DNA from: Ferruginibacter sp.
Lineage (GTDB): Bacteria > Bacteroidota > Bacteroidia > Chitinophagales > Chitinophagaceae
Direction of reading: 5' to 3'
NCBI GenBank assembly: GCA_025352625.1
Contig: JANXSR010000162.1
Coordinates: forward strand, 1 to 39,575
DNA: 39,575 nucleotides
Below the pieces are notes generated by a model that worked only from the letters and a program-made list of their open reading frames with translations, was not told where the DNA came from and did no database searches. Positions 1-39,575 of this stretch are shown in pieces. Made by a program: the position numbers and the translations under genes. Positions within the stretch are counted from its first letter, which is position 1. Each line of letters begins with the position of its first letter.

Positions 1-993
1 AAAAAGATTGCAAAAGAAAAAGACTGGGAAAAAAAATTAGAAGAAATAGTTGACAATGCACCCAACTGGGATATTGGTTTTATTGTAGGCGTACCCGCCT
101 GGTTGCAATTGTGCATGGAGAAAATTATTGAACGCTACCACTTAAATAATATTCACGAAATATGGCCTAACCTTGCTTTTTATGTACACGGGGGGGTAGC
201 GCTTGAGCCTTATAAAAAAGGGTTTGCAAAATTGCTGGGCAAGCCTGTAACCTATATTGAAACCTACCTGGCCAGTGAAGGATTTCTTGCTTATCAAAAC
301 CGGCAGGATTCAGTCGGTATGCACCTTGCCTTAAACAACAATATCTTTTTCGAGTTTGTGCCTTTTGATGATAACAACTTTGACAGTGAAGGCAACATGG
401 TTGAAAACCCTGAAGTACTGATGATACACGAGGTAGAAGAAAATAAAGATTATTCTATTTTGATAAGCACCAACGCAGGAGCCTGGCGCTATGCTATTGG
501 TGATACCGTAAAATTTATTGACAAGGAAAGAAGTGAAATCGTTATAACCGGGCGTACCAAACATTTTTTAAGTTTGGTAGGCGAACATTTAAGCGTAGAT
601 AATATGAATAAAGCAGTAGAGATGGTGAGTGAAGAACTCAATATTTCTATCCCGGAGTTTACTGTAGCCGGTGTGCCGCATGGATTATTTTTTGCCCATC
701 ACTGGTATGTTGCTACAGATGATGCGGTTGATAAAGAAGTGTTGCGTTTACGCATAGACGAAAAATTAAAAGAGCTAAATGACGATTATGAAGTAGAAAG
801 AAAGCATGCTTTAAAAGATGTATTAATAACAGTACTTTCAGAAAATACTTTTATGGAGTTTATGCGTTCCAAAGGCAAGGTTGGTGGACAACATAAATTT
901 CCCCGGGTTCTAAAAGGTAAGACGCTGGAAGACTGGCAGAAGTTTTTGAAAAGCAATAAAGTTGACGCTGATTTAGCAAGAATGCCTCAATAA
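1..993 (+). CDS. GH3 auxin-responsive promoter-like protein, 5'-truncated by the window edge
   Basis: The reading frame is open from base 1, so the gene starts before the window and only the last 330 codons are visible. It belongs to the GH3 family (adenylate-forming, acyl-acid-amide-synthetase-like fold). Visible landmarks are VGVPAWLQL near the start, the acyl-adenylate core region TYLASEGFLAYQ, the segment GAWRYAIGDTVKF, and the C-terminal MRSKGKVGGQHKFPR. The complete homologue at 23733-25238 has the same landmarks in the same order, which supports the assignment. In plants GH3 enzymes conjugate amino acids to small carboxylic acids; the bacterial substrate is unknown. The first in-frame start inside the window (base 103, TTG) is only an artefact of truncation. 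It converges on kdsB across a 64-bp gap with no obvious hairpin. Confidence 0.85.
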   Translation, partial: KKIAKEKDWEKKLEEIVDNAPNWDIGFIVGVPAWLQLCMEKIIERYHLNNIHEIWPNLAFYVHGGVALEPYKKGFAKLLGKPVTYIETYLASEGFLAYQNRQDSVGMHLALNNNIFFEFVPFDDNNFDSEGNMVENPEVLMIHEVEENKDYSILISTNAGAWRYAIGDTVKFIDKERSEIVITGRTKHFLSLVGEHLSVDNMNKAVEMVSEELNISIPEFTVAGVPHGLFFAHHWYVATDDAVDKEVLRLRIDEKLKELNDDYEVERKHALKDVLITVLSENTFMEFMRSKGKVGGQHKFPRVLKGKTLEDWQKFLKSNKVDADLARMPQ

Positions 994-1057
994 ATACGCT
1001 GTTGCTGCTTGCCCTTTTTCCAATAAAAAAATACAACATTTCTTTTTATGAATGAGG

Positions 1058-1783
1058 TTATAATAACTTAGCCGCTCTCACCAAATCTTCCGGCGTATCA
1101 ATTTCTATACCCATGTATTGTGTAACAACCATTTTCAAGGTAACGCCATTTTCAAGGTAACGCAGGCATTCAATTTTTTCGGCAGCTTCCAGCGGCGTCA
1201 TTGGCCAATTGGTAAAATTCATCAAAGCATTTTTACGAAATGCGTACACACCAATATGTTCGAAATAAACCGGTATTATTTGTTGGTCTCTTTTATAGGG
1301 AATTACACTTCTGCTAAACATCAAAGCGTTCATATTTTTGTCTACCGCAACTTTTACATAGTTGGGGTCTTTTATAAATTGCTCCTCTTTTAAAACCTGC
1401 ATCAGCGAAGCAACCTGCACTCTTTGCCCGTCTTCTCCTTCAAAAGCCTTTAATAGGTTTTGCAATGGTTCTCTTTGAACAAAGGGTTCATCGCCCTGTA
1501 CATTCACTACAATGTCAACATTCATATCTGCAACCGCTTCAGCAATTCTATCGCTGCCACTTTCGTGTTGTTTAATGCTCATTACAGCTTTTCCTCCATG
1601 TTGTACTATTTCTTTGTAAATAATATCACTGTCGGTAACCACCACAACTTCAGCAAATAGTCCTGTTGCAAGGGTATTGTCGTAGGTATGGCGGATAACT
1701 GTTTTATTACCTAATAGCTGCATTAGTTTTGCAGGAAAACGGGAGGCGGCATAACGGGCCGGAATCATCGCAATTGTTGTCAT
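1058..1783 (-). CDS. kdsB: 3-deoxy-manno-octulosonate cytidylyltransferase (CMP-Kdo or CMP-Kdo8N synthetase)
   Basis: This 241-residue protein has the usual length for KdsB. It activates Kdo, or the 8-amino derivative Kdo8N, with CTP for lipid A inner-core synthesis in the cytoplasm. The N-terminal nucleotide-binding motif MIPARYAASRFPAKLMQLLG and the metal/substrate motif VNVQGDEPFVQREPL near residue 94 are characteristic. The C-terminal region (TPLEAAEKIECLRYLENG, then GIEIDTPEDL) also matches the family. The start is ATG at 1783. A KdnB-like Kdo 8-oxidase lies on the same strand at 5991-7064. This raises the possibility that the true substrate is Kdo8N, as for the Shewanella enzyme, but sequence alone does not settle specificity. 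Confidence 0.95.
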   Translation of the reverse strand: MTTIAMIPARYAASRFPAKLMQLLGNKTVIRHTYDNTLATGLFAEVVVVTDSDIIYKEIVQHGGKAVMSIKQHESGSDRIAEAVADMNVDIVVNVQGDEPFVQREPLQNLLKAFEGEDGQRVQVASLMQVLKEEQFIKDPNYVKVAVDKNMNALMFSRSVIPYKRDQQIIPVYFEHIGVYAFRKNALMNFTNWPMTPLEAAEKIECLRYLENGVTLKMVVTQYMGIEIDTPEDLVRAAKLL

Positions 1784-1854
1784 GTAGTAAAATTATTGGC
1801 AGTAAAGTTACCGGGAAAATTTTTTGCGGCGTATCAAAAACAACATTGATTTGC

Positions 1855-1862
1855 TATATTTG
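1855..1862 (+). promoter_or_regulatory. Bacteroidota-type -7 element upstream of the ATP-grasp gene
   Basis: TATATTTG matches the Bacteroidota -7 consensus TAnnTTTG and lies 54 bases before the ATG at 1917. No TTG sits at the usual 19-21 base spacing upstream, so this is a half-match. Confidence 0.4.
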
Positions 1863-1916
1863 GGTATAATCGGTTTTGTTGATTTGCATGCCAGCTAATC
1901 TCTTAAACGATTTATT

Positions 1917-3365
1917 ATGCAAACAAGTGAGTTACTACAGTCTTATTTAGTAGACGCCAACACCTGGGACGAGATGTACAGCGATGCATCCGTAAGGGAA
2001 CAATACAAAAAGGCCATTGAGTTTATGCAGCAGCTTTCTGTAGACGAACTCAATAAAAAAGAAGAACTGGCCAAACGCCTTTTTATGAGCCAGGGCATCA
2101 CCTTCACTGTGTACAGCAGTGGGGAAGGAATTGAAAAAATATTTCCCTTCGATATTATTCCTCGCATTATTACCGCTGCCGAATGGGACTTTATTGAAAA
2201 AGGAATTAAGCAACGGCTTAAAGCGCTCAACCTATTTTTGAAAGATATTTACAGCAGCCAGTTTATTATAAAAGATGGTGTAATGCCGGCTGATATGATA
2301 TACAGTTGTCCGCATTACCTGCGGGAGATGCACAATTTTCCAGTGCCTTACGACATCTATATTCACATTTCAGGTATTGATTTAATTCGCAACAACGATG
2401 GCTCCTTTTATATTTTGGAAGATAACCTGCGTACACCAAGTGGTGTAAGTTATATGCTGGAGAACAGGGAAATTACCAAACGTATTTTTCCAGATCTGTT
2501 ACCACAAAACAATGTTCGTAGCGTAACAGAATACCCCACCATACTGCATCGAAACCTGGTATCACTTTCGCCAAGGCAAAATAAAAATCCTACGATTGTG
2601 TTGCTAACTCCGGGCATTTATAATTCGGCATACTTTGAACATACTACCCTTGCAAGACTGATGGGTGTTGAGCTGGTAGAAGGAAGTGACCTGGTGGTAG
2701 ACAATCACAAAGTGTACATGAAAACCACTTCGGGATTGCAACAGGTAGATGTTATTTACAGAAGGGTAGATGACGATTTTTTAGACCCATTGGTATTTGA
2801 CGCCAACAGCAGGTTAGGCGTTGCCGGTATTATGAGCGCTTACCGAAAAGGCAATGTGGCTATTGTAAACGCAGTAGGAAATGGCGTTGCAGACGATAAA
2901 GCCATTTATACTTTTGTTCCGGCAATGATACGATATTACTTAAACGAAGAACCCATCCTTAAAAATGTGCCTACTTATCAGTTAGGTAAAGATGAAGAAA
3001 GAGAACATGTTTTTAAGAACATTACAGAAATGGTAATTAAAAAAACCAATGAAAGTGGTGGATATGGAATGCTAATGGGCAGCGCTGCAACAGAAGAAGA
3101 AATCACAAAATACAAAGCAGAGGTATTACTTGATCCAAGACAGTTTATAGCCCAGCCTATCATCAGTTTATCTTCTGCTCCCTGTTATATGGATGGCAAA
3201 TTACAACCAAGGAGAATTGATTTAAGGCCCTATGCTTTGTGTGGTCCGGGAGGTATAGAAATTGTACCTGGTGGCCTTACGAGGGTTGCTTTAAAAGAGG
3301 GATCGTTGATTGTTAATTCATCCCAGGGTGGTGGAAGTAAGGATACATGGGTGTTGGCACATTAA
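1917..3365 (+). CDS. Circularly permuted ATP-grasp protein (COG2308 family)
   Basis: The 482-residue protein is the COG2308 type (DUF404/DUF407), a circularly permuted ATP-grasp ligase fold expected to form an amide or peptide bond using ATP. Signatures are YSSGEGIEKIFPFDIIPRII near residue 66, the conserved YILEDNLRTPSGVSYMLENR around residues 165-184, DVIYRRVDDDFLDPL near residue 280, and GNGVADDKAIYTFVPAMIRYY. The C-terminal RRIDLRPYALCGPGG and GGLTRVAL are also typical. The start is ATG at 1917. It is followed by alpha-E and transglutaminase-like genes on the same strand, a neighbourhood known across many bacteria. The peptide product is uncharacterised. Family assignment is firm; the biochemical role is inferred. 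Confidence 0.92.
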   Translation: MQTSELLQSYLVDANTWDEMYSDASVREQYKKAIEFMQQLSVDELNKKEELAKRLFMSQGITFTVYSSGEGIEKIFPFDIIPRIITAAEWDFIEKGIKQRLKALNLFLKDIYSSQFIIKDGVMPADMIYSCPHYLREMHNFPVPYDIYIHISGIDLIRNNDGSFYILEDNLRTPSGVSYMLENREITKRIFPDLLPQNNVRSVTEYPTILHRNLVSLSPRQNKNPTIVLLTPGIYNSAYFEHTTLARLMGVELVEGSDLVVDNHKVYMKTTSGLQQVDVIYRRVDDDFLDPLVFDANSRLGVAGIMSAYRKGNVAIVNAVGNGVADDKAIYTFVPAMIRYYLNEEPILKNVPTYQLGKDEEREHVFKNITEMVIKKTNESGGYGMLMGSAATEEEITKYKAEVLLDPRQFIAQPIISLSSAPCYMDGKLQPRRIDLRPYALCGPGGIEIVPGGLTRVALKEGSLIVNSSQGGGSKDTWVLAH

Positions 3366-3504
3366 TCCTTCTGAAGTTGAAGTTCTATTATTTAAACTTT
3401 TTTTAAAATATTGCTCAGCAAAACTTTGAAAAAAATTATTCACTTTAATAAAACAACCCTTTCTAAAACCCGGTTTGGGAATAAGAGGGGCCACTATATT
3501 TATT

Positions 3505-4440
3505 ATGCTTAGTAGAGTTGCTGATAGTTTATACTGGATGAGCCGTTACATGGAAAGAACAGACGGCATTTTGCGCATGCTTAAAATTAACTACGCCTCT
3601 TCGCAGGATGATGTGCAGGCTTTCTCCTGGAAACCGGTACTAAAAATTTTTACTTTTTTAGAAGAAGAGCGTGCAAATGCCATGGCACATGATACAAGGG
3701 GTGTTTTACAATACATGGTAATTGGAAAAGACAATCCAAACTCTGTGTTGAATATGGTTACTCATGCAAGGGAAAATGGCAGGAGTGTACAGGACCATAT
3801 TACCAAAGAAATGTGGCAATGCCTGAATGATTTTTACCACACAGTGCGGCAGGAAGAGTTGGCAAATTGGTTACAAAAAGACGATCCCATTACCATTTTG
3901 GATATGCTTATTAAACATGGCGTTTTATATTTTGGAACCACCGACATTACCATGGCAAGGGGTGAGGGTAATTCATTTATAAATATGGGTAAATATCTTG
4001 AAAGGGCTGTTCAGTCGGCGGATATTTTAGATGTAAAATTTAGTGATGTTAATTATGATATGGATGTAACTACCGACACTACGTATTGGAAATATTTACT
4101 CTTGTCCATATCGGGTTACGAACTCTATTTAAAAACCTACCGCGGTGGTTTTGAAGCCATCAATGTGGTGGGGCAGGTTGTTTTAAATGATCAGTTTCCC
4201 CGTTCGGTATTGTATTCAATTAACCGGCTGCACCGCTATTTTGAACGGCTGAAAAGCGAAAGAAATGTGGCTGATTTTAACCAGATAGATTTTATGATCG
4301 GCAAAATAAAAAGCAAAGTAAAATACTCAACCCCCGATTCTATTATAGAGGAAGGCCTGCATGAATTTTTAACTGAAACCAAAAATGAACTCTTTGCAAT
4401 TGGAAAAACACTGAGCAAAAATTATTTTGCTTACACCTAA
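3505..4440 (+). CDS. Alpha-E domain-containing protein (DUF403)
   Basis: This is an all-helical alpha-E (DUF403) protein of 311 residues from ATG 3505. The canonical N-terminus MLSRVADSLYWMSRYMERTD begins at that ATG, so I prefer it to the TTG 30 bases upstream (3475). Other family segments are FINMGKYLERAVQSADILDVKF in the middle and QFPRSVLYSINRLHRYFERL toward the C-terminus. It lies 139 bp after the ATP-grasp gene and 75 bp before a transglutaminase-like gene. Comparative work on amidoligases links this domain to COG2308 ATP-grasp enzymes, but no biochemical activity is established. A role as partner in making or processing a small peptide tag is inference from context. Confidence 0.92.
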   Translation: MLSRVADSLYWMSRYMERTDGILRMLKINYASSQDDVQAFSWKPVLKIFTFLEEERANAMAHDTRGVLQYMVIGKDNPNSVLNMVTHARENGRSVQDHITKEMWQCLNDFYHTVRQEELANWLQKDDPITILDMLIKHGVLYFGTTDITMARGEGNSFINMGKYLERAVQSADILDVKFSDVNYDMDVTTDTTYWKYLLLSISGYELYLKTYRGGFEAINVVGQVVLNDQFPRSVLYSINRLHRYFERLKSERNVADFNQIDFMIGKIKSKVKYSTPDSIIEEGLHEFLTETKNELFAIGKTLSKNYFAYT

Positions 4441-4515
4441 ATCAATAAGCGCTATTTTTTATGTCCCGCTTGTTGATTAACAAATTAAATTATACTTGCT
4501 TAAGAAAAACTATTT

Positions 4516-5493
4516 ATGCCTAGATTTATTATACACCATGTTACCAAATATACTTACCAGGAACCTGTAAGAGATAGTGCCAACCAGATTATGCTTTTTC
4601 CTATAAAAGATGAATACCAGGAAGTTCAAAGCCAGCAGTTAAATATTACGGATGAGCCTGCAGTAGAAATTTTTACTGATTATTATGGTAATGAAACCGG
4701 ATCGTTTATGCACATTGAACCGCATACTGAATTGTTAATAGATTCAACGATTGCAATTATTACCAAAGCAAAAATATTACCGGCTGATGATATTGCCATT
4801 GAGGAGCAATGGAACCATTTGTATCAGATAAGGCATGTGGTACCTTTTATTGATTTTTTAAAGCAGGAAAATTTTGTAGCATTGGACGAAGTAAAGAAAA
4901 TTGCAGATGCTGGTTTTTATAAATCGGTTTCTGTTTTTGTAGCTGTACAGCAACTGAACACTTATGTGTACCAAAATTTTAAATATATCAAAGGCATTAC
5001 AAGTGTAGAAACCACGCTGGATGAAATATGGAAGTTAAGGGCCGGCGTTTGCCAGGATTTTGCCCATATTTTATTGGTAATGTTACGGCTGCTTGGTATT
5101 CCGGCAAGGTATGTAAGCGGCTATGTTTGTCCACATGATAATAACCTGCGTGGCGAAGGTGCCACACATGCCTGGGTAGAAGCCTACATTCCTTTTTATG
5201 GATGGCTTGGTCTTGACCCTACCAACAATTGTATTGTAAATGACCTGCATGTTCGATTGGCAATTGGAAGAAATTTTAGCGATTGTTCTCCTGTAAAAGG
5301 AACTTACAAAGGCACCGCCAAACAAGCGCTTGAAGTTGGGGTATCTGTTTCGCACGAAGATGGAACAGTGGCTAAACAGGTGGCTGCAGTTTTAATGCCG
5401 CAGGTGATTACCGTAAAATTAAATGAAGATGGAACCATTAATAATTCTTACAGAAAATACATGGAGATGGTGCAACAACAACAGCAGCAGTAA
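4516..5493 (+). CDS. Transglutaminase-like cysteine peptidase/amidase, third gene of the ATP-grasp cassette
   Basis: The 325-residue protein has the bacterial transglutaminase-like N-terminal domain (MPRFIIHHVTKYTYQEPV) and a papain-like core. The predicted triad is Cys179 in AGVCQDFAH, His218 in GATHAWVEAY and Asp234 in LGLDPTNN. Family members usually hydrolyse or transfer amide bonds. Next to an ATP-grasp ligase and an alpha-E protein it may release or trim whatever those proteins make. There is no signal peptide, so it is probably cytoplasmic. A -7-like TATACTTG at 4491-4498, with TTG 18 bases upstream, could give it its own promoter. The C-terminus is a short polyglutamine run, probably from CAA/CAG slippage. 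The neighbour 3 bp downstream is convergent. Confidence 0.9.
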   Translation: MPRFIIHHVTKYTYQEPVRDSANQIMLFPIKDEYQEVQSQQLNITDEPAVEIFTDYYGNETGSFMHIEPHTELLIDSTIAIITKAKILPADDIAIEEQWNHLYQIRHVVPFIDFLKQENFVALDEVKKIADAGFYKSVSVFVAVQQLNTYVYQNFKYIKGITSVETTLDEIWKLRAGVCQDFAHILLVMLRLLGIPARYVSGYVCPHDNNLRGEGATHAWVEAYIPFYGWLGLDPTNNCIVNDLHVRLAIGRNFSDCSPVKGTYKGTAKQALEVGVSVSHEDGTVAKQVAAVLMPQVITVKLNEDGTINNSYRKYMEMVQQQQQQ

Positions 5494-5496
5494 TTT

Positions 5497-5928
5497 TTAA
5501 TTTATTTCTTCGTTGCTTTCTTCGCTCTCGTATCCTGGCAGTCTTTCTGTTTCGTAACCGCAATTGCCGCATTGATATACGTAATCTGTTGCCAGTGCAT
5601 AGCTGCCAAACAGGGTAGTGGTTACGGCGGTTAAAAAATTAGTAACGCCAGGTTTAGCAATATAACTAAACTGGTGGGCACCACATTGCGGACATGTTGC
5701 TGCGTTCAAATATTCTTCATCATATCGTTTTAATATTGCGGTAACGGCACCTTCATCTTCTTTTTTTACAATGAGTTTTATGCCCCCGATAGCATTGGTT
5801 AAAATGGGGTCCATCGTTATGGTGGCTTCATCTTTTAAATAACATTCAACGCCATCCGATTGTAAACGACCCAATATTATATTGGCTAAAAAATAACTGT
5901 CGAATGTTTTAACGGTAACTAATTCCAT
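5497..5928 (-). CDS. DUF2007-domain protein with C-terminal zinc ribbon
   Basis: The 143-residue protein starts with a DUF2007 (putative signal-transducing) domain: MELVTVKTFDSYFLANIILG, then DGVECYLKDE and GGIKLIVKKEDE over residues 1-65. A four-cysteine zinc ribbon follows, with CPQC near residue 79 and CGNC near residue 120. Between the two CxxC pairs lies a hydrophobic segment that could be a membrane hairpin or simply buried. Function is unknown. It lies 62 bp downstream of kdnB, and kdnB's terminator hairpin occupies most of that gap. It therefore either depends on readthrough or has a promoter overlapping the hairpin. Confidence 0.8.
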   Translation of the reverse strand: MELVTVKTFDSYFLANIILGRLQSDGVECYLKDEATITMDPILTNAIGGIKLIVKKEDEGAVTAILKRYDEEYLNAATCPQCGAHQFSYIAKPGVTNFLTAVTTTLFGSYALATDYVYQCGNCGYETERLPGYESEESNEEIN

Positions 5929-5944
5929 AAAGGAGTTTTTTTAT

Positions 5945-5981
5945 AAAATAAAAAAGGAGTTGTTAACTCCTTTTTTATTTT
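5945..5981 (-). terminator. Intrinsic terminator after kdnB
   Basis: A 17-bp inverted repeat (5945-5961 and 5965-5981) with a 3-base loop has a GGAGTT/AACTCC core and A/T-rich flanks that give a U-run on the minus-strand transcript. It lies 9 bp after the kdnB stop codon. Confidence 0.85.
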
Positions 5982-5990
5982 AATTTTCAA

Positions 5991-7064
5991 TTACAATCTT
6001 TCATATAATTTCCTAAGCGTTGTTCTGGTAATTTGTTGCTCCCAGTTTTTACCAAGGGCATTTTCCCATAGCGGTTTCATCCCAAGCGAAACATCAATCA
6101 TTTTATCAAACTCTTCGTCGCTAAGGTTTGCACAGATATTTTTTGGCAGGTCAATGTGATTTTTTTCCACCATGTATTTAAACTCTTTTACTCCTTCGGG
6201 ATAATATGCTTCCAGGTGATTGAACACAATGCAATTACCTATTCCGTGTCTTGTACCAAGTAAATAACTCAATCCATAACTCACCGCATGTGCAACGCCA
6301 ACCTGGCTGTAAGCAATACTCATACCGCCGGCGTAAGAAGCCATCATTAATTTGTCATCACTTTCAGCATCCCAGCCATCTTTATTCACATATACATCTC
6401 TGCAAAGTTGCAATGCCTTTTCGCCATAGCTTTTACTAAACTCATTTAGGTAAGTTCCGGTAAGGCTTTCAATACAATGTATATAACAATCCATTCCTGT
6501 ATAAAAACGTTGGTTGGCAGGGGCATTGGCTGTTAATTCTGGGTCTAAAACTATTTGATCAAACGGTGTAAAATCTGAGTTCATACCCAGTTTTTTTGTT
6601 GGTCCGGTTAACACTGTTGTGCGACTTACTTCTGCACCGGTACCACTTAATGTTGGTATGCCGGCTTTGTAAACGCCCGGTTGTTTTACCAAATCCCATC
6701 CCTGGTAATCTGCACTGCTGCCGGGATTGTTCATCATCAGGGATACGGCTTTTGCCAAGTCCATGGCAGAACCGCCTCCAATACCAATTACTCCACTTAT
6801 TGTTCCGAATTCGTCTTTTAAATCGTTGGTAAGGTTGTCTACATAGGTTGTCTTGGGTTCGTTGGTTACATCAACAAAAATGATTTTGTCTTTTGCCCGC
6901 AATGGAACCCTTGCGGCAAGCGGTTTACCTTCAAAAAAATGATCTACTAAAAAAATCATCGGGGCTTCGCCTTTACGGTTGGGCTGCAATATTTCGTCTA
7001 ATTGATTGAAAGCGCCACGGCCGTAAATAACGTAGCCAATCATTTTAAAGTTTCTAAAATTCAT
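5991..7064 (-). CDS. kdnB: Iron-type alcohol dehydrogenase, KdnB-like (3-deoxy-manno-octulosonate 8-oxidase)
   Basis: The 357-residue group III Fe-ADH most resembles KdnB, which oxidises the C8 hydroxyl of Kdo before amination by KdnA to give Kdo8N. The dinucleotide-binding loop is GIGGGSAMDLAKA at residues 94-106. Predicted metal ligands are Asp192 and His196 (MDCYIHCIES), His259 (VAHAVSYG) and His273 (TRHGIGNC). The short length, the N-terminus MNFRNFKMIGYVIYGRGAFN and GIPTLSGTGAEVSRTTVLTG are what I recall of KdnB rather than of ethanol or butanol dehydrogenases. kdsB, the enzyme of the following activation step, is on the same strand 4.2 kb away. No aminotransferase (KdnA) is visible in the window. 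The Fe-ADH assignment is firm; the substrate is a good inference. Confidence 0.8.
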   Translation of the reverse strand: MNFRNFKMIGYVIYGRGAFNQLDEILQPNRKGEAPMIFLVDHFFEGKPLAARVPLRAKDKIIFVDVTNEPKTTYVDNLTNDLKDEFGTISGVIGIGGGSAMDLAKAVSLMMNNPGSSADYQGWDLVKQPGVYKAGIPTLSGTGAEVSRTTVLTGPTKKLGMNSDFTPFDQIVLDPELTANAPANQRFYTGMDCYIHCIESLTGTYLNEFSKSYGEKALQLCRDVYVNKDGWDAESDDKLMMASYAGGMSIAYSQVGVAHAVSYGLSYLLGTRHGIGNCIVFNHLEAYYPEGVKEFKYMVEKNHIDLPKNICANLSDEEFDKMIDVSLGMKPLWENALGKNWEQQITRTTLRKLYERL

Positions 7065-7191
7065 TTTGCAAATTTCTTAAAAATACACCATATGGCGACA
7101 AACAATTTTTGGCAAAGTGGTTTATGGATTTAAAAGCAAAAGAAAGAGAGGCAAAGATGATCCACGTGGCTGTTGCTTTAGCCAGACAGTT

Positions 7192-7872
7192 TTATTTTAT
7201 CAAAGCCTCAATATCTTCGTCGCCATCAAGGTTATTCATTTGTCGAATAATTTCATTGTAGCGGTTTCCAACATATGAACTTAGTGGTTTTACCGTATAA
7301 ACTTTTGGATTAGGTAACGATGCTGCTATCATTGCCGCTTCTGCCCTTGTAAGGTTTTTGGCATCCTTATTAAAATAGGCTTTTGATGCGGCTTGTACAC
7401 CAAATATTCCTTTGCCCATTTCCGCCACATTTAAATACATTTCTAAAATGCGCCTTTTACTCCATACCTTTTCAATCATAAAAGTAAAATATACCTCTAG
7501 CCCTTTTCTAAATAAGCTTCTTCCCTGCCATAAAAAAACATTTTTTGCTACCTGCTGGCTAATGGTACTTGCTCCACGCACTTTGGTCACATGTTTTTTA
7601 TTGTAGTTCATAGCCTTTTTAATGGCTTTAATGTCAAACCCATTGTGGTCGGGAAATAATTGATCTTCGCTTGCCATCACCGCCAGTTTTATATTAGGGC
7701 TCATTTCATCGAGCGAAATATAATCTCTATGTAACCCGTTTCCTTGTAAAAGACTTGCTGTTTGTGTAAGTGTGATCGGGGGATTTATCCATTTACAAAA
7801 AATTATATAAATAAACTGTAAAATAAAAAGCCACAATAAACCTTTTTTAAAAATGCGCCAGGCTTTTTGCAT
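7192..7872 (-). CDS. mtgA: Monofunctional peptidoglycan glycosyltransferase
   Basis: The 226-residue protein is a single GT51 domain behind one N-terminal membrane anchor (residues 11-26, LLWLFILQFIYIIFCK). It polymerises lipid II into glycan strands at the periplasmic face. The catalytic Glu69 lies in ASEDQLFPDHNGFD. The other GT51 motifs follow in order: RGASTISQQVAKN (99-111), RKGLEVYFT with KRRILEMYLN (about 122-148), and AAMIAASLPNP. There is no transpeptidase domain, which separates it from bifunctional class A PBPs. The length is normal for MtgA. It lies 34 bp downstream of a same-strand hypothetical gene. Confidence 0.93.
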   Translation of the reverse strand: MQKAWRIFKKGLLWLFILQFIYIIFCKWINPPITLTQTASLLQGNGLHRDYISLDEMSPNIKLAVMASEDQLFPDHNGFDIKAIKKAMNYNKKHVTKVRGASTISQQVAKNVFLWQGRSLFRKGLEVYFTFMIEKVWSKRRILEMYLNVAEMGKGIFGVQAASKAYFNKDAKNLTRAEAAMIAASLPNPKVYTVKPLSSYVGNRYNEIIRQMNNLDGDEDIEALIK

Positions 7873-7906
7873 AGGATAACCGCTTAATTTTTATGCAATA
7901 TACTGC

Positions 7907-8461
7907 TTACGGTTTTTTATTATTAGATACACCAACATAAACCAATGAATATTTTTTTCCTATTACCATTCCCTTACCGTTTAGCTTGGCCATCATGTAA
8001 CCAATCCCTCCTAAAGCCACCGCACCAATCATTAGCTGGGGACTAAATTTTTCTCTGTCCGCAACATAAACCACAGCACTTGCTATGGTAAGTAATGCTC
8101 CGCCGCCCATCAATGCTGCAGCACTACCGGATACATTAAATTTTCCACCCGCTTTGCCAATGGCTTTTATTTGGTTATAATGGTATTGATACCTGTAGCT
8201 GGCAACGGTATCCAGAACATACACTCCTAAAGTGGTGGGTATTTGTTGTATTACAAACTGCCGCAGAAAAAGAGAGTCATTCTTTATTTGCGTAATCAAC
8301 GCTTCGATATAACTGCCTTGCTCATTTGTGAATGATATGTTGCTGCCGGCATAATATGTTCCGATAGTTTTGTGATTTTTTTTAAATAAAATAAAATCTG
8401 CCGACTGGCTAAAAAGATGTTGGCCAATAATAAGAGAAATGATAAACAATGTTGGCTTCAT
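7907..8461 (-). CDS. Hypothetical exported or membrane protein
   Basis: I do not recognise this family. From the preferred ATG at 8461 it has 184 residues, and the N-terminus MKPTLFIISLIIGQHLFSQS looks like a signal peptide. A longer TTG start at 8479 would put six residues in front of that signal. After a polar region of about 95 residues come two hydrophobic stretches, ALMGGGALLTIASAVVYVAD and MIGAVALGGIGYMMAKL. These probably form a membrane hairpin near the C-terminus. It sits between the LysE-type exporter and mtgA on the same strand with short gaps (45 and 34 bp), so co-transcription is likely. No functional motif is evident. Confidence 0.7.
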   Translation of the reverse strand: MKPTLFIISLIIGQHLFSQSADFILFKKNHKTIGTYYAGSNISFTNEQGSYIEALITQIKNDSLFLRQFVIQQIPTTLGVYVLDTVASYRYQYHYNQIKAIGKAGGKFNVSGSAAALMGGGALLTIASAVVYVADREKFSPQLMIGAVALGGIGYMMAKLNGKGMVIGKKYSLVYVGVSNNKKP

Positions 8462-8506
8462 ATTGTAAAGTAAAAACAACTGGTGATAAAAAAGGAAAAC
8501 GATTCG

Positions 8507-9139
8507 TTAATGTTTAAGGTTTGAATAAAATACACCTATGATTAACACAGCTCCAAATACAAGAAGTATCAATCCGGAAATTTTATTTATAAGCGAAATG
8601 TTTTTTTCGTTTAGTTTGGTTCTAAGTTTTCCTGCTAACACAACTTTTAAAATATCGGAGGCGCCATTTAAAATAAGACAGGTAGTGAAAATTACAATCC
8701 GCTGATTAATGGTGTGTGTAGCGGCAAGGGCGGTTGCTGTAGTAAGCCAAAAGAACATTAGAGCCGGGTTTAACGTATTGATAAAAAAGCCGGAAACAAC
8801 CAATTTGGCATGTGTTCGGGCTGTAATTACAATCTTGTTTTCATCTTCCTTAATATGTATTTTTTTAAAGAAAAGATAATAGACCCCCATCGCAATCAAG
8901 AAAAAACTACCGGTAAGTCCAATTGCTATTTTAAAATCCATCAATTGAGACACCCATTCTGTAAAAACATTGCTTACTATTGCCAATAACAAATCGCTAA
9001 GCCAAACGCCGGCAACAAAACTTAAACCTCCAACCCTTCCATTATTAATACTTTGCTTAATGATGGTGAATATAACTGGACCTACTGTAAATATCAGCAA
9101 CAGGCTAACGGCAAAACCTTTTAATAAAGCTTCAATCAT
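8507..9139 (-). CDS. LysE/RhtB-family amino acid exporter
   Basis: The 210-residue, six-helix membrane protein has the N-terminal LysE-family signature: MIEALLKGFAVSLLLIFTVG, a P at the end of helix 1, then IKQSINNGRVGGLSFVAGVW. A second typical segment is FINTLNPALMFFWLTTATAL in the middle. Family members export amino acids or related small molecules. The substrate cannot be read from sequence. The start is ATG at 9139. It lies 66 bp after the DUF2480 gene on the same strand. Confidence 0.85.
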   Translation of the reverse strand: MIEALLKGFAVSLLLIFTVGPVIFTIIKQSINNGRVGGLSFVAGVWLSDLLLAIVSNVFTEWVSQLMDFKIAIGLTGSFFLIAMGVYYLFFKKIHIKEDENKIVITARTHAKLVVSGFFINTLNPALMFFWLTTATALAATHTINQRIVIFTTCLILNGASDILKVVLAGKLRTKLNEKNISLINKISGLILLVFGAVLIIGVFYSNLKH

Positions 9140-9205
9140 TAATAAATAAATGAAATAGAAAGATGTAAGGTGAAGATAAAAAATAAAGCCGACGGATGAA
9201 ATTAA

Positions 9206-9712
9206 TTACTTCTTTTTATAAATTGGCACAGTACTACAGGGTTCTCCATACATAATACTTTTAACAAAAGGCCTTAGTAATTTAGTTGCCTGTAAATAAG
9301 CCGCTTCGCCAACCGGAATTTCGCCACATCCTTTTATTACCACCCTTTTATCCGCAAAGTCTGCAACAGGAATTTTTGAAATATTTTTTAACAACATGCA
9401 ATTTTTTAATTCTTCGGCTGTGCCAAATGCAACTTCTTTTACTATGGGTTGCAGGTAACTTGCTGCCAGCATGTAGGCCCACATTGGTATTACTGCATCT
9501 GCACTACATGTTACTGCCACTGTTTTGCCAGCATAAATTGAAAGATCAAGATTTTTTAGACTTTCTCTAAAATCTTTTTCTTTTAAAATAAGACCCATAA
9601 AAAGATAATCCTTCATATCGAAAATAGCTATTTCTTCCATTGGATAAAATTCTTCCAAATCCAACGTTACAATGCCGCTTTCACTTACCTTGTTTACAAA
9701 TATTTCTTCCAT
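9206..9712 (-). CDS. DUF2480 family protein
   Basis: This is a cytoplasmic protein of 168 residues from ATG 9712, in a family (DUF2480) found mainly in Bacteroidota with no known function. Recognisable stretches are MEEIFVNKVSESGIVTLDLE at the N-terminus, YLFMGLILKEKDFRESL, AVTCSADAVIPMWAYML in the middle and VVIKGCGEIPVGEAAYLQAT near the end. An in-frame start 45 bases upstream is possible, but its extra residues look non-conserved. There is no membrane segment or signal peptide. Confidence 0.85.
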   Translation of the reverse strand: MEEIFVNKVSESGIVTLDLEEFYPMEEIAIFDMKDYLFMGLILKEKDFRESLKNLDLSIYAGKTVAVTCSADAVIPMWAYMLAASYLQPIVKEVAFGTAEELKNCMLLKNISKIPVADFADKRVVIKGCGEIPVGEAAYLQATKLLRPFVKSIMYGEPCSTVPIYKKK

Positions 9713-9820
9713 CGTTGCAAAATTAATACTTATAGCTTTGCTTTTGTTGATTATCATTTTCGATTGAAGAAAATGTTTTGCTCATAAATATTTATACTAA
9801 ATTATTAAGGACACAAAAAA

Positions 9821-9841
9821 AGCCGGGCATAAAGCCCGGCT
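9821..9841 (-). terminator. Intrinsic terminator after the PpiD-like gene
   Basis: AGCCGGGC and GCCCGGCT form an 8-bp GC-rich stem with a 5-base loop. On the minus strand the hairpin is followed by seven T residues (plus-strand A-run 9814-9820). It lies 20 bp after the stop codon of the PpiD-like gene. Confidence 0.92.
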
Positions 9842-9861
9842 AAATATTTTGTCTTTAAATA

Positions 9862-11979
9862 CTAAAATATTTTACTTCTGTTATCTTTTATTTCAGCGAG
9901 TTTTTTCAACGATTCAAAAAAACTATATGTTGTTTGCACCATTGCCGTTGTTTTTTCTTTTGCCGTTGCTGTTAACACCTCTGGCGTATCTGTAGCTTTA
10001 TTTCCTACACTGTTAACTTTTATTAGGTAAACACCATTTGTTCCCACAATTGGCTCAGACATTTTAGTTTGGTATGCTTTGTTAAAAGCTGCGCCAATAA
10101 TTTTGGGTTCTTGACCTACACCATTTATTATTTGTGCCCCAAAGGTTAGTGTTGAATCTGAACCTGCAGATCCTACTGGTATACTATACAATGCTGCGGC
10201 AGCTTCTAATGTGGCTGCGGTACTTAATTTTTTTGTTATGTTTTCTGCTTTTTTCAAATTTCTCACAGTTAACTCAACCATCGGTCTTGCTGTTTTTGCA
10301 TCTGGCAATCCTTCCGGTTGAATCTTATCTACCACAGCAACAATAAACTGATCTTGTATATTAAATGCTTCACTAACATCTCCCTGTTTTGCTTCAAAGG
10401 CCCATTTAATTAATTGTCTTGCATCCAGCAAAGCGCCTAACTGGTAATCATTTTCTTTAACCAAGGTAGGTATATCTATTTTCTTCAAACCGTTTTTTGC
10501 TACATAGGCTTCCAAAGCTTTTACGTCTCTTACCTCGCCTGATAATTTTGTTGCCTGCGCACTTGCTCCATTAATTGTTTCGTCGCTTGGTAAAATCTCT
10601 TTTGCTATATAAGCTATTTTATAGGCCGTTTGAAAGTCTTTTTGGCTCAACACTTCTATGTAATGATACCCGAAATCTGTCTTAACAACTTTCTTATCTC
10701 CTGTGTTTCCATAAAAAATTGTTTCCGCAAATTCTCTTGCAACACCGTTAAATGGAAAAGAAGGAAAATCATATTCCCCTTTTTTATCTTTACTGCCTGC
10801 GTCATCACTATACTGCAACACCATTTTATTAAAATCTTCTCCGCCTTTTATTGCAGCTTCAATACTGTCAATTCTTTTCTTCGCTACACTATCACTAAGT
10901 ATCTGTTCTCCAGTCTGAGCGTTTCTGGTAGCTATTAATATGTGGCGACATTTTGCACTATCGGGTAACTGACGACTGCCAATCATTTTTGCAAGTACAA
11001 TATTGTTTCCATCAAGGTAAGGTCCAAATACTACACCATTTGGTAAAGCTGCTATGGTGTCTTTTTGTGACATGGTTAACTTTGATTTAGCTACATAACT
11101 ATCATCAAATTTTATAGCACTCATATTTCTTGCTACAAATGCTTTCGCGTTGGTATCGGCAATAAATGCTGTTTTAAGATTATTAAGATTTTCTATCGCT
11201 TTTAATGTATCTGCATTGCTTGGGTTTGCACTAAAACTTACATAGGATATAATGCGTCCACCATCTTGCTTGTAAATATTTTTGTGCTGATCCATATAAT
11301 CCAATAATTCCTGGTCGCTAATTTTTACGGTGCTATCGCTGATTGCATTATATGGAACTGCTACATAGGATATGTTAGCAAAAGATTTATTATCTGCATT
11401 TTCTTTTTCCTGCATCCAGGTTGGGTAATAAGCACTCGCTGCTAATAAACTGCTATACTTGGTAGCTAATGTTTGTAACATCAAGGGTTCTACAATTTGT
11501 GATTCAATTGCATCCCTCTGTTCGCCTTTGGCTTTTTTGGCCTGTATCCACCATTGCTTTGCTTTTTCAATATCGTATTGGCCGGTTGTTTTATCGGTAA
11601 ACGCCTGCTTTAATGTCTGTGGAGCGTCTTCACTAAATAAGATACTGCTTAGTTCTTTTGGAGAAAAGACAAGGCCCATTTTTTCAAATTCACTGTTTAA
11701 TACTTTTTCTGTAACAATCTGGTCCCAGGCACTTTGACGTAACTGATAAACTTCAGCACCAGAAACTCTGCCTCCTCGTTGATCTTCTAATTGTTTAACT
11801 TTATCAAGTAAGGTTTTGCTATCAATTGGCTCTCCGTTAATTTTACCTATAGAAGAACTTGAACCACTGCGGCTATTGGCCGTTCTGGAATCCATCATTA
11901 TAAAACCAATTAAACTGAGAGCTATAACACCAATAACTATAGCTGATCCTTTTTCACGAATATTCTGAATAATTTGCAT
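9862..11979 (-). CDS. SurA/PpiD-like periplasmic peptidylprolyl isomerase, membrane anchored
   Basis: The 705-residue protein has the PpiD architecture. Residues about 12-29 (SAIVIGVIALSLIGFIMM) form an N-terminal membrane anchor, followed by a SurA_N-like chaperone region. A parvulin domain lies at about residues 340-445, from CRHILIATRNAQ through YSDDAGSKDKKGEYDFPSF to KTDFGYHYIEVL. A second, degenerate parvulin-like region follows near QLIKWAFEAKQGDVSEAF. It should help outer-membrane and secreted proteins fold on the periplasmic side of the inner membrane. It is transcribed away from the putative origin region, has a good promoter at 12005-12034 and ends at a strong terminator. Confidence 0.9.
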   Translation of the reverse strand: MQIIQNIREKGSAIVIGVIALSLIGFIMMDSRTANSRSGSSSSIGKINGEPIDSKTLLDKVKQLEDQRGGRVSGAEVYQLRQSAWDQIVTEKVLNSEFEKMGLVFSPKELSSILFSEDAPQTLKQAFTDKTTGQYDIEKAKQWWIQAKKAKGEQRDAIESQIVEPLMLQTLATKYSSLLAASAYYPTWMQEKENADNKSFANISYVAVPYNAISDSTVKISDQELLDYMDQHKNIYKQDGGRIISYVSFSANPSNADTLKAIENLNNLKTAFIADTNAKAFVARNMSAIKFDDSYVAKSKLTMSQKDTIAALPNGVVFGPYLDGNNIVLAKMIGSRQLPDSAKCRHILIATRNAQTGEQILSDSVAKKRIDSIEAAIKGGEDFNKMVLQYSDDAGSKDKKGEYDFPSFPFNGVAREFAETIFYGNTGDKKVVKTDFGYHYIEVLSQKDFQTAYKIAYIAKEILPSDETINGASAQATKLSGEVRDVKALEAYVAKNGLKKIDIPTLVKENDYQLGALLDARQLIKWAFEAKQGDVSEAFNIQDQFIVAVVDKIQPEGLPDAKTARPMVELTVRNLKKAENITKKLSTAATLEAAAALYSIPVGSAGSDSTLTFGAQIINGVGQEPKIIGAAFNKAYQTKMSEPIVGTNGVYLIKVNSVGNKATDTPEVLTATAKEKTTAMVQTTYSFFESLKKLAEIKDNRSKIF

Positions 11980-12004
11980 TGTATACTTATATTAAAATGG
12001 ACGG

Positions 12005-12034
12005 CAAAAATAGGGTAAATAAGTATATGAACAA
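12005..12034 (-). promoter_or_regulatory. Promoter for the PpiD-like gene
   Basis: On the minus strand TTG (12034-12032), a 19-base spacer and TATTTTTG (12012-12005) match the Bacteroidota -33/-7 consensus TTG-N19-TAnnTTTG. The -7 element is 25 bases before the ATG. The -33 end lies two bases from the DnaA-box sequence at 12037-12045, so DnaA binding could affect this promoter. Confidence 0.65.
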
Positions 12035-12036
12035 AC

Positions 12037-12045
12037 TGTGGATAA
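12037..12045 (-). promoter_or_regulatory. Consensus DnaA box
   Basis: TGTGGATAA on the plus strand is the exact complement of the consensus DnaA box TTATCCACA. It lies beside the PpiD promoter in the candidate origin gap. Confidence 0.55.
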
Positions 12046-12551
12046 CATAGCTAAAATAAGATTGTATAAGATAATCAATAATTATAAGATTTAAAAAAAT
12101 GCGGCTTGCTATATTATAAGTTTTATACCTATAAACATAGACTTGTTAATAAACCATAAAAGCTGTTAATAAGCCGGAAATTGATATTTAAAAACAGGGG
12201 AAAGTTGGCGTAAAACTTATGTACTTAAGCAGATATATTTAGGTAAGTGTTAATGGATTGCCATTTATCAGGTACTTGATTAACATAGATAAGCTTCGAT
12301 AATAGCTTTTTATTATCCTCAAGTATTTTTATCAACCTATGTGTAAAAGATAATGATGGATTATTTATAAGTATTGACAGATAAACATAATGACGGAATA
12401 TATTGATGAAAGTAAATGTTAATTATCTGTTGATGTTGGTGGATAAAGCGATTAATTTAATTTTACAAAAAATTAAAAATTATAATTTCCACAAATTAAC
12501 AGCCATAGTAGTAGTAAGTTAATTTAAAAGAAAGAAATATTAATACATATT

Positions 12552-13556
12552 ATGAGAGATATTAACACCGCTAAAGCAAATATTGAAGCTTCAGGATTTC
12601 TGGATATAGATATTGATGTTAACCTAGATTTATTTTCAGAAATTGAAAAATTAAAAAAAGAAAAAAATGCCATCGTATTGGCTCATTATTATCAGGAGCC
12701 GGATATTCAGGATGTGGCCGATTTTATTGGTGATAGCTTGGGGCTTGCTCAACAGGCAGAAAAGACTAAAGCAGATATTATAGTTTTTGCAGGTGTACAT
12801 TTTATGGCTGAAACTGCAAAGATTCTAAACCCAACTAAAAAAGTTTTATTACCAGATTTAAAAGCTGGTTGTTCTTTAAGTGATAGTGCACCACCAGAGT
12901 TATTTAAATTGTTTAAAGATAAACATCCTGACCATATGGTTATTACCTATATTAATTGTTCTGCCGGTATGAAGGCATTGAGTGATATTATTTGTACAAG
13001 TAGTAATGCAGAAAAAATTATTGAAAGTTTACCAAGAGAGCAGAAGATAATATTTGCACCGGATAAAAATTTGGGAGCCTATTTGAATAAAAAGACAGGT
13101 AGAAATATGGTTTTATGGAATGGCGCCTGTATGGTGCATGAAATTTTTAGTTTCGAAAAAATTAGCAAATTAAAAATTAGGCATCCTAAAGCTAAAGTAA
13201 TAGCACACCCCGAATGTGAGGACGTTGTTTTACGAATTGCAGATTATGTAGGAAGCACTACAGGGTTATTAAAATATTCTATTGAAAACCAAGCGGATGA
13301 GTTTATAGTAGTTACCGAAACAGGTATACTACACCAAATGCAAAAGAGTAGTCCTGGTAAGACTTTTATTCCGGCACCGCCAAATAATAGTTGTGCTTGT
13401 AATGATTGTCCACATATGAAATTAAATACCTTAGAAAAATTATATGTATGTATGGAATATGAAACTCCTGAAATTACCATGAATGAATCTTTAATTATTG
13501 CAGCAAAAAAACCTATAGAAAGAATGTTGGCAATTAGTAAGCAATATGGTTTGTAA
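12552..13556 (+). CDS. nadA: Quinolinate synthase A
   Basis: The 334-residue enzyme condenses iminoaspartate with dihydroxyacetone phosphate to quinolinate in de novo NAD synthesis, using a [4Fe-4S] cluster. The likely cluster cysteines are Cys107 (AGCSLSD), Cys193 ([10 protein letters not shown]) and one of the C-terminal group in CACNDCPHM (281-289), probably Cys286. [20 protein letters not shown] at residues 41-60 is the typical NadA opening. The start is ATG at 12552. The 15 bases TTAATACATATTATG ending in its start codon recur at the next gene. nadB and nadC are not in the window, but nadD lies 2.3 kb downstream on the other strand. Confidence 0.97.
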
Positions 13557-13640
13557 CATTTGTTTATAATATTTTTTTTATAAATATCTGGCAGATTAGT
13601 AATACTTTGGTTTTAAAATTTCAACAACTTAATACATATT

Positions 13641-14582
13641 ATGGCAATTCCCTCTGTAGATCTAGCAGATTTTTTATATGGAGACACAAATGCAAAGTCA
13701 GCTTTTGTGAAAGCATTAGGTAATGCATATGAAGAAGTTGGATTTGTTGCGGTAAAAAATCATGGTGTTCCAAATGAGCTTATTATTAAATTGTATAAGC
13801 AAGTGCAACAGTTTTTTTCTCTTCCATTACAACAAAAGAAAAGCTACGAAGATTCTCTTCTTGCGGGGCAAAGAGGTTATACAAGTTTTGGTAAAGAGCA
13901 TGCAAAAGGTTTTGAAGTGCCGGATTTAAAAGAGTTTTATCAGTATGGTCAAGTTCCTATAAATAATTTTAATGAAGAAGAATATCCTCTAAACATTTCG
14001 GTTAAAGAAATTCCAGGCTTTAATGAAATTTTTGAACAGGCATATCGTGCTTTTGAAAATTCAGGGAAAGTTTTATTGCAGGCTATTTCTCTTTACCTTG
14101 GTTTAAATGAGTTTTTTTTTGATAATTATATTACAAATGGAAATTCAATTCTCAGAGCAATTCATTACCCCCCCATTACAGAAGAACCAGTAAGTGCTAT
14201 TAGAGCAGAACAACATGAAGATATAAATCTAATAACTTTATTAGTAGGAGCTTCAGCAGACGGGTTACAAATTTTAACTAAAAGAAATGAGTGGATACCT
14301 GTAACATCTTTGCCTGATCAAATTGTTGTTAATGTTGGAGATATGCTCCAAAGACTTACTAACAACAAGTTATGCAGTACAACTCACAGGGTTGTAAATC
14401 CCGATCGAGCATTATGGCATACTTCCAGATTTTCTATTCCATTTTTCTTACATCCAAAATCAAGTATGAGCCTACGCTGCCTAGATTCTTGTATTGACGT
14501 TAAGCATCCCAAATTCTATAATGATGTTACAGCTGGTGAATATTTAGATGAAAGGTTAACGGAAATAGGACTAAAAAAATAG
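13641..14582 (+). CDS. Isopenicillin-N-synthase-like 2-oxoglutarate/Fe(II) oxygenase
   Basis: The 313-residue protein belongs to the non-heme iron dioxygenase family with DIOX_N and 2OG-FeII_Oxy domains. The N-terminal half includes EEVGFVAVKNHGVP and the IPNS-like GQRGYTSFGKEHAKG. The iron facial triad is His192 and Asp194 (QHEDINLIT) with His249 (TTHRVVNP). Arg263 and Ser265 (TSRFSIPFF) form the RxS motif that holds the 2-oxoglutarate carboxylate. The substrate is unknown and I see no biosynthetic cluster around it. It starts 84 bp after nadA on the same strand. Confidence 0.9.
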   Translation: MAIPSVDLADFLYGDTNAKSAFVKALGNAYEEVGFVAVKNHGVPNELIIKLYKQVQQFFSLPLQQKKSYEDSLLAGQRGYTSFGKEHAKGFEVPDLKEFYQYGQVPINNFNEEEYPLNISVKEIPGFNEIFEQAYRAFENSGKVLLQAISLYLGLNEFFFDNYITNGNSILRAIHYPPITEEPVSAIRAEQHEDINLITLLVGASADGLQILTKRNEWIPVTSLPDQIVVNVGDMLQRLTNNKLCSTTHRVVNPDRALWHTSRFSIPFFLHPKSSMSLRCLDSCIDVKHPKFYNDVTAGEYLDERLTEIGLKK

Positions 14583-14635
14583 ATAAAATATAATATAAAA
14601 TAATAATTTGTAAGTTTTTATTAAATAGTTTACGC

Positions 14636-15886
14636 TTGTACTTTTTTCGTCATATACCATTTCTAAAAGCCATTTTATTGCACAGTATAACTGCTTTTGG
14701 GGGGCCTCAGGGACATTTAGGAATGATGATGAAAACGTTTGTAGATAAGAGAAGGGATGTTACTAAGGAGGAGTTAATGGAGTATGTGTCTTTCTGTCAA
14801 ATGTTACCTGGAGCATCTTCTACTCAAACACTTACGTTAATTGGTTATAAAAGAGGAGGCATTACATTAGCTGTGACAACTTTAATTATCTGGATACTTC
14901 CTGCCTGTATTTTAATGGGGATTTTATCTTTTATAGTAGGTAAAATAGGAACAAATAATCTTCAAACAAGTGCTTTTCAATTTATTCAATCTATGGCCAT
15001 TGGATTTCTTGCATTTGCCGGTGTGAGGGCTTTTAAAATCTCGGTAAATAATCTAATAACCAAAATGATTATGCTTGTTTCTACAATTTGTACTTTTTTA
15101 TTCTTTAAAACACCATGGATTTTCCCAATACTAATAATAGTAGGAGGAATTGCTACTAATTTTAGCAATATTAGAATTCCTCAAAAAGAGAAAATTAAAC
15201 CTCGGCAAATCCGCTGGACAAATATCTGGGTTTTTGTATTATTGTTTTTAGTGGCTGGGTACTTAAGTGAAACAGCCCGTAAACAGAATTGGGAAAATCG
15301 AAAAGCGTTTAACCTGTTTGAGAATTTTTATAGATTTGGAAGTTTTGTTTTTGGTGGTGGCGATGTATTAATACCTATGATGTTAGATCAGTACGTTGCA
15401 AGACCAACAGCTCAGAAATTTGTAAACACGAAAGACAATATAATAAAAATTGAAAAAAATGAATTGCTAACAGGGGCGGGAATTGTAAGGGCAATTCCAG
15501 GCCCTGTTTTTTCTATTGCTTCTTTCACCGGGGGAATTGCTTTAAAGAAGGAGGGAAGAAGAAAACAAATTTTGGGTTGCATTATAGGTTCTGTTGGTAT
15601 TTTTTTACCAAGTGCTTTACTGGTTCTCTTTTTTTTTCCGGTTTGGCAATACCTAAAAAAATATGTTGTTGTTTACAGAGCACTTGAAGGAATTAATGCA
15701 GTGGTGGTTGGATTAATGTTTGGGTCAACGGCTTATTTATTAAAGGATATTCCCATAATTCCAGTTACTATAAATTCGATCTTAAATATATCCGTAATAG
15801 GAGGAACCTTTTTTTTGCTATTATTTACTAAGGTCCCAGCTCCAATAATTGTGTTTATTTGTCTTTTTTTGGGTTGGATATTTTAA
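14636..15886 (+). CDS. chrA: Chromate transporter (ChrA/CHR family)
   Basis: The 416-residue membrane protein contains two CHR domains in tandem. The first is marked by [20 protein letters not shown] and [17 protein letters not shown], the second by [19 protein letters not shown] and [20 protein letters not shown]. Bidomain CHR proteins export chromate in some bacteria, but many homologues have no demonstrated chromate role. The start is probably TTG at 14636. The family N-terminus begins immediately there and no in-frame ATG lies between it and the preceding stop, while the first internal ATG would remove conserved residues. It converges on nadD with a 7-bp gap. Confidence 0.88.
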
Positions 15887-15893
15887 CCCATTC

Positions 15894-16463
15894 TTATCGG
15901 TAATAATTATTATTTGATATCTCTTCCATTACACTATCAGGCAACAGATACCTGATTGATTTTCCTTCTTTAATTAAATTGCGGATATAAGTAGAAGAAA
16001 TTTCAAGTAGGGGAGCATTTAAAATTTCGATATTAGCTTCAATTGAATTTTCTATTTCAAAGCCAGTTCTCTTGTAAATATATAACTTGTGATTTTTAAT
16101 GATAACTCTGTAATTCTTCCACTTGGATAAATTGCTAAAACTGTCACTTCCCATAATGATTGCAAATTGATGTGTTGGATATTTTTCAGTTAAGTAGGCA
16201 AGAGTATCTACAGTGTAAGAAGGCTTTGGTAGATCAAATTCAACTTTGGAAACTTTTAAATTGTATTCGCCATCAATAGCTGTATGTATAAGATGTAATC
16301 TTGCAAATTCATTTAACAAAGAACCTTTTTTTTTAAATGGGTTTTGAGGAGTAACAACCAACCACACCTGTTTTAAATCAGTATCGTTCAATATATGCTT
16401 AGCAATAATTAAATGCCCACTATGAACAGGATTAAAAGAACCAAAATAGAGGCCAATTTTCAT
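15894..16463 (-). CDS. nadD: Nicotinate-nucleotide adenylyltransferase
   Basis: The 189-residue enzyme adenylates nicotinate mononucleotide to deamido-NAD. The nucleotidyltransferase motif GSFNPVHSGHLIIAKHIL (residues 8-25) holds the HxGH signature. IIMGSDSFSNLSKWKNY and the C-terminal ISSTYIRNLI (the ISxTxIR motif) are NadD-specific. Length and start (ATG at 16463) are normal. It is on the minus strand inside an otherwise plus-strand stretch and may be co-transcribed with the FeoA-like gene 24 bp upstream. Confidence 0.96.
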   Translation of the reverse strand: MKIGLYFGSFNPVHSGHLIIAKHILNDTDLKQVWLVVTPQNPFKKKGSLLNEFARLHLIHTAIDGEYNLKVSKVEFDLPKPSYTVDTLAYLTEKYPTHQFAIIMGSDSFSNLSKWKNYRVIIKNHKLYIYKRTGFEIENSIEANIEILNAPLLEISSTYIRNLIKEGKSIRYLLPDSVMEEISNNNYYR

Positions 16464-16487
16464 AAATTACCAATGATAATAAATTAA

Positions 16488-16772
16488 TTATTTTAATTTT
16501 TCTGTATCTACCTCTAGTTCCTCTACCCATATATTTTCTGCTTCATTTAGCCGAAGGCTTAAATGATAACCAGAAACAAGGATTGATATTGGATCTCCCA
16601 TTGGAGCTTTTTGATCAATTATTATAATCTCCCCAGGAACACAACCCATTTCCATTAGTTTTAAAAAAATGTCATCCTTTTCAAAATATTTTATAATTAC
16701 AGATTTACCTACTTTTATCTCAGAGAGTCGCCTGTCCATTCTAATAATTTTTATTGTTACAAAAGTATTCAT
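16488..16772 (-). CDS. feoA: FeoA-domain protein
   Basis: The 94-residue protein is a single FeoA (SH3-like) domain: LSEIKVGKSVIIKYFE, then LKLMEMGCVPGEIIIIDQKAPMGDPISI and YHLSLRLNEAENIWV. FeoA normally works with the FeoB ferrous-iron permease, but no feoB is adjacent or anywhere in the window. The start could be ATG 16772 or, 33 bases inside, ATG 16739 (MDRRLSEIKVG). The second matches the usual FeoA length better. Confidence 0.88.
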   Translation of the reverse strand: MNTFVTIKIIRMDRRLSEIKVGKSVIIKYFEKDDIFLKLMEMGCVPGEIIIIDQKAPMGDPISILVSGYHLSLRLNEAENIWVEELEVDTEKLK

Positions 16773-16811
16773 TCATTATTGTTCCTGTTTTAAAAATCTT
16801 AAAAATTAACT

Positions 16812-17240
16812 ATGTCAATTCAATTTTTCTTTGCCGGAGTAAAGATTTTTTTAAGTGAAAGAAAGAGGCTAAAAGTATTCATTGAGGGAATGTTGAAAAG
16901 AGAAAACAGGGAATTAATTTCTTTGTCGATCGTATTCTGCACTGATAAATATTTACTGGAAATCAATCGTCAATATTTGGGTCATGATTACTATACAGAC
17001 ATAATAACATTTAATCTTGCTGAAGACAACGAATTTATTGAGGGAGAAATTTATATAAGCGTTGATCGAATTAGAGAAAATGCTTTAATAAATTTAGTAA
17101 CTACTAACCACGAATTACACCGAGTTATATTTCACGGGATTCTACATTTGTGTGGTTATATGGATAAATCAAAATCAGCGAAAGACACAATGACTCGACA
17201 GGAGAACCAAATGTTGCAAAAGTATTTTGGTCATACATAA
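16812..17240 (+). CDS. ybeY: Endoribonuclease YbeY (16S rRNA maturation)
   Basis: The 142-residue protein has the UPF0054 core INRQYLGHDYYTDIITFNL followed by EGEIYISVDRI. The metal-binding region is HGILHLCGYMDKSKS. The first two histidines of the HxxxHxxxxxH motif are present, but the third position, usually GYDH, reads GYMDK. As far as I recall this variant is common in Bacteroidota, so the gene is probably intact. YbeY is a zinc-dependent RNase in ribosome quality control and 16S 3'-end maturation. It directly precedes the parS/mnmG region. Confidence 0.92.
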   Translation: MSIQFFFAGVKIFLSERKRLKVFIEGMLKRENRELISLSIVFCTDKYLLEINRQYLGHDYYTDIITFNLAEDNEFIEGEIYISVDRIRENALINLVTTNHELHRVIFHGILHLCGYMDKSKSAKDTMTRQENQMLQKYFGHT

Positions 17241-17314
17241 AAAATCGCAGAACGGTAATCCATATTTAGATTAGAAAGTAAGCATTAGAATTTAATAATG
17301 GCACTTTTTATAAA

Positions 17315-17330
17315 TGTTCCACGTGGAGCA
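17315..17330. other. parS-like centromere site 1
   Basis: TGTTCCACGTGGAGCA matches the ParB-binding consensus TGTTnCACGTGAAACA except at two right-arm positions, and keeps the CACGTG core. It is noncoding, between ybeY and mnmG. Confidence 0.7.
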
Positions 17331-17346
17331 TTTTTTTAGCTAAAAC

Positions 17347-17355
17347 TGTGGAAAA
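17347..17355 (-). promoter_or_regulatory. DnaA-box-like 9-mer between the parS sites
   Basis: TGTGGAAAA on the plus strand reads TTTTCCACA on the minus strand, one mismatch from TTATCCACA. It lies between the two parS-like sites and is followed by an AT-rich tract (about 17376-17393). Confidence 0.35.
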
Positions 17356-17392
17356 ATCCCTTTATACACCGGGATATCTATATATATAATAA

Positions 17393-17408
17393 TGCTTCAC
17401 GTGGAACA
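17393..17408. other. parS-like centromere site 2
   Basis: Read on the minus strand this is TGTTCCACGTGAAGCA, one mismatch from the bacterial parS consensus. It lies 62 bp from site 1 in the same gap, which makes chance unlikely. parS sites typically lie near the origin and often near gidA/mnmG. Confidence 0.75.
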
Positions 17409-17452
17409 TACTCGTAGAATTCATCCTTAAATAAAAACAAGTTTTCCAATTG

Positions 17453-17460
17453 TATCTTTG
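17453..17460 (+). promoter_or_regulatory. -7 element immediately before mnmG
   Basis: TATCTTTG matches TAnnTTTG and ends four bases before the ATG at 17465. Transcription would start at or next to the start codon, giving a leaderless or nearly leaderless mRNA. No well-spaced TTG is seen upstream. Confidence 0.4.
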
Positions 17461-17464
17461 TAAT

Positions 17465-19333
17465 ATGTTTCCAGAATATGATATAATAGTTGTTGGTGCA
17501 GGACACGCAGGTTGCGAAGCCGCTGCCGCTGCCGCTAATTTAGGTAGCAAGGTGTTGTTGATTACAATGAATATGCAAACTATTGCCCAAATGAGTTGTA
17601 ATCCTGCAATGGGAGGCATTGCTAAAGGACAGATTGTGAGGGAGATAGATGCCATGGGTGGATATAGTGGAATAGTTACAGATGCAAGTTTTATACAGTT
17701 TAGAATGCTAAACCGTTCAAAAGGTCCAGCAATGTGGAGCCCCAGAGCACAAAGCGATCGAATGTTGTTTGCTGGCAAATGGAGAGAGATGCTGGAACAA
17801 ACACCCAATGTGGATTTTTACCAGGATATGGTAAATGGGTTATTAGTAAAGGAAGGAATAGTAAAAGGAATTATAACCGGATTGGGGCACGAAATTAAAG
17901 CTAAGGGAGTGATTTTAACAAACGGAACCTTCTTAAATGGCGTAATTCATATTGGAGAGAAGCAGTTTGGAGGAGGCCGCATGGCTGAAAAAGCTGCAAC
18001 AGGTATTACAGAACAATTGGTAAGCCTTGGATTTGAAACGGATCGTTTAAAAACAGGAACACCACCAAGAATTGATGGCCGTAGTTTAGATTATAGCAAA
18101 ATGGAAGAACAGAAAGGCGATGAAGAAATAGTAGGCTTTAGTTACCTTGATATTCCTAAAATTAAACCAAATAAACAAAAAAGCTGTTGGATTACTTATA
18201 CAAATCAGGAGGTGCATGATATATTAAGGACTGGATTTGAAAAAAGCCCTATGTTCCAGGGACGTATTCAAGGAACGGGACCAAGATATTGTCCGAGTAT
18301 AGAAGATAAAATAAACCGCTTTGCTGAAAGAGACCGCCACCAGTTATTTGTAGAACCCGAAGGGTTTAATACCGTAGAGATTTATGTAAATGGGTTCTCT
18401 TCTTCTTTACCCGAAGATGTTCAGTATAAAGCACTTACAAAGGTTCCAGGGTTTGAAAAATGTAAAATGTTTCGTCCCGGATATGCAATAGAGTATGATT
18501 TTTTCCCGCCTACACAATTAAAATTCAGCCTCGAAACTAAGTTAATTCAAAACTTATTTTTTGCAGGACAAATTAATGGCACTACAGGCTACGAGGAAGC
18601 GGCATGCCAGGGATTAATGGCTGGAATAAACGCTCATCAAAAAACAAAAGAATTAGATCCTGTAGTATTAAAAAGAAGTGAAGCATATATTGGGGTATTA
18701 ATTGATGATCTTATTAATAAAGGAACAGACGAACCTTATCGGATGTTTACCAGCAGGGCAGAATTCAGAACTTTGCTTCGTCAGGACAATGCTGATATTC
18801 GTTTAACTGAATTAAGTTATCGTATTGGCTTAGCTTCTCAGGAACGAATGGATAAGGTTAGAGTTAAAAGGGAAGCTGTAGCTAGAGTTAAAAAGCTACT
18901 TGGGACCATTTCACTTGAACCAAACGAGATTAACAAGTTTTTAGAAACCGTACATTCTTCCCCGTTAATGAACAAACAAAAAGTATTGCAGTTGTTATTG
19001 AGGCCAAATATAGGTTTGGAGGCAATGATGGCGGCTGTTCCAAATTTAAAAAAGACATTACAGGAATTTGATCAAGAAACGCTTGAACAGGTAGAAATAC
19101 AAACTAAATACGACACCTACATCGAAAAAGAAAAAGAGTTGGTTGTTAAAATGAGTCAATTAGAAGAATTGTTGATACCAGACAATTTTAATTATGATAA
19201 ATTATTTTCATTAAGCAATGAGGCCCGTCAAAAATTCATTAAAATAAAACCTCGAACACTTGGTCAGGCATCACGGATTTCTGGTGTTAACCCAAGTGAT
19301 GTACAAATACTAATGGTTTTTATGGGAAGATAA
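17465..19333 (+). CDS. mnmG: tRNA uridine-5-carboxymethylaminomethyl modification enzyme MnmG (GidA)
   Basis: This is a 622-residue FAD enzyme that, with MnmE, modifies the wobble uridine of certain tRNAs. The FAD-binding motif VVGAGHAGCEAAAAAANLG lies near the N-terminus. The family signatures are GPRYCPSIEDKINRFAERD and GQINGTTGYEEAACQGLMAG. The C-terminal MnmE-interacting helical domain is complete (ending RISGVNPSDVQILMVFMGR). The ATG at 17465 is preferred to a TTG five codons upstream because MFPEYDIIVVGAGHAG is the normal start. The gene sits directly downstream of two parS-like sites, matching the known gidA-origin association in many bacteria. Confidence 0.97.
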   Translation: MFPEYDIIVVGAGHAGCEAAAAAANLGSKVLLITMNMQTIAQMSCNPAMGGIAKGQIVREIDAMGGYSGIVTDASFIQFRMLNRSKGPAMWSPRAQSDRMLFAGKWREMLEQTPNVDFYQDMVNGLLVKEGIVKGIITGLGHEIKAKGVILTNGTFLNGVIHIGEKQFGGGRMAEKAATGITEQLVSLGFETDRLKTGTPPRIDGRSLDYSKMEEQKGDEEIVGFSYLDIPKIKPNKQKSCWITYTNQEVHDILRTGFEKSPMFQGRIQGTGPRYCPSIEDKINRFAERDRHQLFVEPEGFNTVEIYVNGFSSSLPEDVQYKALTKVPGFEKCKMFRPGYAIEYDFFPPTQLKFSLETKLIQNLFFAGQINGTTGYEEAACQGLMAGINAHQKTKELDPVVLKRSEAYIGVLIDDLINKGTDEPYRMFTSRAEFRTLLRQDNADIRLTELSYRIGLASQERMDKVRVKREAVARVKKLLGTISLEPNEINKFLETVHSSPLMNKQKVLQLLLRPNIGLEAMMAAVPNLKKTLQEFDQETLEQVEIQTKYDTYIEKEKELVVKMSQLEELLIPDNFNYDKLFSLSNEARQKFIKIKPRTLGQASRISGVNPSDVQILMVFMGR

Positions 19334-19374
19334 AATATTATAAATTTATTCTTCATTTTTATAAATAATAAAAC

Positions 19375-19890
19375 ATGCCACTTCATTTTTCAGTAGATAC
19401 ACCAAAAGAATTAATTTTTGAAAACATTACTGAATATCTACACAAACAGGATTTAAAAATAGCTAAACAGGATAATACCAGACCCTGGGGAGGCTTTTTT
19501 GTTTTGGATGAAGGAGAAGCCAGAAAATTTATCGCTCTGTACTTTCCTCATTTAACGCCGGAAGAATTAAGTATTTCAGGAAAGTTAAGCCCTAAAATAT
19601 TAATAGTCGCACCTAACAAAAGATTAAGTTGGCAATATCATCACCGTCGTGCTGAAATTTGGAAATTGATAGGTGGGGTTGCAGGAGTAATTACAAGTGA
19701 CACAGACGAAGAAAAAGAAACAACTCATTTAAAAATTGGTGATATCATTCAACTAAAACAAGGAGAGCGGCATCGTTTAATTGGATTGAAAGGATGGGGT
19801 ATCGTTGCGGAAATATGGCAACATACCGAAAGAGAAAACCCCAGTAATGAAGAAGATATTATAAGGGTTCAGGATGATTTCGGCAGGTAA
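19375..19890 (+). CDS. Cupin protein resembling the mannose-6-phosphate isomerase domain of type II PMI
   Basis: The 171-residue single-domain cupin resembles the C-terminal isomerase part of bifunctional ManC/AlgA-type proteins. Landmarks are TRPWGGFFVLDEG, LSWQYHHRRAEIWKLIGGVA with the metal-binding histidines, GDIIQLKQGERHRLIG, and IVAEIWQH followed by EEDIIRVQDDFGR. There is no nucleotidyltransferase domain, so it may act as a stand-alone sugar-phosphate isomerase or bind another sugar. It lies 41 bp after mnmG on the same strand. Confidence 0.8.
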   Translation: MPLHFSVDTPKELIFENITEYLHKQDLKIAKQDNTRPWGGFFVLDEGEARKFIALYFPHLTPEELSISGKLSPKILIVAPNKRLSWQYHHRRAEIWKLIGGVAGVITSDTDEEKETTHLKIGDIIQLKQGERHRLIGLKGWGIVAEIWQHTERENPSNEEDIIRVQDDFGR

Positions 19891-20000
19891 TTTTGATATA
19901 AAATGTAAATACCGCAATTTTAAAATTTCCTGATATTATACATCTATTTAGCATATTATAAAAGCATTTCTGACACAACCTTTGTCTTTCTGTTACCCTA

Positions 20001-20030
20001 AACCCATAACTAATTTATTAGTTATGGGTT
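20001..20030. terminator. Perfect hairpin between convergent genes
   Basis: A 13-bp perfect inverted repeat (20001-20013 and 20018-20030) with a 4-base loop lies between the cupin gene and the helicase gene, which converge. Neither strand has a long U-run after it, so it may be a bidirectional transcription barrier rather than a classical intrinsic terminator. Confidence 0.55.
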
Positions 20031-20058
20031 GTAAGAATGGGAAAACTTTTTAAACAAG

Positions 20059-22617
20059 TTAAAATGGTGGAACTTTTTTTAAAGCTGCAAGCACAATTTT
20101 TACCTCACCATAACTGATACCGGCAGGTATGTTTTCCATGATTGTTTTATGCACTTCATAACCATGTTTTGCTACTGCATCTTTTATCGAAAGTTGTTTT
20201 TCTGTACTCACTAAATCATTAACATCAATTTCGCCAATGCCAACAAAGTAAGAGAGGTGCCCTTCAATGGTTGCTACGGCCAGGTTTCTTTCTGTTGCAA
20301 TTTCAGCCATTGTTTTTCCTTCTTTGTATAAAACAAAACTGGCTGTTTTTGTATCAGTTTTTACTTCCACCGTTTTTTCCTTTCGTTTTGCTTTTACAGG
20401 CATCGCTTCCATATTGGTATGCAAATTATTTTCTTCGCAGTAAGCATTGATGATACTTAAAAAAGCTTCCCCAAACTGTTGCGTTTTTACTTTTCCAAAT
20501 CCGCTTACCTGGTTTAATTCATCAAATGTTTGCGGAAGATAACGGGCCATTTCATCAATGCTATTGCTGTTGGCTACCATAAACACGGGCATATTCTTTT
20601 GCTCACAAAGTTCATCTCTTTTTTTACGCAGTTGTTTGTACAATTCCGGATACGGGGTATCAATTTTTTGATACGCAGATTTGCCTGCATATAAATTCAC
20701 AGACAGGTAAGGCTTTACAAAAGTTCTCTTTTGAAGTAAGAAATTATTTACCACAAAACCATCTTTACATCCGGCAAATAAATGTTTGCGCAAACAAATA
20801 GATTGATACAATTCTGCCAGTAATTTATTGCCATCTAAAGCAACGATTTTACTATCCGTTACTGCATTGCATTTGTTTATTTGTTGTAAAGAGTTTTCCA
20901 GTTCGGTACAAAAATGCAAGCTTGCTCCGGTAAGCCTTTTTTGCAACACCTCATTGTGTTCGGGAAGTTCAGGCTGGGTCAGTAATTCTTTTAGCTGCGG
21001 TAAAAATTTTGCAGCAATAGCATCCATTTTTTCCACCAGCGTATGTATCGTTTCGGCCCATAGAATAGCTTCGCTGTTAAAAACAGTTGTTTGCGCTGTT
21101 ATAAAAACCAGCAGGGCTTTAGCATTCAACTTTTGTTCAAAAAAATCAAATAGTTGCAGCAGTGTATTTTCCTGAAACATATGTTTTGCCTGGTGTAACA
21201 ATTGTAATTGTGCAGCAGATGTACGCTGATTGGTAGCAAATTCACCAATGCGTTTATCACTGCGCAAACTATGGTTATTGATACGGCTATGCAATATCAT
21301 TCCCTGTAAAGTGGTACAACGGCTTAGGGCAACATATACCTGTCCAGGTGCAAAAGCTTCCCCCGCATCAATGATGGCTTTTTCAAAAGTAAGGCCCTGG
21401 CTTTTATGTATGGTGATAGCCCATGCCAACCGCAACGGGAATTGTGTAAATGATCCTATCTCATTTTCTTCAATCTGGTTGGTGGTTTTATCAAGGGCGT
21501 AGCGGATATTTTTCCACTTTTCTTTTCTTACCTCAATGGCTGTAGCTTCTCCTTTGCAATGAACAAAAATTTTGTCATCTTCTATTTTATCAACAACACC
21601 AATCTTACCATTAAAATACCGGCGCACTTTTTCAACATCATTTTTTAGGAACATTACCTGCGTGCCTATCTTCAATTTTAAATTCACATCAGCAGGGTAA
21701 GATTTTTCATAAAACTCTCCATCTATTGTTGCATCAAAATTGAACACTTTACCAGGCAATTCATGTAAAGCTTTAAAGTTGATGGCATCCGCTTTACTGT
21801 TGTGTGTGGTAAGTGTAATATAATTTTCTTCCCGGGGAGGATATAAATCCGGCAGGTAACGGGTGTGCAATAATTCATAACTATCCTGGTCCATTTCATT
21901 GTTACGTACCTGGTTCAATACCTGTACAAAAGCACCATCGTTTTGCCGGTAAATTTTATTGAGTTCTACATATACTGGCTGTTGCGATTCTATTACGTGG
22001 CTGTTAAAAAAGTATTCGCTTTTATAGTAAGGAGAAAGCAACTCCCATTCCTCGTTCTTTATCACCGGTGGCAACTGGTACATATCGCCAATCAATAAAA
22101 CCTGCACGCCACCAAATGGCATCGTATGCTGACTGCGGACATGACGCAGCACCGTATCGATGGCATCCAGCACATCACAGCGCACCATACTTATTTCATC
22201 AATGATGAGCAGCTCTAATTTTTGCATTACGTCCTTGCGGTCGTTTGTTAAACGCAAGCGGCTAATAAGGCTGTGCTTATCGCTGATTGTATCGTTAGCG
22301 CCATAGCCTGCGCTAACCGGAATGAAGGGCGTAAAGGGCAATTGAAAAAAAGAATGGATAGTTGTACCGCCGGCATTGATAGCAGCTACGCCCGTAGGCG
22401 CAACCACCACCGTATTTTTTACTTCGTTTTCTTTAACATGTTTTAAAAATGTTGTTTTACCTGTACCGGCCTTACCGGTTAAAAATAAAGAAGCATTGGT
22501 ATAATTAACAAAGTCGGATGCTAATTGAAAAGCCGTGTTGTTTATATCTGTAGTGTTGGTAGCCACGAATGGGGATGATTTTATTTTTAAGAGAAAAGTC
22601 TGCCTAATAGAGAGCAC
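20059..22617 (-). CDS. PIF1/RecD-like DNA helicase with HRDC and C-terminal helix-turn-helix domains
   Basis: The protein has up to 852 residues and is a superfamily 1 helicase. Walker A is TGKAGTGKTTFLKH (about 47-60) and Walker B is LLIIDEISMVRCD, followed by GDMYQLPPVIK. Late motifs are WAITIHKSQGLTFEKAIID and VYVALSRCTTLQGM. An HRDC domain follows at about residues 650-730 (LRKKRDELCEQ to NAYCEENN). A C-terminal HTH_40-like domain (LYKEGKTMAEIATERNLAVA) resembles that of RecQ-family proteins. The start is uncertain: GTG at 22617 or GTG at 22566 (VATNTTDINNTAF), with no ATG nearby. A role in DNA repair or unwinding is likely but not assigned. Confidence 0.88.
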   Translation of the reverse strand: MLSIRQTFLLKIKSSPFVATNTTDINNTAFQLASDFVNYTNASLFLTGKAGTGKTTFLKHVKENEVKNTVVVAPTGVAAINAGGTTIHSFFQLPFTPFIPVSAGYGANDTISDKHSLISRLRLTNDRKDVMQKLELLIIDEISMVRCDVLDAIDTVLRHVRSQHTMPFGGVQVLLIGDMYQLPPVIKNEEWELLSPYYKSEYFFNSHVIESQQPVYVELNKIYRQNDGAFVQVLNQVRNNEMDQDSYELLHTRYLPDLYPPREENYITLTTHNSKADAINFKALHELPGKVFNFDATIDGEFYEKSYPADVNLKLKIGTQVMFLKNDVEKVRRYFNGKIGVVDKIEDDKIFVHCKGEATAIEVRKEKWKNIRYALDKTTNQIEENEIGSFTQFPLRLAWAITIHKSQGLTFEKAIIDAGEAFAPGQVYVALSRCTTLQGMILHSRINNHSLRSDKRIGEFATNQRTSAAQLQLLHQAKHMFQENTLLQLFDFFEQKLNAKALLVFITAQTTVFNSEAILWAETIHTLVEKMDAIAAKFLPQLKELLTQPELPEHNEVLQKRLTGASLHFCTELENSLQQINKCNAVTDSKIVALDGNKLLAELYQSICLRKHLFAGCKDGFVVNNFLLQKRTFVKPYLSVNLYAGKSAYQKIDTPYPELYKQLRKKRDELCEQKNMPVFMVANSNSIDEMARYLPQTFDELNQVSGFGKVKTQQFGEAFLSIINAYCEENNLHTNMEAMPVKAKRKEKTVEVKTDTKTASFVLYKEGKTMAEIATERNLAVATIEGHLSYFVGIGEIDVNDLVSTEKQLSIKDAVAKHGYEVHKTIMENIPAGISYGEVKIVLAALKKVPPF

Positions 22618-22717
22618 CTAAATAATAACTGGTGATTAAACCCTTATAATTTAATAAAAATAAATCATCTCCCAGCGTTATTCAAGTATCTGCTACAAAA
22701 TAAAAAAGGCAAATAAA

Positions 22718-22767
22718 GGATTGCACGATCTTCTGCAATAGCAATCGCTAAAAGATCGGTGCAATCC
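22718..22767 (-). terminator. Probable terminator after ssb
   Basis: GGATTGCACGATCTT (22718-22732) pairs with its complement at 22752-22767 apart from one bulged G. The loop is about 19 bases. On the minus strand a T-rich stretch follows. The hairpin lies 12 bp after the ssb stop codon. Confidence 0.6.
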
Positions 22768-22778
22768 GTAACAGCCAG

Positions 22779-23123
22779 TTAAGCCTGGGGTTTGCCATTC
22801 AACAACAACAATTCGTTCACCTGTACTTCGCTGATGTATTTTTTAACGCCATCCTTATCGGTATAGCTCCTGTTGATGAGTTTTCCTTCAATTACCACTT
22901 CGGTACCTTTTTGTAAAAACTTTTCTGCCAGCTCTGCCACTTTACCCCAGGCAACTAAATTGTGCCAGGTAGTTTCAGTTACTTTTTCGCCTTTTGCGTT
23001 GCGGTAATTTTCGTTGGTAGCAATGCTGAAACGTGCCAATTTTTTTCCGCTTTCGATACTTTTAATTTCAGGAGCGTTGCCTAAATTACCAATCAGTTGA
23101 ACTTTGTTTTTTAATGCGTACAT
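22779..23123 (-). CDS. ssb: Single-stranded DNA-binding protein, short form without acidic tail
   Basis: The 114-residue protein is a single OB fold of the SSB family: MYALKNKVQLIGNLGNAPEI, then KLARFSIATNENYRN, TTWHNLVAWGKVAELAEKFL and GTEVVIEGKLINRSY. It ends right after the fold (LLLLNGKPQA). It lacks the linker and the acidic DDDIPF-like tip that recruits repair and replication proteins. It is therefore probably a secondary SSB rather than the essential housekeeping copy. The nearest neighbours are a helicase downstream and a divergent small zinc-ribbon gene. Confidence 0.93.
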   Translation of the reverse strand: MYALKNKVQLIGNLGNAPEIKSIESGKKLARFSIATNENYRNAKGEKVTETTWHNLVAWGKVAELAEKFLQKGTEVVIEGKLINRSYTDKDGVKKYISEVQVNELLLLNGKPQA

Positions 23124-23269
23124 GGTTGTAAATTTTTAGATTTTTAAAATTTTGTTATCTCAATCAACCTGGAAGGCGCCGTTCCGATTGACAAGACAAA
23201 GATGGGGTTGCCTAAAGACGATAGCCGTACTTTAGTCGTTTATAGTTGAATATAACCGTTTGTAAACGC

Positions 23270-23300
23270 TTGTACTTGTAAAAAACAAATTGTATCTTTT
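23270..23300 (+). promoter_or_regulatory. Probable promoter of the small zinc-ribbon gene
   Basis: TTG (23270-23272), a 20-base spacer and TATCTTTT (23293-23300, one mismatch to TAnnTTTG) lie 25 bases before the ATG at 23325. The palindrome CGTTTGTAAACG (23257-23268) abuts the -33 element and could be an operator. Confidence 0.45.
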
Positions 23301-23324
23301 GCCTGCAGATCAACACACAAGCAC

Positions 23325-23699
23325 ATGACACCCGATACCGCTCCCAAAAAATGCCTTACTTGTAACAAACCATTAAAAGGTAGAACAGATAAAAAATTTT
23401 GTGATGATTACTGTCGTAACGGCTACAACAATCAGTTAAAGGCAGGCGATAATAATTTTGTACGCAATATCAATAATGCCCTGCGCAAAAACCGCCGCAT
23501 ACTGGAGGCCTTGTTACCGATTAATGAAGAGATGGCCAAAGCGAATAAAGACAAACTATTACACAAAGAATTTCAGTTTAAATATATTACCCACACCTAC
23601 ACCAACAAAAAAGGCAACACTTATTTCTTTTGTTATGAGTATGGTTATTTGCCATTGGAAAATGATTGGTTTTTGATTGTGCGGCGAAGGGAGGAATGA
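23325..23699 (+). CDS. Small zinc-ribbon protein of unknown function
   Basis: The 124-residue, strongly basic protein has an N-terminal treble-clef-like zinc site, CLTCNKPLKG followed by KKFCDDYCRNGY (four cysteines at about residues 10-30). A lysine/arginine-rich helical segment follows (NNALRKNRRILEALLPINEE). The C-terminal half is aromatic-rich (KGNTYFFCYEYGYLPLENDW). Similar short proteins are common in Bacteroidota without assigned function. Nucleic-acid binding is plausible from the charge and zinc site but not shown. It diverges from ssb across a 201-bp gap. Confidence 0.78.
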   Translation: MTPDTAPKKCLTCNKPLKGRTDKKFCDDYCRNGYNNQLKAGDNNFVRNINNALRKNRRILEALLPINEEMAKANKDKLLHKEFQFKYITHTYTNKKGNTYFFCYEYGYLPLENDWFLIVRRREE

Positions 23700-23732
23700 G
23701 GAGAATAAGTTAAAAAATTATTTTATTATGCT

Positions 23733-25238
23733 TTATTGCAGTAACAAAATTTCCTCCAGCATAACCCTTTCATTACACAATCTTGGAATTTTGTGTTGTC
23801 CGCCCAGTTTGCCTTTGCTTCGCAACCATTGAGTAAAAATCCCTTTGCGCAAAGCATGTACAATGGGCAAACGCAGCGCAATATCTTTATGCCGTTTGGC
23901 TTCATAATCACTATTGCTGTTTTTTAAAGCAGCGTCCAGTTCAAGGGTAAACTGGTGCAGGTCTTTTGGTGCTGTATCAAATTCTATCAGCCATTCATGT
24001 GCACCATTGTTATTGGAGCTAAAGTATACAGGAGCTGCAGTATAATCATTTACAATTGAATTGGTTTTTTCTGCTGCAATGGCAATTGCCTTATCACTAT
24101 TATCTACAATTACTTCTTCGCCAAAGGCATTCATGTAGTGTTTTAAACGGCCACTTACTTTTATTTTGTAAGGGTTGATGGAGGTAAACTGAACAGTATC
24201 GCCAATTAAATATCGCCACAAACCGCCGGTTGTACTAATTACCAGGGCATAATTTTTTAGACAAACAACATGTTCTAATCCTACTGTTTTAGGGCTGGGT
24301 TTACCATATTCTTCCACCGGCATAAACTCATAAAAAATGCCATGTTCTGTAAATAGCAACATGCCATCGTCATCTGGCTTTTGCTGGCTGGCAAAAAATC
24401 CTTCGCTTGCGTTATATATTTCGAGGAAATTAATTTTTCCACCAATAATCTTTTCAAATTGCTCACGATAAGGTACAAATGAGACACCACCATTTATATA
24501 CAACTCAAGGTTCGGCCAAACTTCTTTAATAGTTTGTTTCCCTTTTATTTCCAGTATACGTTTTAATAATAAGAGTGTCCAGGTTGGTACGCCGGCAAGC
24601 GATGTTACATTTTCTTCAGCAGTGATCGAAGCCAGTTTTTCAATTTTATTTTCCCACTCATCCAACAACGCAATGCTAAGCTCTGGCGTTCTCAACCATT
24701 GGCCCCAAAAGGGAGAGTTCTGCATCAGAACGGCGCTTAAGTCTCCATACTGAATGTCATCGTTAATCTGGCTAAGCTGATGAGATCCTCCAATAACAAG
24801 GGCTTTACCGGTAAGCAAATCGCTTGAAGGGAAATTTTCATAATAAGTAGTCAGTACATCTTTTGAGCCTTTAAAATGATTGTCAGTTAAACTTTCTTCG
24901 CTGATAGGGATAAACTTACTTTTAGCTGATGTGGTACCACTGCTTTTTGCAAACCATTTAACGGGAGTATTCCATAAAAGATTTTCTTCACCATTCATCA
25001 TCCGTTCAATATACGGTTTCAAATCTTCGTATTCATGAATAGGAATTTTTTTCTTAAAATCCTTTACTGTAAAGAGGTTCGAAAAATGATATTTCTTTCC
25101 AAATTCTGTGTATTGTGCTGCGGTTACAAGCTCCTGTAATACCTCCCGCTGACTGGCTACCGGATGGTTGCTCCAGTTTTTGATGCGCCAAAAACGCATA
25201 CGTGCAAGCCGTGAAATGGTGGGAGATAGCAGTTTCAT
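23733..25238 (-). CDS. GH3 auxin-responsive promoter-like protein (complete copy)
   Basis: The complete 501-residue GH3-family protein starts at ATG 25238. Landmarks are FAKSSGTTSAKSKFIPISEE (ATP/AMP-binding loop, around residue 95), SLAGVPTWTLLLLKRILE, IYNASEGFFASQQKPDDDG, STTGGLWRYLIGDTVQFT and the C-terminal WLRSKGKLGGQHKIPRL. It is a diverged paralogue of the truncated gene at the left edge. Plant GH3 proteins conjugate amino acids to acyl acids through an acyl-adenylate; the bacterial role is unknown. It lies 91 bp downstream of lptB on the same strand. Confidence 0.93.
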   Translation of the reverse strand: MKLLSPTISRLARMRFWRIKNWSNHPVASQREVLQELVTAAQYTEFGKKYHFSNLFTVKDFKKKIPIHEYEDLKPYIERMMNGEENLLWNTPVKWFAKSSGTTSAKSKFIPISEESLTDNHFKGSKDVLTTYYENFPSSDLLTGKALVIGGSHQLSQINDDIQYGDLSAVLMQNSPFWGQWLRTPELSIALLDEWENKIEKLASITAEENVTSLAGVPTWTLLLLKRILEIKGKQTIKEVWPNLELYINGGVSFVPYREQFEKIIGGKINFLEIYNASEGFFASQQKPDDDGMLLFTEHGIFYEFMPVEEYGKPSPKTVGLEHVVCLKNYALVISTTGGLWRYLIGDTVQFTSINPYKIKVSGRLKHYMNAFGEEVIVDNSDKAIAIAAEKTNSIVNDYTAAPVYFSSNNNGAHEWLIEFDTAPKDLHQFTLELDAALKNSNSDYEAKRHKDIALRLPIVHALRKGIFTQWLRSKGKLGGQHKIPRLCNERVMLEEILLLQ

Positions 25239-25329
25239 GTATTGGCAAGATAAAAAACTTAAATGACTTATGAAAGCTATTTAAATAATGGGGCGCAATA
25301 ATAAATAAGCAGCATTATAGCTAAAGAAT

Positions 25330-26142
25330 TTAATTTCCGTTTAAATCCCCGGGAGCATCCGGAATACTCTCCATTAAAGTATCGTTTTTTGCATCTTCAT
25401 GCAAATAATCTTTCCTCTTTAATTCAAAGTTTCTTCCAAGATATAGTCTTCTTACCTGTTCATCTCCGGCAAGCTCTTCGGCTGTACCATGTTTAAATAT
25501 TTTTCCGTCAATTAAAAGATAGGCCCTGTCGCAAATAGAGAGCGTCTCGTTTACGTTATGGTCGGTAATTAATATACCAATATTCCTGAATTTTAAGCGG
25601 GCAACGATGGCTTGTATGTCTTCCACGGCAATGGGGTCAACACCAGCAAAGGGCTCATCTAATAAAATAAATTTAGGATCAACAGCCAGCGCCCTCGCTA
25701 TTTCTGTTCTTCTTCTTTCCCCACCACTAAGCGTATCGCCATTATTTTTTCTAACAAGTTGCAGCCTGAATTCATCAAGCAAAACCTCCAGTTTCTCCTT
25801 TTGTTCCTGCTTGCTGAGTTTCGTCATTTCAAGCACAGCTTTAATATTATCTTCAACACTTAGTTTTCTAAAAACACTAGCCTCCTGTGGCAAATAACCA
25901 ATCCCCATTTTTGCTCTTTTGTACATGGGCAATTTGGTTATGTTGATATCATTTAAAAAAACTTCTCCATCATCTGGCTTAACCAAACCAACAACCTGGT
26001 AAAAGGAAGTTGTTTTGCCTGCGCCGTTGGGTCCCAACAGCCCTACAATTTCTCCTTGCTTTACATTAAAAGAAACCTTATCAACCACGGTACGGCTTCC
26101 GTAAATTTTTACCAGGTCTTTTGTATAAATTGTTAGGCTCAA
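25330..26142 (-). CDS. lptB: LPS export ABC transporter ATP-binding protein
   Basis: The 270-residue ATPase matches LptB, which powers extraction of LPS from the inner membrane with LptF/LptG. Walker A is [19 protein letters not shown] (34-52). The LptB-type Q-loop segment is [20 protein letters not shown]. The signature is [19 protein letters not shown], followed by Walker [20 protein letters not shown]. The C-terminus extends about 25 residues beyond typical LptB with an acidic tail. The start is TTG at 26142: an in-frame stop lies five codons upstream and there is no ATG near the conserved N-terminus. A -7-like TAATTTTG (26166-26159) lies upstream. Confidence 0.94.
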
Positions 26143-26213
26143 AATGATATGTTTTTAACAAAATTAATGTAAACCAATATATACGTTGTTAGTGATTTAT
26201 ATTTAACAGCAGT

Positions 26214-26243
26214 TTGTGCTTTATTGCTACTTAAGTAAGTTTG
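26214..26243 (+). promoter_or_regulatory. Promoter of metF
   Basis: TTG (26214-26216), a 19-base spacer and TAAGTTTG (26236-26243) match the Bacteroidota consensus exactly. The -7 element ends 17 bases before the metF ATG. Confidence 0.7.
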
Positions 26244-26260
26244 CAGATATTTAGCATATT

Positions 26261-27214
26261 ATGAAAGTTACAGAACACATTTCGCAGGCAACAAATACAT
26301 TGGTTTCTTTTGAAATTTTACCTCCGTTAAAAGGTAAAACCATTCAATCAATTTATAATCACTTAGATCCTTTAATGGAGTTTAAACCTCCGTTTATAAA
26401 TGTTACTTATCATAGAAGCGAGACTATGTTTAAGAAAAAAGCAGATGGAACATTTGAGAAGGTTGAAGTAAGGAAAAGGCCCGGAACGGTGGCAATTTGC
26501 GCAGCAATAAAAAATCACTATAATATTGACACGGTGCCCCATTTAATTTGTGGTGGCTTTAGTAAACGTGATACAGAAGATGCATTGATAGATCTTAATT
26601 TTTTGGGGATTGATAATGTATTGGTTTTAAGAGGAGATGCAGCAAAGAACGAAGCAAATTTTGAACCTGAGCCTAATGGACATGCTTATGCTGTTGACCT
26701 GTTAAAACAGGTTGTAAATTTAAAGAATGGCATTTACCAGGAAGAAGATATTAAAAATGGCGGTAAACCAGATTTTTGCATTGGCACTGCGGGTTATCCC
26801 GAAAAGCATTTTGAAGCGCCGAATCTGGAGACAGACCTGATTCATTTAAAAGAAAAAGTTGATGCAGGGGCTGATTATATTATGACGCAAATGTTTTTTA
26901 ACAACCAGAAATTTTTTGATTTTGTACAAAGCTGCAGGGCGATGGGAATAAATGTGCCAATCATTCCGGGCCTAAAACCAATTACCAATAAAAAGCAACT
27001 CTCCATTCTGCCTAAGGTATTTCATGTAGATATACCAACCGATTTATCCAATGCTATAACAGCAGCTAAAACAGATGGAGATGTTGAGCGTATAGGAACC
27101 GAATGGTTGGTACAGCAGTCAAAAGAACTAAAAGAATTTGGGGTTCCTGTTTTGCATTATTATACTTTGGGTAAGCCAACGATTATTTATGATGTTGTAA
27201 AGCAAATATTATAA
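26261..27214 (+). CDS. metF: Methylenetetrahydrofolate reductase
   Basis: The 317-residue flavoenzyme reduces 5,10-methylene-THF to 5-methyl-THF for methionine synthesis. The N-terminal SFEILPPLKGKTIQSIYNHL carries the catalytic Glu typical of MetF. PPFINVTYHRSE, FLGIDNVLVLRGDA, DFCIGTAGYPEKHFEAP and GADYIMTQMFFNNQKFFDFV are characteristic barrel motifs. The start is ATG at 26261. The 148-bp gap to adk contains a weak 6-bp hairpin (27270-27286) that might attenuate readthrough. Confidence 0.96.
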   Translation: MKVTEHISQATNTLVSFEILPPLKGKTIQSIYNHLDPLMEFKPPFINVTYHRSETMFKKKADGTFEKVEVRKRPGTVAICAAIKNHYNIDTVPHLICGGFSKRDTEDALIDLNFLGIDNVLVLRGDAAKNEANFEPEPNGHAYAVDLLKQVVNLKNGIYQEEDIKNGGKPDFCIGTAGYPEKHFEAPNLETDLIHLKEKVDAGADYIMTQMFFNNQKFFDFVQSCRAMGINVPIIPGLKPITNKKQLSILPKVFHVDIPTDLSNAITAAKTDGDVERIGTEWLVQQSKELKEFGVPVLHYYTLGKPTIIYDVVKQIL

Positions 27215-27327
27215 TGTGATGGAGGCAGAACCAATTCTAAAATTATTCAACACATAATAAATAAAAATAGTTGAAGGGTTTTCAACACTTTGTTGTAATT
27301 GTTAAACGATTTTTAAGCATCCTATAT

Positions 27328-27335
27328 TATATTTG
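27328..27335 (+). promoter_or_regulatory. -7 element upstream of adk
   Basis: TATATTTG matches TAnnTTTG and lies 27 bases before the adk ATG at 27363. A TTG at the ideal distance is not present. Confidence 0.4.
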
Positions 27336-27362
27336 TTATTCACCTAAGCTTTGCACAACAAT

Positions 27363-27941
27363 ATGTTCAATTTAATACTCTTTGGCCCTCCGGGCAGTGG
27401 AAAAGGCACACAAAGTGAAAAACTAATTGCCAGGTATGGCTTAAAGCATCTTAGCACAGGAGATTTGTTGCGGAGTGAAATTGCACAGCAAACACCACTT
27501 GGTATGGAGGCTAAAAAAATCATGGATAAAGGTCAGTTGGTGCCAGACGAAGTTGTAATTGGTATGATTAGTTCTGCATTGGATGGAAACCCGGATGCAA
27601 GAGGATTTTTATTTGATGGGTTTCCTCGAACAGATAAACAGGCAGAAGCGTTAGATAATTTACTGGAATTAAAAAAGACCTCGATTGCAGTTATGCTTGC
27701 GTTGGATGTTACTGAAGAAGAATTGGTAAAACGATTGGTAAAAAGAGGAGAAACAAGTGGCAGAAGTGATGACAATAATGAGGGAGTCATAAGGGCAAGA
27801 ATTGCAGAGTATCATAGCAAAACAGCCGCTGTTGCAGACTATTACAAAAAATTTGATAAAGTGGTAATGGTAAAAGGAGAAGGGGGTGTTGATGATATTT
27901 TTGGAGGTTTGTGTAAGGAGATTGACGAAAGAATTAATTAA
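27363..27941 (+). CDS. adk: Adenylate kinase
   Basis: The 192-residue enzyme equilibrates ATP + AMP with 2 ADP. The P-loop GPPGSGKGTQSEKL begins at residue 8, followed by LSTGDLLRSEIA and the AMP-site motif FLFDGFPRTDKQAEAL. The LID is the short, zinc-free kind (KRGETSGRSDDNNEG). MFNLILFGPPGSGKGT from ATG 27363 is the natural start; a TTG four codons upstream is unlikely. A strong terminator follows. Confidence 0.96.
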   Translation: MFNLILFGPPGSGKGTQSEKLIARYGLKHLSTGDLLRSEIAQQTPLGMEAKKIMDKGQLVPDEVVIGMISSALDGNPDARGFLFDGFPRTDKQAEALDNLLELKKTSIAVMLALDVTEEELVKRLVKRGETSGRSDDNNEGVIRARIAEYHSKTAAVADYYKKFDKVVMVKGEGGVDDIFGGLCKEIDERIN

Positions 27942-27962
27942 TCTGTAAGTAACAAGTTTATT

Positions 27963-27988
27963 AAAAGCAAGCCGGCTGGCTTGCTTTT
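27963..27988 (+). terminator. Intrinsic terminator after adk
   Basis: An 11-bp stem (27963-27973 with 27978-27988; AAGCAAGCC / GGCTTGCTT core) with a GGCT loop is followed by a T-rich tail on the plus strand, 21 bp after the adk stop. Confidence 0.93.
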
Positions 27989-28102
27989 TGTTTTATAAAA
28001 CGGTTGGTAAAGTACATTTAAAAGAGCTGTTAAAAATTTTTTATCGCTTAAACCATATGATTCTTAGCTAATAAAATAGTATTAATTTACAAAAAACTTG
28101 CC

Positions 28103-28876
28103 ATGATAAAGGAAATAAAAGAAGGATATGTAAAAACAGAAACCCATAAAGGCGTTACCACAATTGAATTTTTTCATCCCAAGAGCAATTCTTTACCGGG
28201 TGAAATTTTAGAAGAGCTGGCAAAGCAAATTCAGGTTGCCGGTACACATCATGAAACGAAAGTAATTGTACTGAAAAGCGCAGGCGACAGATCCTTTTGC
28301 GCAGGCGCAAGTTTTGATGAACTGGCCCTTATAAAAAACGAAGCAGAAGGATTGAAGTTTTTTAGTGGCTTTGCAAACGTGATCAATACCATGCGAAAAT
28401 GTCCCAAATTTATAATTGGAAGGATACAGGGTAAATGTGTTGGCGGCGGCGTGGGATTGGCAGCAGCAGTTGATTATGCCATTGCATTAAATACCGCAGA
28501 AATCAAATTAAGCGAACTGGCCATGGGGCTTGGTCCGTTTGTTATTGGCCCGGTTATAGAAAGAAAGATAGGCAATGCAGCTTTTAGTGCCTTGGCAATA
28601 GATGCAGCGATATGGCGCAACAGTGAATGGGCAAAAAAGAAAAATATGTTTGCAGAAGTGCATGAAACGATTGAGAATATGGATGAATCTATCTTTCGTT
28701 TGGCCAATCATTTAGCACATAGCAGTCCGCAGGCAATGGCACAAATGAAAAAAATGTTATGGCAGGGAACGGAAAACTGGGATGAATTACTAAAACAAAA
28801 TGCAGCTATCAGCGGAAAGTTGGCTTTGAGTGAATTTACTAAAAATGCCATTGAAAAATTTAAGGCAAAACCATAA
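28103..28876 (+). CDS. Enoyl-CoA hydratase/isomerase family protein
   Basis: The 257-residue crotonase-fold protein has the two oxyanion-hole segments: SFCAGASFDELA (about 64-75) and GRIQGKCVGGGVGLAAAVDY (about 111-130). At the catalytic region it reads IKLSELAMGLGPFVIGPVIE. The first catalytic glutamate position appears occupied by the Glu of SELAMG; the second is less clear. The substrate could be a fatty or branched-chain acyl-CoA. No beta-oxidation cluster surrounds it, so I leave it generic. It is 36 bp before the glycosylase gene on the same strand. Confidence 0.88.
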   Translation: MIKEIKEGYVKTETHKGVTTIEFFHPKSNSLPGEILEELAKQIQVAGTHHETKVIVLKSAGDRSFCAGASFDELALIKNEAEGLKFFSGFANVINTMRKCPKFIIGRIQGKCVGGGVGLAAAVDYAIALNTAEIKLSELAMGLGPFVIGPVIERKIGNAAFSALAIDAAIWRNSEWAKKKNMFAEVHETIENMDESIFRLANHLAHSSPQAMAQMKKMLWQGTENWDELLKQNAAISGKLALSEFTKNAIEKFKAKP

Positions 28877-28912
28877 AGAGACAGATACAACATTAAATAT
28901 CGTTACAATAAA

Positions 28913-29545
28913 ATGGTGTTTTTTACGGATAAAAACTTTAACTCTATCTGTGATAACCTGGCGATAGCTGATCCGGATCTGCAATCGATCATTCAACAAT
29001 ACGGCTATCCTCCATTTTGGAAAAGAGTAGCATCTTTTGAAACATTGGTACACATTATCCTGGAGCAACAGGTGTCGCTGGCTTGTGCATTGGCAGCGCT
29101 CAATAAACTCAAAGAAAAGGTTGGCGAAATTACTCCCGTCAATTTATTGTTATTATCAAATGAAGAGTTGAAAGCCTGTTATTTCAGCAAGCAAAAAATT
29201 ATTTATACCAGAAACCTGGCCGATGCAATTGTAAATGGAGAAATTAGTTTAAATGAATTAAATACAATGGATAATGATACAATAAGAAGTACCCTTACAA
29301 AACTAAAAGGTATTGGCAACTGGAGCGTAGATGTTTATTTGATGATGGTGTTACAACGTTGTGATATATTTCCTTTAGGTGACGTTGCGTTAATTACCAG
29401 TATAAAAGAAACCAAAGGATTGGCAAAAGAAACATCCAGGGAAGCCATAGCAATAATTGCAGAAAAATGGAAACCTTACCAAACTGTTGCAGCATTTATT
29501 TTATGGCATAGTTACCTGTGTAAAAGAAAGCGACAGGCTATATAA
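28913..29545 (+). CDS. DNA-3-methyladenine glycosylase II-like protein (AlkA/HhH-GPD)
   Basis: The 210-residue HhH-GPD protein excises alkylated bases in base excision repair. HIILEQQVSLACALAALNKL opens the helical core. The helix-hairpin-helix is LKGIGNWSVD at residues 131-140. The catalytic aspartate is Asp157 in FPLGDVAL. It lacks the N-terminal TBP-like domain of E. coli AlkA and the iron-sulfur cluster cysteines of Nth/MutY, so it is the compact AlkA/Mag type. Its 3' end overlaps the left arm of a hairpin. Confidence 0.9.
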   Translation: MVFFTDKNFNSICDNLAIADPDLQSIIQQYGYPPFWKRVASFETLVHIILEQQVSLACALAALNKLKEKVGEITPVNLLLLSNEELKACYFSKQKIIYTRNLADAIVNGEISLNELNTMDNDTIRSTLTKLKGIGNWSVDVYLMMVLQRCDIFPLGDVALITSIKETKGLAKETSREAIAIIAEKWKPYQTVAAFILWHSYLCKRKRQAI

Positions 29546-29560
29546 CCAATCGCTTTCTTT
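29523..29560. terminator. Bidirectional hairpin between convergent glycosylase and carbonic anhydrase genes
   Basis: An 11-bp perfect inverted repeat (29523-29533 and 29550-29560) with a 16-base loop spans the stop codon of the glycosylase gene and ends 6 bp from the carbonic anhydrase stop. The A/T-rich ends give short U-runs on both strands. Confidence 0.6.
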
Positions 29561-29566
29561 CTATAC

Positions 29567-30202
29567 TCATAAATTATGATATTCATACAAAGGATCAATA
29601 TCCGTGTTGGCCTTCATTTCAAACACCGGATTTATTAAGCCATCTTTTAAGCCGTATACCCAGCCATGTAAATCGGGCGCATCTCTTTCTTTCCAGGCTT
29701 TTTGAATGATGGATGTTTTGGCAAGGCGCTGTACCTGCTCTATCACGCTTAATTCTGTAAGCCTGTCCGTACGTTTGTTCTCATCACTTATAGCATTCAG
29801 TTCATCTCTGTTGTGGCGGTAAACATCCTTAATATTTCTAAGCCACATGTTTAATACCTGGCTATAATTTGTGTTGCTCATGGCGGCTTTAACGCCACCG
29901 CAACCATAATGGCCACAAACAATTACATGCTTTACCTTTAAATGTACCACGGCGTAATCTAAAACACTCAGCAGGTTTACATCCGTATGTATTACAAGGT
30001 TTGCAATATTGCGGTGCACAAAAATTTCTCCAGGCTGGGTATTGGTAATTTCATTTGCCGGCACACGGCTGTCGCTGCAACCGATCCATAAAAATTCCGG
30101 GGTTTGTAAATCGGATAATCGTTTAAAATAATCCTGGTCATCTTCCACCCTTTCTTGTGCCCATGCCTTGTTTTCGAGTAATAATTTTTCGTATGTCTGC
30201 AT
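29567..30202 (-). CDS. can: Beta-class carbonic anhydrase
   Basis: The 211-residue enzyme interconverts CO2 and bicarbonate. The zinc ligands are Cys42 (with the Asp44/Arg46 dyad in GCSDSRVPANE), His98 and Cys101 (VCGHYGCGGV). Length and motif order fit the bacterial Can/CynT group. It starts 5 bp downstream of the SulP transporter gene, so the two are almost certainly one transcript. That pairing suggests the transported ion is bicarbonate. Confidence 0.95.
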   Translation of the reverse strand: MQTYEKLLLENKAWAQERVEDDQDYFKRLSDLQTPEFLWIGCSDSRVPANEITNTQPGEIFVHRNIANLVIHTDVNLLSVLDYAVVHLKVKHVIVCGHYGCGGVKAAMSNTNYSQVLNMWLRNIKDVYRHNRDELNAISDENKRTDRLTELSVIEQVQRLAKTSIIQKAWKERDAPDLHGWVYGLKDGLINPVFEMKANTDIDPLYEYHNL

Positions 30203-30207
30203 AAAAA

Positions 30208-31767
30208 TTAGTTGAATGTTGCGTTGTTAAATAATAAATGTACTGGTTTGTGCAGGCTCTTTTTAATTTCCACATTGATGTTTTTTAAATGAGCATGTAC
30301 TATAAAATTATTGATTTCTTCTATCACATCCTTATCAATAAAATCAGCTCTGGTGGCATCAATTAAAACAGAAGCATTCTTTGGCACTTCTTCCAGTTTT
30401 TTCTTCACAATTGGTTTATTTAAAAAAGATACATCTTTTCTTAAACGGAAAAGGTATTTGTTGTCATCATTTACAATAAACACCGAAGACCGGAAATTGC
30501 TGCGGATCATAAAAAACAATCCTACACCAATCCCTACTATAATTCCTTTTAAAAGATCCGTCATCAGGATAGCCACAATAGTTATTACAAATGGCATAAA
30601 CTGGTCCCAGCCTTTTTGATAAAATTCTTTAAACAAGGAAACCTTGGCAAGTTTATATCCTGTAAAAATAAGAATAGCAGCCAATGCTGAAAGCGGAATT
30701 TTATTTAGGATTAACGGAATAAATGCCACACACAATAACATAAAACTCCCGTGCAAAATGGCTGACATTTTTGTTTTTGCACCAGCATTCACATTGGCTG
30801 AACTTCTAACAACAACCGAGGTAAGTGGCAACCCTCCTAACAAACCGGAAAATATATTTCCAAGGCCTTGCGCCTTTAACTCTCTGTTGGTTGGTGATAC
30901 CCTCTTTAACGGATCCAATTTATCAACCGCCTCTAAACCCAAGAGCGTTTCAAGACTTGCAACTATTGCAAGTGTAACCCCTGTTATCCATACATCCGAA
31001 TTTTTAAGGTATTGCAATTGAGGAAAAGTGAAGAATGAAAAAAAATCTCCAAAGCTGGCAGCTACCGGCAAACTCACCAGGTGCTTGTTTTCCAAAGCTA
31101 AATCAGGCTGGTACATTTTAAAACCTACACTTATTAATGTGCCAACCAATACCACCACTAACGGACCTGGAATTACTTGTATCCATTTTTGTGATTTCAT
31201 AAATTTTTGTTCCCAAAGAATTAAAATCAATAGAGACGCTACACCAATAACAATAGCCGCTGGAGTAATATAATTAATTGCGCTTAAAATCCCGGAAAAA
31301 GTATTTTCTTTATTATCCTGCGCAAAACTTTCATCACCACCAAAGTCGGCATCGTAGCCAATAAGGTGTGGAAATTGTTTCAGAATTAAGATCAATCCTA
31401 TGGCTGCTAACATTCCTTTGATAACAGAATTTGGAATATAATCACCGATTACGCCGGCCTTGATAAAACCAAGTATTATTTGCAGTATACCTGCTATAAC
31501 AACCGCCAGTAAAAACGCTTCAAATACCTGTAATTTAAGAATGGCAGTTGCAACAATAACAGTGAGTCCCGCAGCAGGCCCACTTACACTTAGTTGCGAA
31601 CCACTTGCCAAACCAACTACAATACCTCCAATAACACCAGCGATAATACCGGAAAACAATGGAGCTCCGGAACCTAAAGCAATACCCAAACAAAGTGGCA
31701 AAGCCACCAATAAAACAACAATGGATGCCGAAAAATCGGACATACTATTTTGAAAAAACTTTTTCAT
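30208..31767 (-). CDS. SulP-family anion transporter, probable bicarbonate transporter
   Basis: The 519-residue protein has the SulP membrane domain (about residues 1-420): SASIVVLLVALPLCLGIALGSGAP, a glycine-rich ATVIV-type helix region, and the signature GLGNIFSGLLGGLPLTSVVVRSSANVNAG. A short STAS-like domain follows (SFLNKPIVKKKLEEVPKNASVLIDATRADFIDKDVIEEI). SulP proteins carry sulfate, bicarbonate or other anions. The adjoining carbonic anhydrase gene 5 bp downstream favours bicarbonate, as in BicA-like systems. That is inference from context. Confidence 0.92.
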   Translation of the reverse strand: MKKFFQNSMSDFSASIVVLLVALPLCLGIALGSGAPLFSGIIAGVIGGIVVGLASGSQLSVSGPAAGLTVIVATAILKLQVFEAFLLAVVIAGILQIILGFIKAGVIGDYIPNSVIKGMLAAIGLILILKQFPHLIGYDADFGGDESFAQDNKENTFSGILSAINYITPAAIVIGVASLLILILWEQKFMKSQKWIQVIPGPLVVVLVGTLISVGFKMYQPDLALENKHLVSLPVAASFGDFFSFFTFPQLQYLKNSDVWITGVTLAIVASLETLLGLEAVDKLDPLKRVSPTNRELKAQGLGNIFSGLLGGLPLTSVVVRSSANVNAGAKTKMSAILHGSFMLLCVAFIPLILNKIPLSALAAILIFTGYKLAKVSLFKEFYQKGWDQFMPFVITIVAILMTDLLKGIIVGIGVGLFFMIRSNFRSSVFIVNDDNKYLFRLRKDVSFLNKPIVKKKLEEVPKNASVLIDATRADFIDKDVIEEINNFIVHAHLKNINVEIKKSLHKPVHLLFNNATFN

Positions 31768-31877
31768 TTTAAACTTAATTTAACTGGATAATTTACATGA
31801 AAGTATAGATACAGCTTGTACTGCACGATGAGGAGCAAGCGGCAACTATACCAAAAATTCATGAATAAAAAGGAGCA

Positions 31878-31894
31878 TTCATCCATCGGATGAA
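31878..31894 (-). terminator. Hairpin after the small membrane-anchored protein gene
   Basis: TTCATCC/GGATGAA arms with a 3-base loop lie 10 bp after the stop of the 100-residue ORF. On the minus strand they are followed by GCTCCTTTTTATTC. The stem is short, so this is tentative. Confidence 0.45.
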
Positions 31895-31904
31895 AAGAAT
31901 ATAG

Positions 31905-32207
31905 CTACGCTTTGTCAGGAGGTGGGGTAGGAATATCAACCGGGTGAAACGCCGGAATATTTTCAGCCGCATGAGCGGGATAAAAATTTTTGATAATGCT
32001 AAAATGATGCGACAGAAAATCAAGATCAATTACACAATGATCTTCATCTAAAAACCTAAAATTTTTTGTAGCACCTTTTTCTACATGTAAAATTTCTTCT
32101 ACGGTTTGGTTATCAATTAAAAAATACCGTACCGCCTGTCTTACCGGCAATAGTTGTAAAACCATTACGAGTATTAAAAAAGCCGGTATGATATTTTTGA
32201 ATTTCAT
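31905..32207 (-). CDS. Small membrane-anchored or exported protein of unknown function
   Basis: I do not recognise this 100-residue protein. Residues 5-20 (NIIPAFLILVMVLQLL) form a signal anchor or signal peptide. A charged domain with a histidine cluster follows (DEDHCVIDLDFLSHHFSIIK), and the protein ends in a proline-rich tail (VDIPTPPPDKA). It lies upstream of the SulP/carbonic anhydrase pair on the same strand, 137 bp away with a possible terminator between. The lack of overlap with any better ORF, the ATG start and the clear hydrophobic N-terminus support it as real. Confidence 0.65.
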   Translation of the reverse strand: MKFKNIIPAFLILVMVLQLLPVRQAVRYFLIDNQTVEEILHVEKGATKNFRFLDEDHCVIDLDFLSHHFSIIKNFYPAHAAENIPAFHPVDIPTPPPDKA

Positions 32208-32290
32208 TAAGGATGCAAATGTATAGGCTAAGAGGCAGTATAAGTTACCTTGTTAAAATGATTAACATTTTTATGACTTTATAATTACAA

Positions 32291-33046
32291 TTAAATATTC
32301 AATCCACCACACACGCTAATCACCTGGCCGGTAACATAGTTGCTTTGGTCGCTAGCCAAAAACAAGGTAACGTTGGCAATGTCTTCCGTAGTACCAAACC
32401 TGCCTAAAGGAATACCTGCTTTGTATTTGTCCGCACCATCGCCATCTTTTAAATAACTCGTCATATCTGTTTCAACAAAACCCGGGGCAATGGCATTGCA
32501 ACGGATATTGCGGCTGCCCAGTTCTTTGGCGATGCTTTTTGTAAAACCAATCACACCGGCTTTACTGGCAGCGTAGCTGCTTTGTCCGGCATTGCCCATT
32601 TCGCCGATCACGCTGCTCATATTGATAATGCTGCCGCTCTTTGCTTTTATCATTGGGCGAATCACCTGCTTGGTCATATTAAATACACTCTTCAAATTGG
32701 TTTGCATCACATCATCCCATTGTTCAGGCGTCATGCGCAACAACAAATTGTCTTTTGAAATGCCGGCATTGTTTACACAAATATCTACCTGGCCAAACTC
32801 TTTCAACACATCGGTTACAAAACTTTCACAGGCGGCATAGTCGCCGGCGTTTGTTTGATACGCTTTTGCTTTTACACCCAAAGCCGTTAATTTTTCTTCC
32901 AGGGCCTTTGCCCTTTCGCTGCTGCTGTCACTAACATAAGTAAATGCAATCGCAGCGCCCTCTTCTGCTAATTTTAAGGCAATGCCTTCGCCAATACCAC
33001 GGGCTGCTCCTGTTACAATGGCTACTTTTCCTGCTAATGATTTCAT
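32291..33046 (-). CDS. fabG: 3-oxoacyl-[ACP] reductase
   Basis: The 251-residue short-chain dehydrogenase reduces beta-ketoacyl-ACP with NADPH in fatty acid synthesis. The cofactor motif is VTGAARGIGEGIA (11-23), with NNAG at 92-95. The catalytic triad is Ser145 (NMSSVIGEMG), Tyr158 and Lys162 (SSYAASKAG). The C-terminal FLASDQSNYVTGQVISVCGG is typical of FabG. A -7-like element TACTTTTG (33076-33069) lies upstream on the minus strand. No other fab genes are present here. Confidence 0.92.
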   Translation of the reverse strand: MKSLAGKVAIVTGAARGIGEGIALKLAEEGAAIAFTYVSDSSSERAKALEEKLTALGVKAKAYQTNAGDYAACESFVTDVLKEFGQVDICVNNAGISKDNLLLRMTPEQWDDVMQTNLKSVFNMTKQVIRPMIKAKSGSIINMSSVIGEMGNAGQSSYAASKAGVIGFTKSIAKELGSRNIRCNAIAPGFVETDMTSYLKDGDGADKYKAGIPLGRFGTTEDIANVTLFLASDQSNYVTGQVISVCGGLNI

Positions 33047-33210
33047 GTGTGTGTTGTTAAGTTGGCAACAAAAGTAAATAAATCAATCATTTTTACCCTA
33101 ATCAAATACAATTTGTAAAATGAATGATGCTGCATCCTTTACAAAAATATTATTCCCCATCTGCCAAACTAAAAATATTTTTACAGCACATCAGCATAAA
33201 TATTTAAAAG

Positions 33211-34452
33211 ATGAATCCAAAAAACCGGGCAACCATTATTTTAATACTGGGCTTTCTTTCGGCAATCGCCCCTTTTTCAATTGATATGTATTTGCCCGGT
33301 TTTCCGGTAATTGCAACAGACCTGAATACATCTATAGAAATGGTCTCTTATTCCTTATCCAGTTTTTTTATTGGGGTTTGTATAGGGCAGGTATTGTGCG
33401 GCCCGTTGTTAGACAGGTTCGGCAGAAAAATGCCTTTGTATGCCGGACTGTTATTGTACATCGTGGCAACCATTGGTTGCGTATTTACCAAGTCGGTTGA
33501 AGTATTAATTGCATTGCGTTTTTTACAGGCCATAGGCGGTTGCGTAGGCATGGTTGCACCAAGAGCAATCATAAGGGACATGTTTCATGTAGATGAAAGT
33601 GCAAAAATATTCTCTTACCTCATTTTAATTTTAGGGGTATCGCCCATCATTGCCCCGACTGCCGGCAGTTACATTATCACTCATTTTGGATGGCATGCTA
33701 TATTTATTTTACTTACCATCATTTCTGTATTGCTATTGGTTGCGGTGGTTATTTGGTTACCGGAAAGTAAGCAACCCGATCCCTCCTTTTCCTTACAACC
33801 AAAACCCATCCTTGATAGTTTTTGGATTGTATTAAGACAGTCACAATTTTTTACTTATGCAGTTACCGGCGCCATATCTTCTGCGGGTTTGTTTGCATAC
33901 CTCGCCGGCTCGCCCTATGTTTTTATGAAATTATTTGGCACAACGGAGCAACAATACGGAGGTATTTTTGCATTGATTGCCGCAGGTTTAATAATAAGCA
34001 GCCAACTGAATAATCGGTTGCTAAAAAAGTATAGCAGTCAGCAAATAGTAAAATCAGCATTAGCAATACAAACCATTGCAGGCCTTTTGCTTTTTGTAGG
34101 CACGGCTGTTGGCTGGCTAAATTTATACACTACTATTTTGCTGATTTTTTTATACCTAAGCTGCCAGGGTTTTAATTTCCCCAATGCATCTGCCTTGTCA
34201 ATGGCACCGTTTAATAAACACGCCGGCAGTGCCTCGGCTTTAATGGGCGGCATTCAAATGGGTATCGGTGCATTGGCATCGGCAGTTGTTGGTTTACTAA
34301 ACCCACATTCCGCAATGCCAATGACGGGTGTAATGGCAGCCTGTGTTTTACTGGCCTGGATTATCTTGTTCTTTAGTGAAAAGAAAATAACCTTTAATGC
34401 CAGTGCAGAAGACGTGGAAGAACAAACACTTGATATGATTGAAAAATATTGA
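33211..34452 (+). CDS. Bcr/CflA-family multidrug efflux transporter (MFS)
   Basis: The 413-residue protein with about 12 membrane helices belongs to the DHA1 drug:H+ antiporters. Bcr/CflA landmarks are FSIDMYLPGFPVIATDL in helix 1, the MFS motif A segment GPLLDRFGRKMPLYAGLLLY, FLQAIGGCVGMVAPRAIIRD, and the motif C region VSPIIAPTAGSYI. The substrate range is unknown. The start is ATG at 33211. It is divergent from fabG. Confidence 0.9.
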   Translation: MNPKNRATIILILGFLSAIAPFSIDMYLPGFPVIATDLNTSIEMVSYSLSSFFIGVCIGQVLCGPLLDRFGRKMPLYAGLLLYIVATIGCVFTKSVEVLIALRFLQAIGGCVGMVAPRAIIRDMFHVDESAKIFSYLILILGVSPIIAPTAGSYIITHFGWHAIFILLTIISVLLLVAVVIWLPESKQPDPSFSLQPKPILDSFWIVLRQSQFFTYAVTGAISSAGLFAYLAGSPYVFMKLFGTTEQQYGGIFALIAAGLIISSQLNNRLLKKYSSQQIVKSALAIQTIAGLLLFVGTAVGWLNLYTTILLIFLYLSCQGFNFPNASALSMAPFNKHAGSASALMGGIQMGIGALASAVVGLLNPHSAMPMTGVMAACVLLAWIILFFSEKKITFNASAEDVEEQTLDMIEKY

Positions 34453-34620
34453 TACGGTAAAGAAAATTTTTGTTCCGGGCAAAGAAGCAATGTGGTAAAT
34501 CCTTGCATCGCCCTCTTGTATGTTTACAGCAAGGTGGAGCTTTTATTGAAGCAAAAAGGAAAATTATTAATGCACATCAAACTTAATTGTCTTCCAAATA
34601 ATGTAGGGTCGTAAAATAAC

Positions 34621-34638
34621 TCTCCGCTGCGGCGGAGA
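34621..34638. repeat. GC-rich hairpin upstream of the permease gene
   Basis: TCTCCGC and GCGGAGA form a 7-bp stem around TGCG in otherwise AT-rich leader DNA, 49 bp before the ATG. It could be a leader structure or a small palindromic repeat. Confidence 0.45.
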
Positions 34639-34686
34639 CGGAGGTATAGCTTTTGATGATTACCTTTAAGCACAATAAATAATTCA

Positions 34687-36054
34687 ATGGCAGAAAAACC
34701 AACCCCGGCAATTCCTGATTCATCTTCTAATCTTAAAAGAACACTCGGCCCTTTAATGCTGTGGGGTCTAGGCGTTGGGTATGTTATTTCAGGAATGTAT
34801 TTTGGCTGGAACCTTGGCCTTCCTGTTGGTGGTACCCTGGGGCTTGCCATCGCTACTTTCTTTATCATCATCATGTATATAACCTTTACTTTTTCTTATA
34901 CGGAATTGGCTTGTGCTATTCCAAAAGCCGGTGGCGTTTTTGATTATGCCACCAGGGCCATGGGAAAAGATATTGGCTTTATCGCTGGCATGTCACAGAT
35001 AATAGAATTTGTGTTTGCACCGCCAGCCATTGCTGCTGCCATTGGTGCTTACTTTCATATTTTTTTGCCACAGTTTTCGGTTACCTCAATTGCCATTGTA
35101 GCGTATATAATTTTTACCGGGCTGAATATGTATGGTGTAAAAGCAGCCGCCACCTTCGAACTTATCATCACAGCTTTCGCAGTGTTTGAACTGGTTTTAT
35201 TCAGTGGCGTTACGTTGCCACATTTTCATTGGTCAAACCTTACACAAAATGCTTTCCCCAACGGATGGATGGGTGTATGGGCTGCGATACCTTTTGCTGT
35301 ATGGTTTTTTCTTGGTTTAGAAGGCGTGGCCAATGTAGCAGAAGAAACCATCAACCCACAAAAAAATGTGCTCAAAGGTTTTGGCTCTGCATTGATCACA
35401 CTGATCATTTTATGTGCCCTGGTATTCATCTCTTCTGTTGGCGTGGGAGGGTGGGAAAAAGTAGTATTTCCAACGCCGGGTGCAGAAGCATCAGATTCTC
35501 CGCTGCCAATGGCGCTGTCACAAATAACAGGCAACAGCGGCTGGTTGTATCACCTGTTAATTACAATTGGCTTAATGGGGCTGGTTGCTTCTTTCCATGG
35601 ATTGATACTGGCGGCAAGCCGTGCCACGTATGAGTTTGGCAAGACGGGTTGTATCCCTGTCATCTTCGGTAAAATACATCCAAAATTTAAAACACCTGTC
35701 AATGCATTGTTGTTGAACATGGCCATCGGCATCATCGCTTTGTTCACAGGCAAAACGGGTGATATCATTACCATTGCAGTGTTTGGTGCCATTGCATTAT
35801 ACATCTTTGCCATGATCGCTGTATTGAAATTACGAAAAACAGAACCGGATCTGGCAAGGCCATTCAGGGTGCCCATGTTTCCTTATTTTCCAATCACAGC
35901 GTTGGTGATCGCAGTAATTTCTATGGTCGCAATGATTACACTCAACCTGAAATTAGCCCTGATCTTTTTTGCTATACTTGTACTTGCTTATATTTGGTTT
36001 CATTTTATTGTAAAACAAAAAACAGATGTCCAATCAACCACTCTCAAAGGATAA
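34687..36054 (+). CDS. APC-family permease, ethanolamine permease type
   Basis: The 455-residue, roughly 12-helix protein matches the ethanolamine permease group (TIGR00908-like) of the APC superfamily. Landmarks are LKRTLGPLMLWGLGVGYVIS and GMYFGWNLGLPVGGTLGLAI in the first two helices, and WFFLGLEGVANVAEETINPQ in the middle. ASFHGLILAASRATYEFGKT and NALLLNMAIGIIALFTGKTG follow. Its last 29 bases overlap the start of a glutamine-synthetase-like gene, so the two are translationally linked. The context of ligase, dehydrogenase and gamma-glutamyl hydrolase supports uptake of ethanolamine or another small amine. The exact substrate is inferred. Confidence 0.87.
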   Translation: MAEKPTPAIPDSSSNLKRTLGPLMLWGLGVGYVISGMYFGWNLGLPVGGTLGLAIATFFIIIMYITFTFSYTELACAIPKAGGVFDYATRAMGKDIGFIAGMSQIIEFVFAPPAIAAAIGAYFHIFLPQFSVTSIAIVAYIIFTGLNMYGVKAAATFELIITAFAVFELVLFSGVTLPHFHWSNLTQNAFPNGWMGVWAAIPFAVWFFLGLEGVANVAEETINPQKNVLKGFGSALITLIILCALVFISSVGVGGWEKVVFPTPGAEASDSPLPMALSQITGNSGWLYHLLITIGLMGLVASFHGLILAASRATYEFGKTGCIPVIFGKIHPKFKTPVNALLLNMAIGIIALFTGKTGDIITIAVFGAIALYIFAMIAVLKLRKTEPDLARPFRVPMFPYFPITALVIAVISMVAMITLNLKLALIFFAILVLAYIWFHFIVKQKTDVQSTTLKG

Positions 36055-37399
36055 AGTGCTGCAGCTATTGGCAGAACAAAACACTGAAAAAGTAAAACTG
36101 GCTGTTACTGATATCGATGGAATCCTGCGTGGTAAAATGATCAGCTACGAAAAATTTGTTTCCATTGTAGAGAAAGGTTTTGGTTTTTGTAATGTGGTAT
36201 TTGGCTGGGATGCCGGAGATGTGGCGTACGATAATAGTGAGTACACGGGCTGGCATTCGGGTTATCCGGATGCAACCGCAGCAATTGATCTGAATACTTT
36301 TCGCCAGATCCCCTGGGATAATGATACGCCTTTTTTTCTGGCAGATTTTCGTGACAGTAAAGGAAACGACCTGGCTGTTTGTCCACGCAGTTTATTAAAA
36401 AAAATTATTAAACAGGCAGGCGACAAAGGCTACACGCCTTATTTTTCACAGGAGTTCGAATGGTTTAATTTGATAGACAACACAGAACAATTGTATGCAG
36501 GAAAATTCAGGGATACAAAACCGATGACGGAAGGTATGTTTGGTTATTCTTTGCAACGGGCTTCACAAAAGAATGATTATTTTAATGACCTCTTTACTTT
36601 GCTGAAAAAATTTGGTGTACCGATTGAAGGCCTGCACACAGAAACAGGCCCGGGTGTGTACGAAGCTGCCATCACTTATTCAGAAATACTTGAAGCGGCA
36701 GACAGGGCCGTGCTTTTTAAAAGCGGTACCAAACAAATTGCATACAACCATGGTGTGATAGCTACTTTTATGGCCAAGTTCAATGAAAGTTTACCGGGAT
36801 GCAGCGGCCATGTTCACCAGAGCTTGTGGAGTACAGCAAAAAAACAAAATCTTTTTTACGATAAAAATAAAGCAACAGGGATCAGTTCGTTAATGGAAAG
36901 TTATATGGCAGGCCAACTGGCTTGCCTGCCATTTATACTGCCTATGTTTGCACCCACAGTTAACAGTTACAAGCGTTTGGTAGAAGGCGCCTGGGCGCCA
37001 ACCACATTAACCTGGGCAATTGACAACCGAACAACCGCTTTGCGTGCTTTACCGGCCAGCAGTAGTTCAACAAGATTGGAAACAAGGGTAGTTGGCAGCG
37101 ACAGCAATCCTTACCTGGCAATGGCAGCCTGCCTTGCTGCAGGGTTGTATGGCATTAATAACAAACTGAAATTAAAAACACCTGCAACAGTAGGCAATGG
37201 TTATGCAGATAAAAAGAACGGAACCTTGCCAAAAAATTTGTGGGAAGCTACGCAGGCAATGAAAACGTCACCCATTGCAAAAAAACTATTTGGAGCAGCA
37301 TTTGTTGAACATTTCACCGCAACAAGAGAATGGGAGTGGAGGCAATTTTCAAAAGTGGTTACCGATTGGGAGTTGAAAAGATACCTTGAAATAATTTAA
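36026..37399 (+). CDS. Glutamine-synthetase-like gamma-glutamyl-amine ligase
   Basis: The 457-residue protein has the GS fold but resembles PuuA/GlnA4-type ligases that attach glutamate to amines. The short beta-grasp region includes AVTDIDGILRGKMISYEKF. The catalytic region reads LHTETGPGVYEAAITYSEIL, then SGHVHQSLWS, PTVNSYKRLVEGAWAP and STRLETRVVGSDSNPYLAMA. Metal-binding and phosphate-binding residues of GS are therefore present. It overlaps the permease gene by 29 bp. Likely reaction: ATP + glutamate + amine (ethanolamine candidate) to a gamma-glutamyl amide. Ordinary glutamine synthesis is less likely given the gene context. Confidence 0.88.
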   Translation: MSNQPLSKDKVLQLLAEQNTEKVKLAVTDIDGILRGKMISYEKFVSIVEKGFGFCNVVFGWDAGDVAYDNSEYTGWHSGYPDATAAIDLNTFRQIPWDNDTPFFLADFRDSKGNDLAVCPRSLLKKIIKQAGDKGYTPYFSQEFEWFNLIDNTEQLYAGKFRDTKPMTEGMFGYSLQRASQKNDYFNDLFTLLKKFGVPIEGLHTETGPGVYEAAITYSEILEAADRAVLFKSGTKQIAYNHGVIATFMAKFNESLPGCSGHVHQSLWSTAKKQNLFYDKNKATGISSLMESYMAGQLACLPFILPMFAPTVNSYKRLVEGAWAPTTLTWAIDNRTTALRALPASSSSTRLETRVVGSDSNPYLAMAACLAAGLYGINNKLKLKTPATVGNGYADKKNGTLPKNLWEATQAMKTSPIAKKLFGAAFVEHFTATREWEWRQFSKVVTDWELKRYLEII

Positions 37400-37631
37400 A
37401 GAATAAGTTGCCATTAGGCGTTAAGATGTTTTTTGGGCCGGGCAAATACAGCAGCTATGTGCATCTTCATTGGCGTCGCACTCTTTTACTTTTTCAGCTA
37501 CTTGGTACGCTTCCCAAATTGAGAGTGCTTAGGGGAGGCGAAATAAGAACAGGGAATAAAACAATAATAAAAAAGATTCGTGATGACCCGTTTCATCCGT
37601 GTTTCTATCAAAAGAAAAATAATAAAAAACC
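37400..37631 (+). other. 232-bp noncoding spacer inside the gamma-glutamyl cluster
   Basis: The neighbours on either side overlap, yet this gap separates the ligase and dehydrogenase genes. A 75-codon TTG-started frame spans it but has unconvincing composition. The segment about 37437-37505 resembles part of the spacer upstream of the permease (about 34474-34540), so it may be a decayed repeat. Confidence 0.4.
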
Positions 37632-38783
37632 ATGACAGATTTTAATACCGTAAGACAATTTAATTTTCCAACTATCATTCGCTTTGGAGCAGGTGCCATA
37701 AAAGAATTACCCAATCATTTACTGGCCAACGGCTTAAGCAGGCCATTGATCGTTACCGACCCAATGGTAAGCGGCCTGGATTTTTTTAAGGCAATAAAAG
37801 AAAGTCTTACTGCAAAATCAATTTCAGTAGAAGTGTTTTCAGAGATTCACAAAAACCCGGTGAAGAGCGATGTGCTGAAAGGAGGAGATGCCTTTAAAGC
37901 AACCAACAGGGATTGTATCATCGGTATTGGCGGTGGCGCAGCAATGGATGTGGCTCGTGCAATTGTGTTGCGCATTAATCATCACCGCGACCTGTTTGAT
38001 TATGATGACCTGATTGGCGGCGATCAGTATGTAACAGAAGATGTTCCTTATTTCATCACCGTACCAACCACCAGCGGCACAGGAAGCGAAGTGGGAAGAA
38101 GTGCCATTATTTCGGAAGATGATACGCACCGTAAAAGAATTTTATTTGCGCCCAAGCTGATGGCAAAGATCGTTTTTGCAGATCCTTTGCTTACAATGGA
38201 ACTACCTCCATTCATCACCGCCGCAACAGGCATGGATGCATTAACACACAACATGGAAGCCTATATCGCAAAGAACTTTCACCCGATGGCGGCAGGGATT
38301 GGCCTGGAAGGAATTTCTCTGATCAACGAATCAATTGTTAATGCGGTAAACAAACCCGATCTGGCATCAAGAAGCAAGATGATGATCGCTTCGCTGATGG
38401 GTGCTGTTGCTTTTCAAAAAGGGCTTGGTGTAGTGCATTCACTTGCGCATCCTTTGTCTTCTTTGTTGGATACACACCATGGTTTGGCCAATGCGGTAAA
38501 CCTGCCATATGGTATGCGTTTTAATGCACCGGGGTTGGAAACTGAATTTAAAAGAATGGCACTGACAATGGAGCTGGGCGAAACAACCGGCGAAGCAGTA
38601 GTGAACCATTTGTTTGAATTAAATAAGCAACTTGGTCTGCCGACAAGGCTAAGGGATATTGGTGTAAAAGAAGAACACATTGAAACCCTGAGCGACCTGG
38701 CATTGGCAGATTTTTGTCATCCCAACAATCCCAAACCCGTAACAAGAAATGATTTTAAACAATTGTATACAGAAGCGTTGTAA
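37632..38783 (+). CDS. Iron-type alcohol dehydrogenase of the gamma-glutamyl cluster
   Basis: The 383-residue group III Fe-ADH has the NAD(P)-binding loop GIGGGAAMDVARA (98-110) and VPTTSGTGSEVGRSAII. Predicted metal ligands are Asp202 and His206 (MDALTHNMEAY), His269 (VVHSLAHPL) and His283 (DTHHGLANA). The gene is separated from the ligase by 232 bp but overlaps the following hydrolase by one base. In this cluster it may oxidise the hydroxyl of a gamma-glutamyl amino alcohol to the aldehyde. It is clearly distinct from the KdnB-like Fe-ADH at 5991-7064. Confidence 0.92.
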   Translation: MTDFNTVRQFNFPTIIRFGAGAIKELPNHLLANGLSRPLIVTDPMVSGLDFFKAIKESLTAKSISVEVFSEIHKNPVKSDVLKGGDAFKATNRDCIIGIGGGAAMDVARAIVLRINHHRDLFDYDDLIGGDQYVTEDVPYFITVPTTSGTGSEVGRSAIISEDDTHRKRILFAPKLMAKIVFADPLLTMELPPFITAATGMDALTHNMEAYIAKNFHPMAAGIGLEGISLINESIVNAVNKPDLASRSKMMIASLMGAVAFQKGLGVVHSLAHPLSSLLDTHHGLANAVNLPYGMRFNAPGLETEFKRMALTMELGETTGEAVVNHLFELNKQLGLPTRLRDIGVKEEHIETLSDLALADFCHPNNPKPVTRNDFKQLYTEAL

Positions 38784-39511
38784 TGAATGAACCTATAATA
38801 AAAATTGGTGTAACCTATACCGGAACAGACGAAAAACATAGCAACTATGTGCGTTGGCTAAAGGGCAATGAACACATAGAAATTACCACTTTATCACCCC
38901 TTCACACAGACCTTGAAAGTATTAAAGATTTTGATGGTATCCTATTGTCAGGTGGTGTTGATATGCATCCGAAATTTTATAACAGCACTGTTACTGATTA
39001 TCCAAATGCACCACAACATTTTCATGAAAAAAGAGATGAATTTGAAATAGCGGTTTTTCAAAAAGCACAACAAAATAATATTCCGGTGCTGGCAGTGTGC
39101 AGGGGGATGCAAATGGTAAACTGCATACTGGGAGGAAATTTAACACAAGACATTGGCCCGGAAGCAAACGGCATTCATAAGTTTGAAAACCATGATAAAG
39201 GGCATGGAATAAATATTGTGCCTGCAACATTGTTGAATGAAATAACAGGAGTTGACAGAACCATGACCAACAGTGCCCATCACCAATGTATCAATAACCT
39301 GGGCGAAGGTTTGTTGGTCAATTGCCAATCAGATGATGGTATTGTAGAAGGTATAGAATGGGAACACAAAGAAAATAAGCCCTTCTTTTTAGGCATACAA
39401 TGGCATCCGGAAAGAATGTACAAATTTCATTTGAACGAATTGCCGGCAACAAAAAATATCAGGGACCGGTTTATAAAAGAGATAAAAATATCAGGTAAGG
39501 TAACATCGTAA
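38783..39511 (+). CDS. Gamma-glutamyl hydrolase, class I glutamine amidotransferase-like (PuuD-type)
   Basis: The 242-residue peptidase C26-type protein has the nucleophile Cys106 in VLAVCRGMQMVNCILGG and the His208/Glu210 dyad in GIQWHPERM. DGILLSGGVDMHPKFY supplies the oxyanion region, and NSAHHQCINNLGEGL is typical of the PuuD group. PuuD releases GABA from gamma-glutamyl-GABA. Here the substrate may be a gamma-glutamyl amino acid made by the upstream enzymes. Its ATG overlaps the dehydrogenase stop codon (TAATG). A long hairpin begins in its own stop codon. Confidence 0.9.
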   Translation: MNEPIIKIGVTYTGTDEKHSNYVRWLKGNEHIEITTLSPLHTDLESIKDFDGILLSGGVDMHPKFYNSTVTDYPNAPQHFHEKRDEFEIAVFQKAQQNNIPVLAVCRGMQMVNCILGGNLTQDIGPEANGIHKFENHDKGHGINIVPATLLNEITGVDRTMTNSAHHQCINNLGEGLLVNCQSDDGIVEGIEWEHKENKPFFLGIQWHPERMYKFHLNELPATKNIRDRFIKEIKISGKVTS

Positions 39512-39557
39512 AATTCATGGTGAGTCACCCCCAAAGGGTGACTCACCATGAATTTTA
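39509..39557 (+). terminator. Long perfect hairpin at the end of the gamma-glutamyl cluster
   Basis: A 22-bp perfect inverted repeat (39509-39530 and 39536-39557) surrounds the loop CCAAA. The left arm begins in the stop codon of the hydrolase gene. The arm core is CATGGTGAGTCACCC and the 3' arm ends in TTTT. It is long enough to be a palindromic repeat unit as well as a terminator. Confidence 0.75.
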
Positions 39558-39575
39558 ACCACAATAAAAAAATTA

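Follow-up and report, generated by a model that had tools for sequence, protein, structure and literature searches.

Four adjacent genes of Ferruginibacter sp., together with an aldehyde dehydrogenase (ALDH) gene, probably form an operon for the catabolism of ethanolamine that needs no ammonia-lyase. Judging from sequence, we give this reading a probability of roughly 0.7. The four genes lie in the window, the whole 39,575-nucleotide stretch of DNA that was analysed, which is an entire contig (C367, 1-39575). All four open reading frames named in the initial annotation were found, with matching families (Table 1), as were the two overlaps it described: permease and ligase overlap by 29 bases, and the iron-type alcohol dehydrogenase (Fe-ADH) and the hydrolase have one base in common.

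Table 1. Genes of the proposed ethanolamine cluster in the window.
Feature	Position	Strand	Length, family and proposed role
Eat-type (APC superfamily) permease	34687-36054	+	455 aa; TIGR00908; proposed ethanolamine importer
Glutamine-synthetase-like ligase	36026-37399	+	457 aa; PF00120; proposed gamma-glutamylethanolamide synthetase
Iron-type alcohol dehydrogenase (Fe-ADH)	37632-38783	+	383 aa; PF00465 + PF25137; proposed gamma-glutamylethanolamide dehydrogenase
Peptidase C26 / class-I glutamine amidotransferase-fold hydrolase	38783-39511	+	242 aa; PF07722; proposed gamma-glutamylglycine hydrolase

We infer the substrate and product, and in which order and direction the steps run, as follows. 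The Eat permease would bring in ethanolamine, which the ligase would join to the gamma-carboxyl group of glutamate at the expense of ATP, giving gamma-glutamylethanolamide. The Fe-ADH would oxidise the hydroxyl group of this compound to an aldehyde and ALDH would convert the aldehyde to gamma-glutamylglycine, from which the C26 hydrolase would release glycine and regenerate glutamate. A scheme of import, glutamylation, oxidation and glutamate release had been put forward from the window; the five-gene set fits it, and the ALDH that it predicted exists.

Conservation and linkage of the five genes

Five genes, their constant order, linkage, fusion, co-occurrence and conserved catalytic residues are all read directly from the sequences. 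Of the 128 loci examined, 70 carry the permease, ligase, ADH, hydrolase and ALDH genes on one strand, and their order is identical in 70/70. This linkage is more than chance would give, and the five-gene set is conserved in Bacteroidota. Among the named loci with enough flanking sequence on either side, 14 of 54 do not have the full set on one strand. Where the ligase locus was incomplete (11 genomes), the ADH (69-90% identity) and ALDH (59-83% identity) were each found in 11/11, as was the hydrolase, which by coordinates is next to the ALDH in every case. A control search of 22 genomes without the cluster detected an orthologue of the cluster ADH in none; a distant Fe-ADH (30-34% identity) is present in five. 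The Asp and His positions of the Fe-ADH, which we take to be metal ligands, are kept in 72/72, as are Cys106, His208 and Glu210 of the hydrolase, presumably its catalytic triad.

The initial annotation noted that the aldehyde-to-acid step was missing from the window. In relatives the ALDH gene follows the hydrolase gene (at locus L003, for example, it adjoins the cluster), and the copy in the window genome ends exactly at the end of another contig, C373. The ALDH is therefore unseen in the window because the contig end cut it off. ALDH and hydrolase share the ligase's strand at 49 of 80 named loci, as separate genes in 44 and fused in five. Twelve loci encode the two as a single protein; on a quick ALDH tree the fewest changes that explain the fusion number five, with three forced by starred branches. 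The ALDH passes no cut-off among the 25 NCBIfam models listed.

Permease family and alternation with EutB

The permease provides the family assignment for a linked ethanolamine transporter. In a profile search it scored 442 bits against TIGR00908 ('ethanolamine permease'), above the curated cut-off of 381.75. It is kin to the EutBC-linked permeases of the same family, with 40-45% identity to those at 19 of 20 EutB loci, yet belongs to a separate group.

No match to EutB was found in the window genome (assembly about 93% complete), in agreement with the earlier observation that no such gene is present, or in any of the 11 genomes whose ligase locus was incomplete. Among 195 genomes of the family, 33 carry the cluster and 29 carry EutB with no overlap (4.9 expected, P = 0.003), a count in which the genomes are related and 'cluster' was defined after the loci had been seen. 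Three genera contain both types, in different species. When all ligase homologues are counted, 5/195 genomes hold a homologue together with EutB and exclusion is not seen. The exclusion of EutB by the cluster is modest. The lack of overlap and the related permease at EutBC loci point to ethanolamine, oxidised to glycine. Ethanolamine, the substrate favoured from the outset, is thus supported as the probable one by the permease family, the alternation with EutB and the matching gene logic of published ethanolamine operons.

A related amino alcohol is possible in place of ethanolamine. The same chemistry could act on 3-aminopropanol (yielding beta-alanine), N-methylethanolamine (yielding sarcosine) or another primary amino alcohol, which would be in keeping with a ligase outside the Csal_0679-type clade (see below) and with an identity of only 40-45% between the window permease and its EutBC-linked relatives. 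The Fe-ADH also passes no NCBIfam cut-off, and its top-scoring model there, below cut-off, is 4-hydroxybutyrate dehydrogenase. However, we consider this unlikely given the permease score, the absence of overlap between cluster and EutB among relatives, and the TIGR00908 permease that accompanies a sister-clade ligase in Photobacterium.

Relationships of the ligase and hydrolase

The ligase carries the glutamine synthetase (GS) catalytic domain and fold but passes no NCBIfam cut-off, falling below those of all four models matched (GS and PuuA types). In the ligase tree the window clade and the Csal_0679-type clade are separate and both supported, and their union was rejected. Csal_0679 (5dm3) matches a reference Ruegeria ligase with 801 bits and the window ligase with 251. 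The tree took in the actinobacterial look-alikes Embleya and Arthrobacter U41, which group in the Csal_0679-type clade and outside that of the window; Streptomyces coelicolor GlnA4 (SCO1613) itself was left out. Photobacterium and Legionella ligases (41-43% identity) form the sister clade of the window ligase. On this tree, the window ligase belongs to another branch than the Csal_0679-type ligases. Since its identity to the Paracoccus and Ruegeria ligases is only about 34% and it lies outside their group, the substrate cannot be transferred by orthology.

The hydrolase scored 154.7 bits against PF07722 (cut-off 20.5), passes no NCBIfam cut-off, and reached 64.8 bits against the PuuD equivalog (cut-off 266). 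As judged from these scores, it is a member of PuuD's family (C26, PuuD superfamily) but not PuuD. Membership of the PuuA and PuuD superfamilies would suit a Puu-like route whose substrate is putrescine or some other diamine and in which the Fe-ADH handles a different compound. We find this improbable, as the five conserved genes include no amine oxidase, the ligase scored 212.7 bits against a PuuA cut-off of 650, and identities are low for both PuuA with the ligase (30%) and PuuP with the permease (22%). The PuuA and PuuD scores led us to reject the Puu putrescine pathway as an identity for the cluster.

An Ipu-like route seems slightly less probable again: glutamate would be attached to a simple alkylamine or an amide, the hydrolase would then liberate an amine or amino alcohol, and the dehydrogenases would act after this release. 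The window ligase shares 40% identity with the annotated IpuC of Paenarthrobacter aurescens, which has Trp at the column of GlnA Glu327, where Trp also stands in 72/72. However, the position of IpuC in the tree has weak support (88/44), no oxygenase is among the five conserved genes, and the fusion of hydrolase and ALDH suggests that these two enzymes act in succession. An ordinary ammonia-assimilating GS with unrelated neighbours would explain the GS domain and fold and the Asp retained at the GlnA Asp50 column, but is barely credible for a ligase with Trp at the Glu327 column, a GlnA equivalog score of 233 bits (cut-off 429) and a conserved gene order, in a genome with a second GS-family gene (699 aa).

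Significance

Ethanolamine is a main head group of bacterial membranes, and its turnover therefore matters in soil and water. If the ethanolamine reading is correct, Bacteroidota with the set would feed on this piece of membrane lipid by first coupling it to glutamate and then oxidising it as far as glycine. This reading would name an ammonia-lyase-independent ethanolamine route in this phylum, of which we found no description in the literature searched, give a function to five gene families that have only generic names, and exemplify how two unrelated routes can alternate while relying on transporters of a single family. The five-gene set also occurs in named isolates of the genera Pedobacter (the cultured P. 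steynii and P. cryoconitis among them), Flavihumibacter and Chitinophaga, which makes the proposal testable.

Comparison with known systems

The E. coli Puu pathway glutamylates, oxidises and then hydrolyses its substrate. The cluster follows the same logic with a ligase and hydrolase of the PuuA and PuuD superfamilies, but has an Fe-ADH in place of the annotated amine oxidase PuuB. The parallel drawn earlier with Puu and GlnA4 holds for the glutamylate-oxidise-hydrolyse logic, with the qualifications that the ligase lies outside the group of Csal_0679-type and actinobacterial look-alike ligases and that the hydrolase is not PuuD. EutBC occurs with a related Eat permease and presumably acts on the same substrate, but by cobalamin-dependent ammonia-lyase chemistry, whereas the cluster has no ammonia-lyase.

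Glutamylation chemistry for ethanolamine has already been proposed for Chromohalobacter, Phaeobacter and Streptomyces. The same four reactions were proposed for the operon of Phaeobacter sp. MED193 and Chromohalobacter salexigens (EtoVWX TRAP, ETAGA, GAADDH, GETADH, GGAH). Paracoccus and Ruegeria loci with the published layout hold a GS-like ligase, an ALDH and an Fe-ADH, as the cluster does, and from them GETADH appears to be an Fe-ADH. In contrast to the cluster, the Phaeobacter/Chromohalobacter operon has a TRAP transporter, a ligase of the other clade and another gene order, and the Paracoccus hydrolase belongs to the N-formylglutamate amidohydrolase family (PF05013) rather than C26. Assignment of the cluster to the Csal_0679/ETAGA type was rejected on its Eat permease, its C26 hydrolase and the ligase tree.

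The S. coelicolor GlnA4 cluster (SCO1610-1615) resembles ours in its GS-like ligase, ALDH and glutamine amidotransferase, to which other Streptomyces add a putative ethanolamine permease; the alcohol step is assigned there to a predicted short-chain dehydrogenase rather than an Fe-ADH (PMC6529630). Clusters of Photobacterium and Legionella lytica plasmids combine a sister-clade ligase with Fe-ADH, ALDH and a class-I glutamine amidotransferase (GATase), joined in Photobacterium GJ3 by a TIGR00908 permease. Their gene order differs from that of the window, and the Legionella GATase matches PF00117 and not C26.

What is new is the further phylum, Bacteroidota, a ligase outside the Csal_0679-type clade, C26 in place of an N-formylglutamate-type hydrolase, and the hydrolase-ALDH fusion. 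We think the chances about even that gamma-glutamylation of ethanolamine came together on two or more occasions, built each time on other GS-like ligases and hydrolases. The Bacteroidota cluster, with its sister ligases in Photobacterium and Legionella, would then be a second version that replaced EutBC genome by genome behind a common permease family and produced, perhaps repeatedly, a bifunctional hydrolase-ALDH.

Gene content and conserved order

The gene cluster is real. All four genes called in the initial annotation were found as open reading frames at the positions it gave. The window corresponds to C367, one of 480 contigs in an assembly that is ~93% complete. The permease passes the curated cut-off of the ethanolamine permease family TIGR00908 (442 against 382 bits). 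The ligase has the glutamine synthetase (GS) catalytic domain PF00120, but its scores against the models of glutamine synthetase (233 bits, cut-off 429) and gamma-glutamylputrescine synthetase (213 bits, cut-off 650) are too low for either assignment. By Pfam domains, the dehydrogenase is an Fe-ADH and the hydrolase a Peptidase C26, the latter below the PuuD equivalog cut-off (65 vs 266 bits). A 699-aa GS-family gene is also present in this genome. No match to EutB, of the ethanolamine ammonia-lyase route, was found in the assembly.

Coordinates of features in the window and in related loci
Feature	Sequence	Position	Strand	Description
Gene cluster	window	34687–39511	+	permease, ligase, Fe-ADH, hydrolase
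Inverted repeat	window	39513–39553		perfect 18-base arms, 5-base loop, then TTTT
Paralogous-ligase trio	L140	4702–8347		GS-like ligase, ~350-aa protein, HAD-IIA phosphatase
Permease and GS-like ligase	L180 (Streptomyces plasmid)	3544–9300		just before tgmABC

We examined 128 ligase loci, comprising 80 named loci (the best 80 of at least 571 confirmed relatives) and 48 identified by surveying 195 genomes of the window's family, with some species in both sets; neighbours were counted within 6 kb of the ligase. Permease, ligase, ADH, hydrolase and an aldehyde dehydrogenase (ALDH) lie on one strand in 45/80 named and 25/48 survey loci, and all 70 have them in that order (hydrolase and ALDH fused in 9). 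Gene order, which the initial annotation had proposed to survey in other Bacteroidota, is thus conserved. Among loci whose flanks reached 1.5 kb or more upstream and 5 kb or more downstream, the full set was present in 40/54 named and 21/37 survey loci. The 45 full named loci are labelled Chitinophagaceae (20) and Sphingobacteriaceae (14), among others. Residues of ADH, hydrolase and ALDH, picked from what we take to be their catalytic motifs, are kept in 72/72 rows; each set comprises 71 loci together with the window, whose place is taken by L003 in the case of ALDH.

Several loci carry additional features. One Ferruginibacter MAG, LF-bin-269, has the operon on two contigs (L003 and L004, whose ligases share 96% and 95% identity with that of the window), reflecting either duplication or a mixed bin. 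In six Pedobacter loci (L058, L063, L064, L068, L072, L082), the permease is immediately preceded, on its own strand, by genes from three families; one scanned member of each was FecR, SusC/TonB-receptor-like and SusD-like, respectively, a hint that a larger compound may be taken up across the outer membrane. Three loci (L070, L073, L081) have an extra, possibly unrelated ORF of 138–141 aa between ligase and ADH. In five others (L042, L044, L046, L047, L050) a ~148-aa family follows the ligase, and the one member scanned matches PF06541.

The aldehyde dehydrogenase and linkage beyond adjacency

The initial annotation described the aldehyde-to-acid step as missing from the window. The search it suggested located an ALDH elsewhere in the genome and, in relatives, beside the hydrolase. 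On the ligase's strand, 44/80 named loci have hydrolase and a separate ALDH, and 5/80 have the two fused (49/80 in all). In L003, the nearest relative, the start of the ALDH (PF00171, 435 bits) overlaps the hydrolase stop. The window genome's own copy, 96% identical to that of L003 over query residues 8–453, is on contig C373, and the match stops exactly at the contig end. Therefore, the gap is best read as an assembly break. The inverted repeat right after the hydrolase stop is absent from L003, and a second full copy was not found in the window genome when as many as 2 mismatches per arm were allowed. The repeat may separate hydrolase and ALDH as a terminator-like element, or it may have caused the assembly to break.

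Hydrolase and ALDH form a single ORF of 649–706 aa in 12 loci (5 named, 7 survey), the shortest of them truncated where its contig stops. A quick tree of 72 ALDH rows needs at least five changes to account for the fusions, three of them forced by starred branches; the changes may be gains or losses.

We searched 11 genomes with incomplete ligase loci. Fourteen named loci lack part of the set although their flanks are long enough; the genomes of 10 of these (all but L014, L029, L032 and L078) were included, together with that of L037. All 11 have ADH (69–90% identity; at the ligase locus itself in L035, L057 and L070), ALDH (59–83%) and hydrolase (ten at 44–69%, one at 33%), with hydrolase and ALDH at most 0.5 kb apart by coordinates. 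EutB was found in none of the 11. As a control for ADH alone, 22 genomes without the cluster were searched (18 without a ligase at E ≤ 1e-120, 4 with a GS-only ligase); none had an ADH orthologue, and five had a distant Fe-ADH (30–34% identity).

Alternation with EutB

Of the 195 family genomes, the ligase search (E ≤ 1e-120) matched 48, and EutB is present in 29. Both occur in five genomes, all with a ligase locus lacking permease and ADH. None of the 33 genomes whose ligase locus includes a permease or ADH is among those 29, where 4.9 would be expected (hypergeometric P 0.003, Fisher 0.0055). This result is qualified by the relatedness of the genomes, by the split of cluster and non-cluster ligases having been made after the loci were seen, and by genera g7, g53 and g65, which contain both types in different species.

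In 19 of 20 EutB loci fetched from the 29 genomes, a same-strand permease 40–45% identical to the window's lies upstream of EutB (one with an opposite-strand ORF call in between); both of two checked exceed the TIGR00908 cut-off. A quick tree separated 20 EutB-linked permeases (these 19 plus Azospirillum) from 47 ligase-linked ones (even-numbered loci with permease >400 aa, plus the window). Thus, one permease family seems to supply either of two pathways.

The paralogous-ligase trio (L140, L134, L143, L145–L152) was found in EutB-bearing genomes. Two members of its ~350-aa family lack a Pfam match, one of them also an NCBIfam match. Fe-ADH was absent from three checked genomes with EutB and the trio.

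Ligase phylogeny and active site

A 53-row tree places the window's ligase with Bacteroidota ligases and a proteobacterial group (support 100/100); another clade (99/97) holds those of Paracoccus, Ruegeria, Aminobacter, Thermomicrobium, Embleya, Arthrobacter and a Streptomyces. Uniting the Paracoccus/Ruegeria clade with all 36 Bacteroidota rows (p-AU 5e-7) or with only the permease/cluster-type rows (p-AU 2e-5) was rejected, for groups named after the tree was seen. The structurally solved ligase Csal_0679 is matched at 801 bits by the Ruegeria ligase and 251 bits by the window's.

At the position of GlnA Glu327, all 72 rows have Trp, and an aromatic residue also stands there in IpuC, PuuA and the Paracoccus/Ruegeria ligases. 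PMC11335346 reports that the amine ligase NpaA1 has other residues in place of both the Glu-flap residue and Asp50 of GS. Since Asp is retained at the Asp50 column here, this argument applies only by half. An AlphaFold2 model has a GS fold (mean pLDDT 81), with pLDDT <50 at residues 59–79, that Asp included; Csal_0679 was the top match by Z, but tied with ordinary GS.

Comparison with known systems

Comparative evidence supports the proposed pathway well, with a substrate and product that we infer. A literature search of open-licence papers gave no Bacteroidota version among its hits. Legionella lytica has the order ligase-ALDH-FeADH-GATase (the GATase annotated 'GMP synthase'). Photobacterium GJ3 has a relative of that GATase, along with ligase, ALDH, Fe-ADH and a TIGR00908 permease (553 bits). 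That these genes also occur together in another phylum favours the ethanolamine reading. Separately, the L180 ligase, which is divergent, and its permease neighbour ATP-grasp RiPP genes.

The published Phaeobacter MED193 ethanolamine operon comprises RpiR regulator, hydrolase, TRAP, ligase, ALDH and ADH, and its proteins are reported to be raised on phosphorylethanolamine (PMC10132767, which refers to Vetting et al. 2015 for Chromohalobacter and Agrobacterium); the pathway is therefore already known in kind. The Paracoccus locus has the MED193 layout, as does Ruegeria from the hydrolase onward. Compared with these published operons, the Bacteroidota cluster differs in phylum, transporter, ligase clade, hydrolase family, gene order and fusion, and would be a new version of the known ethanolamine glutamylation pathway.
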